This document shows, piece by piece, positions 1 through 64,000 of a stretch of 64,000 nt of DNA. Each line of letters opens with the position of its first letter. Within the stretch, counting starts at the first letter, position 1. The notes beneath the pieces are model-generated. The model had not been told where the DNA came from. It searched no databases and saw only the letters and a program-made list of their open reading frames with translations. Both the position numbers and the translations under genes were made by a program. The DNA lies in assembly GCF_017255295.1 (NCBI RefSeq), contig NZ_JAFKDE010000008.1, positions 186,001 to 250,000 of the forward strand. The letters are read 5' to 3'. This DNA comes from Nitratireductor aquimarinus. GTDB taxonomy: Bacteria > Pseudomonadota > Alphaproteobacteria > Rhizobiales > Rhizobiaceae.

Positions 1-920
1 GGTCCATCACTGCCGCACACGCCGAATATCCCGAGCGCCCGATCAACATGATCGTCGCCTACAGCGCCGGTGGCGGCACCGACATTGCCGCGCGCACGCT
101 CGCGCCATTCATTGAGAAATATCTCGGCGAAGATGCTTCCATCGTTGTTCTGAACCGCCCCGGCGCAGGCGGCGAAATCGGCTTTACCGAGCTGGCGCAG
201 TCCAAGCCGGACGGCTACACGATCGGCTTCATCAACACGCCGAACATCCTGACAATCCCGATTCAGCGCAAAGCGCGCTACTCGCTCGAGAGCTTCACGC
301 CGATCGCCAATGTGGTCGACGATCCGGGCGCTTTCAGCGTGCTTCCGTCCAGCGGGATCAAGACGTTCGACGATCTGATCGCCTATGCAAAGGAAAACCC
401 GGGCAAGCTGACCTACGGCTCCACGGGCATCGGTTCCGACGATCACCTCTCGGCGCTGGAGTTCGAGCGCATAACCGGCGTTCAGCTCAAGCATGTTCCC
501 TTCCCGGGAAATGCCGATGTGCGCACGGCAACGCTTGGCGGCCACATCATGATGGCCAGCATGAACATCTCCGAGACGATTGCCGACGTTCATGAAGGCG
601 CGCTGCACGCGCTTGGCCAGATGTCCAATGAACGCTGGGATGGCGCGACCGAAGTTCCGACCTTCAAGGAAGAAGGTTACGACGTGATCATGGGCTCCAT
701 GCGCGGCATCGCCGCCCCCGCCGGCGTTCCTGAAGATGTCGTCGCCAAGCTGGAGGAAGCGCTGAAGGCTGCCGTTGCGGATCCGGAATTCCAGACAAAA
801 GCGAAGGAACAGCATCTGGCGCTGTCCTACATGAACGCAGCCGCGTACAAGGCTGAGCTCGAGTCGCTCGACGCGACGTTCCGCGAGCTTTGGGAGACGA
901 CGCCCTGGGTTCAGGAGTAG
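1..920 (+). CDS. tctC: Tripartite tricarboxylate transporter substrate-binding protein (TctC), 5' truncated
   Basis: Periplasmic solute receptor of a TTT transporter. The reading frame is open from the first bases of the window, so the start codon and most of the signal peptide are missing. The visible residues ITAAHAEYPERPINMIV look like the end of a signal peptide (cleavage after AHA) followed by the usual TctC beginning with YPxRPI. The next part, YSAGGGTDIAARTLAP, is the ligand-binding loop typical of Bug/TctC proteins (xPGGxxDxxAR in most; here SAGGGTD). TctB and TctA follow on the same strand. The substrate cannot be told from sequence; family ligands are mostly di- and tricarboxylates and other organic acids. 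Confidence 0.93.
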   Translation, partial: SITAAHAEYPERPINMIVAYSAGGGTDIAARTLAPFIEKYLGEDASIVVLNRPGAGGEIGFTELAQSKPDGYTIGFINTPNILTIPIQRKARYSLESFTPIANVVDDPGAFSVLPSSGIKTFDDLIAYAKENPGKLTYGSTGIGSDDHLSALEFERITGVQLKHVPFPGNADVRTATLGGHIMMASMNISETIADVHEGALHALGQMSNERWDGATEVPTFKEEGYDVIMGSMRGIAAPAGVPEDVVAKLEEALKAAVADPEFQTKAKEQHLALSYMNAAAYKAELESLDATFRELWETTPWVQE

Positions 921-1003
921 TCGCAAGACCGGTTGTTGTCGGCGGGGCCTGGGTCGTCATGCGTCCATTCGGATGCACAAAGGACGATCTCATCTGTTGA
1001 TGA

Positions 1004-1050
1004 AGCATCGGAATAACCGAAAAGCGGTTTCCGTTTTTCGGGACGATGCT
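1004..1050. repeat. REP-like palindromic intergenic element
   Basis: Imperfect inverted repeat: AGCATCG at 1004-1010 pairs with CGATGCT at 1044-1050, and inside it CCGAAAA pairs with TTTTCGG around the centre GCGGTTTCC. Elements of this form (outer GCATCG or GCATGAT arms and inner CCGAAAA arms) are, from general knowledge, scattered between genes in many Hyphomicrobiales genomes. It sits between tctC and tctB and could also act as an mRNA stem-loop that stabilises the tctC message. Its right end covers an ATG at 1046 that is therefore a poor start for tctB. Confidence 0.6.
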
Positions 1051-1087
1051 CTGGCCCCGCCTTCACTGTTTGGAGTGGGAGGGGGAT

Positions 1088-1546
1088 GTGAGACGAGCCG
1101 TTTTTGAAAGCGGATTCGCACTGGCGGCCGTTGTGCTGAGCCTGCTGGGTCTGCTTGAGGCCTGGAGATATTCGGGCGAGGGCGGTTTGATGCCGCGTGG
1201 CGTCATGACCCTCATGCTGGTTCTGTCAGGCTTATGGCTCGCCCAGTCCGTCAGCGCCCTGCGGCAGGCGGATGCGCCGATGCTTGCCCCCACTTCGGCA
1301 CAGCTGCGTGGCGCGCTCCTGCTGATTGTTGCAGGCGCAGCACTCCTCTTCGGCATGCGATTTGTCGGCTTCTACACGAGTGCGGCCATCATCGTGCCGA
1401 CGCTGGCCTGGGGACTCGGATACCGAAACCTGAAGGGCCTCATCATCGGCACGGTGCTGTTCGTCTGTGTGCTGATCGCCGTGTTCCGTTTCTTGCTGGT
1501 GGTCCCCTTGCCGCCCGAGATTATCCTCTTGCCGTTCGGAGGCTGA
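1088..1546 (+). CDS. tctB: Tripartite tricarboxylate transporter small membrane subunit (TctB)
   Basis: Small integral membrane subunit of the TTT system, about 152 residues with four hydrophobic segments, as usual for TctB. I chose the GTG at 1088 because the purine-rich run GGAGTGGGAGGGGG lies just before it, and because the alternative upstream ATG at 1046 falls in a palindromic repeat and adds residues unlike the family. It ends one base before tctA begins, so the two are almost certainly translated together. TctB sequences are poorly conserved; the assignment rests on size, topology and position between tctC and tctA. Confidence 0.85.
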   Translation: MRRAVFESGFALAAVVLSLLGLLEAWRYSGEGGLMPRGVMTLMLVLSGLWLAQSVSALRQADAPMLAPTSAQLRGALLLIVAGAALLFGMRFVGFYTSAAIIVPTLAWGLGYRNLKGLIIGTVLFVCVLIAVFRFLLVVPLPPEIILLPFGG

Positions 1547-1547
1547 T

Positions 1548-3062
1548 ATGGGGGACGTTTTTCAGCATATTCTTGACGCGCTGCCGCTGGTTTTCTCGCT
1601 GGGGACCATCATCGCGATGATCGGCGGAACGATCATCGGCATCGCGGTTGGCGCGCTGCCCGGCCTCTCGGCCACGATGGGCATCGCAGTCCTCATTCCC
1701 CTGACTTTCACCATGGAACCCGTGGTGGCGCTTGGCATGGTCGCGGGCATCTACAATGGCGCGATGTATGGCGGCTCGATCCCGGCCATTCTTTTGCGCA
1801 TTCCGGGCACGCCCGCGGGCATTGCAACCGTGTTCGACGGCTATCCCATGGCGCAGAGCGGCCATGCGAAGCTGGCGCTGCGCATCTCGCTGGTTTCCTC
1901 CAGCATCGGCTCTGCGGTCAGCGCAATTGCGCTTCTTTCGCTCGCGCCGCCGCTCTCGCTGATCGCACTGAAATTCAGCGCCGCGAACTATTTCTGGCTC
2001 GCCATCTTCGGCTTGATGACGATTGCCGTTCTTTTGTCCGAGAACCCGGTAAAGGGGCTTCTTTCCGCCTGTTTCGGTCTGTTTGTCGGCATGATCGGCA
2101 TCGACATGATGACCGGTATGGAACGCTTTGCCTTCAATGAGCTGGAACTCCTCAGCGGCGTGAACATCATCGTGTTGCTCACCGGTCTCTACGCCATCCC
2201 GCCGGCCATCGATCTGGCATTGAGCCCGAAAAAGCCCGATGCCGAAGTGAAGGCGATCAATGAAGAGGAAATGGCCTTTCGCTGGTCGAGCCTGATCCCG
2301 GTCTGGATCCGTTCATCGATCATCGGTGTCGTGACCGGCATCATTCCGGCACTTGGCGGCAATGTCGCTGCCCTGTTCGCCTGGAACGAGCAGCGACGCA
2401 GCGATGCCGACAAGGACAAATACGGAAAGGGCGCACCGGAAGGCGTTGCCGCACCCGAATGCGCCAACAATGCCGACACGGCGGCAACGCTTATCCCGGC
2501 GCTGACGCTCGGCATTCCGGGCAGTTCGGTGGCCGCCGTCATTCTCGGCGCGCTTCTCGTGCATGGCCTGATCCCCGGTCCACAGCTTTTCCGCGACAAG
2601 GCCGAGATCACCTACGGCTTCATGCTCGCGATGCTGGTCACCTCCGGGCTGATGCTCATTCTGGGCAGTGTCGGCGCGCGGGCCTTCGTCAATGTCCTGA
2701 AAATGCCCACGCAGCTCCTGGCCCCCATGATCTTCGTAATGGCCACCATCGGCGTGTTCGCCATTCACAACAGCATGTTCGAAGTCTGGCTGATGCTGGG
2801 TTTCGGTGTGCTGGGCTATGCGATGGAGAAGATGGATATCCCGACGGCCCCGGCGGTTCTGGCCGTTATCCTCGGGCCGATTGCAGAAGAGAACCTGCGC
2901 CGCGCCCTGCTGATTTCGGGCGAGGGCGTGTTCTCGCTGTTTCAGGATGTTATTTCGCTGCTTCTGGTGGCGCTCATTCTCGCAACCACTGCACTGCCTC
3001 TCGCCATGAAAATGTGGAGGCGCAGAAGAAGCCGGATCGAAGCGCTTGCCAGCAGAGATTAG
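1548..3062 (+). CDS. tctA: Tripartite tricarboxylate transporter large permease (TctA)
   Basis: Large membrane subunit of the TTT secondary transporter, 504 residues, the normal family length, with around 12 hydrophobic segments. Diagnostic stretches are GALPGLSATMGIAVLIPLT near residues 35-55, NGAMYGGSIPAILLRIPGTP near 65-85 and the second-half repeat GVAAPECANNADTAATLIPALTLGIPGS, which together form the TctA signature. It follows tctB with a one-base gap. Cation-coupled uptake of an organic acid delivered by TctC is the known role of the family; the ligand is unknown here. Confidence 0.96.
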   Translation: MGDVFQHILDALPLVFSLGTIIAMIGGTIIGIAVGALPGLSATMGIAVLIPLTFTMEPVVALGMVAGIYNGAMYGGSIPAILLRIPGTPAGIATVFDGYPMAQSGHAKLALRISLVSSSIGSAVSAIALLSLAPPLSLIALKFSAANYFWLAIFGLMTIAVLLSENPVKGLLSACFGLFVGMIGIDMMTGMERFAFNELELLSGVNIIVLLTGLYAIPPAIDLALSPKKPDAEVKAINEEEMAFRWSSLIPVWIRSSIIGVVTGIIPALGGNVAALFAWNEQRRSDADKDKYGKGAPEGVAAPECANNADTAATLIPALTLGIPGSSVAAVILGALLVHGLIPGPQLFRDKAEITYGFMLAMLVTSGLMLILGSVGARAFVNVLKMPTQLLAPMIFVMATIGVFAIHNSMFEVWLMLGFGVLGYAMEKMDIPTAPAVLAVILGPIAEENLRRALLISGEGVFSLFQDVISLLLVALILATTALPLAMKMWRRRRSRIEALASRD

Positions 3063-3084
3063 AAAGGCTGTCTTGCCAATTTCA

Positions 3085-3109
3085 GAAGGCTGCGCCATGC
3101 GCGGCCTTC
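3085..3109 (+). terminator. Stem-loop after tctA, possible terminator
   Basis: GAAGGCTGCGC (3085-3095) pairs with GCGCGGCCTTC (3099-3109) at 10 of 11 positions with a very short loop. There is no clear U-run, only TTC after the stem, so it may be a weak terminator or a message-stabilising hairpin between tctA and the GntR gene. Confidence 0.4.
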
Positions 3110-3173
3110 TTCACGTATGATGGGGAGTAGTATGAGGAGGCCGGCAGAGTCGCGTGATGCAGGAGGTAGCAAC

Positions 3174-3818
3174 ATGAATGTGACAGACACCGTTTACGTC
3201 AAGCTGAGACGGCGCCTGATCTCTGGCTATTACGATCCCGGCACCAAGCTGAAAGAGGAAATGCTGGCAAGCGAGCTGGAGGTCAGCCGGACCCCGGTGC
3301 GCAGCGCCATTGCGCGGCTGATCTCCGAGGGGCTTCTCATGCCGGGCGAAAAGCGCGGTGCGCTGGTCACCCCATGGCGCGAAGAGAACACGGCCGATGT
3401 CTTCACACTGCGCATCCTTCTTGAAGGTCACGGGGCTTTTCTGTGCGCCCAGCATGCCACCGACGAGCAGATAACCCTGCTTGAAAACACCTGCGATGAG
3501 ATGGAGCAGGCTTTTGCCGCGCGTTCGACGGGCTGGGTGAAGAAGCTCGATGCGGGCAACCGCACCATTCACGAAATGCTCTATGAGGGATCGGGCAGCG
3601 TGCATCTGCGCCTGTGCGGCCGGCATCTTCTGGAAATCCCGCAGGTGATCGGCGGTTTTTTCATCTATGAGGACGCCGATATCGAAGAGAGCCTTCGCCA
3701 GCACCGGGAGATCGTCAAGGCCATTCGCCTCGGGAATGGCGAATGGGCGCGGTCCGCCATCGCCTGTCACCTGAATGCCGCGCTGGAGCGCTTCAGGCGG
3801 CGCACCGGGGGCAACTGA
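3174..3818 (+). CDS. GntR family transcriptional regulator, FCD domain
   Basis: Regulator of 214 residues with an N-terminal winged helix (VYVKLRRRLISGYYDPGTKLKEEMLA then SELEVSRTPVRSAIARL) and a C-terminal all-helical FCD ligand-binding domain of the FadR/VanR type. I start it at the ATG at 3174, preceded by AGGAGG seven to eight bases upstream (3161-3166), rather than at the in-frame ATG at 3117, which adds a basic stretch unlike the family. It lies just downstream of tctCBA on the same strand and is the obvious candidate to control that transporter, probably in response to its substrate; this is inference from position. Confidence 0.93.
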   Translation: MNVTDTVYVKLRRRLISGYYDPGTKLKEEMLASELEVSRTPVRSAIARLISEGLLMPGEKRGALVTPWREENTADVFTLRILLEGHGAFLCAQHATDEQITLLENTCDEMEQAFAARSTGWVKKLDAGNRTIHEMLYEGSGSVHLRLCGRHLLEIPQVIGGFFIYEDADIEESLRQHREIVKAIRLGNGEWARSAIACHLNAALERFRRRTGGN

Positions 3819-3848
3819 GCCGCCCCCGGAAAATGCCCGTTAATTGAA

Positions 3849-3864
3849 AACCGCTCAGGCGGTT
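3849..3864. terminator. Short hairpin between convergent genes
   Basis: AACCGC (3849-3854), loop TCAG, GCGGTT (3859-3864). It sits exactly between the convergent GntR and choloylglycine-hydrolase genes and overlaps the latter's stop codon. The stem is short, so its role as a terminator is weakly supported. Confidence 0.3.
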
Positions 3865-4939
3865 ATTCGACGCCAAGGAAACGGAAGGGTTCGGCCTTCT
3901 GGAAATCCTCGTTGACGACGCCGGAATAGATGTTCGTCTGGTTCGGCCCGAGATCGAGCTTCATGACGCTGCCGGTTTCTTTCGAAAGATCCAGCTTGTT
4001 CATGTCGACCCAGAAGATGTTCGGGGTGAGCGCAGACTCGAAGAAGTAGAGCTTGCGCTCGTGATCGGCGACGGTGCGCCAGCGGGTCGAGGAAATGTTC
4101 GGCTGTTCGGGCGTGGAAATGCCGAAGGGAACCGAAGCATTGCGGATCACGCTGAAAGCGCTCGCGATGGTTTCGACCGCATTGTCCGTCTTCGGGATTG
4201 CGTTCACATAGAAGGAAGCGCGGGCGAAGCGGTCGGCTGCGCGGTTGGTGCCGGGCAGCATCACGGTGCCGCCAATCTGCTTCCAATACGCATTGAGCGC
4301 CAGCTGCTGATCGAAGGTCGGCGAATTGGTCATCACCTGATAGTCGCGGCTGTGGTGGATGACCTGCTTGCCGTCGATATATTCCACGATGGCGCTGTCG
4401 CCGCTCGCATCAGAGATCGAAAGATGAAGCGTTGCCAGCCGGGTTTCGCCGGGAACGTCTGCGGTGACAATGGTGTAGGGGTTTTTCTCCAGCGCCTCGA
4501 CGGTTTCGGCAACCGTTGCGAAATTGTCGAGCACATACTGCGCCCATGCGCCAAGCGAGAGCGTGGGCGCATCGCCTTCAACCTTCGGGTATTCGGACTC
4601 GACCAGCCACAGAACATTGGCAACGAGACCTGCCTCGTTCATGCCATCTGTCGTGGAAACGTCGTAGCCGGACGTGATGACGCTGCCATATTTCGACGTC
4701 CACTCGATCGAGTTCGGGCCAGCTTCGCCGGAGCGCTCCATGCCGCGCGGGAACACCCAGATGTTGGAGCCAACATCGGTTTTCCAGTCCATGGAACGGG
4801 CGGTGATAACCTGATCGGCAGCACCCTGATAGACAAAGCGGGTGCAGGCCTCGGCCGAGGTGGGCATCAGAACGCTGCTTGCCACGAAAGCAACGACAAA
4901 AGCGATTATTCCAAGGATGATTGTCATAGAATCTCTCAT
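3863..4939 (-). CDS. Choloylglycine hydrolase / penicillin V acylase family protein, exported
   Basis: Ntn-type linear-amide hydrolase of 358 residues. A hydrophobic N-terminal segment (residues 6-28) ends in SAEA, directly before Cys32, which would become the N-terminal nucleophile after cleavage. Other family positions are visible: Arg and Asp in ARSMDW, Asn in VMTNSP, and Arg in ADRFAR. Family members cleave the amide bond of conjugated bile salts, penicillin V or N-acyl homoserine lactones; Gram-negative members often prefer long-chain acyl homoserine lactones, so the substrate is open. ATG 4939 has GAGGAG about ten bases upstream; an in-frame ATG at 4927 is an alternative. It appears monocistronic, 129 bases downstream of the CBS gene. 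Confidence 0.88.
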   Translation of the reverse strand: MRDSMTIILGIIAFVVAFVASSVLMPTSAEACTRFVYQGAADQVITARSMDWKTDVGSNIWVFPRGMERSGEAGPNSIEWTSKYGSVITSGYDVSTTDGMNEAGLVANVLWLVESEYPKVEGDAPTLSLGAWAQYVLDNFATVAETVEALEKNPYTIVTADVPGETRLATLHLSISDASGDSAIVEYIDGKQVIHHSRDYQVMTNSPTFDQQLALNAYWKQIGGTVMLPGTNRAADRFARASFYVNAIPKTDNAVETIASAFSVIRNASVPFGISTPEQPNISSTRWRTVADHERKLYFFESALTPNIFWVDMNKLDLSKETGSVMKLDLGPNQTNIYSGVVNEDFQKAEPFRFLGVE

Positions 4940-5068
4940 TTCCGATAACTCCTCAGCCGAATAACGACTATACTGGAAACAAAACTATAAGATTCCGAAA
5001 TGTTGTGCTTGTGACAGAGCGAAATAGTGTTTCGTCCTGTCTTCGCGCATTTCCTCGAAGGATGAACT

Positions 5069-5464
5069 TCAGCCCAGCGCGACCAGCGCGGCCAGAACGT
5101 CCGAACGGCGCAACATGCCGACGAGGCGGGAGCCGTCGACAACGGGAAAGACCCGGTAGGGCTTTTCCAGAAAGGCTTCGGCAGCGCTCGTAAGATCGGT
5201 GGTCAGCGACAGGGTGACAACCTCGCTGCTCATGTGATCGGCGACGGTGCCTTTCCATTCCTGATAATAGCTCGCATTGAGCGCAGGCCGAAAACAGTCT
5301 TTCTGCGTGACGATGCCCATGAGCGCACCGCTGTCGTCGACCACCGGGGCGGCAGCTGCATCGGCCTCGACAAGAAGCGCGACGGCGCGGCGGATCGGCA
5401 TATCCGGTTTCAGAACCGGCATGTCCTTTTGCAGGATGGCTTCCAGGGTCGCGCCATTCGTCAT
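5069..5464 (-). CDS. Two-CBS-domain protein, last gene of the nqr operon
   Basis: Small cytosolic protein of 131 residues made of two CBS motifs: residues about 14-60 (MPVLKPDMPIRRAVALLVE, then VVDDSGALMGIVTQKDCF) and about 74-130 (MSSEVVTLSLTTDLTSAAEAFL, then FPVVDGSRLVGMLRRSDVLAAL). CBS pairs usually bind adenosine nucleotides such as AMP, ATP or S-adenosylmethionine. Its ATG overlaps the stop codon of nqrM (ATGA), so it belongs to the nqr-apbE-nqrM transcript. That suggests an energy- or redox-state sensor acting on the complex, which is inference. Not part of known Nqr complexes. Confidence 0.88.
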   Translation of the reverse strand: MTNGATLEAILQKDMPVLKPDMPIRRAVALLVEADAAAAPVVDDSGALMGIVTQKDCFRPALNASYYQEWKGTVADHMSSEVVTLSLTTDLTSAAEAFLEKPYRVFPVVDGSRLVGMLRRSDVLAALVALG

Positions 5465-5631
5465 TGCTGGCTCTCCTGCCGGCTACGGTTCGGGCAGCCC
5501 TCACAGGCGACATCTTTCAGGCAGGCCATGCCGCCGCAGGAGCCCTTCACGGGCCCACGCCCGGAAAACAGGCCGACGGCAAGGCCGGTTGCCGCGAGAA
5601 GAAAGATCGCCAGTGCGAGAAGGATCTCCAT
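5461..5631 (-). CDS. nqrM: Na+-NQR maturation protein NqrM
   Basis: A 56-residue protein with one N-terminal membrane helix (ILLALAIFLLAATGLAVGLF) followed by a Cys-rich tail: GSCGG, then MACLKDVACEGCPN. The GSCGG motif and four further cysteines match the NqrM family, which supplies iron for the intramembrane NqrD/NqrE iron centre. It lies directly after apbE, the classical place for this gene. Its start is an ATG at 5631, and its stop overlaps the start of the CBS gene. The assignment also implies that the NqrDE cofactor is really assembled in this organism. Confidence 0.88.
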   Translation of the reverse strand: MEILLALAIFLLAATGLAVGLFSGRGPVKGSCGGMACLKDVACEGCPNRSRQESQQ

Positions 5632-5640
5632 GCCCGTTCC

Positions 5641-6618
5641 TCAGATCAGGTGGCGGTCGAAACCGCCCGTGGTGACGGTCGAAAGTTGTGTGCCGTCCTG
5701 AAAGAGGAAAAGCGCTGCAATTCCGTTGCGCCGGGCGAGCGCGGGACCATCCGCATCCGCAGCGGTGAGCGCTGTGGCCCAGCCATCGGCCAGCATCGCG
5801 CTTTCAGCCAGAACCGAGACCGATGCAATCGTCCCGTCGACCGGCGCGGCATGGCGCGGGTCCATGATGTGGCTGTAGCGTCGTTCGCCGATCATATAGC
5901 TCTGCGCGCGCAGCCCCGACGTGGCGACCGCCATGCCGGAGGGCAGCCGAAGGCCGGCAACAGCGCCGATGGCGTCGGGGCGGGGATCTTCGATGGCGAC
6001 CTGCCAGTCGCGTCCCGAAGGATGCTGGCCGAGCGCCTTGAGTTCGCCGCCAAGATCGACGAGGAAGTCGCCATGGCCCAGATCCGCCACGCGGCGCGCC
6101 ACAAGGTCGAGCGCATGTCCCTTGGCGATCCCGCAAAGGTCCATGGTCAGGCCCGGCGCATCCTTGGCGAGACTGTTTTCCGTGGCCGCGAGCCCCTGCC
6201 AGCGCGGGATGCTGTCGCCGCTGATCGGGCCGAACCCCCAGCGCGCGATGAGCGGGCCGACGGTCGGATCGAACCAGCCATCGCTCGCCCCCGCGATGCC
6301 GAGCGCAGCCCGCGCGACCAGCGCGGTCTCTGCCGAAACCGGGGCTTCCTTGTGAGCGCGGTTGAAGGCGCTGATCTCGCTGTCGTCCCGCCAGGGCGAC
6401 ATCTGCCGGTCGACCTGCGCAAGGAGCGCATCAACGGGTGCGCGCAGCCTCTCGGCATCAGAACTGTCGGGCAGGGTGATGCGCCACGCGCTTGCAAAGG
6501 CCCGGCCTTCAATGGTGCGCGTGGCCGGGTTTTCCATCGCTGCACGGGCCCCGCCTGCGGTTGCCAGTGTCGCGCCGGTCAGCGCCAGCATGTGGCGGCG
6601 GGTAAGGTTCAGACGCAT
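5641..6618 (-). CDS. apbE: FAD:protein FMN transferase ApbE
   Basis: Flavin transferase of 325 residues that attaches FMN to threonine in the motif Dgxt/sGAT of exported or membrane proteins. It begins with a twin-arginine-like signal (TRRHMLALTGATLATAGGARA), so it acts in the periplasm. Family features include the N-terminal MSPWRDDSEISAFNRA stretch, VGPLIARWGFG, the DLCGIAKGHALD block and the YSHIMDPRHAAPVDG metal/FAD-binding region. It sits three bases after nqrF, and its obvious client is NqrC (Thr235 in DGITGAT). Whether NqrB is also a client is doubtful, because its motif appears to be missing. Confidence 0.96.
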   Translation of the reverse strand: MRLNLTRRHMLALTGATLATAGGARAAMENPATRTIEGRAFASAWRITLPDSSDAERLRAPVDALLAQVDRQMSPWRDDSEISAFNRAHKEAPVSAETALVARAALGIAGASDGWFDPTVGPLIARWGFGPISGDSIPRWQGLAATENSLAKDAPGLTMDLCGIAKGHALDLVARRVADLGHGDFLVDLGGELKALGQHPSGRDWQVAIEDPRPDAIGAVAGLRLPSGMAVATSGLRAQSYMIGERRYSHIMDPRHAAPVDGTIASVSVLAESAMLADGWATALTAADADGPALARRNGIAALFLFQDGTQLSTVTTGGFDRHLI

Positions 6619-6621
6619 CGT

Positions 6622-7842
6622 TCAGCCTCCGAAGTCGTCATTGTATATCATATGCGGCTCCACACCCAGTTTTGCGAGTGTGTTGAGCACTGCCGAGATC
6701 ATCACCGGCGGGCCGCACAGATAGTATTCGCATTCCTCTGGCGCGGGGTGCCCGGCCAGCGTGGAACGCACCGTGTCGTGAATGAAGCCGGTCGCGCCGG
6801 TCCAGCGATCACCCGGTGCGGGATCGGAAAGGGCGGGCGTCCAGCGGAAGTTTGGATGCGCTTTTGCGATGGCGTCGAATTCCTCGACATAGAAGAGGTC
6901 CGCTGCCGAGCGCGCACCATAGAAGTAATGCATCTTGCGCTCAGTGCCGAGGCCGATCTGCTCGTGGATCATCGCGCGCAACGGGGCCATGCCCACGCCG
7001 CCACCGATGAAGACCATCTCGCGCTGCGTCGGCTGAACGTGGAAATCACCGAACGGGCCGGATGCTTCCACCCGGTCGCCGGGTTTCAGCGAGAAAAGCC
7101 AGGAAGAAACGATGCCCGGCGGAATATCCGTCTCGCGGCCGGCCGGCGGCACGGCCAAACGGATGTTGAACACCGCACGGCCCGCATCCTCTGGCCGGTT
7201 GGCGATGGAGTAGGCGCGGGTAACAGACGTGTCGGAAACCGAGCGCATGTCAGGCCAGTCCGCAAGCCGCCATGTTTCACGGAACGCCTCGTCCACCGCC
7301 ATGTCCTGAAAGTCGAGTTCATAGGGCGGCGCGGTGAGCTGCATGAAACCACCGGCCTGAAAGTCGAATGGCTGGCCTTCCGGCAGTTCCAGAACGAGTT
7401 CCCGGATGAGCGGGGCCAGCTGGCGATTGGAGACAACACGGCAGGTGAAGCCTGTCGCCCCCAGGAAGGCCTGTGGCACGGTAACGGTGCAGGAGCCGCG
7501 CAGGGCGGTCTGGCAGGCAAGGCGCACATGCGCCTTGCGCTCCGCCGCTGAAAGAATGCCTTTTTCGGTCGCCTGCGGTTCGCCCGCCCCTTCGCCCTCC
7601 ACGGTGACGCGGCACAGCCCGCATGTGCCCGAGCCGCCGCAGGCGGCGGGAATGCCGATGCCCGCTCCATGCAGAACGGCAAGCAGCCGGTCGCCGCGCG
7701 CGGCCTCGATGGGCATGGTCTCGTTCACGGTGACCGTCAGCGCTTCCGCCGGAACCAGTTTGCGGCGTGTGGCCAGAAGCGCAAGCGTCAGCGCCACGAT
7801 CAGCGCGACAATGATGACGGCGCCCAAAAGGATCTCGGTCAT
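6622..7842 (-). CDS. nqrF: Na+-NQR-type NADH dehydrogenase subunit NqrF
   Basis: Electron-input subunit, 406 residues. One N-terminal helix (residues 4-24) is followed by a ferredoxin domain with Cys68, Cys74, Cys77 and Cys110 ligating a [2Fe-2S] centre (AACGGSGTCGLC, then RLACQ). The FAD domain carries RAYSIANRPE, and the NADH domain carries GGGVGMAPLRAMI and YYLCGPPVM. This is the standard NqrF architecture and length. The protein ends LGVEPHMIYNDDFGG; the terminal acidic/aromatic tail is typical of NqrF. The gene overlaps nqrE by four bases. It is the best conserved sign that the operon encodes a working NADH-oxidising complex. Confidence 0.97.
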   Translation of the reverse strand: MTEILLGAVIIVALIVALTLALLATRRKLVPAEALTVTVNETMPIEAARGDRLLAVLHGAGIGIPAACGGSGTCGLCRVTVEGEGAGEPQATEKGILSAAERKAHVRLACQTALRGSCTVTVPQAFLGATGFTCRVVSNRQLAPLIRELVLELPEGQPFDFQAGGFMQLTAPPYELDFQDMAVDEAFRETWRLADWPDMRSVSDTSVTRAYSIANRPEDAGRAVFNIRLAVPPAGRETDIPPGIVSSWLFSLKPGDRVEASGPFGDFHVQPTQREMVFIGGGVGMAPLRAMIHEQIGLGTERKMHYFYGARSAADLFYVEEFDAIAKAHPNFRWTPALSDPAPGDRWTGATGFIHDTVRSTLAGHPAPEECEYYLCGPPVMISAVLNTLAKLGVEPHMIYNDDFGG

Positions 7843-8450
7843 GACGCCACCATCTGCGCAAAGGCGGAAAAGCCGAGCGACATCATGCCGGCGATGATGA
7901 AGGTGATGCCAAGCCCCCGCAGCCCCTCCGGCAGGTTCGCGTAGGAAAGCCGCGTGCGGATCGCGCCGAGCATGATCACTGCCACGGCAAAGCCCGTACC
8001 CGCACCGAGCCCGAAGACGGTGGATTCCACGAAGTCGAAGTCACGCTCGACCATGAACAGGCTACCGGCCAGGATCGCGCACTGCACGGTGAGCAGCGGC
8101 AGGAAAACACCGAATGACGCGTAAACCGCCGGGAAAAAGCGGTCGAGCACCATTTCGAGAAGCTGCACGGTCGCGGCGATCACGCCGATGAAGGCGATCA
8201 GCGCGAGATAGGAAAGGTCGATGCCCGGCGAACCCGCCCAGGCCCATGCGCCCGGAGCGAGCAATGCGTGATAGATCAGGTTGTTCAGCGGCACCGTGAC
8301 GCCCAGAACGGCGATCATGGCAATGCCGAGCCCGACGGCCGAGCCCGTGCGCCGAGAAAGCGCGATGAAGGTGCACAGGCCGAGAAACAGCGTCAGCGGC
8401 ATGTTGTCGACAAAAGCCGCGCGCAGGAAGAGGGCGGCAAGCTCGTTCAT
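7839..8450 (-). CDS. nqrE: Na+-NQR-type subunit NqrE
   Basis: Six-helix membrane subunit, 203 residues, closely matching the family over its whole length (VDNMPLTLFLGLCTFIALS near the start, GVTVPLNNLIYHALL, EMVLDRFFPAVYASFGVFLPL, GLRGLGITFIIAGMM at the end). The two cysteines that hold the intramembrane iron-sulfur centre shared with NqrD are kept (GLCTF near residue 26 and VQCAIL near residue 120). It pairs pseudo-symmetrically with NqrD and overlaps it by four bases. Electrons from NqrF are known to cross the membrane through this centre to the FMN of NqrC. Confidence 0.97.
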   Translation of the reverse strand: MNELAALFLRAAFVDNMPLTLFLGLCTFIALSRRTGSAVGLGIAMIAVLGVTVPLNNLIYHALLAPGAWAWAGSPGIDLSYLALIAFIGVIAATVQLLEMVLDRFFPAVYASFGVFLPLLTVQCAILAGSLFMVERDFDFVESTVFGLGAGTGFAVAVIMLGAIRTRLSYANLPEGLRGLGITFIIAGMMSLGFSAFAQMVAS

Positions 8451-9112
8451 GCGCCATCCTCCCCGGTTTCCGGCGGCGTGAACTCACCGGCCTCCACCTG
8501 TTCGGGAAGAAGGCTGCGGATCGCCCAGACAAGGCCGCCAAGCAGGAAAAAGCCGGAGGGCGCAAGCAGCATAAGGTTGAGCGGCGTGAACCAGCCACCC
8601 TGATCGACCGTCGGCAGAAGCTGCCAGTCAAGCAGCGTTCCCGCGCCGAACAGTTCGCGCAGGCTGCCGATCAGGATCAGCACGAGCGAATAGCCAAGCC
8701 CGTTGCCCAGCGCGTCGATCATCGCGCGCCCCGGCGGATTGTGCCGGGCGAAAGATTCGGTGCGGCCGAGCACAAGACAGTTGGTGGTGATGAGGCTGAC
8801 GAACACGGACAGCCGCTGGCTGATCTCGAACAGATAGGCCTGCAGCAACTGGTCGATGACGATGACCAGCGAGGCGACGATCACGATCTGGACGATGAGC
8901 CGGATAGAGGACGGAATGTGGTTCCGGATCACGCTGATAATGCCGGCGGACATGACCAGAACCGCCGTCAGCGAGGCCGACATGGTAAGCGCCGTCGCCA
9001 CCGAAGTCGTGACCGCGAGCGCCGAGCAGATGCCAAGAATCTGCAGGGTTACCGGGTTCTGCCGGATCAGCGGTTCGGTAAATGTGGTCCAGAGGCGCGG
9101 CTGGCTCGACAT
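8447..9112 (-). CDS. nqrD: Na+-NQR-type subunit NqrD
   Basis: Six-helix membrane partner of NqrE, 221 residues. Recognisable by PLIRQNPVTLQILGICSALAV with its conserved Cys near residue 29, SLITTNCLVLGRTESFA with the second conserved Cys, and IDALGNGLGYSLVLI. The C-terminal tail after the last helix is longer and more acidic than in the Vibrio protein. It starts three bases after the nqrC stop and shares the ATGA overlap with nqrE. Both iron-ligating cysteines are intact, so the transmembrane electron path through NqrDE should work. Confidence 0.96.
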   Translation of the reverse strand: MSSQPRLWTTFTEPLIRQNPVTLQILGICSALAVTTSVATALTMSASLTAVLVMSAGIISVIRNHIPSSIRLIVQIVIVASLVIVIDQLLQAYLFEISQRLSVFVSLITTNCLVLGRTESFARHNPPGRAMIDALGNGLGYSLVLILIGSLRELFGAGTLLDWQLLPTVDQGGWFTPLNLMLLAPSGFFLLGGLVWAIRSLLPEQVEAGEFTPPETGEDGA

Positions 9113-9115
9113 GGC

Positions 9116-9916
9116 TCAGAATTCTCCGCGCCGGATTGCCGTCAACAACGGCGCATAACCATCGGGGCCAAGCCAGAACCGGACCATCCGCGTGATGGCG
9201 TTGGAGGTTCGCGTCGCGCCGGTGATCCCGTCGACCTCATATTCATTGCCGGCGCTGCCGCGCGCCACGGCGAAGCGAATGTCGCCGCGCGCATCGCTGA
9301 TCTGCCTGCCGCTGAATTGCGCCAGCCAGGAGGGCTCCTCGATGCGTGCGCCGAGGCCCGGCGTTTCGGACTGGCCGGTAATCGCCATGCCCGCCACGGT
9401 GTTCATGTCGCCCTTGAGCGCGATGATCGCGTCAATCGGGCCGTTATAGCCCGCACCGCTGATGGGCAGGAGGGCGAGCGAAATTGCCCCATTGGCGTCG
9501 CGCAGGAGATAGATCTGGGCGTAGTCCGGGCGCTGACCGAGCCCGGCAAGATCCTCGCCGGCAGTGAGCGTCGTCCAGTTAGCGCTGTCTTCGAGCGCCG
9601 CAGGCAGCGTTTCCGGCGTCACCTCTTTTGCCGCCGCACCGCGTTCCAGATCGATCACCACCGTCGACAGTGCGCCACCTTCGGCGGACAGAAGGTCCGA
9701 CATGCCGGGAATGCCCGCGATGAGGTTTTCCAGCCGCGCCTGCTGTTCCGCGGCGCGGTTTGCCGCCTGAATGGGGCGCAGCACGACCGTTGCCCCGCTC
9801 ACCATCAGCGCGCATATGGCCGACACGAGAAAGGCGACGATCAGCGTCTTGGCGCGGCTTTCATTGGGCAGCGCCAGAAAGCGACGCCACAGGGCGATCG
9901 GGTTCAACTCAGCCAT
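9116..9916 (-). CDS. nqrC: Na+-NQR-type FMN subunit NqrC
   Basis: 266 residues: one N-terminal membrane helix (about 24-48) and a periplasmic FMN-binding domain. The covalent FMN acceptor is Thr235 in DGITGATRTSNA, close to the consensus used by ApbE. The start is the ATG at 9916. A longer frame runs upstream to 10045, but that part overlaps nqrB in another frame and is rich in Arg/Trp, so I reject it. The gene overlaps the 3' end of nqrB by eight bases. Its flavin faces the periplasm, which makes it the natural partner for the cytochrome encoded at 12073. Confidence 0.94.
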   Translation of the reverse strand: MAELNPIALWRRFLALPNESRAKTLIVAFLVSAICALMVSGATVVLRPIQAANRAAEQQARLENLIAGIPGMSDLLSAEGGALSTVVIDLERGAAAKEVTPETLPAALEDSANWTTLTAGEDLAGLGQRPDYAQIYLLRDANGAISLALLPISGAGYNGPIDAIIALKGDMNTVAGMAITGQSETPGLGARIEEPSWLAQFSGRQISDARGDIRFAVARGSAGNEYEVDGITGATRTSNAITRMVRFWLGPDGYAPLLTAIRRGEF

Positions 9917-10685
9917 GACGTCTTCTCCTGCGCGCCGTCCAGAGCGCAATCGCAATCTCATCCAGAAGGGGTGCTGCCAGCGAGGCGAGCAGCGCTGCCG
10001 AAACGGCCACCTGCACCGGCGCTCCATGGCCCCAGCCAAACGCAAAGAGTGTCACCAGCGCGCCATAGAGCGCGCCGTTCAGCCAGCCACCGGTGCGGGT
10101 GGAGGCGCTTGTCACCGGGTCCGTGACCAGAAGCGCCAGCACAACGCCGAATGCGGGCAGAACCGGCGCGATGGGCAGGTCTGCAAGCCATGCGATCAGG
10201 ATGACCGCCAGTGCGCCGGCGATCAGCCGGGCCGACATCACGCCAAGCAGCATGCCCAGCGCGAGCGCCGGTATGGCCGCCCATGCAACCGGCAGGGCAA
10301 AGTCCGGCCATGGCGCGGCGGGAAAGCCAAAGCCCAGAAACGCGATGGTGACGGTCGCCGGGTTCAGGACATTCCGCCCCCAGCCGCCGAAAATAAGTTC
10401 CGCCATCACCGAGCCGAAGCTGATGCCCAGAACGAGTTGCAAAAGGCTGAGCTCCTGCGGCGCAAGCATGGCCACGGCCAGCCCCGTCAGCGCACCGGCA
10501 AAAGACGGGGGCTGTGCGCGCGCCAGCATGAAAATCACATGCCAGAGACCCGAGATCAGCAGCACGAACAACAGCCTTCCGACCGCTTCCGCACCGCCGA
10601 ACCACAGCCAGGTCAGCGCCATCGGCATCAGTGCGAGCAAGAGCAGCATTGCCACCATCTCGCGGTCCCAGAGCCCCCTCGTCAC
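9909..10685 (-). CDS. nqrB: Short NqrB-like subunit lacking a visible FMN attachment motif
   Basis: Membrane subunit of the NqrB/RnfD family, only 258 residues against roughly 400 for classical NqrB. Clear family blocks are WGRNVLNPATVTIAFLGFGFP in the middle and LLVTDPVTSASTRTGGWLNGALYGAL near the end, plus the final LAAPLLDEIAIALW. The long N-terminal extension of NqrB is absent. So is the segment after the AFLxFxxP block that should carry DGxSGAT with the FMN-bearing threonine: here the protein goes from FPAAPWPD straight into the next helix. Either this flavin is lost or it is held differently. It overlaps nqrA by four bases and nqrC by eight, so it is an intact member of the operon, not debris. 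Confidence 0.85.
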   Translation of the reverse strand: MTRGLWDREMVAMLLLLALMPMALTWLWFGGAEAVGRLLFVLLISGLWHVIFMLARAQPPSFAGALTGLAVAMLAPQELSLLQLVLGISFGSVMAELIFGGWGRNVLNPATVTIAFLGFGFPAAPWPDFALPVAWAAIPALALGMLLGVMSARLIAGALAVILIAWLADLPIAPVLPAFGVVLALLVTDPVTSASTRTGGWLNGALYGALVTLFAFGWGHGAPVQVAVSAALLASLAAPLLDEIAIALWTARRRRRHG

Positions 10686-11953
10686 GCCGGCGCCTCCTCG
10701 GCTTCGATGCGGTTCAGGATGATGCGCAGCTGCTTTGACAGCCGGGGCCGGGCGCCCGTTGCATAATCTGCAAGGGCCAGATCCTCTTCGACCAGCGAAA
10801 GCGCTCCCAGCCGGACGGCCGTTTCTTCATCGCCAGACGCGATGGCCCGCAAAAGAGCAGCGGCTGGCATGTCGCCGCCCATGGCCTGATCGAGCGCGGC
10901 GGTGGGAATGACGGGCAAATGCCGTGCCGCTTTTCTGAGCGCGGTTCCGAACCAGTGGTGCTTCACCGCACCGGTCTCGCGTGGTGAAACCGTGACCTGC
11001 CGGTCCCGCGCGCCGAGCCAGTGTGCGGGGCGTCCGTCCAGCGCAGAACCGCTCAGAATTTCGTGCGCACCGGGCCGCACGACAGGCTGGCTGAGGCCGC
11101 GCAGATCCGCGCCATGCTGACAGCGCACAAGCCGCCTTTCGCGCAGCGCCGAACCGGTCACCGAGACAAGCCGCGTGCCGGGCAGAAGTCCGGTTGCAAG
11201 CAGCGCTCCAAGATCGGCTACATCCTCAGCCTCGATATCCCAGACGCGAATCTCCGGCGCGGCCGGTCGATGACGGTGGATCTGGATGCCGGCAAGGCCC
11301 TGCGGATGGTTGCGCCCGCAGGAAATGCGCGAGAGGCCGGCAGGCACTGCACCGCCAAAGTGCTTGCCCGCTGGTTCGCAAAGAAACAGCCGGTCTTTCG
11401 TCAGTTGCGAAAGGGCTGCCAGCCCGCGCGAAAAATCTTCCTCGCGCCCCTCAAGGGCCAGCGATGGCGCAGGCGCGCCGGGTCGGCTGTCCACCGCCAT
11501 GACGAAGATCGCGGCAGGGGCCTCGTCAGCGTGCGGCATGCGTCCGAACGGACGGCTGCGGAACATCCGCCACAGGCCGGAAGACTGGAGAAGCGCTCGC
11601 AGCGCATTGCCATCGACTTCCGCGTTTCCGGTCTCGAACAGATGACGTCCGCCATCGGGTTCATGAAAGAGAAGAAGCTGCGAAAGCCGCCGCCCGGACT
11701 TCAGATCAAGTGAGGCGATTCGCCCGGCCATCGGCGCGACAAGCGCGACCTGCGGCGCGTTTCTCAGGCGCAGAAGCGGTTGCCCCTGCGCGACGAGTTC
11801 ATCCTCGCCCACCAGCGCTTCAACGCGCAGTTCTTCACCGGGAGATGGCGTCAGCGCCGCCTCTTCGGTCAACACCTCAACAGGGTTTTCCGATTGCAGG
11901 GGCACCCGGTCATGCGGGAAAACGAGGCCTGCGGAGAAGGCCGGGCCGAACAT
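10682..11953 (-). CDS. nqrA: Divergent Na+-NQR-type subunit NqrA
   Basis: Soluble cytoplasmic subunit, 423 residues, divergent but alignable with NqrA. Supporting blocks are VALVAPMAGRIASLDLKSGRRL (a lipoyl-like hairpin, compare TAPAAGKVIEINRGAKR), SSGLWRMFRSRPFGRMP, AIFVMAVDSRP, NHPQGLAGIQIH, and SLVEEDLALADYATGARP near the C-terminus. In the last block the FVCPGKYEYG stretch of classical NqrA has become YATGARPRLS, so the cysteine there is lost. It is the first gene of the operon, divergent from the cytochrome gene, with GGAG before its ATG. Classical NqrA contributes to quinone binding; divergence here hints at a changed acceptor side. Confidence 0.9.
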   Translation of the reverse strand: MFGPAFSAGLVFPHDRVPLQSENPVEVLTEEAALTPSPGEELRVEALVGEDELVAQGQPLLRLRNAPQVALVAPMAGRIASLDLKSGRRLSQLLLFHEPDGGRHLFETGNAEVDGNALRALLQSSGLWRMFRSRPFGRMPHADEAPAAIFVMAVDSRPGAPAPSLALEGREEDFSRGLAALSQLTKDRLFLCEPAGKHFGGAVPAGLSRISCGRNHPQGLAGIQIHRHRPAAPEIRVWDIEAEDVADLGALLATGLLPGTRLVSVTGSALRERRLVRCQHGADLRGLSQPVVRPGAHEILSGSALDGRPAHWLGARDRQVTVSPRETGAVKHHWFGTALRKAARHLPVIPTAALDQAMGGDMPAAALLRAIASGDEETAVRLGALSLVEEDLALADYATGARPRLSKQLRIILNRIEAEEAPA

Positions 11954-12072
11954 GCTCCGTCTCCGATGGATTTTCGACGTTTGACCGGCGTTTGAGGTTT
12001 GCCGGAATGCGTCGAACTGATTACCATTCTTTACGGCGACAGTTTAGGAACATACCGGCGGGGTGGAAAGCC
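11954..12072. promoter_or_regulatory. Shared divergent promoter region of nqrA and the pentaheme cytochrome gene
   Basis: 119 bases separate the two divergent starts. They contain a direct repeat CGTTTGA at 11978-11984 and 11989-11995, eleven bases apart (one helical turn), as expected for a dimeric activator such as a response regulator. I do not see an FNR/Anr box. The shared region suggests co-regulation of nqr and the cytochrome; the factor is not encoded next to it. Confidence 0.4.
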
Positions 12073-13272
12073 ATGTTTTTCAAAACGAAGAACTTAGTCA
12101 CGACAACTATCGCTCTTGGCGCATTTGTTTCTGTTCTTTCGTTCGCTGCCGTGTCGCAGGAACAGGCGGCTCCCGCAAATTCCGAATCATCCGAGATCGA
12201 GGAAATCGAAAAGGCGCTTGCGCCCTATGTGATGCCCGAGTCCGGACCGTTCCGCCCCGATCAGATCGAGATCGCCAACAAGGCCGCGATAGCCGCCTGG
12301 GCGCGCTCGGCTCATGCGGATGCGCGTTCAGAGTCTTTCTCGCACTGGAACGAAGACGGGGCCATCCCGCCAAATTGCGCGACCTGCCATTCGGGCGAAG
12401 GGTTCCGCGCCTTTCACGGTCTTGATGGAAGCGCACCCGGCCTGCCGGAAAACCCCATCCCCACGGGCGGCGTTGTGGACTGCGAAACCTGCCACAATCC
12501 GGGTCTTTCCGCGATCAAGGAAGTCAAGCTTCCAAGCGGTCTGTCGCATCCAGTCGCGCCGGGCGAGGCCTCCTGCATCACCTGCCATCAGGGCCGCGCG
12601 GCTGGCGTCACCGTTGCCACTGCGGTGGGCGAAAAGGATGAGGACACGCCCGACAAGGAACTGCGTTTCATCAACCCGCATTACGCAGTGGCTGCGTCCA
12701 TGTGGCTCGGCGGCTACGCCGCATCCGGCTATCACTATCCGGGGAAGGAATATTCCGGCCGCTTCTTCCATGCACGTCCGGTTTCCACCTGCGTTTCCTG
12801 CCATGAACCGCACACGCTGGAAGTGTCGGAACAGACCTGCATGACCTGCCATGAAAACGCGGCTCTGGACGACATTCGCCTATCGCGCGTGAGTTTCGAT
12901 GGCAGCGGCGATGTGAAAAAAGGCATCCGCGCCGACATCGCAGCCAATGCCGACCGGCTGAAGGGCCTGATGACCGCCTACGCAGCCGAAGTCGCCGGCG
13001 CGCCGATGATCTATGACGGCCATCGCTATCCCTATTTCTTTGCAGACATGAACGCAGACGGGCGGATCGACGAGGTCGATGGAAGGGCGGTTGGCTATAA
13101 CGCCTGGACCCCGCGTCTTTTGAAGGCCACCTATAACTGGAAATTCGTCACCGCCGACCCCGGCGCATTTGCGCACAACCCGCATTATGCGCTCGAGCTT
13201 CTTTATGATTCCATTGAGGATCTGGCCGGCGCGCTGGGTCAGGACATGACGGCCTGGAACCTTCAGCGGTAA
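12073..13272 (+). CDS. Periplasmic pentaheme cytochrome c, divergent from nqr
   Basis: 399 residues with a signal peptide (residues 1-28, up to AAVSQE) and five CxxCH heme sites: CATCH (102-106), CETCH (137-141), CITCH (168-172), CVSCH (240-244) and CMTCH (256-260). The C-terminal third has no heme but holds an EF-hand-like loop DMNADGRIDE and a conserved-looking NWKFVTADPGAFAHNPHYALELLYDSIEDL-type ending (quoted in parts) seen in multiheme cytochromes of the c3/NapC-like superfamily. Start at ATG 12073; the frame is open further upstream but overlaps nqrA. The divergent pairing with nqr and the flavin transferase suggests it takes electrons from the periplasmic side of the complex. Confidence 0.85.
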   Translation: MFFKTKNLVTTTIALGAFVSVLSFAAVSQEQAAPANSESSEIEEIEKALAPYVMPESGPFRPDQIEIANKAAIAAWARSAHADARSESFSHWNEDGAIPPNCATCHSGEGFRAFHGLDGSAPGLPENPIPTGGVVDCETCHNPGLSAIKEVKLPSGLSHPVAPGEASCITCHQGRAAGVTVATAVGEKDEDTPDKELRFINPHYAVAASMWLGGYAASGYHYPGKEYSGRFFHARPVSTCVSCHEPHTLEVSEQTCMTCHENAALDDIRLSRVSFDGSGDVKKGIRADIAANADRLKGLMTAYAAEVAGAPMIYDGHRYPYFFADMNADGRIDEVDGRAVGYNAWTPRLLKATYNWKFVTADPGAFAHNPHYALELLYDSIEDLAGALGQDMTAWNLQR

Positions 13273-13392
13273 GCGAACAAGGCGGGTTTGAGGACCCGCC
13301 GCGTTCTTGACAAGCGACCGTTCCTCTTACACGAGCTTTCCGATACGCCACCCTTCATGGTGGCCGGCAAAGAGTTCGGAAAGGGTAGGAAC

Positions 13393-14532
13393 ATGTTCGA
13401 CAGCGCTCACATCGCCGAGGCCGTTGCCTGGCGTCACGACCTGCATCGTCACCCCGAATTGGGGTTTCAGGAAGAGCGCACGTCGAAACTGATAGCCGGG
13501 CTGTTGCAGGGCTGGGGCTGGCAGGTGCACACCGGTCTGGCTGAGACCGGCGTGGTTGCGCGGCTTGGCGAAGGCGGGCCTTCGATCGGCCTGCGCGCCG
13601 ATATCGACGCCCTGCCAATTGAGGAAGCCACAGGCCTCGAATACGCTTCGACCCATCCGGGAAAGATGCATGCCTGCGGGCATGACGGCCACACCGCCAT
13701 GCTGCTTCTGGCTGCACGCCAGATCGCAGCCGAGGGCGTGAAGGACGGAAATGTCACGCTGATTTTCCAACCGGCGGAGGAAAATGACGGCGGTGCGCGG
13801 GTGATGATCGAGGAGGGGCTTTTTGGCAAATTCCCCTGCGACACGGTGTTCGGCATTCACAACTGGCCGGGTCTTGCGCCCGGTCGGCTGGTCGCCCGCG
13901 ACAGCGAGATGATGGCCGCATTCGCCATCTTCGAAATCGTGATCGAGGGGCGCGGTGGTCACGCCGCCATGCCAGAGCAGAGCGACGGTGTGGTGGCTGC
14001 GGCAGCGCGGATGGCGGCGGCTCTTCAGGAATTGCCTGCACGCCGCCTGTCGCCGCTGGTGCCGGGCGTTGTGTCGGTAACGCAGATCCACACCGGTTCC
14101 GCCTTCAATGTCTGCCCGGACCGTGCGATTGTCAGCGGCACGGCCCGCTGGTTCCAGCCGGAGGCCGGTGACGAGATCGAAAAGCGGCTGGGCGAAGTGG
14201 TGCAGGGCGTTGCCGCCGCCCATGGCTGCCGCGCCCGCGTCGATTACCAGCGGCGCTATCCCGCGACGATCAACAGCGCCGCCGAGGCGGCTCTCGTGCG
14301 CCGCGTCGGGGACACGATGGGGCTCGATACGGGCGAGACCGGGCCGAGCATGGCGTCCGAGGATTTCGCTTTCATGCTCAACGAGAAGCCGGGCGCGTAT
14401 ATCTGGCTGGGCGCTGCACGCGAGGGCGACAATCCCGGCCTGCACTCGCCCCATTTCAACTTCAATGATGACGTGCTGCCGACCGGCTCTGAATTCTGGG
14501 TGCGGCTCGTGCGGCAGGCGCTGGCCGCCTGA
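13393..14532 (+). CDS. M20 family amidohydrolase (hippurate hydrolase-like)
   Basis: Metal-dependent amidohydrolase/carboxypeptidase of the M20D type, 379 residues. Metal and substrate motifs in order: WRHDLHRHPELGFQEERTS, LRADIDALPIEE, MHACGHDGHTAMLL, FQPAEENDGGARVMIEEGLF, then HNWPGLAPG and the dimerisation-domain motif GRGGHAAMPEQSDGV. Start at ATG 13393 with AGGGTAGGA just upstream; a longer frame from 13288 lacks a ribosome site. Members remove N-acyl groups from amino acids (hippurate, N-acetyl amino acids, indole-acetyl conjugates). The stop overlaps the start of the LysR gene, so the two are co-transcribed. Confidence 0.93.
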   Translation: MFDSAHIAEAVAWRHDLHRHPELGFQEERTSKLIAGLLQGWGWQVHTGLAETGVVARLGEGGPSIGLRADIDALPIEEATGLEYASTHPGKMHACGHDGHTAMLLLAARQIAAEGVKDGNVTLIFQPAEENDGGARVMIEEGLFGKFPCDTVFGIHNWPGLAPGRLVARDSEMMAAFAIFEIVIEGRGGHAAMPEQSDGVVAAAARMAAALQELPARRLSPLVPGVVSVTQIHTGSAFNVCPDRAIVSGTARWFQPEAGDEIEKRLGEVVQGVAAAHGCRARVDYQRRYPATINSAAEAALVRRVGDTMGLDTGETGPSMASEDFAFMLNEKPGAYIWLGAAREGDNPGLHSPHFNFNDDVLPTGSEFWVRLVRQALAA

Positions 14533-15440
14533 TGGACGCGCTGGACAGTCGTTTCCTGCGCGAGTTTCTGGTCGTCGCCCGCGAGGGCTCGATCCGCCGC
14601 GCAGCCGAACGGCTGAACATCGCGCCCTCGGCGATCAGCCGCAAGCTGGCCGAGGTCGAGGCGCGGCTGGGCGTGGCGCTGGTGGCGCGCAGCGCACAGG
14701 GCATCACGCTCACGGATGCCGGGCGTCTGGTGCGCGAACATGCGCTGGTGCAGCAGGATGAGCAGACCTTTCTGCTCGATCAGATCGGCAAATTTCGCGA
14801 GGCCGGCGGTCAGGTGGTGCGGATCGCGGTTGGCGAAGGCTTCGCCGCCGATCTCATGCAGAACGGTCTGGCCCCGCTTGGCGCACGCCACCCGCATCTG
14901 CGTTTCCGCATAGATCTTGCCGGAACCGAAGAGATCCAGCGCCGCGTGGTCGAGGGCGAGGTTGATCTGGGCATTGCCTACAATCCCGTGCCGACCGAGG
15001 CCACGCGCTCCGTCGCCTTTGCGCGTCAACCACTCTGCGCTGTCGTGCCCGTCGGTTCGCCGCTGGCGGCGCGCGAACACATCCCGCTGGCCGAGATGCT
15101 TGCCGAGCCTCTGGCCATGCTCGATGCGCGTCACGGCATCCGCACGCTGGTCGCGCGCGCGGCAAGCGATCTGGGGCTGGCGCTGCGTCCGCAGGTGGAA
15201 ACCTCCTCCATCGCGGCGCTGATCCGCTATGTGGGCGCAGGCATGGGCGGCACATTTCTGCCCCGCTTCTCCGCCTCCATTCAGGCCGAGCGCGGCGAGG
15301 TCGCCATTGTCGATCTTGATGAAGAGAGCCTTCAGCATGTCAGCGCGCATCTGATGGTGCGCGCCCGCCGGCGACTGCCGCAATCGGCGGCTGTGACCGT
15401 CGATTATCTGGCTGCGCACATGGTCGCCTTTCGCGATTAG
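14532..15440 (+). CDS. LysR family transcriptional regulator
   Basis: 302 residues: N-terminal helix-turn-helix (FLREFLVVAREGSIRRAAERLNIAPSAISRKLAEVEARLG, quoted in parts) and a C-terminal periplasmic-binding-protein-like effector domain. It overlaps the M20 gene (ATGA). A perfect palindrome fitting the LysR box T-N11-A lies 14 bases after its stop, in front of the next operon, so it probably controls the dehydrogenase/aldehyde dehydrogenase/membrane-protein genes downstream. The inducer is presumably the compound released or consumed in this pathway. Confidence 0.94.
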   Translation: MDALDSRFLREFLVVAREGSIRRAAERLNIAPSAISRKLAEVEARLGVALVARSAQGITLTDAGRLVREHALVQQDEQTFLLDQIGKFREAGGQVVRIAVGEGFAADLMQNGLAPLGARHPHLRFRIDLAGTEEIQRRVVEGEVDLGIAYNPVPTEATRSVAFARQPLCAVVPVGSPLAAREHIPLAEMLAEPLAMLDARHGIRTLVARAASDLGLALRPQVETSSIAALIRYVGAGMGGTFLPRFSASIQAERGEVAIVDLDEESLQHVSAHLMVRARRRLPQSAAVTVDYLAAHMVAFRD

Positions 15441-15453
15441 ATCGCCGTTCAGT

Positions 15454-15470
15454 GTTGCGATAATCGCAAC
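15454..15470. promoter_or_regulatory. LysR-type operator palindrome
   Basis: GTTGCGATAATCGCAAC is a perfect 17-base palindrome around a central A. It contains TTGCGATAATCGCAA, which fits the LysR recognition pattern T-N11-A. It lies in the 110-base gap between the LysR gene and the dehydrogenase gene at 15551, about 80 bases before that start, a typical activator position. Confidence 0.6.
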
Positions 15471-15550
15471 GCAACGTGCCTGTTTACGGGGCTACTCAAC
15501 AACACGCTGTCACCGCAATGTCATGAAAGCCAAGTGAAACGGGAGGTATC

Positions 15551-16438
15551 ATGACGCAGTCGGTCGGTGTGATCGGTCTTGGAGCAATGGGAATGGGCAT
15601 GGCCCGGTCCCTGTCCGCCGCAGGCTTTTCAGTTGCAGCCTATGATCTTTCCGCAGAAGCCATGGCCCGCGCTGCCGAAACCGGCATCGTCACCCATGAG
15701 ACGCCCGCAGCGGTGATCGCGGCAAGCGACGCCATCGTGCTTTCGCTGCCTCTGGCGAGCCATGTCGAGGCGACCGTCGAGGCGGGGCTGGCGGCAGGCG
15801 CATTCAGCGAGCCGAAAATCATCATCGATACGTCCACCTCCGAGGCGGCGGTGAGCCGCCGGCTTGCCACAAGGCTTGCAGACCTCGGCCATGGCTTTCT
15901 CGATGCACCGGTGAGCGGTGGTCCCCAGGGAGCAGCAAGCGGCGCATTGTCCGTGATGCTCGGGGGCGATGAACAATGGCTCGCCAGGGCGCAGCCGGTT
16001 CTGGATGTGATTGCCGCCAAGGTGATCCATGTCGGGCCGAGCGGCGCCGGCAACATCGCCAAGCTCGTGAACAACATGCTGGTCGCCTGTCACATGCTGA
16101 CCACGGCTGAAGGCCTGCGCCTTGCCGAAGCCTCCGGCCTGCCGGCGGAAGACGCGATGCGCGTCATCAACAGCGCCACGGGCCGCAGCGCCCTGAGCGA
16201 GATCCATTTCCCCAACTGGGTTCTGAGCGGCAGTTTCGACAGCGGGTTCTCCGCCGGGCTGATGCGCAAGGATGTGCGGCTGGCGCTCGAACTGGCGCAG
16301 GAAAGCGGTTGTGCCATGCCCGTGTCGGAACTGGTCGCCAGCCTCTGGTCCGAGGAGAATTCGGGCGTTTCCGACAATCAGGATTTCATGCTGCTTGGCC
16401 GCGTTGAGGCCGGGACGAAAGAGAAGACGAATGGCTGA
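15551..16438 (+). CDS. NAD(P)-dependent beta-hydroxyacid dehydrogenase (3-hydroxyisobutyrate dehydrogenase family)
   Basis: 295 residues. N-terminal Rossmann motif VIGLGAMGMGMARSLSAAGF, then the family blocks FLDAPVSGGPQGAASGALSVMLGG (substrate loop), a GPSGAGNIAKLVNN block with the catalytic Lys, and a helical C-terminal domain. Members oxidise 3-hydroxyisobutyrate, tartronate semialdehyde-type or related beta-hydroxy acids. It has a good ribosome site (GGGAGGT) and overlaps the following aldehyde dehydrogenase by eight bases. Together the two could take a hydroxy acid through a semialdehyde to an acid or acyl compound, but the substrate is unknown. Confidence 0.9.
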   Translation: MTQSVGVIGLGAMGMGMARSLSAAGFSVAAYDLSAEAMARAAETGIVTHETPAAVIAASDAIVLSLPLASHVEATVEAGLAAGAFSEPKIIIDTSTSEAAVSRRLATRLADLGHGFLDAPVSGGPQGAASGALSVMLGGDEQWLARAQPVLDVIAAKVIHVGPSGAGNIAKLVNNMLVACHMLTTAEGLRLAEASGLPAEDAMRVINSATGRSALSEIHFPNWVLSGSFDSGFSAGLMRKDVRLALELAQESGCAMPVSELVASLWSEENSGVSDNQDFMLLGRVEAGTKEKTNG

Positions 16439-17975
16439 CGACATGATCCCCGCACACGATACGCGCGCCGAAGTCGCACACTTGCTGACCGGGCTTCTGG
16501 GCAGCGCCGACGTGCAGAACCATGTGGGCGGACAGCTGATGCCGGGCGACGGCGAAACGCTGGCGCTCACCGATCCCGCCACCGGCCGGGTCTTTGCCGA
16601 GTTTCCGGATGCCGGTGCGGCCGTTGTGGATGCCGCGGCCGGGGCGGCCATCGCGGCGCAACGCGAATGGTGGGGCAAGACGGCCTCCGAGCGCGGGCGC
16701 ATCATGTTCGAGATTGCGCGCCAGATTCGTGCGCATGCCGAGCCGCTTTCACGCCTTGAAGCGATTTCCGCCGGGCGACCGATCCGCGATGCAGCCGGTG
16801 AGCCAGCCCGCATGGCCGAGATGTTCGAATATTACGCGGGCTGGTGCGACAAGATCACCGGCGATGTAATCCCCGTGCCTTCGAGCCATCTGAATTACAC
16901 GCGTCACGAACCCATTGGCGTCGTGACGCAGATCACCCCCTGGAATGCGCCGCTCTTCACCTGCTGCTGGCAGGTTGCACCGGCGATCTGCGCCGGCAAT
17001 GCGGTCATGCTGAAGCCTTCCGAGCTGACGCCGCTCAGCTCGCTCGTCATCGCCGCGCTGTGCGTGAAGGCCGGCGCGCCGAAGGGGCTTGTCAACGTGA
17101 TTGCGGGGCAGGGGCCGACCGCAGGCCAGAAGATGATCGAGCATCCGGCAACGGGTCTGGTGGTCTTTGTCGGCTCGGCCACGGGCGGCGCAGCCATTGC
17201 GTCCGCTGCCGCGCGCCGTCTCATACCGTCCATCCTGGAACTCGGCGGCAAGTCCGCCAACATCGTCTTCGGCGATGCGGATATCGACCGTGCCGTGGTC
17301 GGCGCGCAGGCGGCAATCTTTGCTGCGTGCGGCCAGAGCTGCGTGGCCGGCTCGCGCCTTCTGGTGCATCGCAGCGTCCATGCCGAGCTCGTCGGCAAGC
17401 TGGCGGAAGCGAGCGCGCGCATCCCGGTCGGCATGCCGCTCGACATGGCAACGCAGATCGGCCCGGTCAACAATGCCCGCCAGTGGGACAAGGTCGACGG
17501 TATGGTGCGCACTGCCGTTTCCGAAGGCGCGCAGCTGGCCACCGGTGGCGGCAGGCCGGAAGCCCTCGGAGAGAGCGGCGGCTTCTTCTACGCTCCGACG
17601 ATCCTGGACGGCGTGTCCCGCGACATGGAAATCGCGCGTGAAGAGGTGTTCGGACCCGTCCTCTCCGTTCTCTCCTTCGACGACGAAGAAGAGGCTGTGG
17701 CGCTCGCCAACGACACGCCATACGGGCTCGCAGGCGCAGTCTGGACGCGCGATGTGGGGCGTGCGCACCGGGTTGCGGCGAAAGTTCGCGCTGGCACATT
17801 CTGGATCAACAGCTACAAGACCATCAACGTCATGTCGCCCTTCGGCGGCTTTGGCCAGTCGGGCTACGGGCGCTCTTCCGGTCGGGAAGCGCTCGCCGCT
17901 TACACGACAACAAAATCTGTCTGGGTCGAAACCGCAGCCGACCCGACCATCGGCTTCGGTTACGCGCCGGGCTGA
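16431..17975 (+). CDS. NAD(P)-dependent aldehyde dehydrogenase
   Basis: 514 residues of the ALDH superfamily. Visible active-site features: Asn in PWNAPLFTCCWQVAPAICAGNAV, the NAD-binding KPSELTPLSSL, catalytic Glu in LELGGKSANIVF, and catalytic Cys in AACGQSCVAGSRLLV; the C-terminus has SPFGGFGQSGYGRSSGREAL. Length and motifs are complete, so it should be active. It begins at ATG 16431 inside the end of the previous gene, whose stop it overlaps; the frame upstream of that is a shadow of the dehydrogenase. Substrate not predictable beyond an aldehyde made in this M20/LysR locus. Confidence 0.94.
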   Translation: MADDMIPAHDTRAEVAHLLTGLLGSADVQNHVGGQLMPGDGETLALTDPATGRVFAEFPDAGAAVVDAAAGAAIAAQREWWGKTASERGRIMFEIARQIRAHAEPLSRLEAISAGRPIRDAAGEPARMAEMFEYYAGWCDKITGDVIPVPSSHLNYTRHEPIGVVTQITPWNAPLFTCCWQVAPAICAGNAVMLKPSELTPLSSLVIAALCVKAGAPKGLVNVIAGQGPTAGQKMIEHPATGLVVFVGSATGGAAIASAAARRLIPSILELGGKSANIVFGDADIDRAVVGAQAAIFAACGQSCVAGSRLLVHRSVHAELVGKLAEASARIPVGMPLDMATQIGPVNNARQWDKVDGMVRTAVSEGAQLATGGGRPEALGESGGFFYAPTILDGVSRDMEIAREEVFGPVLSVLSFDDEEEAVALANDTPYGLAGAVWTRDVGRAHRVAAKVRAGTFWINSYKTINVMSPFGGFGQSGYGRSSGREALAAYTTTKSVWVETAADPTIGFGYAPG

Positions 17976-17983
17976 ATCGTATG

Positions 17984-18007
17984 GGCGGCCCCCTCGGGCC
18001 GCCTTTT
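17984..18007 (+). terminator. Rho-independent terminator-like hairpin after the aldehyde dehydrogenase gene
   Basis: GGCGGCCC (17984-17991), loop CCTC, GGGCCGCC (17996-18003), then TTTT. A second hairpin, ATCCGGGGCCG (18013-18023) with CGGCCCCCGGAT (18033-18044), follows shortly before the membrane-protein gene. They may separate the two transcripts or reduce read-through. Confidence 0.6.
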
Positions 18008-18061
18008 GTTCCATCCGGGGCCGCAGAAAGAACGGCCCCCGGATCATGAGAGGGGATCTCT

Positions 18062-18886
18062 ATGGAGAAGACGAAAGATATTCTTTTCGACTGGCGCCTT
18101 CATTTGAGCGTGCTGGTCATCACCGTCATTGCGGAGGCCGTCGGCGTCATCGCAGTGCCCATTGGCATCGGCTCGATCCTGCTTCTGCCGCTGCTCTACG
18201 CCTTCGTGATGGGTCTGATTCTCAACCCCAATGTGATCAGCAAGATGAAGGGCTGGATGGGGCAGCGCGAGGTTCGCGCAGCATCACCGCTGATCGTGAT
18301 CGCGATCATGCCATTCATCGCCAAATTCGGCACGATCATCGGACCGTCGATGGAGAAGATCATCGCCGCCGGTCCGGCGCTGATCCTGCAGGAGCTGGGG
18401 AATCTGGGCACCATTCTGCTCGCCTTCCCGATCGCCGTTCTGCTGCTCGGCATGGGGCGCGAAGCGGTTGGCGCAACCTTCTCCGTCGCGCGTGAGCCGA
18501 ACATCGCGATCATCGCCGACAAATACGGCCTGAAGTCCCCCGAAGGCGCGGGCGTCATGGGCGTCTATGTGATCGGAACGCTGTTCGGCACCTTCATCTT
18601 TGCCATTCTGGCTTCGCTTCTGGCGACGTCGGGCTGGTTCAGCATCGAGGCGCTGGCCATGGCCTGCGGCATCGGCTCGGGCTCCATGATGGCCGCCTGT
18701 TCCGGCGCGCTGACCCATGCCGTGCCGGCAATGGAGGAGCAGATCCTCGCTCTGGCCGGGGCCAGTAACGTGCTGACCTACGCAACCGGTCTTTACCTCT
18801 GCATCTTCGTCGCCCTGCCGGTGACCGAGAAGCTTTATGACCTTCTGGGCCGCAAAGAGCCCGCCACCAACAACGCCGGAGAATGA
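18062..18886 (+). CDS. DUF3100-like membrane protein, putative transporter
   Basis: Integral membrane protein of 274 residues with about eight hydrophobic segments and short loops. It resembles the DUF3100 family of uncharacterised membrane proteins, which I recall beside M20 amidohydrolases in other Proteobacteria. Notable conserved-looking stretches are MGLILNPNVISK, APLRREV-like loops replaced here by QREVRAASP, FGTIIGPSMEKII, GREAVGATFSVAREPN and CGIGSGSMMAACSGAL, the last Gly/Ser-rich and plausible as a substrate or ion site. It ends two bases before the start of the small membrane protein. Function unknown; uptake of the M20 substrate is an inference. Confidence 0.65.
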   Translation: MEKTKDILFDWRLHLSVLVITVIAEAVGVIAVPIGIGSILLLPLLYAFVMGLILNPNVISKMKGWMGQREVRAASPLIVIAIMPFIAKFGTIIGPSMEKIIAAGPALILQELGNLGTILLAFPIAVLLLGMGREAVGATFSVAREPNIAIIADKYGLKSPEGAGVMGVYVIGTLFGTFIFAILASLLATSGWFSIEALAMACGIGSGSMMAACSGALTHAVPAMEEQILALAGASNVLTYATGLYLCIFVALPVTEKLYDLLGRKEPATNNAGE

Positions 18887-18888
18887 TC

Positions 18889-19365
18889 ATGAGCACTGCT
18901 GAACTCCCCGTTGATTACGAAGCCGAGGCGAAGCCGGATCTGGCAGAACACGCTGTTCTGCTGCTCGTTGTTTCCCTTGTTGCGCTGGTGGGCAACACGG
19001 TCGCGACAGACGCAACCGTCCTGCAGGGGCTGGCCGGACTGGCCGTCCTTTACGTGATCGCCATGGTGGGCCTCGTCCTGACCTATGTGGTGCCGCTCAA
19101 GCTGCCATCCGTTGCGTGGATCTCGCTCGTCGGCATTCTGGTGACCCTGCCATGGACACCGGGCAGCGCCTGGGTGCTCGACAAGGTGAGCCATGTGAAC
19201 TTCCTCACGCTGGCCACGCCCTGCCTGGCCTATGCCGGTATCGCCATCACCAACCGCGAAATCAGCATCGCCAAGTCGTCCGGCTGGAAGATCTTCATCG
19301 TGGCGGTCTTCGTGATGACCGGCACCTATGTCGGGTCGGCCATCATCGCAGACCTGTTCCTTTGA
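18889..19365 (+). CDS. Small four-to-five-helix membrane protein, partner of the DUF3100-like gene
   Basis: 158 residues with four or five hydrophobic segments. I do not recognise a family with confidence. I prefer the ATG at 18889 (GGAG nine bases upstream) over the ATG at 18883, which overlaps the preceding stop region. It is immediately downstream of the DUF3100-like gene and its topology suggests the second half of a two-subunit membrane system: the two together have around 12-13 hydrophobic segments, the size of a typical secondary transporter. This pairing is inferred from position only. Confidence 0.6.
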   Translation: MSTAELPVDYEAEAKPDLAEHAVLLLVVSLVALVGNTVATDATVLQGLAGLAVLYVIAMVGLVLTYVVPLKLPSVAWISLVGILVTLPWTPGSAWVLDKVSHVNFLTLATPCLAYAGIAITNREISIAKSSGWKIFIVAVFVMTGTYVGSAIIADLFL

Positions 19366-19424
19366 CCAGCGCCCTGCGGCCGGTGCCCTGAGGGCAAAGC
19401 GGCCGCAGGAATTGAAAACCAAAG

Positions 19425-19469
19425 CGGCTTTCGAGCGCCGGAATGGCCCTCGGAAGCCGTTTTCTTTTT
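19425..19469 (+). terminator. Rho-independent terminator
   Basis: CGGCTTTCGAG (19425-19435) pairs with CTCGGAAGCCG (19449-19459) at 10 of 11 positions, followed by TTTTCTTTTT. Ends the transcript of the DUF3100-like operon. Confidence 0.7.
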
Positions 19470-19656
19470 GTCGCTCGACATGAGTGAGCCGCTGCCCCTG
19501 GAAACGACCGGCATCCCTCTCTCCATAGTCCTCCACCTGCGCATAGACGCTCAATGAGCGGATGAAACCTCATTTATTTCATGTGATTGACGCGCTTCCC
19601 AAAGCGCGCTCCAGTCTTGCGCGGGGCTTTGCGGAAGGCCGTTTCGATCATTTCAT

Positions 19657-19705
19657 TTGACGGCATTTTTAAAACGACTTAATAAGTTCGGTAACAGAAC
19701 GAACT
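19657..19705 (+). promoter_or_regulatory. Putative promoter and operator of the ROK gene
   Basis: TTGACG (19657-19662) and TAATAA (19680-19685) are 17 bases apart and could be the -35 and -10 boxes. Overlapping the -10 is an inverted repeat AGTTCG (19685-19690) / CGAACT (19700-19705), a good site for repression by the ROK protein itself. The coding start is 14 bases further on. Confidence 0.45.
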
Positions 19706-19718
19706 AAAAGAAGACGCC

Positions 19719-20933
19719 GTGAACGAAGCTCCGCGCATCTCCCGTCAATTCTCCCTCTGCATGGTCATGGAGGCGATCGTTCATTGCGGTCCGATCTCCC
19801 GCGCCAGCATCGCCAAGCAGACCGGTCTCTCCAAACAGACGATTTCCGAGATCGCCCGTCAGCTCGAGGAAGATGGCTGGATACGCGAGACGGGGCGCAC
19901 CACGGGGCATGTCGGGCGCAGCGCGGTCACATATGAGATCGTTCCGGATGCGGCCTGCATCGCAACCGTCGATCTGGGCGGCACCAAAGTGCGTGCGGCC
20001 ATTGCCGACCTGTCGTGCCAGGTGCTCGCGGAAGTGACGGAACCGACCGACGAACGCGGCGGCATTCATGTGATCCGCCAGATGGCGCGTCTCTGCCGCG
20101 AGGCCGCCGATCTCAACAACATCACTTACGAAAAAATGCGCATGGCCGTGGTCGGCGTCCCGGGCGCTCCCGATCAGGAAAAAGGGCGCATCGCGATGTC
20201 GCCCAATGTGACGGGCTTCGACACGCTTGATGTCAGAGCGACGCTTGCAGGCGAGCTCGGCGTCGAGGTTATTCTGGAAAACGACGTCAATCTCGCAGCC
20301 ATTGGCGAGCACTGGATCGGCAGCGTCGCCGGCGTCGATGATCTTGCCTATATCGCGATCGGCACGGGCATTGGCGCAGGCCTCATGGTCGGTGGCGAAC
20401 TGGTGCGCGGTTTCGGAAACGCAGCCGGAGAGCTTGGATTCCTGCCCTTTGGCACCGACCCGTTCGAGGCGGAATCGCTGCAGGTCGGCGCTCTGGAACG
20501 TGTGACCGCAACGGTCGGCATTCGCAGGCGCTACAAGGAATTGTCCGGCACTGAACTCGACGTTCCCGGCATTTTCGATGCCCTGCAGGCGGGTGACGCG
20601 CACGCCGTACAGGTGCTCGACGAGACCGCCCGCTATGTGGCGCGCGCAGTGGCGGCAATCTGTGCCATCACCAATCCGGGCAAGGTCGTTCTCGGCGGTT
20701 CCATTGGCAGCCGCATGGAGCTTGTCGAACGTGTACGTGACCTTCTGCCGCTGTGCTTCCCGTCTCCGGTGGAACTCGATGTTTCCGAGCTGGGCGCGCG
20801 CGTTGCCATCGTTGGCGGCGCAGCCGTCGGGCTGACACATCTTCACGCCACGCTTTTCTCCGGAGGCATCCCCGGCGCGGAAATCACGCTGCCGCCGGCC
20901 CGCGTTGTGAAACTGGTGGAGGCGGCACAATGA
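19719..20933 (+). CDS. ROK family transcriptional regulator
   Basis: 404 residues, GTG start at 19719 with a weak AAAAGAAG site. An N-terminal winged helix (SRASIAKQTGLSKQTISEIARQL) is followed by a ROK/actin-fold sugar-kinase-like domain: VDLGGTKVRAAIADL (phosphate-1-like loop), LENDVNLAAIGEHW, AIGTGIGAGLMVGGELVRG and a late GGSIGSR. NagC/Mlc-type repressors have this layout and respond to sugars or aminosugars. In most ROK kinases a CxCGxxGC zinc motif follows the GELG stretch; here AAGELGFLPFGTDPFEAE takes its place, so zinc binding seems lost. It overlaps the M20 gene by four bases and heads the operon up to 27522. Confidence 0.92.
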   Translation: MNEAPRISRQFSLCMVMEAIVHCGPISRASIAKQTGLSKQTISEIARQLEEDGWIRETGRTTGHVGRSAVTYEIVPDAACIATVDLGGTKVRAAIADLSCQVLAEVTEPTDERGGIHVIRQMARLCREAADLNNITYEKMRMAVVGVPGAPDQEKGRIAMSPNVTGFDTLDVRATLAGELGVEVILENDVNLAAIGEHWIGSVAGVDDLAYIAIGTGIGAGLMVGGELVRGFGNAAGELGFLPFGTDPFEAESLQVGALERVTATVGIRRRYKELSGTELDVPGIFDALQAGDAHAVQVLDETARYVARAVAAICAITNPGKVVLGGSIGSRMELVERVRDLLPLCFPSPVELDVSELGARVAIVGGAAVGLTHLHATLFSGGIPGAEITLPPARVVKLVEAAQ

Positions 20934-22189
20934 CAGGCGGCAACACGCTTCAGGAGAGGCTGAAGAGCGCTCTGGACGCCGATGCGGCGGTGGCGCTGCT
21001 CAAAGGCGCGATCGCACGCGAGAGCGTGACCGGCAACGAAGCGAACTTCGTGTCCTACCTTCAGGAGCAGATGCAGACGCTCGGTCTTGCACCGCAATCT
21101 GCCGACTTTCTTCCCGGTCGCCCGAATGTATGGGGCGCGCGCAAGGGCCGCGGCGAAGGTCCACGCCTTCTCTTCATCGGGCACACGGACACGGTTCACG
21201 TGCGCGGCTGGGCCGAACACTGGAAAGGCACCGAGCGCGAAGACCCGTTTTCGGGCGCCGTCATCGATGGCGAGATCTGGGGCAGGGGCTCCGGCGACCT
21301 GAAGGCCGGCATCACCGCTTCGCTTTCGGCCCTCGCACTTCTCGACCGCGCCGGCATCAAGCTCAAAGGCGGTGTCGCCTACGCCTTTGTCGGCGACGAG
21401 GAAAGCGGCGAACCCGACACGGGCGTGAGCGCCGGCATCAAGGATCTGACGCAGCGTTTTGAAAGCGGTGAGATCGAGAAGCCGGATTTCGCTGTCTATG
21501 TCGAGCCGACACAGCTTTCCATCTTTCCCGCCCAAATGGGCTTTTTCATCGCGGATGTGACGATCACCGGCAAATCGGCCTATTTCGGCGTACCTGAAGA
21601 AGGCGTCGATGCGCTGAAGGCCACGCATCGGGTTCTCGAAGCAATCTGGCGGCACTCGGACGTCATTGGCGCACGCGCCAGCCATCCGCTCGTCGGCCGG
21701 GCCTTCGCTCTCGTAACGGGCATCGAAGGCGGCGGTTACATCGCGGTTCCGGGCGAATGCCGCTTCTCGCTGATCCGCAAGCTTCTGCCCGGCGAGGCGC
21801 TGGACGATGCCGTCGGTGAACTCGAAAGCGTGATCAACGAAGCGATTTCTGGCACCGGCACCACCGTGGCGATCAACTATCCCGCCGGGCGTGACCATCC
21901 CCATGGCGGCTCGCCCACCGAGGTCGATCCCGAGCGGGCCGACATACAGGCGCTTGCCGCTTCGATGAACGGTGCGCTTCCCGGGCGCGGCGCGATTGCG
22001 GGCGCGCCTTACTGGTCGGAAGCGCCGTTCCTGATCGAGCGGCTCGGCTGTCCAACGGTCTATTGCGCGCCGGGCGACATCACGAATTGCCACACTTTCG
22101 AAGAGCGGGTGAGCGTGGAGGAATACCTCGCCGGCATCGTCGGGTTCGCCAGTTTCATCGCCGGCTATTGCGGCACTCAAAACGCATAA
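20930..22189 (+). CDS. M20 family metallopeptidase/deacylase (ArgE/DapE type)
   Basis: 419 residues. Metal-site motifs: LLFIGHTDTVHVRGW (His-Asp), SGDLKAGITASLSAL (bridging Asp), GDEESGEPDTG (Glu-Glu) and a terminal CHTFEERVSVEEYL with the last His. The layout is that of ArgE, DapE and succinyl-diaminopimelate desuccinylase relatives, which remove acyl groups from amino acids or cleave dipeptides. Start at ATG 20930 overlapping the ROK stop (ATGA). Being first after the regulator of an importer operon with a YhfX-like PLP protein, it probably deacylates the imported compound; inference. Confidence 0.9.
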   Translation: MTGGNTLQERLKSALDADAAVALLKGAIARESVTGNEANFVSYLQEQMQTLGLAPQSADFLPGRPNVWGARKGRGEGPRLLFIGHTDTVHVRGWAEHWKGTEREDPFSGAVIDGEIWGRGSGDLKAGITASLSALALLDRAGIKLKGGVAYAFVGDEESGEPDTGVSAGIKDLTQRFESGEIEKPDFAVYVEPTQLSIFPAQMGFFIADVTITGKSAYFGVPEEGVDALKATHRVLEAIWRHSDVIGARASHPLVGRAFALVTGIEGGGYIAVPGECRFSLIRKLLPGEALDDAVGELESVINEAISGTGTTVAINYPAGRDHPHGGSPTEVDPERADIQALAASMNGALPGRGAIAGAPYWSEAPFLIERLGCPTVYCAPGDITNCHTFEERVSVEEYLAGIVGFASFIAGYCGTQNA

Positions 22190-22229
22190 ACGCCCAAAAG
22201 GGCAAAGCAAAGGGGAAGAGGAGAACACA

Positions 22230-23288
22230 ATGTCTATCGTCAATCTGCTTCGCGCAGCATCTTTGTCTGCGCTACTCGCTGCCGGTGCGGCTCACGCACA
22301 GACCGTTGGCCCGCAGGGCGAAACCGCCACGCCGTCCGGTGAGATATCCGTGCCCGACGACAGGGTGGATGCACTCAAGAACGGCAAGCATCGCGCGGCC
22401 CTTCTCTGGCACGACCAGTCCGATTTCGTGAACGCCGTCACCGCTGGCGCAAGCGATGAGTTCGCGCGGCTCGGCATCGAAGTCGTCGCCACCACCAGCG
22501 CCGGTTTCGACGCAGCCAAGCAGCGCAGCGACATCGAGACCGCCATGGTCAAGTCGCCCGACATCATCCTGTCCCTGCCGCTCGATCCGGTAACCTCGGC
22601 AGCCGCATTCGAAGAAGCGAAGGAAAAGGGCGTAAAGCTCGTTTTCCTGTCGAACCTGCCGAAGGACTATGTGCACGGCACGGATTATGCGGCGGTCGTG
22701 ACGGACGATCTGTTCCAAATGGGCAAACAGGCTGCCGACGCGCTGGCGAAGGCGATGGACAGCAAGGGCACGGTCGGCTGGATCTACCATGATGCCGATT
22801 ACTACGTGACCAACCAGCGCGACAACGCATTCAAGACCACCATCGAGAACGATTATCCGGATATGAAGATCGTTGCCGAACAGGGCATCAGCGACCCTGC
22901 GCGCGCCGAGGAAATCGCCAACGCGATGCTGCTGAAAAACCCGGATCTGGGCGGCATTTTCGTCACCTGGGCAGGGCCGGCCGAGGGCGTTCTCGCGGCG
23001 TTGCGCGCCAATGGCAACAAGACCACCAAAATTGTCACGCTCGACCTGAGCGAGCCCGTGGCGCTCGACATGGTGCGCGGCGGCAATGTCACGGCCATCG
23101 TTGCGGACGAAGCCTATGAGCTTGGCCGCGCCATGGCTGCGACCGGCGCGCTTGCCATTCTGGGCGAGGAAACGCCCGCCTTCATCGTCGCACCCGCCGT
23201 CACCGCGACCGCCGACAATGTGGGTGAGGCCTGGCAGCAATCGCTGCACGTCGATGCGCCGAAAAGCGTGATGCAGGCCGGAAAATAA
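22230..23288 (+). CDS. Sugar-type ABC transporter substrate-binding protein (first of two paralogues)
   Basis: 352 residues, signal peptide ending AAHAQ, then a periplasmic binding protein type 1 fold like RbsB/XylF. Shared with its neighbour is an unusual N-terminal block, TVGPQGETATPSGEI, then RAALLWHDQSDFVNAVTAGASDEFARLGIEVV; family features include SDIETAMVKSPDIILSLPLDP and GIFVTWAGPAEGVLAAL. The good ribosome site AGGGGAAGAGGAG precedes it. It is followed by a REP-like palindrome and a second paralogue. The ligand may be a carbohydrate derivative or another polar compound. Confidence 0.9.
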   Translation: MSIVNLLRAASLSALLAAGAAHAQTVGPQGETATPSGEISVPDDRVDALKNGKHRAALLWHDQSDFVNAVTAGASDEFARLGIEVVATTSAGFDAAKQRSDIETAMVKSPDIILSLPLDPVTSAAAFEEAKEKGVKLVFLSNLPKDYVHGTDYAAVVTDDLFQMGKQAADALAKAMDSKGTVGWIYHDADYYVTNQRDNAFKTTIENDYPDMKIVAEQGISDPARAEEIANAMLLKNPDLGGIFVTWAGPAEGVLAALRANGNKTTKIVTLDLSEPVALDMVRGGNVTAIVADEAYELGRAMAATGALAILGEETPAFIVAPAVTATADNVGEAWQQSLHVDAPKSVMQAGK

Positions 23289-23325
23289 GATCAGCGGGCC
23301 AATGGTCGGGGGGCCGGCCCGCACA

Positions 23326-23370
23326 GAGCATCGGACCGAGAAGTCGAGCCCCGTTCTCGGTTCGATGCTC
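23326..23370. repeat. Palindromic intergenic element between the two binding-protein genes
   Basis: GAGCATCGGACCGAGAA (23326-23342) pairs with TTCTCGGTTCGATGCTC (23354-23370) at 16 of 17 positions. The outer arms GAGCATCG are like those of the element at 1004. It would fold into a strong mRNA hairpin after the first binding-protein gene. Confidence 0.6.
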
Positions 23371-23452
23371 CATTCAAAAGCCCGGATCGGCCTTTGTGCG
23401 TCCCAATGGACGCAGCGATCCGGAATCTCGCCGAAATCTCGGAGGAAATGAA

Positions 23453-24517
23453 ATGAAACTCAGGGCTTTGCTTGCCGCGATGCCGCTTCTCGCAACCAGT
23501 GCGACGATGGCCTTTGCCGAACAGCCAAAGACTGTCGGCCCGAACGGTGAAGCGCCGACGCCGGCCGCCTCGCTCACACTGAGCGACGCGGACATCGAGA
23601 CCATCAAGTCCGGTGGCCACACGGCGGCGCTCGTCTGGCACGAGCTTTATGACTGGTCCAACGCCGTTGCCCAGGGTGCGAAGGATGAGTTCGTCCGGCT
23701 TGGCATCGAGATCGTCGCCGAAACCGATGCCGGGTTCGACACGGCCCGTCAGAAGGCCGATGTCGAGACGGTGATGGCCCGCGAACCGTCGATCATCGTG
23801 TCGCTGCCCATAGATCCGCCGACGGCGAAATCGGTCTACGGTGTCGCGCGCGATGCCGGTGTCAAACTCGTGTTCATCGACAATGCGGTTGAGGGCTTCA
23901 CCCATGGTGAGGACTACACCACCGTGGTGTCGGCCGATCTCTTCCAGATCGGCAACAAGGCCGCAGTCGCGCTTGCAGAATCCATCGGGGGCAAGGGCAA
24001 GGTCGGCTACATGTTCCATGATGCGGATTTCCCGGTCACGAACCAGCGCGATGGCGCGTTCAAATGGACCATCGAGAACGATTATCCGGAAATCGAGATC
24101 GTCATCGAGTCCGGCATGACGGACCCGGCAAACGCCGAGAACATCGCAAGCGCGATGCTCTCCCGCAATCCCGATCTCGACGGCATCTACACGCCCTGGG
24201 CCGAGCCCGCTCTCGGCGTCCTGTCCGTTCTTCGCCAGCAGTCCAATGACCACACGAGAGTGGTCACGATCGATCTGAACGAGCCGGCTGCGCTCGACAT
24301 GCTGAAGGGCGGCAACATCGCGGCGATTGTTGCCGATGAAGCCTACCAGATCGGTGTCACGGCGGCGCGTGCGGCGGCCGCTGGCCTTCTCGACAAGCCG
24401 GTAGAGCCGTTCCTCGTCGTGGATGCGCTCAGCGTCGGCTCCGACAATGTCGTCGATGGCTGGATGCAGTCCATGAACCGGCAGCCCCCGGAAACGGTCA
24501 AGGCAGCCGCCCGGTAA
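23453..24517 (+). CDS. Sugar-type ABC transporter substrate-binding protein (second of two paralogues)
   Basis: 354 residues, signal peptide ending TMAFAEQ, then the same type 1 binding-protein fold. It is clearly a tandem duplicate of the preceding gene: TVGPNGEAPTPAA, AALVWHELYDWSNAVAQGAKDEF and NPDLDGIYTPWAEPALGVLSVL match the corresponding stretches. Start at ATG 23453 with GGAGGAAATG just before it, not at the upstream ATG 23396, which gives a non-signal-like leader. Two receptors feeding one permease may widen the ligand range. Confidence 0.9.
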   Translation: MKLRALLAAMPLLATSATMAFAEQPKTVGPNGEAPTPAASLTLSDADIETIKSGGHTAALVWHELYDWSNAVAQGAKDEFVRLGIEIVAETDAGFDTARQKADVETVMAREPSIIVSLPIDPPTAKSVYGVARDAGVKLVFIDNAVEGFTHGEDYTTVVSADLFQIGNKAAVALAESIGGKGKVGYMFHDADFPVTNQRDGAFKWTIENDYPEIEIVIESGMTDPANAENIASAMLSRNPDLDGIYTPWAEPALGVLSVLRQQSNDHTRVVTIDLNEPAALDMLKGGNIAAIVADEAYQIGVTAARAAAAGLLDKPVEPFLVVDALSVGSDNVVDGWMQSMNRQPPETVKAAAR

Positions 24518-24524
24518 TCGTCCC

Positions 24525-24548
24525 GGCAGGCCGTTTCGGCGGCCTGCC
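24525..24548 (+). other. Intercistronic stem-loop between binding protein and permease
   Basis: GGCAGGCCG (24525-24533), loop TTTCGG, CGGCCTGCC (24540-24548): a perfect nine-base-pair stem without a U-run, starting eight bases after the binding-protein stop. Such hairpins commonly protect the upstream message so that the binding protein is made in excess over the permease. Confidence 0.55.
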
Positions 24549-24575
24549 AGTCAGCACAGTTTTCAGAGACATCAC

Positions 24576-25535
24576 ATGTTCCAGCGCACTCCCGCGATTG
24601 CCAGAAAGTTCGATCTGCAAGGCAGTGTCATCTATCTGGGTTTCATTGCGATCTTCCTCTTCTTCGCGGTCACGCTTGCAGATGACGGCTTCCTGACAAC
24701 CAGGAACCTCTCGAACATCGTGCTTCAGACCGCCCCCGCGACGATCATGGCCATCGGCCTCGTCTTCGCGCTGTCGGCAGGCGAGATCGATCTTTCCTTC
24801 GGCTCCATCGTTGCCGTTGCCGCACTTTCCGGCGCCGTGGTGATGCAGGAGCACTCCATGTTCCTTGGCATTCTTGCCGGGCTGGGAGCCGGTCTCGCCA
24901 TCGGCTGGATCAACGGAGTTCTGGTGGCCTATCTGCGCCTGCCATCCTTCCTGGTGACACTGGCGACCATGGGCCTGTTTGCCGGCGTTGCACGCTCCAT
25001 GACGGATCTGCGCTCCATTCCCGTGCTCAACGACACGTTTGCAGGCTTTTTCGGCTCAGGAACGCTCTTCGGCATTCCGTCGCTTGTTCTGTGGACACTC
25101 GGCGCAGTGATCGTGGGCCATCTGGTCTATCGCGAAAGCCGTTTCGGCGCGCATGTGATCGCGACCGGCGACAATCCGCGCGCCGCACAGGTCTCCGGCA
25201 TCAAGGTGCCGCGGATCCGGCTTGCGGTTCTGATGATCAGCGGCGGCTGCGCCGGCCTTGCCGGCCTCCTTTACGCAGGGCGGCTTCAGGCAGCCAAATA
25301 CACGCTTGGAGAAAGCGATCTCATGACGGTGATCGCGGCCGTGATCGTCGGCGGAACCGCGCTCAATGGCGGCAAGGGGTCGATCATCGGCGCTCTCGTC
25401 GGCTCGCTTCTGATGGGCATGCTCAACAATGGGCTCATTCTGATGGGGCTTGCGGTTTCCGATCAGATGATCGTGCGTGGACTGATCATCCTCCTGGCCG
25501 TCGCCATTTCCCTGCGGGACACGACCCGCGCCTGA
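24576..25535 (+). CDS. ABC transporter permease (RbsC/CUT2 type)
   Basis: 319 residues with about eight to ten membrane segments, of the branched-chain amino acid/ribose permease superfamily. Typical blocks are NIVLQTAPATIMAIGLVFALSAGEIDLSFGSI near residues 48-80, LVTLATMGLFAGVARSMTDL, and the cytoplasmic coupling loop GDNPRAAQVSGIKVPRIR followed by MTVIAAVIVGGTALNGGKGSI. The EIDLS stretch equals the GIDLSVG of RbsC. It works with the binding proteins upstream and the ATPase at 26767, with the YhfX-like gene between them. Confidence 0.93.
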   Translation: MFQRTPAIARKFDLQGSVIYLGFIAIFLFFAVTLADDGFLTTRNLSNIVLQTAPATIMAIGLVFALSAGEIDLSFGSIVAVAALSGAVVMQEHSMFLGILAGLGAGLAIGWINGVLVAYLRLPSFLVTLATMGLFAGVARSMTDLRSIPVLNDTFAGFFGSGTLFGIPSLVLWTLGAVIVGHLVYRESRFGAHVIATGDNPRAAQVSGIKVPRIRLAVLMISGGCAGLAGLLYAGRLQAAKYTLGESDLMTVIAAVIVGGTALNGGKGSIIGALVGSLLMGMLNNGLILMGLAVSDQMIVRGLIILLAVAISLRDTTRA

Positions 25536-25557
25536 CCCGAATTTCTGGAGAGATCTC

Positions 25558-26763
25558 ATGTTTCTCGATGTTCTGAGACGCCGCAACCCGGCCTTCATCG
25601 AAGCGGCCATCCGCCTCCATCAGGAAGGCAGGATTCCTGCCAATGCCTATGTTCTCGATCTCGATGCGGTCGAGGACAACGCCCGTCACTTCCGCGCAGC
25701 AGCCGACAGGCACAACCTCAAGGTCTTCGCGATGACCAAGCAGGTTGGCCGCAACAGCGGCTTCTGCAAGGCAGTCATGCGCGGCGGCATTGACCGCGCC
25801 GTGGCGGTCGATATGGCATGCGCCGTCGCCTGCGACCGGGCCGGTCTGAAAACCGGGCATCTGGGCCACCTCGTTCAGGTGCCGCGTCACGAGGCTCCCA
25901 TGGCCGCCTCCCATCTCGCCCCCGATTACTGGACGGTTTTCAGCCGCGAGAAGGCTGAGGAAGCAGCACAGGCGGCAAAGCGTGCCGGGCGCACGCAGTC
26001 GCTCCTTGCGCGCATCCACACGCAGAGAGACACGTTCTACCGCGGACATGAGGGTGGTTTCCCGGCAGAGGAAATTGCCGAAGTGGCCGCGATGATGGAT
26101 GCGTTCGACGGTGCGCAATTCGCCGGTCTCACCACGTTTCCCGCACTCCTTTACGATCAGGAGAAGAAGAAGGTTCTGCCCACGCACAACCTCACCACGC
26201 TGGCGCGTGCGGCGGAAGCTCTGGCAAAAGCCGGACGCACTGGCATCGAGGTCAATGCGCCGGGCACCACCTCGTCCATCGTTCTGGACATTCTCGCCGA
26301 GGCCGGGGCCACGCAATGTGAGCCGGGCAATGGCCTGCACGGCACCACGCCGCTGCATGCAATCGAGGATCTGCCTGAGCAGCCCGCCGTACTCTACCTC
26401 TCCGAGGTTTCGCATCTGCACCAGCAGCGGGCTTACTGTTTCGGCGGCGGTCTCTACATCGATCCGGTCTTCCCGGATTACGATGTTCAGGCAATCGTTT
26501 CCGACACCCCCACCGTGGCGCAGAACGCCATGGCGAGCGTTGAAATCCCGCCGCCCTCGGCAATCGATTATTACGGCATGATCGACACGACGGGTTCGGC
26601 GAAACCCAAGCCGGGCGACAGCGTGGTGTTTGGCTTCCGCGGTCAGGCTTTTGTCACCCGTGCCTTCACGGTCGGCGTTTCCGGCATTTCAAAGGGCGAT
26701 CCAAGGGTCGAGACCATCGAAAATCCGTTTGGCGTCGTGCAGGACTGGCCGGAGCTGAGGTAA
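25558..26763 (+). CDS. yhfX: YhfX family PLP-dependent protein (alanine racemase N-terminal fold)
   Basis: 401 residues, colinear with E. coli YhfX from beginning (MFLDVLRRRNPAFIEAAIRL) to end. The family has the alanine-racemase-type PLP barrel: Lys in the FAMTKQVGRNSGF stretch is the likely Schiff-base lysine, and HLGHLVQVPRHEA, TTFPALLYDQEKKKVLPTHNL, and SEVSHLHQQRAYCFGGGLYIDP are family blocks. YhfX in E. coli lies in a poorly understood operon. Here it is embedded in an importer operon with an M20 deacylase, so racemisation or cleavage of an amino acid released from the imported compound is plausible but unproven. Confidence 0.85.
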   Translation: MFLDVLRRRNPAFIEAAIRLHQEGRIPANAYVLDLDAVEDNARHFRAAADRHNLKVFAMTKQVGRNSGFCKAVMRGGIDRAVAVDMACAVACDRAGLKTGHLGHLVQVPRHEAPMAASHLAPDYWTVFSREKAEEAAQAAKRAGRTQSLLARIHTQRDTFYRGHEGGFPAEEIAEVAAMMDAFDGAQFAGLTTFPALLYDQEKKKVLPTHNLTTLARAAEALAKAGRTGIEVNAPGTTSSIVLDILAEAGATQCEPGNGLHGTTPLHAIEDLPEQPAVLYLSEVSHLHQQRAYCFGGGLYIDPVFPDYDVQAIVSDTPTVAQNAMASVEIPPPSAIDYYGMIDTTGSAKPKPGDSVVFGFRGQAFVTRAFTVGVSGISKGDPRVETIENPFGVVQDWPELR

Positions 26764-26766
26764 ATC

Positions 26767-27522
26767 ATGACCGCACATTCCGAAAAAGAAGCCGGCCCCG
26801 TTCTGGAGCTTGAGAACATTCACAAGGCGTTCGGTGGCGTCGTCGCCATCGAAAACTTCTCGCTGGACCTGAAAGCCGGCGAGATCGTCGCGCTCGTGGG
26901 TGACAATGGTGCAGGCAAGTCGACCCTGATCAAGATCATCTCCGGCGTACACGCCCCCACTTCGGGTACGATCCGGCTGGATGGCGAAGCGGTCAGCTTT
27001 TCCGATGCCAGCCAGGCGCGCTCGAGCGGTATCGAAGTGGTCTATCAGGATCTCGCCCTTGCCGATCAGCAGCCCGTCTACATGAACCTGTTCCTCGGAC
27101 GCGAGAAGGTCCGCAAGCCCTTCGGCCTTCTGGACCGTCAGGGGATGATGCAGGAGACGCAGGCGCTGGTGGACGAGCTGGATGTGCGCATCCCCTCGGC
27201 GAGCGCAACGATCCGCGATCTTTCTGGCGGTCAGCGTCAGGGCGTTGCCATTGCCCGCGCCACACATTGGGCGTCCAAGCTCATCCTGCTTGATGAGCCG
27301 ACGGCCGCGCTGGGCGTTGCCGAAACCGCCAAGGTGGAACAGATCGTGCAGTCGCTGCGGGAGCGCAATCTCGCGATCCTGATCATCAGCCACAGTCTGG
27401 ATCAGGTGTTCCGTCTGTCGGATCGGATCTGCGTGCTGCGGCGCGGCGTTCAGATCGGCATTCGCGAAACCGCGAAGACCGACAAGAACGAAATCGTTTC
27501 GATGATTACCGGTCTCGCATAG
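26767..27522 (+). CDS. ABC transporter ATP-binding protein, single-domain CUT2 type
   Basis: 251 residues with one nucleotide-binding domain: Walker A GDNGAGKST, Q-loop in VVYQDLALADQQ, signature LSGGQRQGVAIARA, Walker B LILLDEPTAAL and the His switch IISHS. Most sugar CUT2 ATPases (RbsA) carry two such domains on about 500 residues; this one has only one and must act as a homodimer, like FrcA-type proteins. It starts four bases after the yhfX stop and closes the ROK operon. Confidence 0.93.
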   Translation: MTAHSEKEAGPVLELENIHKAFGGVVAIENFSLDLKAGEIVALVGDNGAGKSTLIKIISGVHAPTSGTIRLDGEAVSFSDASQARSSGIEVVYQDLALADQQPVYMNLFLGREKVRKPFGLLDRQGMMQETQALVDELDVRIPSASATIRDLSGGQRQGVAIARATHWASKLILLDEPTAALGVAETAKVEQIVQSLRERNLAILIISHSLDQVFRLSDRICVLRRGVQIGIRETAKTDKNEIVSMITGLA

Positions 27523-27535
27523 AGGCCGTCTGGCC

Positions 27536-27565
27536 GGCGGGGAGCATGCCTTGCACAACCCCGCC
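27536..27565. terminator. Hairpin between convergent ATPase and NSS transporter genes
   Basis: GGCGGGG (27536-27542) pairs with CCCCGCC (27559-27565), with a partly paired flank GGCC/GCC. It lies between the convergent ATPase and symporter genes. The downstream sequence CCTTTCCC is a poor U-run, so the terminator call is tentative. Confidence 0.4.
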
Positions 27566-27589
27566 AGCCTTTCCCGTTAAGGAGCGTCT

Positions 27590-28942
27590 CTAAATAAGGC
27601 CGAGCCCGTTCACCAGGATCAGAACGATGGCAAGCGGCGCGACATAGCGGATGATGAAGTGCCATGCGCTCACCAGAACCGGCGCAATTGCCGAGCCATC
27701 AACCAGTTCCGCCACGGCAGTGCGCCTGAGCGTCCAGCCCACGAAGATCGCGACCAGAAGTCCGCCGAGCGGCATGGTGATGTTATTCGTGAAGAAGTCG
27801 AGCGCATCGAGCAGGCCCTTGCCCCCGATCGTGTAGCCCGACCAGATGCCGAGGCTCAGCGAGGCGGGCACGGCAAGCGCGAAGGTGATCACGCCGATGA
27901 TCAGCGCCACCTTGCGGCGGTTCGCTTCGCCTTCATCCACGAAATACACGATCACCACTTCCAGAAGCGCGACTGCGCTTGTGAGCGCCGCAATGGCGAG
28001 GAGAAAGAAGAACAGCGCGGAAAACAGAGCGCCGAAAGGCATCTGTGCGAAGATCGACGGTAAAGTGATGAATGTCAGGCCGGGGCCTGCCGAAGGCGTT
28101 GCGCCGAATGCGAAGACGGCCGGCAGGATCACAAGCCCGGCCAGCACCGCGACCGCCGCATCGAGAAGCGTTACCGCCACTGCGGATGTGGCGATGTCGT
28201 CATGACGGTTCAGATAGGAACCGTAGGTGATCATCGCCCCCATGCCGAGGGACAGCGAGAAGAACGCCTGTCCAAGAGCCGCCAGAAGCGTGTCCCAGGT
28301 GACCTTGGAGAAGTCGGGTTTCAGGAAGAAGGCTAACCCTTCGCCCGCACCTTCCAGCGTCAGCGAACGGAACACGAGAACGAGAAGAATGAGGAAGAGC
28401 GCCGGCATCAGAAAGCGCGCCGCGCGCTCAATGCCGCTTGCAACACCGCCCAGCGCAACGAATACGGTAAGCGCGATAAACACGGCCGTATAATACACCG
28501 GTTCCAGCGGATCCGTGATGAAGGCGTTGAAGGTGCTTCCGACCTGATCGAGATCGGAAACGAGGATCGATCCGGTGATCGACTTGACGGTGTAGGCAAG
28601 CGTCCAGCCTGCAATCACGCAATAGAAGGAGAGGATCAGAAAAGCGGTCAGAATGCCCATATAGCCGACCAGCGGCCACGCGCCGCCCGCCAGTTTCTTG
28701 AATGCCCCTGCGGGATCTAACTGCGTCGAGCGCCCGATAATGAGCTCTGCGACGAGGAGCGACAGGCCGATGGAAAACACCATCGCCAGATAGATGAGAA
28801 GAAACGCTCCGCCCCCGTTTTCACCAGTAATGTAAGGAAAACGCCAGATATTGCCGAGGCCGACAGCCGAGCCGGCCGCTGCCAGGATGAACCCCATTCT
28901 TGAGGTCCAGTGTTCGCGATTATGTGCCATTTGATTTTTCAA
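27590..28942 (-). CDS. Neurotransmitter:sodium symporter (SNF family) transporter
   Basis: 450 residues, about 11-12 membrane segments. The N-terminal motif HWTSRMGFILAAAGSAVGLGNIWRFPYITGENGGGAF, quoted here as overlapping parts of TM1 and TM2 (SAVGLGNIWRFP, then ENGGGAFLLIYL), is diagnostic of NSS/LeuT-type transporters and contains the Na+ and substrate sites. Bacterial members take up amino acids such as tryptophan, leucine or tyrosine with sodium. It is alone on the minus strand. A sodium-coupled carrier in the same window as an Nqr complex would benefit from a sodium gradient. Confidence 0.94.
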   Translation of the reverse strand: MKNQMAHNREHWTSRMGFILAAAGSAVGLGNIWRFPYITGENGGGAFLLIYLAMVFSIGLSLLVAELIIGRSTQLDPAGAFKKLAGGAWPLVGYMGILTAFLILSFYCVIAGWTLAYTVKSITGSILVSDLDQVGSTFNAFITDPLEPVYYTAVFIALTVFVALGGVASGIERAARFLMPALFLILLVLVFRSLTLEGAGEGLAFFLKPDFSKVTWDTLLAALGQAFFSLSLGMGAMITYGSYLNRHDDIATSAVAVTLLDAAVAVLAGLVILPAVFAFGATPSAGPGLTFITLPSIFAQMPFGALFSALFFFLLAIAALTSAVALLEVVIVYFVDEGEANRRKVALIIGVITFALAVPASLSLGIWSGYTIGGKGLLDALDFFTNNITMPLGGLLVAIFVGWTLRRTAVAELVDGSAIAPVLVSAWHFIIRYVAPLAIVLILVNGLGLI

Positions 28943-29318
28943 CGAATGAGTTAAATGAATACGGTCCTGCCGAAGAGGGCGGCATCTGAAACCATGTGTC
29001 GCCAGAGAGATCGCTCCCTGCCGATGCGAAGTGCGGTTGCGGCGAACACCATAAAAGGCGCATTCCAGAGGTCATCGACCGGCTCTTCCTGCAGCAGGGA
29101 TTTCACACTACGGCTGGGCGTTCGTCAGGTTTCGTTTAGCGCCAAAACGGCGTTTACAGCCCAATTCCGGCAGCTGCATAATCACATTGGCCGTCAGTTG
29201 GCAACAATCGCTGATCTGAGAAGGCGCTTGGCGCGCCTGATCGCAAAGTTGTCGATAGCTGCGGCGCTTATGTTGCTCATCGATTGAATGAAGCGCCGTG
29301 CTCGCACAAGCTGAAAAC
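28943..29318. other. Intergenic region upstream of the DUF1403 gene
   Basis: 376 bases between the divergent NSS transporter and DUF1403 genes. It must hold both promoters. A short plus-strand frame (28955-29287) has no family resemblance and no convincing ribosome site. I see no RNA gene or repeat in it. Confidence 0.5.
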
Positions 29319-30272
29319 ATGATTCGACCCGCCCCCTTGCGCACACAGACAGCTGCGGAAACACCGCCGGGCGTTTGCGCGCCCCGCATTCCCGACTGGT
29401 TGCGCCGGGCTGCAAAGGCACCAGCCTTTCCGAATACGGAGTTCGCGGCAGGGGCAGCACTGGGCGCGCTCGACATGCTTGTGCGTGGCGACATGGCCGC
29501 GGCGCAGGCATGGCGCTGCCGTCTTGCGCTTCGGGCTGCCGCCATCTCATGTCAGCGCGTCCGGCGGCCGGAAGATGAAACAGCCCTGCGCGATGCGCTG
29601 GCCCTGACCCGGCCAGGCGATGATGTCGGCCCCGCCGGCCGCATCCTGCTTGCCTGGCGGATGCTGGTTTCCAGACCGGCCGGTACACTTTCAGGCGAGG
29701 ACACGCTCCGCGCAATGGTCGAGGCCTGTGGCTATGGCGCGGAGGGCCGCATTGCCGACCTGCGTGAGATGATGCTGGAAGCAGGGGAGGAGGGGCACGA
29801 TGCAATCGCTGCCGCCGAACGGCTTTTCCTCGCGGTTCGTCGCCTCTTTCCGGACTTCGAAACGGTGATCGCGCCGCTCCTTTGTGATGCGGTGGTGGCG
29901 CGCGCGCTTGGCTGGTCTCATGCCGTTCCCCTGTTTCTGCTCGCCGGGGAGGCGGGCGCATCACAGGCTGATCCATCCATGCTGCGCGCCATGATAGCCC
30001 GGCGCTATGCCCGTGCTGCGCTCGACGCAGTCGATCTGGCCATCACGCTCGAACGCCGGGCAGGCCAGCTCCTGCAGGTCGCGCCGAAACTGCGGGCAAA
30101 GGGCGCACAGCCGGTGGTGCAGGCGTTTCTGGAGGATGACGCCGTTGGCTCTTCCAGCCACTTCCCCGGTATGAGCGACCGCGGGCTCCGCCGCCTCTAC
30201 ACCCGGCTCGTCTCGCTTGGCGCGGTGCGCGAACTGACCGGTCGCGACAGCTTCCGCATTTACGGATTGTGA
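29319..30272 (+). CDS. DUF1403 family protein
   Basis: 317 residues, largely helical, Ala/Arg-rich. The block APRIPDWLRRAAKAPAFPNTEFAAGAALGALDMLV (in parts: PDWLRRAAK, EFAAGAALGALD) and the CDAVVARALGWSHAVPLFL segment are typical of DUF1403 proteins, which occur mainly in Rhizobiales and Rhodobacterales. I take ATG 29319; a GTG at 29298 is possible. It is followed after four bases by scpB, an arrangement I recall from rhizobial genomes and plasmids. Molecular function unknown; a chromosome or plasmid segregation role is only suggested by its partner. Confidence 0.75.
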   Translation: MIRPAPLRTQTAAETPPGVCAPRIPDWLRRAAKAPAFPNTEFAAGAALGALDMLVRGDMAAAQAWRCRLALRAAAISCQRVRRPEDETALRDALALTRPGDDVGPAGRILLAWRMLVSRPAGTLSGEDTLRAMVEACGYGAEGRIADLREMMLEAGEEGHDAIAAAERLFLAVRRLFPDFETVIAPLLCDAVVARALGWSHAVPLFLLAGEAGASQADPSMLRAMIARRYARAALDAVDLAITLERRAGQLLQVAPKLRAKGAQPVVQAFLEDDAVGSSSHFPGMSDRGLRRLYTRLVSLGAVRELTGRDSFRIYGL

Positions 30273-30276
30273 TCTC

Positions 30277-30939
30277 ATGAGCGCGCAATCCGGAAAGAAC
30301 GGCAAGGGTGAAAAGGCGGGCGCACCGCTCTTCGACCGCGAGCTGGAGCATCTTCCGCAGGCCCTGCGCTGGCGGGAATGGATGGCTCGGGTGGAGGCGG
30401 TCATCTTCGCGGCCCCAGAACCGGTCTCGCGCGAGACCCTCACGCAGGTCATCGGCCGGGATTGCAGTCTGGATCTGATCATCGAGGACATCAGCGCCGA
30501 GCTCGCCGACAGGCCCTATGAGCTTGTCCGCGTCGCCGGCGGCTGGCAGCACCGCACACGCCCCGCCGTGGCGGATGCAATCCGCTCGGCATTCGGCATT
30601 GAGGAGCAAGGGGAAAGCCTGTCGGAAGCCGAAGCGCTGGTGCTCATGACCATCGGCTACTTTCAGCCCATCACGCGTTCGGAACTTTCCAGCTTCTTTG
30701 CCCGCGAAATCACGCGGGATCTGATCGGCAAGCTGCGGCGTGCGGGTTTCATCGCCTCCGGCCCCAGAAGCCCGCAGCCCGGCGCACCCTACACCTATGT
30801 AACGACGCCCGGTTTTCTTGCCCATTTCGGTTTCGAAACCCTGCGCGACCTGCCGGATTTCGAAAAACTCGAAGATGCGGGCCTTCTCAACAAGGAAAAG
30901 CTCCTGGGAGATATCCCAGGAGCCATGGAACGCTGGTGA
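30277..30939 (+). CDS. scpB: ScpB-like segregation and condensation protein
   Basis: 220 residues with two winged-helix domains. ScpB features: ALRWREWMARVEAVIFAAPEPVSRETLTQVIG at the start, then LSEAEALVLMTIGYFQPITRSEL and RRAGFIASGPRSPQPGAPYTYVTTPGFLAHFG (in parts). ScpB normally works with ScpA and SMC as the condensin kleisin complex. Neither scpA nor smc is present nearby; the partner here is DUF1403. This is likely an accessory paralogue rather than the housekeeping ScpB. Confidence 0.85.
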   Translation: MSAQSGKNGKGEKAGAPLFDRELEHLPQALRWREWMARVEAVIFAAPEPVSRETLTQVIGRDCSLDLIIEDISAELADRPYELVRVAGGWQHRTRPAVADAIRSAFGIEEQGESLSEAEALVLMTIGYFQPITRSELSSFFAREITRDLIGKLRRAGFIASGPRSPQPGAPYTYVTTPGFLAHFGFETLRDLPDFEKLEDAGLLNKEKLLGDIPGAMERW

Positions 30940-30949
30940 TCTTTCCGAT

Positions 30950-32182
30950 CTATTCGGCGGGCACCGGGCGCGCCTCTGCTCCCGCCTGCATTTCCAGGGA
31001 AGCCAGTTCCTCCGCTTTCGGAACCGAAAGCCAGATGGCCAGCAGGAAGCCGGCAGCACCGCCGAAGAGTTTGCCCAGTATCAGCGGCAGGATCATGCTC
31101 GGCTGGAAATTCGCCGAGAAGGCGAGGTGGTCGCCGAAGGTGAAGGCCGCACAGACGGCAAAGGCGATTGCCAGCACCTTGTCACGCGGCTGCATCTTGC
31201 CGACCAGCCGGTACATGGCGAGGATGTTCGCCGTCGCCGCCAGAAGCCCTGCGGCCCCTTCCGGCGAGACGCCGATGCGCGCGCCAAGCGCCTCCATCGG
31301 ACCTGCCAGATATTTGGTCAGCAGGTAGACCATCGGAAACGCCCCGGCGAGCATGATGCCGATATAGCCGGCAATCTCCAGCGCACGGAACTGGTCCTGC
31401 TCATCCGCAATGATCGGGTCGAAGCCCCATGAGCCGAACACAGTGGTGAAGAAGCCCGTGAAATACTCGACGATGGAAGCGACCAGAACGAGCGTGATGC
31501 CGGCATACATGAGACGACCGAACCACAGAAAGCCGGTGATCATCGCATCGGGGGCAAAGCGCAGCCCGAGCGCGATGGCGACGCAGAAGACGATCAACGG
31601 CAGAAGATTGCGCAGAATGTCCACCAGCGACAGCGCGATCTGGTAACTCGCATCAGCCGTCGTCGAGACATCCGGGCGAATGCCGAGCCCGGCAAGCGCG
31701 ATCAGCGCGCAGGCGATGAACACGCCAATAGGCACGCTCAGAATGCCGGACATGATGCCAAGCGCCATGTATTTGTGGTCGGCTTTCGCCAGCATCGCCA
31801 GTCCCACGGGAATGGAGAAGATGATGGTCGCGCCCGACATGAACCCGACAATGGTGGCGATCATCCACGCATCGCGCGACTGGGCGAGCGTGTCGGCAAG
31901 CTGATAGCCGCCCATGTCGACGGCGATCACCGTGGTGGCTGCAATGGACGGGTCCGCGCCGATCATCGCGAAAAGCGGCCCCGCGACGAGGCGGATGAAC
32001 TCCGAAAGATAAGGGATCGCGGCCATGATGCCGGCCACGGGAATGAAGATCGGGCCGATCGAATGCAGCCCCTCGATAAACTCCTTCCCGAGCCCGGTTT
32101 CAGGGTTTCGGATGGAGGCGATCGCGCCGGCGACGGCGCATGCCATGATTATGTAAATGACGTAGGTACCGATTGAAGCCAT
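30950..32182 (-). CDS. eutH: EutH-like ethanolamine transporter
   Basis: 410 residues with about ten membrane segments, colinear with enterobacterial EutH: IAVDMGGYQLADTLA (compare LACDMGGFFLAKELAG), ATIIFSIPVGLAMLAKADHKYMALGIMSG, PIGVFIACALIALAG, and the late AFAVCAAFTFGDHLAFSANFQPSMI. EutH lets uncharged ethanolamine through the membrane. No eutABC or microcompartment gene is present; it is downstream of a GcvT-fused dehydrogenase and a choline/ethanolamine-kinase-like gene on the same strand, so it may import ethanolamine or an N-methylated relative. Confidence 0.85.
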   Translation of the reverse strand: MASIGTYVIYIIMACAVAGAIASIRNPETGLGKEFIEGLHSIGPIFIPVAGIMAAIPYLSEFIRLVAGPLFAMIGADPSIAATTVIAVDMGGYQLADTLAQSRDAWMIATIVGFMSGATIIFSIPVGLAMLAKADHKYMALGIMSGILSVPIGVFIACALIALAGLGIRPDVSTTADASYQIALSLVDILRNLLPLIVFCVAIALGLRFAPDAMITGFLWFGRLMYAGITLVLVASIVEYFTGFFTTVFGSWGFDPIIADEQDQFRALEIAGYIGIMLAGAFPMVYLLTKYLAGPMEALGARIGVSPEGAAGLLAATANILAMYRLVGKMQPRDKVLAIAFAVCAAFTFGDHLAFSANFQPSMILPLILGKLFGGAAGFLLAIWLSVPKAEELASLEMQAGAEARPVPAE

Positions 32183-32240
32183 TTGCCTTCCCTCCCAGTG
32201 TGCGAAATGCGCCTCCGGCTTTTTGACGCCGGTTTTTCGA

Positions 32241-34700
32241 TCAGCCCTTTACGCGTTCCCCCGGCGGATCGTAGAGCGGCGCCATGTGCACCGTGGCCGC
32301 GAAGCGTTCGTTCGCCACGATGAGTTCGTAGTCTCCCGATGTCAGAAATGCGTCGTCGACGCCCCCGGCGGCGCGCACATAGCCGTAGCCGACGGGTTTG
32401 CCGACCGTGTAGCCATAGCCGCCGCTCGTCAGATAGCCGACCGGCTCGCCATTGCGCAGGATCGTTTCCCGGCCAAGCAGAACCGCGTCGGGGTCAGCCG
32501 TGGTGAAGCAGGCAAGGCGTTTGGTCAAAGGGCCGCCAGAAGCTGCCTCACAGGCCTCGCGCCCGATGAACGGCGTGTCACGGCGCAGCTTCACGGCCCA
32601 GCCAAGCCCCGCCTCGAACGGGTTGTCATTGGGTGTCACATCCGAGCCCCAGGCGCGATAACCCTTCTCCAGCCGGAGCGACTCGATGGCGCGATAACCC
32701 ACGGGGCGGATCTCCTGCGCGCGGCCTTTGTCCATCAGCGCGTCAAACACGTCGCCCGTGCCCTCGATGGGCACATGCAGCTCCCAGCCCAGTTCACCAA
32801 CATAGGTCACGCGCATGGCGCGCACGCGGTGCCCGGCAATGTCGATCTCCTGCACCCGGCCGAAGCGGAAGGCCTCGTTGCCGACATCGGCCCCGGTCAC
32901 GGCGGCGAGAACCTCGCGTGCCCGCGGCCCCATCAGGGAGAGCGTGCCATGTTTCTCGGTCACGTCGACAAGACGGGCGTTTGCGCCGGCAGGCAGGTGG
33001 TCTTCTATCCACGCAAAGTCGTGGGTGCGCGAACCTGTTCCGGTCACGATGTAGAAGTGATCATCGGCAAGACGGGCGACGGTCAGGTCGCATTCAATGC
33101 CGCCGCGCGAATTCAGGATCTGCGTGTAGGTCAGGCGTCCGGCGGGCTTGGCGACGTGGTTGGCGCAGATGCGCTCCAGCGCGTCCGCCGCATCGGGGCC
33201 GGTCAGCTCATACTTGGCGAAGGATGACTGATCGAAAACGCCGACCTTTTCGCGCACATGCGCATGTTCCTCACCGACGGGGCCAAACCAGTTCTGCCGC
33301 CCCATGGAATAGTCGTCCCGCGCGTCCATCCCCTCCGGCGCAAACCAGTTGGGCCGTTCCCAGCCGAGCTTCGAGCCGAACACCGCGCGGTGATCCTGAA
33401 GCTTTGCATAGAGCGGGGAGACGATGCGCGGCCTGCCGCTTTCATATTCCTCATGCGGGAACGCCACCGTGTAGTGCTTGCCATAGGCTTCGAGCGTGCG
33501 CTCCTCGACCCATTTGCGGTTCCGGTGCAGCTCCGAGAAGCGGCGAATGTCCACGACCCAGAGATCCAGCGGAGCCTCGCCGCGCACCACCCATTCCGCC
33601 AGCACCCAGCCCGCACCGCCGCCTGCGGCGATGCCGAAGGCGTTGAAGCCGGCCCCGACAAACATGTTGGCGCATTCCGGGGTCTGTCCGAGAATGAAAT
33701 TGCCGTCCGGCGTGAAGCTTTCAGGCCCGTTGATCATCTGCCTGACGCCTGCTTCGGCGAGTGCCGGAACACGCTCGATGGCCTGTGTCATGTGCTGTTC
33801 GAAATGGTCGAAATCGTCGTCGAACAACTGGAATTCGAACCGGTTCGGCACATCTCCGCCCGGCAGGCCGGTGGCCCAGCTCTGCGGGTTCGGTTCGTAG
33901 CCGCCCATGACGAGGCCGCCGACCTCCTCCTTGAAATAGATGCGGCGGTCGGGATCGCGCACGGTCGGCGTGTCGGAAGAGAGCCCCTCGATCTTCTCGG
34001 TCACGATGTACTGGTGCTTGACCGGTTGCAGCGGCACCGAGACCCCGGCCATCGCACCGATCTGACGGGCCCATTGGCCGCCGCAATTGACCACTTTTTC
34101 GCAGGCGATCCTGCCACGATCCGTCTCCACGGCAACGATGCGGCCGCCCTCCATCTCGAAGCCGGTCACCTGAACGCCTTCAAAGAGCCGCGCCCCGTTC
34201 ATGCGCGCGCCCCTGGCGAGTGACTGGGTGATGTCGGACGGGCTGGCCTGCCCATCCGTGGGCAGCCAGGACGCGCCGATCAGGTCGGACGTGTCCATGA
34301 GCGGCCACATCCGCTTCACTTCCTCCGGCCCGACAAGCTCCATCTCCATGCCGAAGCTGCGCGCGGTGGTGGCAAGCCGTCTGAACTCGGTCCAGCGGTC
34401 TTCATTGGTGGCGAGCCGCAGGCAGCCGGTCATTTTCCAGCCGGTCTCCAGACCCGTTTCCTCGTGCAGCCTTTTGTACAGATCCACCGAGTATTTCAGC
34501 ACGCGCGTGATCGACGCCGACGAGCGCAGCTGACCGATCAGCCCGGCGGCATGCCAGGTCGAGCCCGATGTCAGTTTGCCCTGTTCCAGAAGAATGACGT
34601 CGGCCTTGTGGTCGCGGGCAAGGTGGTAGGCTGTCGAGCAGCCGATGATGCCGCCTCCGATGACGACGATCTGGGCATGCGAAGGCAGGGTCTGGGTCAT
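32241..34700 (-). CDS. Dimethylglycine/sarcosine dehydrogenase-type FAD oxidoreductase fused to GcvT
   Basis: 819 residues. N-terminal half: a DAO-type FAD domain with VVIGGGIIGCSTAYHLARD and the covalent-flavin-type motif SGSTWHAAGLIGQLRSS, in which the His usually links FAD. The middle FAO_M region leads into a C-terminal GcvT/aminomethyltransferase domain (YELTGPDAADALERIC, GTGSRTHDFAWI, MGPRAREVLAAV, VGELGWELHVP). Such enzymes demethylate N-methyl amino acids and pass the one-carbon unit to tetrahydrofolate. It overlaps the kinase-like gene (ATGA). The exact methylamine cannot be told; neighbours suggest a choline or ethanolamine metabolite. Confidence 0.92.
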   Translation of the reverse strand: MTQTLPSHAQIVVIGGGIIGCSTAYHLARDHKADVILLEQGKLTSGSTWHAAGLIGQLRSSASITRVLKYSVDLYKRLHEETGLETGWKMTGCLRLATNEDRWTEFRRLATTARSFGMEMELVGPEEVKRMWPLMDTSDLIGASWLPTDGQASPSDITQSLARGARMNGARLFEGVQVTGFEMEGGRIVAVETDRGRIACEKVVNCGGQWARQIGAMAGVSVPLQPVKHQYIVTEKIEGLSSDTPTVRDPDRRIYFKEEVGGLVMGGYEPNPQSWATGLPGGDVPNRFEFQLFDDDFDHFEQHMTQAIERVPALAEAGVRQMINGPESFTPDGNFILGQTPECANMFVGAGFNAFGIAAGGGAGWVLAEWVVRGEAPLDLWVVDIRRFSELHRNRKWVEERTLEAYGKHYTVAFPHEEYESGRPRIVSPLYAKLQDHRAVFGSKLGWERPNWFAPEGMDARDDYSMGRQNWFGPVGEEHAHVREKVGVFDQSSFAKYELTGPDAADALERICANHVAKPAGRLTYTQILNSRGGIECDLTVARLADDHFYIVTGTGSRTHDFAWIEDHLPAGANARLVDVTEKHGTLSLMGPRAREVLAAVTGADVGNEAFRFGRVQEIDIAGHRVRAMRVTYVGELGWELHVPIEGTGDVFDALMDKGRAQEIRPVGYRAIESLRLEKGYRAWGSDVTPNDNPFEAGLGWAVKLRRDTPFIGREACEAASGGPLTKRLACFTTADPDAVLLGRETILRNGEPVGYLTSGGYGYTVGKPVGYGYVRAAGGVDDAFLTSGDYELIVANERFAATVHMAPLYDPPGERVKG

Positions 34701-35608
34701 CGTGATGCGCGTCCGTATTGGGTGTAGAAAGTGTCCAGTGCGGCCTCGAGCCGCGAGAGGTTCTCATGCGTGTAGGCAACGTAGTCGGTGCCCGGCGCGT
34801 CGAGATAAAGCTCGGAGGTCATGCTCCACATCGCCTCGCGCAACAGCGAAGCGCACTGCATGGAGCCCAGCGAACGCCGCAGGTCCCAATCGGGCGTGCG
34901 GTCGAAATAATAGCCGAGCAGCGCTTCGGACTCTTCGTCCGAAAAGCTGGCGTTGGAGGAGAGCCCCGCCAGATCGAACATCGCCGTCGAGAAGCCGGCA
35001 TATTCGAAATCGATCAGCCACAGCCGCTTGCCGTCATCCAGAAGGTTGGCTGGCAGGAGGTCGTTGTGACCGAACACGATTGGAAGCGGCGTCTGTACGG
35101 CTTCCAGCTCATCGGCCAGCGCGAGATAGGCCGGCAGCTGTTCCGTCATCCGGCTCCCGCCTTCCTTCAGGGTGCGCGCATAGTCGCGGATGACGTGAAA
35201 CGGCCAGAACATGAAGCCCGGCCCTGAAACATGGTGCGGCATGTCCTGATGAAAATCGCGAACGATCCTGGCGACGCGTTCAATGTTGGCGCGCACATCG
35301 GCTTCGCCGTATGTTCTGGCATTGAGATGTCTGCAAACCATCACGCCGGGCGCCGCATGCTCGACGGCTGGTGCAAGAGACGCTAACTCGGCGGCGCGCG
35401 CGGTCATCAATTCGCGGTCGCGGATAACGTGATGAAAGGGATAGTCCTTGCCGAAACGGACCACATGGCCGCCGGCATCGTCGGTAACGAGCCAGCTTTC
35501 ATTGCTGATGCCGCCGACAAGCGGCTCTATCGTGATTGCCCCCTGCCATAGGGGCAGTGCCGCAATCCGATCAGAGCCCGGGGCGGTGATTTCCCGTGCT
35601 GCCGTCAT
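34697..35608 (-). CDS. Choline/ethanolamine kinase-like phosphotransferase
   Basis: 303 residues of the APH/choline kinase superfamily. Catalytic HxDxxxxN motif as FGHNDLLPANLL and metal-binding WLIDFEYAG, the latter spelling being typical of choline and ethanolamine kinases. An N-terminal GGISNESWLV loop binds ATP. I start it at ATG 35608, with GGGAGGAG five bases upstream; the frame continues to 35674 without a ribosome site. It is first in an operon with the GcvT-fused dehydrogenase and EutH and divergent from a DeoR regulator. The phosphoryl acceptor could be ethanolamine, choline or an N-methyl derivative. Confidence 0.85.
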   Translation of the reverse strand: MTAAREITAPGSDRIAALPLWQGAITIEPLVGGISNESWLVTDDAGGHVVRFGKDYPFHHVIRDRELMTARAAELASLAPAVEHAAPGVMVCRHLNARTYGEADVRANIERVARIVRDFHQDMPHHVSGPGFMFWPFHVIRDYARTLKEGGSRMTEQLPAYLALADELEAVQTPLPIVFGHNDLLPANLLDDGKRLWLIDFEYAGFSTAMFDLAGLSSNASFSDEESEALLGYYFDRTPDWDLRRSLGSMQCASLLREAMWSMTSELYLDAPGTDYVAYTHENLSRLEAALDTFYTQYGRASR

Positions 35609-35691
35609 GTCTCCTCCCGCAGCCTTTGGCTGTCGATTTTGAGGAAGAATTGATGGGCATCTGTGTGAAGTCAACAGAAAAATGTTGAAGT

Positions 35692-35721
35692 TTGACCGAT
35701 TTGCATCTTCTTGAATTTAAA
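35692..35721 (+). promoter_or_regulatory. Possible promoter of the DeoR gene
   Basis: TTGACC (35692-35697) and TTTAAA (35716-35721), 18 bases apart, in an AT-rich patch of the kinase/DeoR divergent region. A start of transcription near 35728 agrees with translation from ATG 35771 and excludes the in-frame start at 35711. Weak match, not confirmed by a second signal. Confidence 0.3.
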
Positions 35722-35770
35722 ATCAGTCATGATAGGGCATAAACGGGCACAACCGGTAAGGGCAACGCAG

Positions 35771-36532
35771 ATGAACTATTCCCCCCGCCATGGTCGGATT
35801 CTGGATCTTCTGACAGAGCAGGGCACAATGGGCGTCAATGATCTGGCGCAGCATCTGGAGGTGTCGGTGGAAACCGTCCGCCGCGATGTGAAGGCGCTTG
35901 CCGGGCGTGGCGCCATCGTGCGCATGCATGGCGCCATCGCCTTGCCGTCCGTGGTCAGCGAAGCGCCGTTCGAGCGGCGCATGCGGGAGAACCGGCAGGC
36001 CAAGGAGACCATCGCCGCACTGGCCGCCTCGACGATCCGCGATGGCGAGTCGGTGATGCTCGACACGGGCACCACCACCAGCCTTCTGGCGCGCGCGCTG
36101 CTGGACCACCGCCAGTTGACCGTCGTTACCAACTCATCCGACATTGCCCGCACGCTGGCGACCGTCAATGGCAACAAGGTCTACATGGCCGGCGGGGAGT
36201 TGCGCAGCGACAGTGGCTCCGCGCTCGGCTTTTCCGCCATCGAGTTCGTCAGTCGTTTCAGCGTTGATCACGCCATCATTTCCGCGGGCGCAGTGAACGC
36301 GGTGACCGGCATCATGGATTACGATCTGGAGGAGGCGCAGTTCGGCAACGCGGTTCTGGCGCGTGGTCGCCGCCGGGTTGTCGTGACCGATGCTTCCAAG
36401 TTCGGCCGGAAGGGGCTGGTGCGCGTCTGCTCCTTTGCCGAAGTCGATTCGCTCATCGTCGACAGCATGCCGCCGGAAGACCTGTCCGAAGCGCTTCGTC
36501 TGGCCGATGTGACGGTTACCTGCCCTGCCTGA
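35771..36532 (+). CDS. DeoR/GlpR family transcriptional regulator
   Basis: 253 residues. The N-terminal DeoR helix-turn-helix reads SPRHGRILDLLTEQGTMGVNDLAQHLEVSVETVRRDVKAL (in parts), followed by the phosphosugar-binding DeoRC domain with GESVMLDTGTTTSLLARAL, NSSDIARTL, GGELRSDSGSALG and TDASKFGRKGLVRV. ATG 35771 with AAGGG nine bases upstream is preferred over upstream in-frame starts. DeoR regulators usually sense phosphorylated sugars or polyols; here it is divergent from the kinase/dehydrogenase/EutH operon, so a phosphorylated product of the kinase is a likely effector. Confidence 0.9.
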   Translation: MNYSPRHGRILDLLTEQGTMGVNDLAQHLEVSVETVRRDVKALAGRGAIVRMHGAIALPSVVSEAPFERRMRENRQAKETIAALAASTIRDGESVMLDTGTTTSLLARALLDHRQLTVVTNSSDIARTLATVNGNKVYMAGGELRSDSGSALGFSAIEFVSRFSVDHAIISAGAVNAVTGIMDYDLEEAQFGNAVLARGRRRVVVTDASKFGRKGLVRVCSFAEVDSLIVDSMPPEDLSEALRLADVTVTCPA

Positions 36533-36645
36533 CGGGGGCGTTCAGCCCGCCGGCGCACCACGCCTGTGGGAAAGCTGTACATTTGTTCTCCGACAAAACA
36601 GTTCCTGCACAATCAACTTGCTTTCCGTCTCGGGATTTGGTTCGT

Positions 36646-36748
36646 TCCGCGCATCCACAGGGGTGCCGCGTATCGCCGCGGCTGAGATGAGGGTGCAAAT
36701 CCTCGGGCCCTAGAAGCTGATCTGGGTAATGCCAGCGGAGCAAGGAGG
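36646..36748 (+). promoter_or_regulatory. TPP riboswitch (THI box)
   Basis: All conserved parts are present in order: GGGGTGCC, the stem GCCGCG/CGCGGC, CTGAGATGAGGGT, the GGGCCCTAGAAG junction and CTGATCTGGGTAATGCCAGCG. Its 3' end runs into AAGGAGG, the ribosome site of the following gene (ATG 36755). Thiamin pyrophosphate would therefore most likely block translation initiation, the usual mode in Alphaproteobacteria. It controls ykoF-thiXZY. Confidence 0.95.
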
Positions 36749-36754
36749 ACAATC

Positions 36755-37363
36755 ATGTTCGCAGGTGCGCAGCTTTCCCTTTATCCGATGACCGACAATT
36801 TCGTCGACGTCATCATGTCGTCGCTCTCCGCGTTCGATCCTTACCGGGACCGGTTGCGAATCGAGACCGACGATATCTCCACGCTCGTCGTCGGCCCGCC
36901 CGAAGTGCTGTTTCCGGCGCTGCGCGATTTCTATGTCGCCGCCGCATCCACCCGCCATCACGTGGTGCTGCGCGCCACGCTCTCGCGCGGCTGCCCCGGC
37001 GAGCCCGACGATCCGATCTGCAGCACCTCTGCACTCGCCAATCCGTCAGAGCCGCTCGCCGAACGGCAGAAGGCGGCGCTTGCAGCAGTGGCCAATGCCA
37101 AGACCACGTCGGAAATCGCACGCGCGCAGTTCTCGCTTTACGTGATGGGCGCCGGCGATCACATGGCGGAGATCATGGGCTGCATCGACTTCCTGAAGTC
37201 GAGCGGCGTCTTTGACCGCTCCAAGAATTTCTGCAGCCGTCTCACCGGCGATGCAGGCCCGGTTTTCGCAACGCTCGAACAGGCCTTCTGCCGGTTCGGT
37301 CCGCCCGAAGGCCATGTGACGGTCGATCTCACCGTTTCCGCCAACAGCCCCTCCACGGCCTGA
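36755..37363 (+). CDS. ykoF: YkoF-type thiamin/HMP-binding protein
   Basis: 202 residues, two similar YKOF domains: GAQLSLYPMTDNFVDVIMSSLSAF near the start and AQFSLYVMGAGDHMAEIMGCIDFL near residue 128. The repeated AQxSLYxM, D, and I pattern shows the internal duplication. YkoF binds thiamin or its hydroxymethylpyrimidine part and is cytosolic. It lies six bases after the TPP riboswitch and five bases before the permease gene, so its role in salvage of pyrimidine precursors is well supported by context. Confidence 0.93.
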   Translation: MFAGAQLSLYPMTDNFVDVIMSSLSAFDPYRDRLRIETDDISTLVVGPPEVLFPALRDFYVAAASTRHHVVLRATLSRGCPGEPDDPICSTSALANPSEPLAERQKAALAAVANAKTTSEIARAQFSLYVMGAGDHMAEIMGCIDFLKSSGVFDRSKNFCSRLTGDAGPVFATLEQAFCRFGPPEGHVTVDLTVSANSPSTA

Positions 37364-37367
37364 CCCC

Positions 37368-38156
37368 ATGTCTCAGGGTCGGCCCCGTCCTGCGGGCGGA
37401 CGGCTGGTGCGCGGCTTGCCTGCCCTGGCAAGCGTTGCCGGTGCAATCCTCCTTTGGGAAATCTATGTGCGGCTGTCGGGCATTTCGCCGCTGGTTCTGC
37501 CTGCGCCTTCGCGCGTCATCGAACAGATGGGCGTCAACCGCGCCCTCCTGTGGGAGAACACGCTGCCGACGCTGAGCGCGACGCTGACCGGCTTTGCCTT
37601 CTCCGTCAGCATCGCCTTTGCCCTCTCGGTGGCGCTCGATTTCCTGCCGAAGCTGCGGCGGGCGCTGTTCCCGATCTTTGTCGTCAGCCAGACCCTGCCG
37701 CTGGTGGCCATCGCGCCGCTGGCCGTCCTGTGGTTCGGTTTCGGTCTCACACCGAAAATCCTGCTCGTGGCGCTCGTCACCTTCTTTCCCATGCTGGTGG
37801 CGCTGGTCGATGGCTACGAATCCACCGATCCCGAAATCGAAACGCTGATGCGCTCCATGGGCGCGTCGCGATGGAAAGTGTTCCGGGCGGCGCGCTTTCC
37901 CTCGGCCATGCCCTATTTCTTCGCCGGCCTGCGGATTTCGATCACCTATGCCGTGGTCGCCGCGATCTTCTCCGAATATGTCGGCGCGCGCGCCGGGCTC
38001 GGCATTGTCATTCTCAACGCCAAGAACAGCTTTCGCCCGGATCTCATGCTGGCGGCGGTCGTGGTCAGCTCCACGCTGACACTGGTGCTCTTCGGCGTCT
38101 CGGCGCTTCTGCAACGCGCGCTGCTGCGCTGGCGTGAAGCGGGGCAGACACGATGA
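37368..38156 (+). CDS. thiX: Thiamin-precursor ABC transporter permease ThiX
   Basis: 262 residues with about six membrane segments, of the BPD_transp_1/NitT-TauT permease type: LPLVAIAPLAVLWFGFGLTPKILLVALVTFFPMLVALVDG and the EAA-like loop SMGASRWKVFRAARFPSAMPYFFAGLRI, both in parts. The downstream binding protein is THI5-like, and the operon begins with a TPP riboswitch, so import of hydroxymethylpyrimidine or its aminopyrimidine precursor is the expected function. It overlaps thiZ by four bases. Confidence 0.92.
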   Translation: MSQGRPRPAGGRLVRGLPALASVAGAILLWEIYVRLSGISPLVLPAPSRVIEQMGVNRALLWENTLPTLSATLTGFAFSVSIAFALSVALDFLPKLRRALFPIFVVSQTLPLVAIAPLAVLWFGFGLTPKILLVALVTFFPMLVALVDGYESTDPEIETLMRSMGASRWKVFRAARFPSAMPYFFAGLRISITYAVVAAIFSEYVGARAGLGIVILNAKNSFRPDLMLAAVVVSSTLTLVLFGVSALLQRALLRWREAGQTR

Positions 38157-38908
38157 GCGCTCTTGAAATGCGCAATGTGGGCGTGACGCTTGGCGAGACC
38201 GCCGTGCTCGACGATGTGTCGCTGCATGTGGGGCAGGGGGAGTTCGTCTCCATTCTCGGCCCTTCGGGAGCGGGAAAATCCACCCTGTTTCGCCTGCTCA
38301 CCGGCGCGCTTGCGCCGGATCGCGGCGAGATCCTGCGCGATGGCGCGCCGCTGAAGCGCGATGGCCAGACCTTCGCCTTCATGCCGCAGCGCGACGCGCT
38401 GATGCCCTGGCGACGCATCATCGACAACGTCATTCTGGGGCTGGAAGTGCAGGGTGTGCCCCGCGCCGAGGCGCGCGCCCGCGCGCTGCCGCTGTTCGCC
38501 GAATTCGGGCTGGAAGGCTTTGAACAGCGCTATCCGGCGGAACTCTCGGGCGGCATGCGTCAGCGCGCAGCCCTTCTGCGCACGGTCATTCAGGCCCGCC
38601 CGATCCAGCTTCTCGATGAACCCTTCGGCGCACTCGACGCACTCACCCGCGCGCAGATGCAGCGCTGGCTGGAGGACCGCTGGCGCGCCGCGCGCTGGAC
38701 CACGCTGCTCGTCACCCATGACGTGCGCGAGGCGGTCGCCCTTTCAGACCGCATCTATGTGCTGTCGCGCCGTCCCGCCCGCGTGATTTCCGAGGTCGTC
38801 GTCCGCGCCCCGCGCCCGCGCCTTGGCGCGCCGCTGCCGGACGAAGCCCGCGCGCTGGAAGAAGACCTTTTGAACACCTTGCTCAGTCAGACAGGAGAAA
38901 GACCATGA
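38153..38908 (+). CDS. thiZ: Thiamin-precursor ABC transporter ATPase ThiZ
   Basis: 251 residues. Walker A LGPSGAGKST, Q-loop FMPQRDALMPWR, signature ELSGGMRQRAALLR, Walker B IQLLDEPFGAL and the His switch LLVTHD. The layout is that of nitrate/taurine-type ATPases that pair with ThiX and ThiY. Overlaps both neighbours (ATGA at each junction), so translation is coupled. Confidence 0.93.
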   Translation: MSALEMRNVGVTLGETAVLDDVSLHVGQGEFVSILGPSGAGKSTLFRLLTGALAPDRGEILRDGAPLKRDGQTFAFMPQRDALMPWRRIIDNVILGLEVQGVPRAEARARALPLFAEFGLEGFEQRYPAELSGGMRQRAALLRTVIQARPIQLLDEPFGALDALTRAQMQRWLEDRWRAARWTTLLVTHDVREAVALSDRIYVLSRRPARVISEVVVRAPRPRLGAPLPDEARALEEDLLNTLLSQTGERP

Positions 38909-39894
38909 AAAGCCTGATAGCCGCAGCCCTGATGCTCGGCGCGATGGCGCTGCCGGCAACGGCGCAGGAGCGCCTGAGCGTCGCGCTGGACTGGACGCCC
39001 AATACCAACCATGTGGGGCTCTACGTCGCCCAGGCGAAGGGCTGGTTCAAGGATGCCGGCCTTGATGTCGAAATCCTGCCCTACACCGACACGTCCTCCG
39101 GCACGCTGGTCGCCACGGGCGTTGCCGAATTCGGCATTCTCAGCTCCGTCGGCTTCTACAGCCAGCGCGCCACGGGCGCCGACCTCACGGTCGTCATGGC
39201 GGTGATGCAGCACGAGACGGGCCGTCTCGTCTTCAACGGCGAGCGTGAAGACATCCAGCGCCCGGCCGATCTCGATGGCATGACCTATGCCGGTTTCGGC
39301 AGCGCATGGGAGCAGGCCCTCATCTCCACCATCATCCAGAACGATGGCGGCAAGGGCGAATTCGAGACCGTCACGCTCGGCACCTCCGCCTATGAGGCGC
39401 TTGCCAATGGCACGGTCGATTTCACGCTTGAGGTCAGCACCTGGGAAGGTGTGAACTCCGTGCTCCTCGACCGTCCGCAGCGCGCATTCCGCTATGCCGA
39501 TTACGGCGTGCCGGATCAGCACACCACCTATCTCGGCGGCAACGGAACCTGGCTGAAGGCCAACCCGGAGACCGCGCGCGCTTTCGTTGAAGCGGCTCAG
39601 CGCGGCTATGCCTTTGCTGCCGAGAACCCGGAAGAGGCAGCCGAGATGCTGATCGCCGAAACCGGCGGCATGCTGTCCAACCCGGAGCTGGTCCGCGCTT
39701 CCATGCAGGCCATCGTGGATGGCGGCTACCTGCAGGACGAAGGCGAACCGGTCGGCCTCATCGATGCGGACATGTTCGGCAACATCACGAAGTTCATGTT
39801 CGAGGCGGGCGTCATGCGCGATGCCGACGGCAAGCGCCTTGAGGAGATGCCGGACGTCTCCACCTGGTTCACCAACGCCTACCAGAAGCAGTAA
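38905..39894 (+). CDS. thiY: Pyrimidine-precursor-binding protein ThiY (NMT1/THI5 domain)
   Basis: 329 residues. Signal peptide ends PATAQE, followed by the NMT1/THI5-like fold: LDWTPNTNHVGLYVAQAKGWFKDAGLDVEI (in parts), VAEFGILSSVGFYSQRATGA and GTVDFTLEVSTWEGVN. The opening LDWxPNTNHxG is typical of ThiY and THI5 pyrimidine-binding proteins. It delivers N-formyl-aminopyrimidine or HMP to ThiXZ. It ends the operon before a strong terminator. Confidence 0.92.
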   Translation: MKSLIAAALMLGAMALPATAQERLSVALDWTPNTNHVGLYVAQAKGWFKDAGLDVEILPYTDTSSGTLVATGVAEFGILSSVGFYSQRATGADLTVVMAVMQHETGRLVFNGEREDIQRPADLDGMTYAGFGSAWEQALISTIIQNDGGKGEFETVTLGTSAYEALANGTVDFTLEVSTWEGVNSVLLDRPQRAFRYADYGVPDQHTTYLGGNGTWLKANPETARAFVEAAQRGYAFAAENPEEAAEMLIAETGGMLSNPELVRASMQAIVDGGYLQDEGEPVGLIDADMFGNITKFMFEAGVMRDADGKRLEEMPDVSTWFTNAYQKQ

Positions 39895-39917
39895 TTTCTG
39901 ACGCAGTTCAGAGATTT

Positions 39918-39955
39918 ACGGCCCGAAAGCCTCAGGAGGTTTTCGGGCCGTTTTA
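39918..39955. terminator. Bidirectional terminator between thiY and the phytase-like gene
   Basis: ACGGCCCGAAA (39918-39928) and TTTCGGGCCGT (39941-39951) form a perfect eleven-base-pair stem followed by TTTTAA on the plus strand. It separates convergent genes, and the A-run on the left makes it usable from both directions. Confidence 0.8.
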
Positions 39956-39957
39956 AT

Positions 39958-40881
39958 TCAGGGCATGGCCGGAAACGTCACGTCCACCAGCGCGAACACC
40001 GAGCGTTGCTCCTTCTTGATCCTGTCATCGCTGACCAGCAGAAAGAGTGACGGCGAGACCGCGACGATTCCTTCGAAATCCGCATCGTCGATACCGGGAA
40101 CATCAAGCCGAACTGCCTGCGTTTTGCATAAGGTGTCGGCCGCGCAGACCGCCGGGTCGACAAGCCGCAGATAGGGAACGAGCGCCTTGTCTTCCTTGAT
40201 GCGCTCCAGCACCAGAAGTCTGCCATCGGGCAGCGCCGTCATCGCCTTCACCCGCGACGCGCCGATATCCTCGCTCGACCACGAGAGCGTTTCGCCACCT
40301 TCCGCATAAAGCGTGTGCGCGGTGCGCGGCGCGGGCTCAAACGGTTCTTCGGGCAGGGTCACAAGGCCAAGCTCCGGGTGATGGGCTATGGATTCAAGGC
40401 CGCGGTTCTTGCCCGCCTGTCGGCTGCTGTCACGCACCGCCGATGGCAGATCGATCTCTGCCAGCCATCCCCCGTCACGCTTGAAAAGTGCGGCACGCGG
40501 TCCGCTTTCGCTCAGGATCGCGAAATTCAGTGCGCCCGTTTCATCTGGTCGTAGCATCAGCGCTTCCGGCCCGAACCCCTGTTCGGCAAGCGCATTGCCA
40601 TCTGCGTCGGTCAGCGCCGCAGCCGCCTGCGGCTCAAGGACCGTAATCGTCTCGCCATCGGTCGAGAAGGCGAGACTGAACAGCGTGGCCCGGTCGGAAA
40701 CCGCGTAAACGGTCTGCGTCTGCGGGTCGTAAGCGAGGCCGGATAACTCGGCCATCGTCTCTCCGTTCACATCGATTTCGGGCATCACCCGATGATCGAG
40801 AACCCGCGCCGACATCGGCTCGGCATTGACTGCAAGCGTGGTGGCGAGGGCGAGGAGGGGTGTCAAAAGAATGGTTCTCAA
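39958..40881 (-). CDS. Exported esterase-like-activity-of-phytase family protein
   Basis: 307 residues with a signal peptide ending LAVNAEP. Blocks ELSGLAYDPQTQTVYAVSDRA, GFGPEALMLRP, NRGLESIAHHPELGLVTLPEEP and IDDADFEGIVAVSPSLFLLVSDDR show the beta-propeller repeat of the phytase-like (PF13449 type) family. Whether it hydrolyses phosphate esters is not established for the family. It is just downstream of a phosphate transporter gene on the same strand, which fits phosphate metabolism. Confidence 0.8.
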   Translation of the reverse strand: MRTILLTPLLALATTLAVNAEPMSARVLDHRVMPEIDVNGETMAELSGLAYDPQTQTVYAVSDRATLFSLAFSTDGETITVLEPQAAAALTDADGNALAEQGFGPEALMLRPDETGALNFAILSESGPRAALFKRDGGWLAEIDLPSAVRDSSRQAGKNRGLESIAHHPELGLVTLPEEPFEPAPRTAHTLYAEGGETLSWSSEDIGASRVKAMTALPDGRLLVLERIKEDKALVPYLRLVDPAVCAADTLCKTQAVRLDVPGIDDADFEGIVAVSPSLFLLVSDDRIKKEQRSVFALVDVTFPAMP

Positions 40882-40959
40882 GGTTCAGACCTCATTTCTG
40901 GCGGAAATGCCTCTGGCAGACGGCAGGGGCGCCCCGGATTTTCCGAAGCGCCCGCTGCC

Positions 40960-42573
40960 TCACAGCATGATCCCGCGAAGGGTGAAGTAGATCACGGCGG
41001 AGATGAGCGCCGTCAGCGGAACGGTTATGATCCAGGCCGACAGAACCTTGGTCATCAGCGCCCGGTTCACGAGAGCTTCTCCCCGTTCGGTTGCCGCAGT
41101 GCTGCCGCACACGCTGGCGTCAGACTGCCTTTGCGCATGTTCCCTGCGCAGCGCATCGATCATGGCCCTGCGCTGCGCGAAGGGGCTTGCCTGCATGCGG
41201 GCGATGAAAGCGTCGCATTCCGCCTCATCACGACCGGCATGCAGTGCGCGGATATCGCTGACGATCCGCGCATAGCGGCGCTTCAGCCACTCCCGCAGAA
41301 AGCCCACGCCAAGCACGGCGCCCACGGTCACATGGGTGGTGGAAACCGGCAGGCCAAGCTGGCTGGCCGTGATCACGGTGATGGTTGCCGCCATGGCGAT
41401 GCAGTAGGCGCGCATCGCGTCCAGCCTGGTCAGCTCCCCACCCACGGTCTGGATGACGCGGGGGCCGAACAGCAGGAGGCCGATGGCGAGGCCGGCAGCG
41501 CCGAGCCCCATGACCCAGAACGGAATGATGGCCTTTTCCTGCATCGCGTCATTGGTCAGCACATCATAGATGCCGGCCAGTGGCCCGATCGCGTTTGCCA
41601 CGTCATTGGAGCCGTGCGCGAAGCTCAAAAGCGCTGCCGAGAAAATGAGCGGCAGGGCCAGAAGCTGGTTCACCGCGGATTTGTCATTCTGCAGTTTTGG
41701 CAGCCGGCGTGCGATCAGGAAGCGGGAGACAACCCATGCCACAAGAGCGATGAGCGCGCTGGCCATGGTCGCCTCAAGCAGGCTCGCAGACCACACCTTC
41801 TTGAACCCCTTGAGGATCAGATAGGTGCCGAACGACCAGGTCATGGCAGCCACAAGAAGCGGCACAATCCTCTGCGCGGCCTTCAGCACCTGCGGCTCAT
41901 AGGTCACGAAGCGCTTGATCGCATAGAGAAACAGCGCAGCAAACAGGCCGCCCAGAAGCGGGGAGATGATCCAGCTTGCGGCGATGTTGGCCATCACCGA
42001 CCAGTCAACGGCCGAAAGGCCCGCTGCCGCAATGCCGCCGCCCATCACGCCACCCACGATGGAATGGGTCGTGGAGACGGGCGCGCCGAAAACGGTGGCG
42101 AGGTTCAGCCAGAGCGCCGCAGCCAGAAGTGCGGCCATCATCACCCAGACATAGACGCTCCGGTCAGCAAGCGCCTCCGGCATAACGATGCCGCCGCGCA
42201 CGGTGCTGATGACCTGGCCGCCGGCAATAAGCGCGCCGCCAAACTCGAACACCGCCGCCATAATGAGCGCGCCTGCAAGCGGGATCACCCTTGCACCGAC
42301 CACAGGGCCGATATTGTTGGCGACATCGTTTGCGCCGATATTGAGCGCCATATACGCGCCGAAGCCGGCGGCCGTGGCGATCCACAGCGCGAATTCGGGA
42401 TTGCCGCCATTCTGGGCGCGCACCAGCGCATAGGCCATCGCCGCAGCGACGAAGGACAGGGCGATGAAAAGACGTCCGAGAAACGGAGCAAGGTCTCTGA
42501 GGTCCGACCTGGCTTTCGCGAGGCTCGCCATATAGCCGGATTCAGGCAAAGCGGGGCTGACATGCGTACGCAT
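40960..42573 (-). CDS. PiT family inorganic phosphate transporter
   Basis: 537 residues. Both halves carry the PiT signature: GANDVANNIGPVVGARVIPL and GSNDVANAIGPLAGIYDVL, the duplicated repeat that carries phosphate and the coupling ion. Further blocks are VSTTHSIVGGVMGGGIA and VSTTHVTVGAVLGVGFLREW. It has an added cytosolic C-terminal stretch. It is the third gene of the DUF4956-VTC-PiT cluster, 31 bases after the VTC gene, so phosphate uptake coupled to polyphosphate metabolism is likely. Confidence 0.94.
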   Translation of the reverse strand: MRTHVSPALPESGYMASLAKARSDLRDLAPFLGRLFIALSFVAAAMAYALVRAQNGGNPEFALWIATAAGFGAYMALNIGANDVANNIGPVVGARVIPLAGALIMAAVFEFGGALIAGGQVISTVRGGIVMPEALADRSVYVWVMMAALLAAALWLNLATVFGAPVSTTHSIVGGVMGGGIAAAGLSAVDWSVMANIAASWIISPLLGGLFAALFLYAIKRFVTYEPQVLKAAQRIVPLLVAAMTWSFGTYLILKGFKKVWSASLLEATMASALIALVAWVVSRFLIARRLPKLQNDKSAVNQLLALPLIFSAALLSFAHGSNDVANAIGPLAGIYDVLTNDAMQEKAIIPFWVMGLGAAGLAIGLLLFGPRVIQTVGGELTRLDAMRAYCIAMAATITVITASQLGLPVSTTHVTVGAVLGVGFLREWLKRRYARIVSDIRALHAGRDEAECDAFIARMQASPFAQRRAMIDALRREHAQRQSDASVCGSTAATERGEALVNRALMTKVLSAWIITVPLTALISAVIYFTLRGIML

Positions 42574-42604
42574 GGTCCTCTCCTTTCGATGGCAGAGTTG
42601 AAGC

Positions 42605-43393
42605 TCAGGCGGGGCTCAGGGCCCGGCCGTCGAGAAGCTGCAAGCGACGCAGCGCGGGCAGGAAGCGGTTGTGCCGCTCCACCTGGCCCGTCGCGGCCAT
42701 GCCCACGCAGTATTTTGAGCAGCGTTTTGTCGGGTGGACGTGCAGTCCCCGGAAAATCGCATCGGCGATGCCGTTGCCGCGCGCCGACTTCGTTTCCACG
42801 ATGGAGATGTCGGGCCGCACAAGGCGGCGCACATCGCCAGCCTTGAACGAAAGCTGCGTATCGATGGTCATGCGCTCGCCGCCCTCCTTGGCCACCAGCG
42901 TGATGCGCATATACTGCATCTCGATCACCGGGGCCAAAGGCCGGTCGAAGGGGCTGTCATAGATCTCGCGATGGCACGTATCGATGAAACTTTCACCGGA
43001 GTGGTCGAGGCCCGAACCGGGTTCCTGCAGCTTCAGGCGTTTCTTGACCGTGATCTGCCGTTTGCTCTTCAGCTTCACTTCCAGATAGCTGAGGCCGGTA
43101 TCCACGTAATCGCGCACCCGCACCTTGCAGCGTTTGCGACGCCCCTGATGGTGGTCGTAATAGCTGCGCAGATCGTCATCATCATAATAACGGGTGGCAT
43201 AAGTGAACGCGCGGATGCCGTCGATTTCGAGCACGTCGAACAGATCCGAAAAGGCGTGCAGCGCGGGGCGGAGCCGGTTGGCCGGGACGATATACTTGTT
43301 GTCCAGCCGTTCCAGCATGGCGGCCTTGCCGTTCAGTCCCTCAAGCGAGATCGGGCGGAAGCCGGTCAGTTCATTTGTGATGGAATGATCCAT
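42605..43393 (-). CDS. VTC-domain polyphosphate polymerase-like protein
   Basis: 262 residues of the VTC/CYTH-type tunnel fold. Typical basic strands are present: MLERLDNKYIVPANRL, TRYYDDDDLRSYYDHHQGRRKR, CKVRVRDYVDTGLSYLEVKLKSKRQ (in parts) and TVKKRLKL; these Lys/Arg/Glu residues line the active tunnel in yeast Vtc4. Vtc4 makes polyphosphate from ATP. In bacteria, this domain is often encoded beside DUF4956, as here. Activity in bacteria is inferred. Confidence 0.88.
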   Translation of the reverse strand: MDHSITNELTGFRPISLEGLNGKAAMLERLDNKYIVPANRLRPALHAFSDLFDVLEIDGIRAFTYATRYYDDDDLRSYYDHHQGRRKRCKVRVRDYVDTGLSYLEVKLKSKRQITVKKRLKLQEPGSGLDHSGESFIDTCHREIYDSPFDRPLAPVIEMQYMRITLVAKEGGERMTIDTQLSFKAGDVRRLVRPDISIVETKSARGNGIADAIFRGLHVHPTKRCSKYCVGMAATGQVERHNRFLPALRRLQLLDGRALSPA

Positions 43394-43416
43394 TGGAGTG
43401 TCTCCTTCCCGGCAGG

Positions 43417-44010
43417 TCAGTGCCGGGGCTTGCGGAAGAACACGTTCATCCGGGCCATGTCGTTGATGTAGTCGAGCGCGGTGATCTGGTAGGACATCAC
43501 GTCCACGCCAAGGCGCTCGGAGAGGTCGCGGCGCATCTTCTCAGGCTGCGAAAGCGCTTCGTGATCGATCTTGTCGAGCGTGATCTTCACACCATCGGAC
43601 GAGCGCAGGATGGCCGGGTGATCGAGGATGTAAGCGCCCAGAAGCACAAGCGCGACGACGGCAAGCACGATGGCCAGAGGCGTTCCGGGAATGGCGCAGA
43701 TCACGGCGATGGAGACCGAGCCGAAGAAATAGGTGATTTCCACCTTGGAGATCTGCTCCGAACGCAGGGTAAAGAGCGCCAGGATCGCGAAGAGGCCAAA
43801 GCCGGCGGCCAGCGAGAATTCGACAGCCGAGAGAATGGAAAGAACGCCAAAGGCAAAGATGTTGAACAGCGATGCCGCCGTCACCAGTTCCTTGTCGCGG
43901 TAGCGCCGGTAGTAAAGGCCGAAGACCAGGATCGTCATCGACACGACGTCGATGCCAAAGCGGATTGGGGTGTCACCGAATGCGAACGTTTCCAGCATTG
44001 TTTTCCTCAT
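43417..44010 (-). CDS. DUF4956 membrane protein
   Basis: 197 residues, an N-terminal cluster of four hydrophobic segments (about 20-130) and a cytosolic C-terminal domain. The block AGFGLFAILALFTLRSEQISKVEITYFF with the invariant-looking LRSE and the following FGSVSIAVI is typical of DUF4956. The gene is first in the operon, 23 bases before the VTC gene. In this common pair the DUF4956 protein may provide a membrane anchor or channel for polyphosphate; this is inference from eukaryotic VTC complexes. Confidence 0.85.
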   Translation of the reverse strand: MRKTMLETFAFGDTPIRFGIDVVSMTILVFGLYYRRYRDKELVTAASLFNIFAFGVLSILSAVEFSLAAGFGLFAILALFTLRSEQISKVEITYFFGSVSIAVICAIPGTPLAIVLAVVALVLLGAYILDHPAILRSSDGVKITLDKIDHEALSQPEKMRRDLSERLGVDVMSYQITALDYINDMARMNVFFRKPRH

Positions 44011-44154
44011 TTGTTGGTCACGGCCTCTGTCAGAAAACTGTCGTAAAACTGTCAGAAAGCCGTCTCTGGTGTCGGAAAACGTGAGGGAATTGGATCTATT
44101 CCATCGGCATTGATTTTATTTCTCCCGGGTCCGCTGAAACCCTTGCCGCATATG

Positions 44155-44190
44155 AAAAAACTCCCCCCGGATTTTTTCCGGAGGGAGTTC
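44155..44190 (-). terminator. Rho-independent terminator of the msrB-msrA operon
   Basis: Read on the minus strand: ACTCCCTCCGG, loop AAAAAA, then CCGGGGGGAGT and TTTTTT. Ten of eleven stem positions pair. It is 44 bases downstream of the msrA stop. Confidence 0.8.
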
Positions 44191-44233
44191 ATCTTTGTCG
44201 TTTCGGTCAGATATCTGCGCCTGATCCGGCGTT

Positions 44234-44740
44234 CTATTCCGCCGCGTCGCGCCGTGGCAGCACCCAGTCGGGGCGCGGGAAATGGCAGGTATAGCCATTG
44301 GGATAGCGCTCGAGATAATCCTGATGCTCGGGCTCTGCTTCCCAGAAATCGCCAACCGGCTCCAGTTCCGTCACCACCTTGCCCGGCCACAGGCCGGAGG
44401 CGTTCACATCGGCAATGGTCTCTTCGGCCACGCGCTTCTGCTCGTCGCTTACATAGTAGATCGCCGAGCGATAGGACATGCCGACATCATTGCCCTGCCG
44501 GTTTGCCGTGGTCGGATCATGGATCTGGAAGAAGAACTCCAGCAGCCGGCGATAGCTCGTTTTGTCGGGATCAAAGGTGATTTCAATCCCTTCCGCATGG
44601 GTTCCATGGTTGCGGTATGTGGCGTTCGGCACGTCGCCTCCGGTGTATCCCACACGGGTGCTGACAATGCCGGGCAGCTTGCGGATGAGGTCCTGCATGC
44701 CCCAGAAACAGCCGCCAGCCAGAACAGCGCGTTCAGTCAT
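44234..44740 (-). CDS. msrA: Peptide methionine sulfoxide reductase MsrA
   Basis: 168 residues. Catalytic motif [10 protein letters not shown] with the nucleophilic Cys, then [28 protein letters not shown] (in parts) and [24 protein letters not shown], all MsrA signatures. Reduces the S-form of methionine sulfoxide in damaged proteins. ATG 44740 overlaps the msrB stop (ATGA). It lacks a signal peptide and is therefore cytosolic. Confidence 0.96.
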
Positions 44741-45183
44741 TGCACATCCTCCACCTGATCGAGATAGTCTCCGTAACCTTCCGCTTCCATCGCATCGCGA
44801 TGAATGAAGCGCAGTGCCGCCGAATTGATGCAATAGCGCAGACCGCCACGGTCTCGCGGGCCATCCTCGAAGACATGGCCAAGATGGCTGTCGCCATGCG
44901 TGGAGCGCACTTCCGTGCGGATCATGCCGTGGGTCGTGTCCCGCAGCTCGCTGACATTGGCCGGCGCGATGGGCTTGGTAAAGCTCGGCCAGCCACAGCC
45001 GGACTCATACTTGTCGCTGCTTGCGAAAAGCGGTTCGCCCGAAACGATGTCGACGTAGATGCCCGGTTCCTTGTTGTTCAGGTGCTCGCCGGTGCCAGGG
45101 CGTTCCGTGCCGCTTTGCTGCGTCACGTAATATTGCTCCGGGCTGAGGCGGGCCAAGGCTTCTTCGGTCTTCCTGTAGTTCAT
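44737..45183 (-). CDS. msrB: Peptide methionine sulfoxide reductase MsrB
   Basis: 148 residues. Family blocks: [35 protein letters not shown] (in parts), [26 protein letters not shown] and [12 protein letters not shown] with the catalytic Cys. The two CxxC zinc pairs of many MsrBs are not present, so it belongs to the zinc-free group. Reduces the R-form, complementing MsrA, with which it is translationally coupled. Confidence 0.96.
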
Positions 45184-45330
45184 CGGCAGCTCCGGCTTCC
45201 TGATCGTTCAATGGTGATCGGTCTCGGCATCGCGTCGAAACACGGTGCCTGCGGAGCCTCATCTAGGTATCGCGGCTCCGCAATCCCAATCATATTAGCG
45301 TGATCCGAAACGGAAGTCCGCCGGGACGCG

Positions 45331-46095
45331 TCAGCGCAGTGTGGAAAGCGCCGCGCTCTCGTCCTCGGCCGAAAGCGGCGCACCGGCCCTGGTGGCCATG
45401 AGAAACGCGTCCAGCGCTTCCAGCGAAGACGCGGGAACGAAATCGCCGTTCACATCCACCTGCGAGGCCGCAAAGCGCAGCTGCCAGGCATCGATTTCCT
45501 GACAGGCGACAGCCACATGAGATGTGCCACGCGCACTGACCTCGAATTCCCGGCAAAGCGTGCCCGCGCCATCGCGATAAGTGGCAATCGCCTCGAAACG
45601 CGCATCCTCGCCAAGTTGCCTTGTCTCGCCCGATGGCGATACGTTCAGCGCTTCAACGATCCGGTCGTCTGCAAGGCCCGCAATCTCGATGCCGCCCGCC
45701 CGTTCGGGCTGACCGGCGGCCATGTAACCAAGCAACCCGCCCGCAACCAGCGCCAGAGAAGCTGCGATGGGCAGGGCATGGCGCTGCGCGAACCCCTGTT
45801 GGCGCGGGGCGCTCCTTTGCCTGAAGGGAAGCACCTCCGCTCCGGAAGCGGATTCTTCCATCTCCGCACCGCCAGCCATCTGTCGCACACGCGCTTCAAG
45901 ATCGTCTGGCACGGAAACTTTTGCCGTTCCGAATGTACCCGCCAGTAACGCGCGCGTCTTCATGAACAGTTCCACGCGCTCCGCGAGCGCAGTGTCCCGC
46001 CCGATGGCGTCTTCAACCTCACGGCGGGTCTTCGCATCGAGCTCGCCATCGGCATAGGCCATCAGAACTTCATCGGTGAATTTTTCTTCATGCAT
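45331..46095 (-). CDS. Transmembrane anti-sigma factor
   Basis: 254 residues. The N-terminal segment FTDEVLMAYADGELDAKTRREVEDAIGRD is the usual anti-sigma domain start, here without the HxxxCxxC zinc motif. One membrane helix (ALPIAASLALVAGGLLGYMAA, about 107-127) leads to a periplasmic C-terminal part with two Cys. It lies 37 bases downstream of the ECF sigma gene on the same strand and should hold that sigma factor at the membrane until a periplasmic signal is sensed. Confidence 0.88.
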   Translation of the reverse strand: MHEEKFTDEVLMAYADGELDAKTRREVEDAIGRDTALAERVELFMKTRALLAGTFGTAKVSVPDDLEARVRQMAGGAEMEESASGAEVLPFRQRSAPRQQGFAQRHALPIAASLALVAGGLLGYMAAGQPERAGGIEIAGLADDRIVEALNVSPSGETRQLGEDARFEAIATYRDGAGTLCREFEVSARGTSHVAVACQEIDAWQLRFAASQVDVNGDFVPASSLEALDAFLMATRAGAPLSAEDESAALSTLR

Positions 46096-46132
46096 CGTGT
46101 TCTGTCCTGTCGCAAAAGGTCATGCGGCCCTG

Positions 46133-46624
46133 TCAGTTTAGATCAAGTTTTCCGGCGAGCGTGGTCCGGGCGCGGGCAAGCCGGCTCATGACCGTGCCGA
46201 TGGGAATGCCAAGCGCGGCGGCAGCTTCCTTGTAGGAGAGCTCCTCCACGCAGATCATCATGATGATCTCGCGCTGGTCCGCCGGCAGTTCCTGCAGCGC
46301 ACTCGCCACATTGCCGAGCATCAGATGCGTTTCCGTGTCATGCGCACCATCGGTGAAAATCGCATCGGGCCGGTCGACAATGTCCACGCTTTCGCCGCGC
46401 GTCCTGTCGCGCCGCACCCGGTCAATCCAGGTGTTGCGCATGATGCGTATCAGCCACGCGGAAAGGTTCGTGCCCTGGGCATAGCTGCTCCGGCTCGCAA
46501 AGGCTTTCTCGCAGGTCTGCTGCACAAGATCGTCGGCCACGTCCAGCGAGCGGCTCAGCACGAAAGCGTAACGTCGCAGATTCGGCAAAAGGTCGACGAT
46601 TTCATCCGCAAAGGTGGATTTCAT
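46133..46624 (-). CDS. ECF-type RNA polymerase sigma factor
   Basis: 163 residues with only regions 2 and 4. Region 2: LPNLRRYAFVLSRSLDVADDLVQQTCEKA and LSAWLIRIMRNTWIDRVRRD; region 4: LPADQREIIMMICVEELSYKEAAAALGIPIGTVMSRLARART (in parts). ATG 46624 lies before the sequence that matches the family; the upstream in-frame start at 46696 would overlap the promoter palindrome. Together with the anti-sigma gene and the divergent protease it forms one regulatory unit. Confidence 0.93.
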   Translation of the reverse strand: MKSTFADEIVDLLPNLRRYAFVLSRSLDVADDLVQQTCEKAFASRSSYAQGTNLSAWLIRIMRNTWIDRVRRDRTRGESVDIVDRPDAIFTDGAHDTETHLMLGNVASALQELPADQREIIMMICVEELSYKEAAAALGIPIGTVMSRLARARTTLAGKLDLN

Positions 46625-46659
46625 GTTCCGGTCCGGGCGCCTTCTCCGTGAATGATGTG

Positions 46660-46688
46660 GAATAAACGTTGGGCTCGCCCGTTTATTC
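46660..46688. promoter_or_regulatory. Palindromic divergent promoter element of the ECF operon and the protease
   Basis: GAATAAACG (46660-46668) and CGTTTATTC (46680-46688) form a perfect inverted repeat with an 11-base spacer, centred between the sigma gene and the S8 protease gene. Preceded by another G (GGAATAAACG), each arm resembles the GGAA-type -35 box of ECF promoters, so one element could serve both directions and make the sigma factor autoregulated. Confidence 0.5.
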
Positions 46689-46734
46689 GCCTGCATTCCA
46701 AAAAATGCTAATGAGGCGTCGAATGGAAGGGTTC

Positions 46735-48216
46735 ATGAACGCAAAACACAGCTATCGCTGCTTCGTCCGTCTATTGTTCATCGCGCTTTTGGGATTGCCC
46801 ATGGCGATCGCGCCCGTGCTGGTGAATGACCCGGCCGGCTATGCATTTGCCGACGATGACGATGATGACGACGACGATGATGATGACGATGATGACAACG
46901 GCGGCGGTGGAGGCGGCGGCAGCAGCGGGGGAACGAGCTTCAGCGGAAGCTCCTCCGGCGGTTCATCCGGGTCGTCCCGGCGCTCGGGCTCTTCCGGAAA
47001 GACACTCTTCGATGCGCTGAAACAGCGCCTCAATCCCCGCAAGAGCGCACCGCGCCGCAGCAGGCCCGCTGCCCGGCGCGCCGCACCGCCCCCCGCCATC
47101 CACGCCGACCGTGAGGTCATCGCGCTGGGACTGAGCCAGGGAGACATAGAGGCGCTCGTCGACGATGGCTTCGCCGTCCTGGAACAGATCGACCTCCTGT
47201 CACTCACGGCAACGCTCTACCGGCTGCGCATCCCGGCGGAACAAACGCTCGATGCAGCCCGCGATACCGTACGCGCACTCAGGCCCGATGCACTGCTCGA
47301 TCTTAATCATCACTATCGCCCGTCTTCACGCGGTGGTGCAGATGGCGCCGGGCTCATCGGTTGCGAAGGTCCGCACTGTCCCGACAGGGCGCTGGTCGGA
47401 TGGGTCGAGCCCGGCGGGCAGGATCCCGCCTGTGCGAGCCCTGTTCGCGTCGGCATTGTCGACACCGGCATCAACCCCGAGCACACCACCTTCGACGGCG
47501 GCGAGATCGAGTTCGTCCAGATGGAAGTGTCGGGCGGCTCCGATTCAGGCCGTCAGCACGGAACGGCGGTCGCGGCGATCCTGATCGGTTCCGGCGAAAG
47601 CCGGTCGCCGGGGCTCCTCAATGGCGCGAAACTCGTCGCCGCCGATCCGTTTTACCGCAAGGCGGGCGACGAACGGGCCGACGCCTATCACCTGATCGCT
47701 GCCATCGATGCGGTGGTCGACCAGGAGGTCGCAGTGCTCAATCTCAGCCTGGCGGGCGCGGCCAATGAAGTGGTCGAGCGGATCGTCAACGAGGCGGCGC
47801 AAAAGGGCGTCGTCGTCGTTGCATCCGCCGGCAACAACGGACCGCGCGCGAAGCCGGTCTATCCCGCAGCGTATGACACGGTCATCGCGGTCACGGCAGT
47901 GGACCGCGCAAAGCGCGTTTATCGCCGGGCAGGGCAGGGCGACCACATCGATTTTGCCGCCCCCGGCGTGCAGGTCTGGACCGCCGCTTCGGTTTCCGGC
48001 GCACGTCCCAAGACCGGGACCTCCTTCGCAGCCCCCTTCGTCACCGCAGCAGCGGCCATGCTCAAACGTCAGGATCAAAGCCTCGACCATCGGGCGGTGA
48101 AGGCAATCCTCGCGGAAACAGCGCTGGATCTCGGGGCTGAAGGGCGCGATCCGGTGTTCGGTCACGGCCTGCTTCAGGCCTCCGGCCTGTGCCCGGCGGC
48201 CCTGCCGGGCGAGTAA
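46735..48216 (+). CDS. Exported subtilisin-like (S8) serine protease with poly-Asp and Gly/Ser linker
   Basis: 493 residues. Signal peptide (hydrophobic residues about 12-27, cleavage before the acidic run), then 15 consecutive Asp (40-54), a Gly/Ser-rich linker (about 55-85), a basic Arg/Pro patch and a prodomain-like region to about residue 230. The catalytic triad is complete: Asp243 in VGIVDTGI, His275 in GRQHGTAVAAI, Ser430 in GTSFAAPFV, with oxyanion Asn in ASAGNNGP. ATG 46735 follows GGAAGGG; upstream ATGs exist. Divergent from the ECF/anti-sigma pair, so probably part of its regulon. The poly-Asp run suggests calcium or surface binding. Confidence 0.88.
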   Translation: MNAKHSYRCFVRLLFIALLGLPMAIAPVLVNDPAGYAFADDDDDDDDDDDDDDDNGGGGGGGSSGGTSFSGSSSGGSSGSSRRSGSSGKTLFDALKQRLNPRKSAPRRSRPAARRAAPPPAIHADREVIALGLSQGDIEALVDDGFAVLEQIDLLSLTATLYRLRIPAEQTLDAARDTVRALRPDALLDLNHHYRPSSRGGADGAGLIGCEGPHCPDRALVGWVEPGGQDPACASPVRVGIVDTGINPEHTTFDGGEIEFVQMEVSGGSDSGRQHGTAVAAILIGSGESRSPGLLNGAKLVAADPFYRKAGDERADAYHLIAAIDAVVDQEVAVLNLSLAGAANEVVERIVNEAAQKGVVVVASAGNNGPRAKPVYPAAYDTVIAVTAVDRAKRVYRRAGQGDHIDFAAPGVQVWTAASVSGARPKTGTSFAAPFVTAAAAMLKRQDQSLDHRAVKAILAETALDLGAEGRDPVFGHGLLQASGLCPAALPGE

Positions 48217-48332
48217 TCTGAAACCATCCTTGCGTTGTGCGACACGCTTCCTATATTGCACGCCGAAGCGAGGACGACCTCCCCCATTCCGGGAACCATT
48301 TCGGGACGGCCCGAGTACCAACGGGGAGCAAG

Positions 48333-48776
48333 ATGCGCACTGCCGCAGACCGTATTCGCCACGCCGTCAGTTTCGAGCTGATCGCCCTTCTCATCGTCAC
48401 GCCAATCGCCTCGTGGCTTTTCGGCAAGCCCATGTTCGAGATGGGCATCGTCGTGGTCGTCAGCGCCACGGTCGCCACGGCGTGGAACTATATTTACAAT
48501 CTGGGTTTCGACCATGCGCTGCGCCGTTTCACCGGCAGTGTCCGCAAAACGGTGCTCATGCGCGTCGTTCACGCCGTTCTGTTCGAGGGTGGCCTTCTGG
48601 TCGTCCTGATGCCGTTCACGGCAGCACTTCTCGGCGTTCCCATGGTGGAGGCGCTGTTCGTCAACGCCTCTTTCGCGCTTTTCTACCTGGTCTACGCTTT
48701 CGTTTTCAACTGGGCGTATGACCTGATCTTTCCCGTGCCCGAAGCGCGTGCCGTTCCCGAGAACAGCAGGGCCTGA
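48333..48776 (+). CDS. PACE family multidrug efflux protein
   Basis: 147 residues with four membrane segments arranged as two repeats: RIRHAVSFELIALLIVTPIASWLFG with VVVVSATVATAWNYIYNLGFD, then MRVVHAVLFEGGLLVVLMPFTAALLG with NASFALFYLVYAFVFNWAYDLIFP. This is the duplicated bacterial transmembrane pair domain of PACE proteins such as AceI, including the early Glu in SFELI important for proton coupling and the WNYxYN/FNWAYD motifs. Members export chlorhexidine or polyamines. ATG 48333 with GGGGAGC upstream. Confidence 0.92.
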   Translation: MRTAADRIRHAVSFELIALLIVTPIASWLFGKPMFEMGIVVVVSATVATAWNYIYNLGFDHALRRFTGSVRKTVLMRVVHAVLFEGGLLVVLMPFTAALLGVPMVEALFVNASFALFYLVYAFVFNWAYDLIFPVPEARAVPENSRA

Positions 48777-48782
48777 TCACGT

Positions 48783-49706
48783 TCAGCCCTTGAGCGGCGG
48801 GGCCTTCGTCTCGCCGCTGCCGAGCCGCTTTCCGGGATTGATCGCCTCAAGCCACAGCAGATAGGCTGCATGGTCGTGTCGGCCCATCTTCATGTCGTGA
48901 ACAAGTGCGCGAAACGCGTCGCGCGTCTGTTCCGTGAGCGGCAGTTTCAGCCTGGCCGCTTCGGCCACTTCGAGCGCGTTTTCGAGATCCTTGAGATGCA
49001 GTTCAAGCGGGCCGCCGGGTATGAAGTTGCGCTCCAGCATCCGCTCTCCATGCAGTTCCAGAATGCGTGAGGTAGCAAAGCCGCCCATCAGAGCATCGCG
49101 CAGTGCAGCCGGGTCACATCCACCTTCCTGCGCCAGAAGAGATGCTTCGGCAATCGCGCCAATGGTGACAGCCACGATTGCCTGATTGGCGAGTTTCGCA
49201 ACCTGACCGGCCCCGTGCGTGCCCACATGGGTTGCCCGCCCCATGGAGGAGAGCAGTTTCTCCGCATCGGCGAAGTCTCCAGCCTCGCCGCCCGCCATGA
49301 TGGCAAGCGTTGCTTCGATGGCCCCTTTCTCACCGCCCGATACGGGCGCATCCAGATGCCTGTGCCCGCTTTGGGAGAGCATCTGCGCATGATCGCGGGC
49401 GACCGCTGGCTGGATCGATGACATGTCGATGAAAAGCGCACCTTTCGGCGCACGCTCCGCAATGCCGTTCCCGCCAAAATAGATCTCGGTGACGATGGGC
49501 GAGTTGTCGACCATCGTCACGATGGCGTCAGCCTGCGCCACGGCCGTCTGCGGGTCGTCCGCAACCGTTGCGACATCCGCAAGCGGCTCCGCCTTGGCGC
49601 GGGTGCGGTTCCAGACGGTCAGGTTGAAGCCCGCCGCGGCAATGTTGCGCGCCATGGGCGCGCCCATGATGCCGGTGCCGATGAGGGTGACATTCTTGAT
49701 GCTCAT
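48783..49706 (-). CDS. Beta-hydroxyacid dehydrogenase (tartronate semialdehyde reductase / LtnD-like)
   Basis: 307 residues. Rossmann motif TLIGTGIMGAPMARNIAAAGF, substrate loop LDAPVSGGEKGAIEATLAIMAGG, and a THGAGQVAKLANQ block with the catalytic Lys. It belongs to the family that includes GarR, LtnD (L-threonate dehydrogenase) and DenD. As the last gene of the minus-strand arm facing an otnK/otnC/otnI arm, an acid-sugar oxidation such as threonate to 2-oxo-tetronate is plausible. Start ATG 49706 is preferred to 49718 because of GGAG upstream. Confidence 0.88.
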   Translation of the reverse strand: MSIKNVTLIGTGIMGAPMARNIAAAGFNLTVWNRTRAKAEPLADVATVADDPQTAVAQADAIVTMVDNSPIVTEIYFGGNGIAERAPKGALFIDMSSIQPAVARDHAQMLSQSGHRHLDAPVSGGEKGAIEATLAIMAGGEAGDFADAEKLLSSMGRATHVGTHGAGQVAKLANQAIVAVTIGAIAEASLLAQEGGCDPAALRDALMGGFATSRILELHGERMLERNFIPGGPLELHLKDLENALEVAEAARLKLPLTEQTRDAFRALVHDMKMGRHDHAAYLLWLEAINPGKRLGSGETKAPPLKG

Positions 49707-49727
49707 GGCGGGCTCCACTTCCTGTAT

Positions 49728-50570
49728 TCAGGCCTGAACGACTGTCTGGCGCTGTTCGCCGAGACCGGCGATGGAAAGCGTCATCACGTCGCCGGGCTTC
49801 AGATATTGCGGCGGCTTCATGCCCATGCCCACGCCGGGCGGCGTGCCGGTGGAAATCACGTCGCCGGGCATCAGCGTCATGAACTGCGAGAGGTAGGAAA
49901 TCACGTGCGGCACGTTGAAGATCAGCGTGTTCGAATTGCCGGTCTGGCGGCGCTCGCCATTCACATCCAGCCACATGTCGAGATTGTGCGGGTCGGCCAC
50001 TTCGTCGCGCGTGACAAGCCATGGCCCGAGCGGGCCGAACGTGTCATGGCTCTTGCCCTTGGTCCACTGGCCGGAACGCTTGGTCTGGAAATTCCGCTCC
50101 GAGACGTCGTTCATGATCGCGAAACCGGCGACGTGATCCATCGCATCCGCCTCGCTCACATATTTCGTCTTCTTGCCGATGATCACGGCCAGCTCCACCT
50201 CCCAGTCGAGCGCCGTGGAGCCACGCGGCATTTCCACATCGTCATTGGGGCCGCACAGCGCGTTGAGCGCCTTGGCGAAGATGATCGGCTCTTCCGGCGG
50301 CTCAGCGCCGGTTTCGGCTGCATGGTCGGAATAGTTGAGACCGATGCACACGATCTTCTGCAGGCCGGCCACGCATGGGCCAAGGCGCGGCTCTCCCTCA
50401 ACCACAGGCAGGGACTGCGGATCGATAGCGCGCAGGCGCTCCAGCCCCTCTGGCGAAATGACGTCGCCGGCAATGTCGGCAACAGTGCCGGAAAGATCGC
50501 GCAGCGTACCGTCCGCCGCGAGCATGCCCGGCTTTTCCTGCCCTGCAGGGCCATAACGCAACAGCTTCAT
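49728..50570 (-). CDS. Fumarylacetoacetate hydrolase family protein (2,4-dioxo-acid hydrolase-like)
   Basis: 280 residues. Family blocks: VCIGLNYSDHAAETGAEPPEEPIIFAK, DWEVELAVIIGKKTKYVSE with two metal-binding acidic residues, FAIMNDVSERNFQ, GKSHDTFGPLGPWL, and DVISTGTPPGVG. FAH proteins hydrolyse C-C bonds in 1,3-diketones; relatives cleave 2,4-diketo-3-deoxy-L-fuconate or 5-hydroxy-2,4-dioxopentanoate. The SDR gene upstream and the IlvD/Edd dehydratase make this use here likely. Annotation as ureidoglycolate lyase would be a family-level misnomer. Confidence 0.88.
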   Translation of the reverse strand: MKLLRYGPAGQEKPGMLAADGTLRDLSGTVADIAGDVISPEGLERLRAIDPQSLPVVEGEPRLGPCVAGLQKIVCIGLNYSDHAAETGAEPPEEPIIFAKALNALCGPNDDVEMPRGSTALDWEVELAVIIGKKTKYVSEADAMDHVAGFAIMNDVSERNFQTKRSGQWTKGKSHDTFGPLGPWLVTRDEVADPHNLDMWLDVNGERRQTGNSNTLIFNVPHVISYLSQFMTLMPGDVISTGTPPGVGMGMKPPQYLKPGDVMTLSIAGLGEQRQTVVQA

Positions 50571-50598
50571 GTCATCGTTCCTCTGTATTTATCTCGGA

Positions 50599-51333
50599 TC
50601 AGTAGACCGCGCGTCCGCCGGAAATATCGAACACGCCGCCGGTTGTGAAGGAGCACTCTGCCGAGGCAAGCCAGGCGATCATTGCCGCCGCTTCCGCCGG
50701 TTCGAGAAAGCGCTCCAATGGAATTTTCGAGAGCATGTAATCGATATGCTCCTGGCTCATCTGGTCGAAGATCGGGGTGCGGGCGGCCGCCGGCGTCAGG
50801 CAGTTCACGATAACGCCCGTCTTGGCCAGTTCCTTGCCCAGCGATTTGGTGAGCCCGATCAGCCCGGCCTTGGAGGCCGAATAATGCGAGGCGTTGGGGT
50901 TGCCTTCCTTGCCGGCAATGGAAGCAATGTTGACGATGCGGCCATAGCCGCGCTCGATCATGCCCGGTATCAGCGCCCGGCAGGTGAGGTAGGGCGCGAC
51001 AAGATTGACCTCCACCGTGCGCCGCCACACTTCGGGCGCAAGCTCCCAGGTCTTGCCATTGCCGCCCGTGATGCCGGCATTGTTGACGAGTATGTCAATC
51101 GCGCCGGCCTGCCGTGCAGCTTCGGTCACCGCATCTTCCTCGGTCAGTTCCACCACGCGGCCGGCGGCCTTCTCCCCCAGCTCCGCCACGGCCTTGTCCA
51201 GCATCTCGGCATTGATGTCCCAGAGGATCACCTCCGCACCGCTTTCGATGAAGCGTTCCGCCGTCGCCAGTCCAATGCCCTGAGCACCGCCGGTGATGAT
51301 CGCTCTTTTTCCCTCAAGATCGATGTGGTTCAT
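50599..51333 (-). CDS. SDR family dehydrogenase (2-keto-3-deoxy acid-sugar dehydrogenase-like)
   Basis: 244 residues of the classical short-chain dehydrogenase fold: GGAQGIGLATAERF cofactor loop, acidic Asp in ILWDINAEM that favours NAD, NNAGITG, catalytic Ser in NIASIAGKEG, and YSASK with Tyr/Lys. It resembles 2-keto-3-deoxy-L-fuconate dehydrogenases, which create the 2,4-diketo acid hydrolysed by the FAH-type enzyme. ATG 51333 has GAGGAGGGG upstream. A GntR-type palindrome lies 58-73 bases upstream of the start. Confidence 0.9.
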   Translation of the reverse strand: MNHIDLEGKRAIITGGAQGIGLATAERFIESGAEVILWDINAEMLDKAVAELGEKAAGRVVELTEEDAVTEAARQAGAIDILVNNAGITGGNGKTWELAPEVWRRTVEVNLVAPYLTCRALIPGMIERGYGRIVNIASIAGKEGNPNASHYSASKAGLIGLTKSLGKELAKTGVIVNCLTPAAARTPIFDQMSQEHIDYMLSKIPLERFLEPAEAAAMIAWLASAECSFTTGGVFDISGGRAVY

Positions 51334-51390
51334 GAAATGCCCCTCCTCATTTCGTTCCGCTGACTGTCTTGGCACAGACATCGGCAAATC

Positions 51391-51406
51391 ACAATGTATA
51401 CATTGT
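51391..51406. promoter_or_regulatory. GntR-type operator palindrome (site 1)
   Basis: ACAATGTATACATTGT is a perfect 16-base palindrome with the TGTATACA core seen in FCD-type GntR operators. It lies in the gap between the GntR gene and the SDR gene, upstream of the latter. Confidence 0.65.
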
Positions 51407-51456
51407 TTCTGGACGTCTTAAGTCCCGGTTCTGGCCTCACTGGCCGCAAAGACGGT

Positions 51457-52248
51457 TTAAAGCTCTGTCGGTGTCGTGCCCCGCTGGCGCAGCAGCGACA
51501 GCAATTGCTGGTCGGCGCGGTCGCGATGCGCCTGATGCAGCCGGGTCGCTTCCTCCGCATTCCCCGCCGCGATGGCGGCGAGAATTGCCCGGTGCTCGCG
51601 GTCGGAGACGAGCGGCAGCGGGCGCAGCTTCGTGATTGCCCGGCGGGCGTGATACTGCATGTCCCAGAGCTGCCTCAGCATGGAGAGCAGGCGCGGGTTG
51701 CCACACAGCCCCACCAGTTCCGAGTGGAACTCGTCATCAAGCTCCGACCAGCTTTCAATGTCGCCACGCTGCGAGGCGCGCTCCATCTGGGTGAGGATGC
51801 CATCCAGCCGCTTGTGATCTTCAGCGCTGATGCCACGCCGCGCTGTCAGCTGCGCCGCCTTCACCTCGAGCGCTGAAAAGACCTGATAGATCTGCTCGAT
51901 CTCATCGACCGTCAGCGCCTTGACCGTGATCCCGTGGCGGGGCCGCACATCGACCAGCCCTTCTTCCTCTAGCCGGATCAGCGCTTCGCGCACGGGCGTG
52001 CGGCTGAGCGAAAGAAGGCTGGCCACTTCCGTTTCCAGAAGCGTGGTGCCCGGCGGCAGCCGGCCTTCGAGAATGCGGAACTTCAGCTCGTGATAGGCGC
52101 GGTCGCGCGCCGGCATCTTGCCGATCCCCTGCAGGCTGGGGCGCGGGCGCGAAACGGCAACAGCCGTTTCTGCGGCCCTGTTACCGGGTGCCTGCTTTGC
52201 GGTCGCCGCCTTCTTGCCTTCGGTCTTGCTCAGATCTCCCTCCCTCAA
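51457..52248 (-). CDS. GntR family transcriptional regulator, FCD domain
   Basis: 263 residues if started at TTG 52248, 219 if at ATG 52116. The GntR winged helix begins at DRAYHELKFRILEGRLPPGTTL and continues LLSLSRTPVREALIRLEEEGLVDVRPRHG; the FCD domain follows. The extra N-terminal residues are Lys/Ala-rich and of uncertain reality; AGGGG lies before ATG 52116, whereas no clear site precedes the TTG. It sits between the IlvD and SDR genes in the same direction and, with the palindromes nearby, probably controls the minus-strand arm. Confidence 0.9.
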   Translation of the reverse strand: MREGDLSKTEGKKAATAKQAPGNRAAETAVAVSRPRPSLQGIGKMPARDRAYHELKFRILEGRLPPGTTLLETEVASLLSLSRTPVREALIRLEEEGLVDVRPRHGITVKALTVDEIEQIYQVFSALEVKAAQLTARRGISAEDHKRLDGILTQMERASQRGDIESWSELDDEFHSELVGLCGNPRLLSMLRQLWDMQYHARRAITKLRPLPLVSDREHRAILAAIAAGNAEEATRLHQAHRDRADQQLLSLLRQRGTTPTEL

Positions 52249-52361
52249 TGCCTTCCGTGCCGCAAACCTGCGGGTGCGCCTGTCATGGTTGGCAGATGTT
52301 CGCTGCCAGATTCAAGCGTTTTGGTTGTCCGCAAACAGATCTTCATGAGCCGGTCTTGCCC

Positions 52362-54179
52362 CTAGTGATTGTCGCGTGGCACGGGAGGCATTTTGCCATC
52401 CTTGCCGCCCTGCGCGAGGCGCTGATAATTGACGGCCGGCTCAAGCACCATTCCGGCATCCAGCTGCGCAACCATGCCGCGCTGGATTTCCTGCCAGGGT
52501 GTTTGATGCGCCGGGTAGGCATAGCCTCCGGCTTTCTCAAGCTCCGTGCGACGCCTTTCGAGTTCATCCTCCGGCAAAAGCATGTCCGCGGTGCATTTGT
52601 TCAGGTCGATGCGCACGCGGTCGCCTGTTTTCAGGATCGCAAGCCCGCCATTGGCGGCCGCTTCCGGCGATGCGTTCAGGATGGAGGGAGAACCCGAAGT
52701 GCCCGACTGGCGGCCATCACCCACACAGGGCAGGGAGGTCACGCCGCGCTTGATCAGGTAATCGGGCGCGCGCATGTTCACCACTTCCGCCGCACCCGGA
52801 TAGCCGATCGGGCCTGCGCCACGCATGAACAGGACGCTGTTTTCATCGATGTCCATTGCAGGGTCATCAATGCGCGCGTGATAGTCCTCAGGCCCGTCAA
52901 ACACGATGGCGCGTCCTTCAAACGCCATCGGATCGTCCGGGTTGGAGAGATAGCGCTCGCGGAATTCATCGGAAATGACCGACAGTTTCATGATCGCGGA
53001 GCCGAACAGGTTTCCCTTCAAAACGCGGAAGCCCGCATTTTCCCGGAGCGGGTTGTCGAAGGGACGGATCACCTTTTCATCGGCAATGGCCGCCGTGCCG
53101 CAATTATCGCCAATGGTCTTGCCATTGACCGTCTTGGCATCCTCATGGATCAGCCCTGCGGACATGAGCTGGTTCACCACCGCCGGCACACCGCCCGCAT
53201 GGTAATAGTCCTCGCCCAGATATTCGCCCGCTGGCTGCAAATTCACCAGGAGCGGCACTGTCTCGCCATAGGTCTGCCAGTCATCGATGGAGAGTTCGAC
53301 GCCAAGATGGCGAGCGATGGCTGTCAGATGAATAGGCGCATTGGTCGAACCGCCAATTGCGGAATTGACCCGGATCGCGTTCAGAAACGCCTCACGCGTC
53401 ATCACATCGCTTGGCTTCAGGTCTTCATGCACCATGTCGACGATGCGCAGGCCCGTGCGCCAGGCCACTTCCTGCCGGTCGCGATAGGGTGCGGGAATGG
53501 CGGCGGAGCCCGGCAGCTGCATGCCCAGCGCTTCCGCCAGCGAGTTCATCGTGGTCGCCGTGCCCATCGTGTTGCAATAGCCGGTCGATGGAGCGGAAGA
53601 GGCGACAAGGCGCACAAAACCCTCATAGTCGATCTCGCCTGCGGCCATCATCTCGCGCGCCTTCCAGACGATTGTGCCCGAGCCCGTGCGCTCGCCCCGG
53701 AACCAGCCGTTCAGCATCGGGCCGACCGAAAGCGCGATGGCCGGAATGTTGACCGTCGCCGCCGCCATCAAAAGTGCGGGCGTGGTCTTGTCGCAGCCAA
53801 TGGTCAGAACAACGCCGTCGAGCGGATAGCCATAAAGCACTTCCACAAGGCTCAGATAGGCGAGATTGCGGTCGAGCGATGCGGTGGGGCGCTTGCCGGT
53901 TTCCTGTATCGGGTGCACCGGAAACTCGATGGCAATGCCGCCGGCTTCACGAATGCCCTCGCGAACCCGCTTCGCCAGCTCGATGTGATGACGATTGCAG
54001 GGCGAGAGATCGGAGCCGGTCTGCGCGATGCCGATGATCGGCTTGCCCGATTGCAGTTCTTCCTGCGACAGGCCGAAATTCAGATAACGCTCAAGATAGA
54101 GCGCCGTCATGTCTGGATTGTCGGCATTGTCGAACCAGGCGCGTGAGCGCAGGAAAGGGCGTTTCTGATCGCTGCTCAT
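52362..54179 (-). CDS. IlvD/Edd family sugar-acid dehydratase
   Basis: 605 residues. Typical stretches: [17 protein letters not shown] with the first cluster Cys, [17 protein letters not shown] with the second, [21 protein letters not shown] with the third, and [15 protein letters not shown]-type [15 protein letters not shown]. These match the iron-sulfur dehydratases acting on xylonate, arabinonate or similar aldonates rather than the branched-chain enzyme, whose usual Cys spacing is a little different. First gene of the minus-strand arm, with a TGTATACA site 51 bases upstream. Product would be a 2-keto-3-deoxy acid. Confidence 0.92.
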
Positions 54180-54442
54180 GACATCTCCGGATGCTCGATT
54201 TCAGGCCATCTTACCCACTTCCCCATTAATGTATACACAAAAAATTATCAACTTCAGTGAGCGACTGATGCTGCCCGACACCGGAAACACACATCTCTCC
54301 AACCACAAAAGCTGATTGAATTGAGATATTTAATCTTCCTTTGAAAGTCTTCTCTCAATTCCCAATCTGGAAATGTCAGCTCCATTGACTTTTATGGATA
54401 CGTTGTCACATTTACGCGGAATTGCGTATGGAGGAGATGCGA
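54180..54442. promoter_or_regulatory. AT-rich divergent region between the dehydratase and otnK genes
   Basis: 263 bases, markedly more AT-rich than its surroundings. Besides the TGTATACA core it holds AATTGAGA (54319-54326) with an inverted copy TCTCAATT (54353-54360), 26 bases apart. It should carry both outward promoters, but I cannot name the -35/-10 boxes with confidence. Confidence 0.45.
54230..54237. promoter_or_regulatory. GntR-type operator core (site 2)
   Basis: TGTATACA within TTAATGTATACACAA, upstream of the IlvD/Edd gene and in the divergent region shared with otnK. The flanks are less symmetric than in sites 1 and 3. Confidence 0.5.
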
Positions 54443-55705
54443 ATGTTGCTCGGCTGTATTGGGGATGATTTTACCGGCTCCTCCGATCTCGCCAACATGC
54501 TGGCCAAGAGCGGCATGAAAACCATCCAGTATTGCGGCGTGCCCGATGGCCCCGCCGACGCGTCCGTGGAGGCGGGCGTGGTCGCGCTCAAATCGCGCAC
54601 CATCCCCGTGGCGGACGCCGTGCGCCAGTCGCTTGAGGCTGTCGAGTGGCTTCTGGAGCAGGGCGCGCAGCAGATCTATTTCAAATACTGCTCGACATTC
54701 GATTCAACGCCCGAAGGCAATATCGGCCCCGTCATCGACGCGCTGATGGAGCGTCTTGGCGCGGAGCAGACGGTGGTTTGCCCGGCCTTTCCGGCGACGG
54801 GGCGGACGGTCTATCAGGGGCATCTCTTCGTCAATGACCGTCTGCTCAGCGAAAGCGGCATGGAGCACCACCCGCTAACCCCGATGCGCGATGCCGATAT
54901 CCGTCGCTGGCTCGCGCCGCAGACCACTGGTTCGGTCGGTCATGTCGGCGCGCAGACCGTGCGCCAGGGGGCCGACGCAATTGCCGGCGCACTGCGCCAG
55001 GAGGCCGCCAATGGCCGCACGCGCATCGTTGTCGACACGATTGCCGATGACGATCTGCACCAGATCGGTGCTGCCGTCCGCGACATGAAGCTGGTCACGG
55101 GAGGCTCCGGCCTTGGGCTGGGGCTGCCGGCGAATTTCCGCGATGCGGGCCTTCTGGGACAGGGCGGTGAAGGCTGGCAGGGATCTTCCGGCCGTGCCGC
55201 CATTCTTTCCGGCTCCTGCTCCGGTCAGACGCGCCGGCAGATCGGCGAATACGCAGCGGCTCATCCCGCCCTGAAGATCGAGCCGGAAGCCGTGCTCTCC
55301 GGCGAAATGACACCGCAGGCAGCAGTCGCATGGGTCAGGGAGCAGCCCGCCGGCATTGCGCCTCTGGTCTATTCCTCTGCCGACCCGGACGTGGTGCGTG
55401 CCGCGCAGGCCGCATTCGGCCGCGAGGAAGTTGCATCCGCTCTTGAAGGCTTCTTCGCGGCAGCAGCCGTGCAGCTCGTGGCCGATGGTTACGAGCGGCT
55501 CGTGGTTGCCGGCGGCGAGACATCGGGAGCCGTTGTTGAGGCGCTTGATCTTCTGGCACTTGATGTGGGGCCGGAGATCGCGCCGGGCGTTCCCGCGCTC
55601 AAGGCCGCAGGCCGCCCCGTTTTCGTGGCGCTGAAATCCGGCAATTTCGGTGACGACGTATTTTTCGCAAAGGCGCTCAATGTGCTGAAGGGAGAAGCCG
55701 CATGA
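54443..55705 (+). CDS. otnK: 3-oxo-tetronate kinase OtnK (DUF1537 family)
   Basis: 420 residues. N-terminal LGCIGDDFTGSSDLANMLAKSGMKTIQY and C-terminal VVAGGETSGAVVEALDLLALDVGPEIAPGVP (in parts) and LKSGNFGDDVFF are the DUF1537 four-carbon acid-sugar kinase signature. With otnC and otnI immediately downstream, 3-oxo-tetronate 4-phosphorylation is the natural assignment. Related DUF1537 kinases act on D-threonate with PdxA2, also present nearby, so dual use is not excluded. Start at ATG 54443, preceded by GGAGGAG; upstream TTG/ATG starts are in frame. Confidence 0.9.
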   Translation: MLLGCIGDDFTGSSDLANMLAKSGMKTIQYCGVPDGPADASVEAGVVALKSRTIPVADAVRQSLEAVEWLLEQGAQQIYFKYCSTFDSTPEGNIGPVIDALMERLGAEQTVVCPAFPATGRTVYQGHLFVNDRLLSESGMEHHPLTPMRDADIRRWLAPQTTGSVGHVGAQTVRQGADAIAGALRQEAANGRTRIVVDTIADDDLHQIGAAVRDMKLVTGGSGLGLGLPANFRDAGLLGQGGEGWQGSSGRAAILSGSCSGQTRRQIGEYAAAHPALKIEPEAVLSGEMTPQAAVAWVREQPAGIAPLVYSSADPDVVRAAQAAFGREEVASALEGFFAAAAVQLVADGYERLVVAGGETSGAVVEALDLLALDVGPEIAPGVPALKAAGRPVFVALKSGNFGDDVFFAKALNVLKGEAA

Positions 55706-56349
55706 GTGAAGAGAGCAGACTCCGCGAGGAAATGTGCACGCTTGCCGCCTCGCTTCATTCGCGCGGGCTGACCCATGGCGCGACCGGCAATGTTTCCGCC
55801 CGCACAAGCGATGGCGGCCTTCTGGTAACGCCCACCGGCTCGACCCTCGGCACGCTCGATCCGGCGCGGCTCAGCCGTTTCGATGCATCGGGCCGGCATG
55901 TGGATGGCGACAAGCCCACAAAGGAAATGCCGTTGCACGAGGCGTTTTACGAAACGCGCTCCAGGGCAGGCGCCATCGTGCATCTGCACTCCACGCATTC
56001 CGTCGCCTGGTCGCTTTTGCCGGATGTCGATCCGGACAATCTGTTTCCGCCGCTCACGGCCTATTCCATCATGCAGCTCGGCAAGGTGAAGCTGCTTCCC
56101 TACTTCATCCCCGGCGATGTCGCCATCGGCGAAGCGATCCGCGGACTGGCCGGAAAGCGCTCTGCCGTCATGCTGGCCAATCACGGCCCCGTCGTGGCGG
56201 GCAAGGATCTGCGCGCCGCAGGTCAGGCCATTGAGGAGCTGGAGGAAACCGCGCGGCTTGCGCTTCTCACGCGCGGGCTCTCGCCCAGCGTTCTGACATC
56301 CGAGCAGATCGCTCAGGTGGTGACGAAATTCGATGTGGAGTGGTCTTGA
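55702..56349 (+). CDS. otnC: 3-oxo-tetronate 4-phosphate decarboxylase OtnC (class II aldolase family)
   Basis: 215 residues. Class II aldolase/adducin fold: GATGNVSARTSDGGLLVTPTGSTLGTLD at the start, HEAFYETRSRAGAIVHLHSTHSVAWS with the zinc-binding HxH, and VMLANHGPVVAGKDL with the third His. Decarboxylates 3-oxo-tetronate 4-phosphate to dihydroxyacetone phosphate and CO2. Overlaps otnK by four bases and otnI by one, so it is part of a tight operon. Confidence 0.92.
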   Translation: MSEESRLREEMCTLAASLHSRGLTHGATGNVSARTSDGGLLVTPTGSTLGTLDPARLSRFDASGRHVDGDKPTKEMPLHEAFYETRSRAGAIVHLHSTHSVAWSLLPDVDPDNLFPPLTAYSIMQLGKVKLLPYFIPGDVAIGEAIRGLAGKRSAVMLANHGPVVAGKDLRAAGQAIEELEETARLALLTRGLSPSVLTSEQIAQVVTKFDVEWS

Positions 56350-57119
56350 TGCAGGGTTTTTCCGCCAATCTCGGGTTCCTCTGGACAGAGCTTTCCCTGC
56401 CGGATGCGGTCCGTAAGGCCCACGCGGCCGGCTTCGGAGCCGTCGAGTGCCACTGGCCCTATGCGGTTCCGGCCGAAGAGCTGCGCGCCGCCCTTGAGGA
56501 AACGGGGCTCCCGCTTCTCGGGTTGAACACCCGCAAGGGCGACCGCGAAGGAGATTTCGGTCTCGCGGCCCTGCCGGGGCGCGAGGAGGAAGCCCGCGCG
56601 GCAATCGACGAGGCGGTGGCCTATGCTGCGGCAGTGGGTGCACGCGCCGTTCACGTCATGGCGGGCCGGATAGCGGAAGACGAGGCGGCGGAAGCCGCGT
56701 TCGCGGCCAATCTCGCCCATGCCTGCAAGGCAGCCGAACCCCATGGAATCACGATCCTGATCGAGCCGATCAACCACCATGACGTGCCGGGCTATTTCCT
56801 CTCCCGCGTGGAGCAGGCGGCAGCAATCATCCGACGCGTCGGAGCATCGAACCTCAAGATAATGTTCGACTGCTATCACACCCAGATCATGCAGGGAGAT
56901 CTCGTTCGCCGCTTTGCCGCCCATGGCGATCTCATCGGCCATGTGCAGATCGCGGCAGTGCCATCGCGCGCGGAACCGGATGAGGGAGAGATCTGCTTCG
57001 AACGTCTGCTGCCCGCCATGCGCGCCGGCGGCTATGAGGGTTTCTTCGGCGCGGAATACAAGCCGCGCGCGGGCACGGATGAGGGGCTTGGCTGGGCCAG
57101 GGCGTTTGCCAACACCTGA
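56349..57119 (+). CDS. otnI: 2-oxo-tetronate isomerase OtnI (hydroxypyruvate isomerase family)
   Basis: 256 residues, xylose isomerase-like TIM barrel. Blocks: SANLGFLWTELSLPDAVRKAHAAGFGAVECHWPY, HVMAGRI, ILIEPINHHDVPGYFL with metal-binding Glu and His, and CYHTQIMQGDL with metal ligands, EYKPRAGTDEGLGW at the end. Converts 2-oxo-tetronate to 3-oxo-tetronate, the substrate of OtnK. Its start overlaps the otnC stop. Confidence 0.92.
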   Translation: MQGFSANLGFLWTELSLPDAVRKAHAAGFGAVECHWPYAVPAEELRAALEETGLPLLGLNTRKGDREGDFGLAALPGREEEARAAIDEAVAYAAAVGARAVHVMAGRIAEDEAAEAAFAANLAHACKAAEPHGITILIEPINHHDVPGYFLSRVEQAAAIIRRVGASNLKIMFDCYHTQIMQGDLVRRFAAHGDLIGHVQIAAVPSRAEPDEGEICFERLLPAMRAGGYEGFFGAEYKPRAGTDEGLGWARAFANT

Positions 57120-57134
57120 CGGCGCAGCGCGCCG

Positions 57135-57809
57135 TCAGATGTGATCCTTCACCCGGTCCCAGGTGTTCATCAGGTGCTGCGCCATAACCTGGCCCAGCGC
57201 TTCGCCGTCGCGCTTTCTCAGGGCGGCGGCCATCTGCTCGTGTTCGGCAACGGCGGAATCCCAATAGGCCGGCTTGCTGTTGCCAAGGAAGCGGATGCGC
57301 TTGAGGCGCGCCTGAATGTTCGCCTGCACATCGCGCAGCGATTCATTGCCCGCAAGCTCCGAAACGCGCGAGTGGAATTCCTGATTCAGCTTGTAATAGG
57401 GCAGGCGGTCGCCCTCCCGATAGCGCTTCAGCATTTCCTCATGAAGCTTCAAAAGGCCGTCGATCTGCGCATCGCTGGCGCGTTCACAGATCAGCCGTCC
57501 CGCCAGCTTTTCCAGATGCGCGAGCAATTCCAGCATCGAAAACACATCCTGCGGGGTGAGCTTGCGCACGATGCTGCCTTTCGACGGACGAATGATGATC
57601 AGTCCTTCGGCCGCCAGTGTGCGCAGCGCTTCGCGGAAAGGCGTGCGCGAGACGCCAAGCTGCTCAACGAGCATGGTTTCGTCGATGCGCGTGCCGGGCG
57701 CGAGATGGCCCTCAATGATGAGATCACGAATGCGGTTGGCGACCTGGTCATGCAGTGTCTGCTTTTCGATCGCCACGGCTTCCATGGGAAAGGGGCTGCT
57801 GAGTTCCAA
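57135..57809 (-). CDS. GntR family transcriptional regulator, FCD domain
   Basis: 224 residues. Winged helix: LHDQVANRIRDLIIEGHLAPGTRIDETMLVEQLGVSRTPFREALRTLAAEGLI (in parts); the FCD ligand domain follows with metal-binding-like residues in YKLNQEFHSRVSELAGN. I take the TTG at 57809 because AGGAG lies seven bases upstream; the next ATG (57785) has no such site. It is divergent from pdxA2 and convergent with otnI, and a perfect palindrome lies in the divergent gap. Confidence 0.9.
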   Translation of the reverse strand: MELSSPFPMEAVAIEKQTLHDQVANRIRDLIIEGHLAPGTRIDETMLVEQLGVSRTPFREALRTLAAEGLIIIRPSKGSIVRKLTPQDVFSMLELLAHLEKLAGRLICERASDAQIDGLLKLHEEMLKRYREGDRLPYYKLNQEFHSRVSELAGNESLRDVQANIQARLKRIRFLGNSKPAYWDSAVAEHEQMAAALRKRDGEALGQVMAQHLMNTWDRVKDHI

Positions 57810-57884
57810 ACGAGCTCTCCTGAATCATCGGGATTTCCGAAACATACAAAAAGATGCGTTGACGTGCGAATTTATAATTGTATA

Positions 57885-57898
57885 TTTTGTATACAAAA
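57885..57898. promoter_or_regulatory. GntR-type operator palindrome (site 3)
   Basis: TTTTGTATACAAAA, a perfect 14-base palindrome with the same GTATAC core as sites 1 and 2. It lies 13 bases before the pdxA2 ATG, in the divergent region with the GntR gene at 57135, a place suited for repression of both. Confidence 0.7.
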
Positions 57899-57911
57899 TA
57901 AGGAATACACA

Positions 57912-58961
57912 ATGCAGCAGTCACGCATCGCCTTTGCGATTGGAGATCCAGCGGGCATTAGTCCGGAGCTTTCGGCACGTATCCTGGCCGATGAGAAAGC
58001 CAATCTTGGCGATCTGATCGTGATCGGCGATCAGCGGGTTTTGGCGCTTGGTGCGCGTCAGGCCGGCCTTTCGCTCGATCTTCCAGTGGTGCCGCGCGAG
58101 GCGCTCGAGGGCGACCTTCCCGAAGGTACGGTCCTGGTGGACATGGGCAATTGCGACCCCGAAAACGTGCCCATCGGCGAGGCCAGCATGGAAGGCGGTC
58201 GCGCCGCGCTCGACAATTTTGCCGCAGCTCTGAAGGTCGGCAAGGCGGGCCTTGCCAAAGCGGTGTTCTTCACCCCCTTCAACAAGCACGCGATGCGACT
58301 GGCAAAGTCAGATTATGTGGATGAAATCGGCTTCATCGACGCCACCATCGAGGCAGAGCGCAGCGGTCGCGAGTTCAACGTTCTGGATGAGGTGTGGAAC
58401 GCGCGCGTCACGTCGCACATTCCCCTGCGCGACGTTGCCGACAAGCTGTCCGTCGACAGGATCTATGAGAGCCTGAAACTCACCACCGAGGTGATGGAAG
58501 GCGCTGGCATCAAGCGGCCGCGCATCGGCGTGGCGGCGCTCAATCCCCATGCGGGCGACGGCCGCAATTTCGGCTGGGAAGACGAGGACATCCTGCTCCC
58601 CGCAGTGGAGCGCGCGCAGCAGGAGCAGCTGGCCGTAACCGGGCCGATCCCCTCCGACACCGTGTTTGTGCGGGCCATCCGGGGCGAATTCGACGCCGTG
58701 ATGACCATGTATCACGACCAGGGACAGATCGCGATGAAGCTGCTCGGCTTCGATCGCGGCGTCACACTGATTGCCGGCTATCCTTTCCCGATCGTCACGC
58801 CTGCCCATGGCACGGCATATGACATTGCGGGCAAGGGCATCGCCGATACGGGAGCGACCTTCAACGCGCTGGCGCTTGGGCGCCGGCTCGGAGACGAGCT
58901 TGGTTCGCAGAACGGCGCGGAAGCTTCTGCCTCGCACGAGCGGCAGGCGGTTTCCGGTTAG
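57912..58961 (+). CDS. pdxA2: PdxA2-type 4-phospho-acid-sugar dehydrogenase
   Basis: 349 residues of the PdxA family: IGDPAGISPELSARIL, TPFNKHAMRLA, ALNPHAGDGRNFGWED, YHDQGQIAMKLLGFDRGVT and TPAHGTAYDIAGKGIAD. PdxA2 proteins encoded next to DUF1537 kinases oxidise 4-phospho-D-threonate or -erythronate with decarboxylation to dihydroxyacetone phosphate, rather than making vitamin B6. That context applies here. The sequence from 57141 onward in the same frame is a shadow of the GntR gene; the true start is ATG 57912 after AAGGAATACACA. Confidence 0.9.
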   Translation: MQQSRIAFAIGDPAGISPELSARILADEKANLGDLIVIGDQRVLALGARQAGLSLDLPVVPREALEGDLPEGTVLVDMGNCDPENVPIGEASMEGGRAALDNFAAALKVGKAGLAKAVFFTPFNKHAMRLAKSDYVDEIGFIDATIEAERSGREFNVLDEVWNARVTSHIPLRDVADKLSVDRIYESLKLTTEVMEGAGIKRPRIGVAALNPHAGDGRNFGWEDEDILLPAVERAQQEQLAVTGPIPSDTVFVRAIRGEFDAVMTMYHDQGQIAMKLLGFDRGVTLIAGYPFPIVTPAHGTAYDIAGKGIADTGATFNALALGRRLGDELGSQNGAEASASHERQAVSG

Positions 58962-59030
58962 GTGAACCTGGCAAGCAGTGCCGGGCGGCCAGGGAGGGCC
59001 GCGCGGAGAGAAAATCAAGGGAGGAAAGTC

Positions 59031-60017
59031 ATGAAACTGAAGCATATTGCATTCTGTCTGGCAGCCCTGCTGCCGGCAACGGGCGCCGGCGTCGCGCAGG
59101 CTCAGGAAGAAATCATCTTCGGTCTCAGCGCTGCCACCGGTTCTCTGCAGCAGCAGACGGCCAGCGAGTTCGCACGCCGTGTGAACGAAAAGCTTGATGG
59201 CAAAGCCGTGGTCAAGGTCTTTGACAGCTCTCAGCTGGGCAAGGACAAGGACATGCTGCAGAAGATCAAGCTCGGGACCATGCACCTGACACTGCCGTCT
59301 TCCACCATGCCCGACATTGCGTCGGAATACGCGATCTTCGATCTGCCCTTCCTTGTGGCGGACCGCGAGCATCTGACGAAGATCGACGAGACCCTTTTCA
59401 AGGACGTGCTGGTGCCGGCCGCCATGGAGCAGGGCTATCGCCCGCTGGCGATCTGGGAAAACGGCTTCCGCCAGATCACCAACAATGAGCGCCCGATCAA
59501 CACCCCGGAAGACCTCAAGGGCCTGAAGATCCGCACGCCGAATTCGTCCTGGCGCGTGGCCATGTTCAAGGAATATGGGTCAAACCCGACGCCGATGGGC
59601 TTCTCCGAGGTATTTGTCGCGCTTCAGACCGGCGTGATCGACGGTCAGGAAAATCCGCTGACCAACATTGCCGCCGGCAAGCTCGACGAAGTGCAGGAAT
59701 ACCTGTCGCTTTCGGGCCACGTCTATTCGCCGGCTTATCCGACGGTCGGCGTCGCCGCTTTCGAGAAGCTTGACCCGGAAGTGCAGACCGTTCTCGCCGA
59801 GACGGCACAGGAAGTCGCCATCTGGGCGCGCGAAATGGGCGCTTCCAAGGATGGCGATCTGCTGAAGCAGCTCGAGGAAAACGGCATGAAGGTCAACAAG
59901 GCCGACCGCGCTGCATTCGTCGCGGCCTCCAAGCCACTCTATGACAAATTCGCCGCCGAAGTCGAAAACGGTCAGGCGATGATCGATCAGGCGCTGTCGC
60001 TGGCCGACGGTTCCTGA
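59031..60017 (+). CDS. dctP: TRAP transporter solute-binding protein (DctP type)
   Basis: 328 residues. Signal peptide ends AQAQEE, then the DctP fold: SAATGSLQQQTASEFARRVNEKLDGKAVVKVFDSSQLGKDKDMLQKIKLG and the carboxylate-binding RTPNSSWRVAMFKEYGSNPTPMGFSEVFVALQTGVIDGQENPLTNI, quoted as family blocks of overlapping parts (SSQLGKDKDML; GVIDGQENP). The Arg in KIRTPNS contacts the substrate carboxylate. Begins the TRAP operon downstream of pdxA2; ligand is probably a tetronate or other acid sugar. Confidence 0.93.
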   Translation: MKLKHIAFCLAALLPATGAGVAQAQEEIIFGLSAATGSLQQQTASEFARRVNEKLDGKAVVKVFDSSQLGKDKDMLQKIKLGTMHLTLPSSTMPDIASEYAIFDLPFLVADREHLTKIDETLFKDVLVPAAMEQGYRPLAIWENGFRQITNNERPINTPEDLKGLKIRTPNSSWRVAMFKEYGSNPTPMGFSEVFVALQTGVIDGQENPLTNIAAGKLDEVQEYLSLSGHVYSPAYPTVGVAAFEKLDPEVQTVLAETAQEVAIWAREMGASKDGDLLKQLEENGMKVNKADRAAFVAASKPLYDKFAAEVENGQAMIDQALSLADGS

Positions 60018-60099
60018 CGCCCCAGGGTGGCGTCTCAACATGGGCGCCACCCGCCACTTCCACTCGATTTGCATTCTGCCCGGCTTGGGGTTTCTTGAT

Positions 60100-60657
60100 A
60101 TGGTTCGGCTCGCCCATTGGCTCGATCTTTTTCTGCAGGCGGTCACGCTGACCCTGCTTTTGGCGCTCTCCTGCGTTGTGGTGCTCGGTGTCGTGTTTCG
60201 ATACTCGGGCAATTCGCTCATCTGGTATGATGAGGTCGCGGCGGTGCTCCTCGCCTGGATCACCTTTTCCGGAGCGGTTCTGGCCACGCTGCGCAATGCG
60301 CATCTGGGCTTCAATGGCCTCCTTCTCGGCTCGCCGCCTGCCATTCGAATGCTGCTCTTCTGGCTTGGCGAGACCATCTTCATCGGCGCCTTCGCCGCAA
60401 TGGCCTGGGCCGGCTGGGCCATTCTGGAAATTTTTGGCAATGAAAGCATGACGACGCTGCGTTTCGTGCCGCGAAGCTTCGTGCAGTCGGTTCTGCCCTT
60501 GAGCGCCGGACTGATGATCGTCGGCCGCCTTCTCACCCTGCCGGAACGTCTGCGCAGCACGCAGGCCGGCATTGATCCGGAAGCCGTCGAAATCGAACAT
60601 GAAATTGCCCGCGCGCAGGATGAATTGTCGCGTGTTCAGGCGGAGAACGCACGATGA
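60100..60657 (+). CDS. dctQ: TRAP transporter small membrane subunit (DctQ)
   Basis: 185 residues with four membrane segments and a charged C-terminal tail. RYSGNSLIWYDEVAAVLLAWITFSGAVLATLRNAHLGF is the family's central block, quoted here as RYSGNSLIWYDE and AWITFSGAVLA. I start at ATG 60100, preceded by GGGG; an in-frame ATG at 60040 adds an unusual leader. Overlaps dctM by four bases. Confidence 0.88.
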   Translation: MVRLAHWLDLFLQAVTLTLLLALSCVVVLGVVFRYSGNSLIWYDEVAAVLLAWITFSGAVLATLRNAHLGFNGLLLGSPPAIRMLLFWLGETIFIGAFAAMAWAGWAILEIFGNESMTTLRFVPRSFVQSVLPLSAGLMIVGRLLTLPERLRSTQAGIDPEAVEIEHEIARAQDELSRVQAENAR

Positions 60658-61940
60658 GTGAAGCCCTTATCCTTCTTTCCATGTTCGCGATGATCGCAAT
60701 CGGCCTGCCGATTGCCGTGTCGATCCTCGCCAGCGCGCTTGCCGGCCTCTGGCTGCTCAACGGTCATCTGGGCTTTCTGAACGCCGCGCTCTCCATCTTC
60801 GATGGCGCGACCAGCTTTCCGCTGATTGCGATCCCGCTCTTCATCCTTGCCGGCGCGCTGATGAACACCGGCGGCATTTCCACGCGCCTCATCGCCTTTG
60901 TTTCCGCACTCATCGGCTTCATCCGCGGCGGCCTCGCCATGGTCAATGTGGGTGTGTCGATGTTCTTTGCAGAGATCTCCGGCTCCGCCGTGGCCGATGT
61001 TGCCGCCACGGGTTCGGTGCTGATCCCCGCCATGAAGAAGCGCGGCTACAATCCGCGTTTCGCGGCGGCCATCACCTCGTCATCGGCTTCGCTGGCGATC
61101 ATCATTCCGCCGTCGATCCCGATGATCCTCTATGGCGCCCTGTCCAACACGTCGATCGTGCAGCTATTCGTGGCCGGCATCGTTCCGGGCGTGCTTGGCG
61201 GCTTTCTTCTCATGGCGCTCTCCTATTATTTCGCCGTGCGTTACAACCTGCCGCGCGAGGATGGCTTCAGCCTTCCGCGCCTGTGGCACGCGACAAAGGA
61301 TGCTGCCTGGGCGCTCGTTCTGCCAATCATCATTCTGGGTGGCATTTTCGGCGGTCTGGTCACGGCAACGGAGGGTGCAGGCCTCGCGGTTGTCACCGCA
61401 CTCTTCATCGGCGTGTTCATCTACCGGGAGATCGACCTCGGGCGGCTTTATCATTCGCTCGTGGAGGGCGTCGTGCAGACCGCCGTGGTCATGCTTCTGG
61501 TCGCAAGCTCTGCCGTTCTCGGCCTCTACCTCACCGAAACGGAGCTGCCGCAGCGCCTGGCGCAGGGCATTCTGTCGATCACGACGAACAAGCTCATCGT
61601 CCTGATGATCATCAATGTCTTCCTGCTGTTCCTCGGCATGATCTTGCACGGTGCAGCGGCCATCATCCTGACCGTTCCGATCTTCATGCCGCTCGTGCAC
61701 CAGCTTGGCATTGATCCGGTGCAGTTCGGCATTCTTCTGACGCTGAACATCGCACTCGGTCAGCAGACCCCGCCGGTCGCCAGTGTTCTGGTCACCTCCT
61801 GCTCCATCGCCAAGACGGATGTGTGGAGCACGACCAAGACCAATCTGCCCTTCATCGCGGTTCTGATGCTGGTGCTGCTGCTCGTCACCTATGTGCCGCC
61901 AGTGTCACTGGGCCTGGTCGACGCCTTCTACGACCGCTAG
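60654..61940 (+). CDS. dctM: TRAP transporter large membrane subunit (DctM)
   Basis: 428 residues, about 12 membrane segments. Signature stretches: LIAIPLFILAGALMNTGGI, FFAEISGSAVADVAATGSVLIPAMKKRGYNPRFAAAITSSSASLAIIIPPSIPMILYG (in parts) and the second-half LTLNIALGQQTPPVASVLVTSC. Complete length. Together with DctP and DctQ it is a sodium- or proton-coupled high-affinity acid-sugar importer. Sodium for it could be supplied by Nqr if that complex pumps. Confidence 0.95.
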   Translation: MSEALILLSMFAMIAIGLPIAVSILASALAGLWLLNGHLGFLNAALSIFDGATSFPLIAIPLFILAGALMNTGGISTRLIAFVSALIGFIRGGLAMVNVGVSMFFAEISGSAVADVAATGSVLIPAMKKRGYNPRFAAAITSSSASLAIIIPPSIPMILYGALSNTSIVQLFVAGIVPGVLGGFLLMALSYYFAVRYNLPREDGFSLPRLWHATKDAAWALVLPIIILGGIFGGLVTATEGAGLAVVTALFIGVFIYREIDLGRLYHSLVEGVVQTAVVMLLVASSAVLGLYLTETELPQRLAQGILSITTNKLIVLMIINVFLLFLGMILHGAAAIILTVPIFMPLVHQLGIDPVQFGILLTLNIALGQQTPPVASVLVTSCSIAKTDVWSTTKTNLPFIAVLMLVLLLVTYVPPVSLGLVDAFYDR

Positions 61941-61966
61941 GTGTCCCCCGCGAAATGCAGGCCTTG

Positions 61967-62003
61967 AAAACGCCCATCGTTTCAATGAGACGGTGGGCGT
62001 TTT
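61967..62003. terminator. Bidirectional terminator after dctM
   Basis: AAAACGCCCA (61967-61976) pairs with TGGGCGTTTT (61994-62003). The A-run and T-run on both sides make it work for dctM and the convergent GGDEF/EAL gene. Confidence 0.8.
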
Positions 62004-62014
62004 AGCGTCAGGAC

Positions 62015-63613
62015 CTAGCGTGACGAACGGTTGCCGGACGTCCGGGCGGGCGCATGGGTCCGCGCCTGTTCCCGCGTTCTCCCTGAAGGCAGGAGGTCGC
62101 TCGTATCGACGAATTCTTCGAGCGCAAACGGTTTGCTGAAATAGTACCCCTGCGCCACGTCAATGGCCGTATTCTGCTTAAGATATTCCACTTCTTCCAG
62201 CGTCTCGACACCTTCGATCACCAGCTTCATGTCCAGCGCATGGCCGAGCGATTCAATGGTCTTGAGAACGCTCTGGCTGCGCGGGCGGCAGTGAACGTTC
62301 TGCACGAAGGAACGGTCTATCTTCAGTTCATCGGCGGTGACTGCGGCAAGTGCGGAAAGCGAGGAATAGCCGACCCCGAAATCGTCGATTGAGAGCTTCA
62401 CGCCCGCTTCGCGCAGCATGGGCAGCGTGTTTTTGCTCAGGAGCTCACCATTCAGGAATGCTTCTTCCGTGATTTCGAGAATGAAGCGCTCGGGGCGATG
62501 ATACGAGGTCAGAAGGTCGAGCAGGTTGCGGGTAAAAACCGGACTGCTCGCCTGATGCGCAGTGATGTTGAGGCTGATGGAAATGCTCGGTGCGAAGACG
62601 GCGTCGATGCGCGGCAGGGAGTCCATCACCTCGTGTGCGACATGCTCAGAAACCGCATCAATGATGCCGGCATCCGTGGCCAGATTCACGAAATCGCCGA
62701 GCGCCTGCAGTTTTCCATCGTCATCGCGCCAGCGCAGAAGCGTTTCAACGCCAACCACCGTGTTGTCCCTCAGGCTCACCTTGGGCTGATAGACGCAGCA
62801 GAGTTTCTGGTCACGCAGCGCCGTGCGCAACCGCTGTTCGATGGACATATCGGTGGTGCCGCGCAGGGCAGACGCTGTCGGCTTGTAGCCGATCCGGCCT
62901 TTCGATTCCGACTTCGCCGCGCGCAGCGCCTGATCGGCGGAAACGAGCAGGGTCTCGAAATCCGCACCATCTTCGGCAAACAGGCTGATGCCGATGGAAG
63001 CCGAGGAAAATGTCTCGATGCCCTGAATGAGAAAGGGCTCCTTGGCGCGGGCGAGCAGCTGGTTCGCATAATCGGAAATGTCGAGATCTTCGAGATCGGT
63101 GACGAAGATGCAGAACATGCCGTTTGCGAGATAACCCAGAACATCGCAACTGCGCACGCAGGACGACATGCGTTCAGAGAAGGCGGCGATCAGGAGGTTC
63201 GTGAAGGCGGCCCCGTAATAGTCATTGGTACGGCCAAGCCCGTCGAGATCGATCAGGAAAAGCGCTGCCTGCCGGTCGGCATGCGTTTGCAGTTCCGCCC
63301 CGACCATGCGGCCAAGCAGGGTCTTGTTCGGCAATCCCGTCAGTTCATCGAAGAAGGCAAGCCGGAATATCTCTTCATCGAGATCGGGCAGGGCTTCGGC
63401 ATCCAGCCACAGGCTCACATTGAAGCTGCGGTCGCCTGTCTGCGTGGCAAAACGCATTTCCCGCACCGTCGCCTCGTCTCCGGAAAGCCGGTGCAGGCCC
63501 GCCTGTCGGTTGGCATAGACTTCCAGCCCATCCGCATCCGTAACGGCCAGCCCGAAGGAGGCGTTTTCCAGAATTCCCTCCAGATCGGAGGGCAGGGCGC
63601 GGGCAGGAGGCAT
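62015..63613 (-). CDS. PAS-GGDEF(degenerate)-EAL protein, putative c-di-GMP phosphodiesterase
   Basis: 532 residues: a short PAS-like N-terminus (about 10-70), a GGDEF domain (about 80-240) and a EAL domain (about 255-510). The GGDEF motif itself is degenerate, LANGM in the place after VLGY, so it should not synthesise c-di-GMP. The EAL domain keeps the acidic site residues: ETLLRW (ETL for EAL), ISLNITA, LEITEEAFL, IDDFGVGYSSLSAL, KIDRSFV, VIEGVET and QGYYFSKPF. Phosphodiesterase activity is therefore likely. No membrane segment is seen. Confidence 0.9.
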   Translation of the reverse strand: MPPARALPSDLEGILENASFGLAVTDADGLEVYANRQAGLHRLSGDEATVREMRFATQTGDRSFNVSLWLDAEALPDLDEEIFRLAFFDELTGLPNKTLLGRMVGAELQTHADRQAALFLIDLDGLGRTNDYYGAAFTNLLIAAFSERMSSCVRSCDVLGYLANGMFCIFVTDLEDLDISDYANQLLARAKEPFLIQGIETFSSASIGISLFAEDGADFETLLVSADQALRAAKSESKGRIGYKPTASALRGTTDMSIEQRLRTALRDQKLCCVYQPKVSLRDNTVVGVETLLRWRDDDGKLQALGDFVNLATDAGIIDAVSEHVAHEVMDSLPRIDAVFAPSISISLNITAHQASSPVFTRNLLDLLTSYHRPERFILEITEEAFLNGELLSKNTLPMLREAGVKLSIDDFGVGYSSLSALAAVTADELKIDRSFVQNVHCRPRSQSVLKTIESLGHALDMKLVIEGVETLEEVEYLKQNTAIDVAQGYYFSKPFALEEFVDTSDLLPSGRTREQARTHAPARTSGNRSSR

Positions 63614-63616
63614 CTG

Positions 63617-64000
63617 CTAGCGGCTCAGATATTCACGGCGCGCCTGCTGCAGGGCCTTGGAAATCTTGTCTTCTGCCTGTTCTGCACGCTGGTAGGCTGC
63701 GTTGCCGGACGGCATTTGGGAACCGATGCTCTCGCTCTGTCCGGCACTCGCCGTCTGCCCCTGCGCCTGGCTCATGATCGAGCCGCGCCAGCGCTCAACG
63801 ACCGCGTTGACAAACTCGGTTCTGGAGGCGGGGCTCAGATCTTTCGGCAGCGCGGCAGCAGCTTCGCTTCGCGGCAGGAGTTCCTGCGAAAGACGATTGA
63901 AAACGAACTGGACGGGAAGCGGCATGCCTTCGCCGAAACCGACAACTTCACCCGTCCCAAGAGACGGCACGAATTCCAGCAGATTGGCCGTTGCGTCGGA
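63617..64000 (-). CDS. C-terminal part of a HerA-like/DUF853-type ATPase, 5' end outside the window
   Basis: 128 codons visible, open to the right edge: SDATANLLEFVPSLGTGEVVGFGEGMPLPVQFVFNRL (in parts: ANLLEFVPSLG, GFGEGMPLP) is the characteristic end of the DUF87/DUF853 helicase-like ATPases. The rest, LLPRSEAAAALPKDLSP, is followed by a Gln-rich linker and a short C-terminal helix. Walker motifs lie beyond the window. It stops three bases before the GGDEF/EAL start region and may be co-transcribed with it. Confidence 0.75.
   Translation of the reverse strand, partial: SDATANLLEFVPSLGTGEVVGFGEGMPLPVQFVFNRLSQELLPRSEAAAALPKDLSPASRTEFVNAVVERWRGSIMSQAQGQTASAGQSESIGSQMPSGNAAYQRAEQAEDKISKALQQARREYLSR

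Follow-up and report, generated by a model that had tools for sequence, protein, structure and literature searches.

A variant Nqr linked to a pentaheme cytochrome c as a candidate one-way exporter of NADH electrons to the periplasm

We describe a variant Nqr encoded beside a pentaheme c-type cytochrome in a 64,000-nucleotide stretch of Nitratireductor aquimarinus DNA (the window) and in related genomes. Gene linkage and residue conservation make it fairly probable that this is a one-way Nqr, in which NADH electrons pass via NqrC to the cytochrome. Electrons from NADH would enter at NqrF (FAD, 2Fe-2S) and cross the membrane through the 2Fe-2S cluster of NqrD/E, arriving at the FMN bound covalently to NqrC on the periplasmic face; reduced NqrC would then hand them to the pentaheme cytochrome, in what we infer to be the outward direction, and the cytochrome would pass them to a periplasmic acceptor presumably encoded outside the cassette. 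The ordinary return leg (NqrB FMN, riboflavin, ubiquinone) would be broken, because NqrB is without its FMN site and without the parts that form the quinone site. ApbE and NqrM, both encoded in the cassette, would mature NqrC and NqrD/E.

Results

Organization of the locus

The cytochrome gene (12073..13272, plus strand) and nqrA (10682..11953, minus strand) are divergent, with 119 bases between both starts (11954..12072), in agreement with the shared promoter region described in the initial annotation. All six subunits NqrA-F are encoded in a single minus-strand operon and the cassette opposite the cytochrome gene has the order nqrABCDEF-apbE-nqrM-CBS. NqrA (423 aa) is divergent in sequence and NqrB (9909..10685) has a GTG start and is shortened to 258 aa; both fall far below the cut-offs of their NCBIfam TIGR models, whereas NqrC, D, E and F score above theirs. 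NqrC (9116..9916) has the TGAT flavinylation motif, as first noted; NqrD (8447..9112) and NqrE (7839..8450) each retain both cluster-binding Cys; and NqrF (6622..7842) retains the four 2Fe-2S Cys and the FAD/NADH motifs. These are followed by apbE, encoding an FMN transferase (5641..6618), by nqrM, encoding a 56 aa NqrD/E cluster maturation factor (5461..5631; Pfam NqrM 23.7 bits, cut-off 22), and by a gene for a two-CBS-domain protein (5069..5464), which is conserved as the last gene of the cassette. The iron-sulfur subunits that would mark an Rnf, RnfB/RnfC where this cassette has NqrF/NqrA, were not found in the window. The nqrM and CBS genes, like the missing N-terminus and Gly140 of NqrB detailed below, were additional to the initial annotation.

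No FNR box was found on searching the window's own intergenic region; FNR-type boxes are present in a few of the other intergenic regions. A search for any other widely conserved neighbour, including an acceptor or donor gene by the cassette, found none, the largest non-cassette cluster not taken for a shadow frame (sorted by eye) reaching 7/45 stretches. A Na+/H+ exchanger stands beside the cytochrome gene at two loci (L062, L068) and was rejected as a general feature. Contig ends fall within the cassette at L028 and L054, and within the CBS gene at L043.

NqrB has lost its FMN site and parts of its quinone site

The SGAT segment that carries the FMN-threonine of canonical NqrB is missing in 33/33 cytochrome-linked rows, the window included, and present in 9/9 canonical rows, which bears out the initial observation that NqrB lacks its FMN motif. 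One locus cut by a contig end (L089, genome G208), with TSAT for SGAT, was counted as canonical. Ahead of TM1 the linked rows have 7-13 residues, compared with approximately 54-68 in canonical NqrB (lengths from the eight rows complete there, which may overshoot the true start by a few residues), and the N-terminal quinone-site segment is missing in all 33. Gly140 is found in none of the 33 linked rows and in all nine canonical ones, the window having Ser, while Gly141 is retained in 27/33. The N-terminal segment and Gly140/Gly141 belong to the quinone site of NqrB in the available text of PMC9325719, PMC12174285 and PMC4014512, and the last of these, in the part available, is said to report that Gly140/141 mutation disrupts ubiquinone interaction. 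Because its frames are broken, L052 was excluded from both the NqrB and the cytochrome alignments and from the Nqr tree; the 28-sequence NqrB alignment A2, used for folding only, also omitted L028, L030, L042, L049 and L054.

These losses weigh against the reading that the complex still reduces quinone, or is another cytoplasmic-side reductase, with the NqrC FMN docking directly on the NqrB riboflavin once the NqrB segment is gone and the cytochrome serving as a side branch or safety valve. That NqrB may still be redox-active is suggested by its riboflavin ligands, which are mostly retained (T162 in 28/33 linked rows, N200 in 29/33, N203 in 25/33 and D346 in 33/33) and all four of which are present in the window, but the set is incomplete in several linked relatives. 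The NqrB fold is preserved in an AlphaFold model, and a covalent FMN sampling a non-covalent flavin site has been proposed for two-subunit Nqr/Rnf-like complexes (PMC11334425, in the part available to us); against this, two variant Nqr have no nqrA next to nqrB. Taking both sides together, we regard continued quinone reduction as improbable. The 49-kDa subunit of complex I was present in 17/17 genomes checked, and NADH:quinone activity is therefore probably available elsewhere.

NqrA does lack its C-terminal Cys stretch, as first noted, but as evidence this proves nothing and is given little weight, since NqrA carries no cofactor according to the available text of PMC12174285.

The outward leg is intact

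The four NqrF Cys, the four NqrD/E Cys and the NqrC [ST]GA[TS] motif are intact in 31/31 linked rows containing those subunits. Retention of these ligands, together with loss of the FMN and quinone sites of NqrB, fits electron export at NqrC. Of the acidic residues compared with a possible Na+-moving step in view, D88 and D133 of NqrD are conserved in 31/31 linked rows and E144 of NqrB is retained in 1/33. E95 of NqrE, an acidic residue of interest in the available part of PMC10643135, is likewise conserved in 31/31. The Pfam NqrM model matched 2/10 variant-Nqr genomes (the window, where the match extended beyond the gene's own stop, and G039) and 6/6 canonical genomes; in the remaining variant-Nqr genomes nqrM was assigned from frames read by eye.

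The pentaheme cytochrome and its alternative partner

The predicted cytochrome is a protein of 399 aa with five CXXCH motifs and, judged by eye, a Sec-type signal peptide, which upholds its description as a five-heme periplasmic cytochrome. In an alignment of 37 sequences (A1, without the near copies L030, L042 and L049, the distant L057, and L052), the five CXXCH motifs were accompanied by five further invariant His (H81, H203, H233, H247 and H368), and the hemes are probably all bis-His ligated. A sequence search against the PDB gave nothing useful and an NCBIfam search no relevant name; Pfam placed the protein only among c3/c7-type multihemes. With Foldseek, the best matches of the cytochrome model were OcwA chains followed by NrfA-type chains, the OcwA fold match being weak (E 2.2e-3, TM 0.41) and none reaching E<=0.001. 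In the available text of PMC6703420, OcwA carries nine hemes, of which two have an open site, and a CXXCK heme occurs in most NrfA, unlike the five CXXCH and five additional invariant His found here. An NrfA-type nitrite reductase was ruled out because the CXXCK heme is missing and the five extra His are invariant. Counting cbb3-type cytochrome c domains over 16 genomes was uninformative.

In one clade of the cytochrome (support 100/99) the neighbouring gene encodes not an Nqr but a membrane protein with Ferric_reduct, FAD and NAD-binding domains. Ferric-reductase/NOX-type proteins are known as outward exporters of NAD(P)H electrons, and that the NAD(P)H-side partner of the cytochrome is exchangeable for such a protein fits electron export at NqrC. 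The same exchange speaks against an inward flow, driven by the ion gradient, from a periplasmic donor through the cytochrome to NqrC, NqrD/E, NqrF and NADH, as does the lack of a conserved donor enzyme near the cassette. The related Rnf does run in reverse in some bacteria, according to the available text of PMC12174285, but for the variant Nqr we consider this direction quite improbable.

Nqr and cytochrome are conserved as a pair

Conservation of the pair across genomes, proposed as a check in the initial annotation, was examined from both genes, and the pair co-occurs as a unit; the lack of co-occurrence named there as a refutation was not observed. Scanning genome contigs with the cytochrome as query placed nqrA divergently next to it in 30/34 loci, so that the linkage is more than chance; at the other four (three Myxococcota and one Planctomycetota) the cytochrome is present in tandem copies and nqr gave no match. 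The variant Nqr form one clade (SH-aLRT 100).

Among whole genomes, counted apart from the loci because species may overlap, 13 had a strong cytochrome match, seven beside a variant Nqr and six beside a ferric-reductase/NOX-type protein. The family sample (121 genomes) gave seven matches, three adjoining a variant Nqr and four a ferric-reductase protein; G040, which alone shares the window's genus in this sample, has neither cytochrome nor nqrD. In the class sample (289 genomes), E<=0.001 was reached by four matches: the window, G372, where the cytochrome adjoins a variant Nqr, and G366 and G268, whose matches are weak (E 4.3e-4 and 8.9e-4) and stand outside the count of 13. Three further cytochromes beside a variant Nqr and two beside a ferric-reductase protein came from the phylum sample (398 genomes).

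In the reverse test, NqrD searches (E<=0.001 in one, E<=1e-40 in the other; G068 excluded for a spurious partial match) yielded 16 Nqr genomes, seven with a short NqrB and nine with a full-length one; the cytochrome was found in 4/7 of the former and 0/9 of the latter. Single-sequence and profile searches found no homologous cytochrome for the variant Nqr of G065, G106 and G236, and the complex can therefore exist without it.

Those three genomes, the Myxococcota and planctomycete cytochromes that stand without nqr, and the few FNR-type boxes, which could couple expression alone, would suit mere co-regulation with a cytochrome that serves another periplasmic pathway without contacting NqrC, but we think this very improbable, as the linkage survives both a switch from divergent to co-directional order (G039, G742) and the change of NAD(P)H-side partner.

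Discussion

Pair conservation, the NqrB losses and the intact outward leg fit the proposal of the initial annotation that NADH electrons are exported in place of reducing ubiquinone; its stronger form, a full bypass of quinone, sits less well with the mostly retained riboflavin ligands and the three variant Nqr that lack the cytochrome.

The system shares with the Na+-NQR of the Vibrio cholerae type six homologous subunits, adjoining ApbE and NqrM, and an intact outward leg, and differs in an NqrB without the FMN threonine and quinone-site segment and in the linked pentaheme cytochrome. The statement that no such Nqr had been described needs qualifying: one-way export from NAD(P)H was proposed earlier for two-subunit Nqr/Rnf-like systems, whose NqrB-like part also lacks the flavinylated threonine (PMC8238504 and PMC11334425, in the parts available). 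As described there, those systems fuse NqrB-like and NAD-binding domains, whereas here each of NqrA-F, NqrB and NqrF included, has its own gene and electrons would travel via the NqrD/E cluster. Methanosarcina Rnf with MmcA is similar in being an Nqr-related ion pump joined by an additional multiheme cytochrome through which electrons leave; however, it uses ferredoxin, MmcA is a heptaheme protein related to octaheme tetrathionate reductases, and the features described in the available text of PMC12174285 and PMC11024163 do not include a missing NqrB/RnfD FMN.

How Nqr and Rnf couple electrons to ions is debated, and models assign the transport step either to NqrB/RnfD or to the NqrD/E-type pair (PMC12174285, in the part available). 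A natural complex with NqrD/E and NqrC but without the NqrB FMN site would allow a single experiment to separate these models. Tentatively, and we think it rather unlikely, such a half-circuit Nqr might be an NADH:cytochrome c sodium pump, with Na+ moved solely at the NqrD/E step; if so, electron export would be nearly electroneutral and would bypass quinone and the bc1 complex.

Annotation by name would read such a cassette as an ordinary NADH:quinone reductase. If the export reading is true, it would mean that a route from NADH to the periplasm exists in Alphaproteobacteria, among them the cultured genera Martelella, Shinella, Paracoccus and Jannaschia.

Organization and conservation of the nqr-cytochrome unit

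The plus strand of the window encodes a c-type cytochrome of 399 residues with five CXXCH motifs (12073-13272), and the minus strand carries nqrA, nqrB, nqrC, nqrD, nqrE, nqrF, apbE, nqrM and a gene with two CBS domains. As the initial annotation had described, the cytochrome gene is divergent from nqrA with 119 bases between them; nqrM and the CBS gene are cassette members that it left unnamed. The genome has single matches to Pfam NQRA_N and, at E<=0.001, to NqrD, and it encodes the complex I 49-kDa subunit. Downstream of the cytochrome gene (13288-17975) are an M20 amidohydrolase gene and, assigned by eye, genes for a LysR regulator, a 3-hydroxyisobutyrate-dehydrogenase-like and an aldehyde-dehydrogenase-like protein; frame clustering of 45 stretches showed that these are not kept beside the cassette at most loci.

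Scanning of genome_contigs with the window's cytochrome gave 34 loci (L numbers). The gene pair proved to be conserved across genomes, with nqrA and nqrB adjoining the cytochrome gene divergently in 30 of these (L025-L054). A contig end falls inside the cassette in L028 and L054; in the remaining 28, nqrA-nqrB are followed by nqrC-F, with apbE matched in 27 (none in L027; only a 34-residue piece in L032) and the CBS gene also in 27 (none in L035; cut by the contig end in L043). By eye, 26 of the 27 CBS-matched loci have an nqrM-like frame ahead of the CBS gene (lacking in L027, partial in L052), as do 6/6 further genomes inspected with a variant Nqr, i.e. one with a short NqrB. Four of six nqrM-like peptides had a Pfam match, three above cut-off, and a Pfam genome search found NqrM in only two of ten variant genomes. 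Clustering of frames of >=90 codons, sorted by eye, in the 45 stretches (34 loci, ten genome-sample loci and the window's first 26 kb) found no other widely conserved neighbour. Several frames are interrupted in the cassettes of L052 and L101, through either decay or sequencing error; the cassette of L027, a MAG labelled Granulosicoccus, groups among alphaproteobacterial ones, by either transfer or a binning error.

The four other loci, in Myxococcota (L055, L056, L058) and a planctomycete (L057), carry the cytochrome in tandem copies, without any match to nqr. In Corallococcus (L058:6905-11962) a frame of 794 residues contains the cytochrome domain twice and adjoins a 757-residue protein with CXXCH motifs; the two could form an outer-surface electron-transfer pair.

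Loss of NqrB features and retention of the outward leg

Electron transfer in Vibrio cholerae is described as running from NADH via the FAD and 2Fe-2S of NqrF, the NqrD/E 2Fe-2S, the NqrC FMN, and the FMN and then riboflavin of NqrB to ubiquinone, in a quinone pocket built from NqrB N-terminal helices (PMC9325719, PMC12174285). NqrB from 33 cytochrome-linked rows (window, L025-L051, L053, L054, L061, L062, L083) was aligned with nine canonical, full-length sequences. The reported absence of the FMN motif was confirmed: the 42-50 residues that hold it in the nine canonical rows are missing in all 33, as is another segment, 34-43 residues long, that follows the first helix. The motif is also missing from the matched stretches of linked NqrB in L097, L099 and L101. 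Only 7-13 residues precede the first helix in linked rows versus about 54-68 in canonical ones (L089 being cut by a contig end); glycine occurs at position 140 in 0/33 linked rows, and Gly141 is kept in 27. Riboflavin ligands are widely kept: T162 in 28/33, N200 in 29/33, N203 in 25/33 (with His in six more) and D346 in 33/33, a position occupied by Glu in the nine canonical rows.

The initial annotation noted a periplasmic flavin on NqrC of the window. In 31/31 linked rows that include NqrC-F, the outward-leg cysteines and flavinylation residues are complete. NCBIfam TIGR scores for the window agree with this pattern of loss and retention, being above cut-off for NqrC (145.8/144), NqrD (268.3/244.85), NqrE (257.3/247.55) and NqrF (435.1/295) and below it for NqrA (193.8/321.05) and NqrB (73/349.9).

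In an NqrC-F tree of 43 rows (quick method, without bootstrap), a branch with SH-aLRT of 100 separates 34 variant from nine canonical rows. Because the variant side intermingles families, for example Rhizobiaceae and Paracoccaceae, the tree suggests that the variant cassette was transferred between lineages.

The cytochrome protein

Exactly ten histidines are invariant in 37 aligned homologues, five in CXXCH motifs and five elsewhere (H81, H203, H233, H247, H368). On the simplest reading all five hemes would be bis-His ligated, and the protein would therefore be an electron carrier rather than an open-heme enzyme; for OcwA it is described that sufficient histidines need not give such ligation throughout (PMC6703420). 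The AlphaFold model (pLDDT 82) had no structural match at E<=0.001; its best match was OcwA (E 2.2e-3, TM 0.41), followed by NrfA-type chains, a weak link that hints at relationship to the NrfA-type superfamily.

Partners of the cytochrome in whole-genome samples

The cytochrome was found in 7/121 genomes (G numbers) of the window's family. It adjoins a variant Nqr in three (window, G039, G046), and in four (G025, G049, G099, G101) it is divergent from a Ferric_reduct + FAD_binding_8 + NAD_binding_1 protein, with no nqrD match. G040, of the window's own genus, had neither cytochrome nor nqrD match. Among 289 genomes of the class, the four matches at E<=0.001 were the window, G372, which adjoins a variant Nqr, and two weak ones. 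A profile search of 398 genomes of the phylum (E<=1e-30) gave seven: the window, G372, G699, G717 and G742, the last three again beside variant Nqr, and G625 and G695, beside the ferric-reductase protein. Across all samples, 13 distinct genomes have a strong match; the partner is variant Nqr in seven and the ferric-reductase protein in six, and no genome lacks both.

This ferric-reductase/NOX-type NAD(P)H membrane protein is divergent from the cytochrome at L066, L067, L068, L069, L098 and L100. The six cytochromes linked to it form one clade (100/99), placed with modest support (91/80) beside some Nqr-linked cytochromes; 6% of bootstrap trees unite all the Nqr-linked ones in one group. A Na+/H+ exchanger gene adjoins the cytochrome in two genomes (L062:6240-7406, L068:9984-11189), and a third match in L099 is more distant.

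The reciprocal search used NqrD in the family and class samples (E<=0.001 and E<=1e-40; spurious hit G068 dropped) and found Nqr in 16 genomes. NqrB is full-length in nine, with the cytochrome in 0/9, and short in seven, with the cytochrome in 4/7. It was absent from variant-Nqr genomes G065, G106 and G236 also by profile search, which matched 0/13 genomes (these three, the nine canonical and G040) and recovered its targets in the phylum sample. nqrA was not found beside nqrB in G065 and G236. In G236 a four-CXXCH protein of another kind (198 residues, start codon chosen by us; L082:4929-5525, minus strand) lies ~1.8 kb upstream of nqrB, possibly as a substitute outlet for an nqrA-less variant.

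Regulation of the intergenic region

Strict FNR-type boxes occur in 4/32 nqrA-cytochrome intergenic regions (L040, L045, L053, L054: two Shinella, Pelagibacterium and a Paracoccaceae MAG) whereas 300 shuffles averaged 0.02 and never exceeded 1; no box is present in the window's region. The result suggests that only some lineages place the pair under low-oxygen control. A box is also present in 2/6 ferric-reductase-linked regions (L068, L069), a count without shuffle control.

Implications for electron transfer

These sequence patterns would best be explained if the cytochrome received electrons exported from NAD(P)H, since parts of the return leg (from NqrB FMN via riboflavin to ubiquinone) are lost while the outward leg (NqrF, NqrD/E, NqrC) is strictly kept, the maturation genes sit in the same cassette, pairing with a periplasmic multiheme protein is fixed, and the same cytochrome family serves a ferric-reductase/NOX-type protein in another clade. 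We infer the outward direction, the NqrC-cytochrome contact and the acceptor. Two results chiefly speak against a simple export picture: most linked NqrB rows keep the riboflavin ligands, and three variants lack the cytochrome.

No account of the unit was recognized in the PMC literature searched, which largely excludes subscription journals. The nearest prior ideas, as the cited texts present them, are two-subunit Nqr/Rnf-like systems (PMC8238504, PMC11334425) and the Methanosarcina Rnf multiheme cytochrome (PMC12174285, PMC11024163). Because two defining NqrB features were tested for and not found, the Nqr of this cassette should not be classed as an NADH:quinone oxidoreductase; it is a complex homologous to Nqr, probably with a changed electron outlet.
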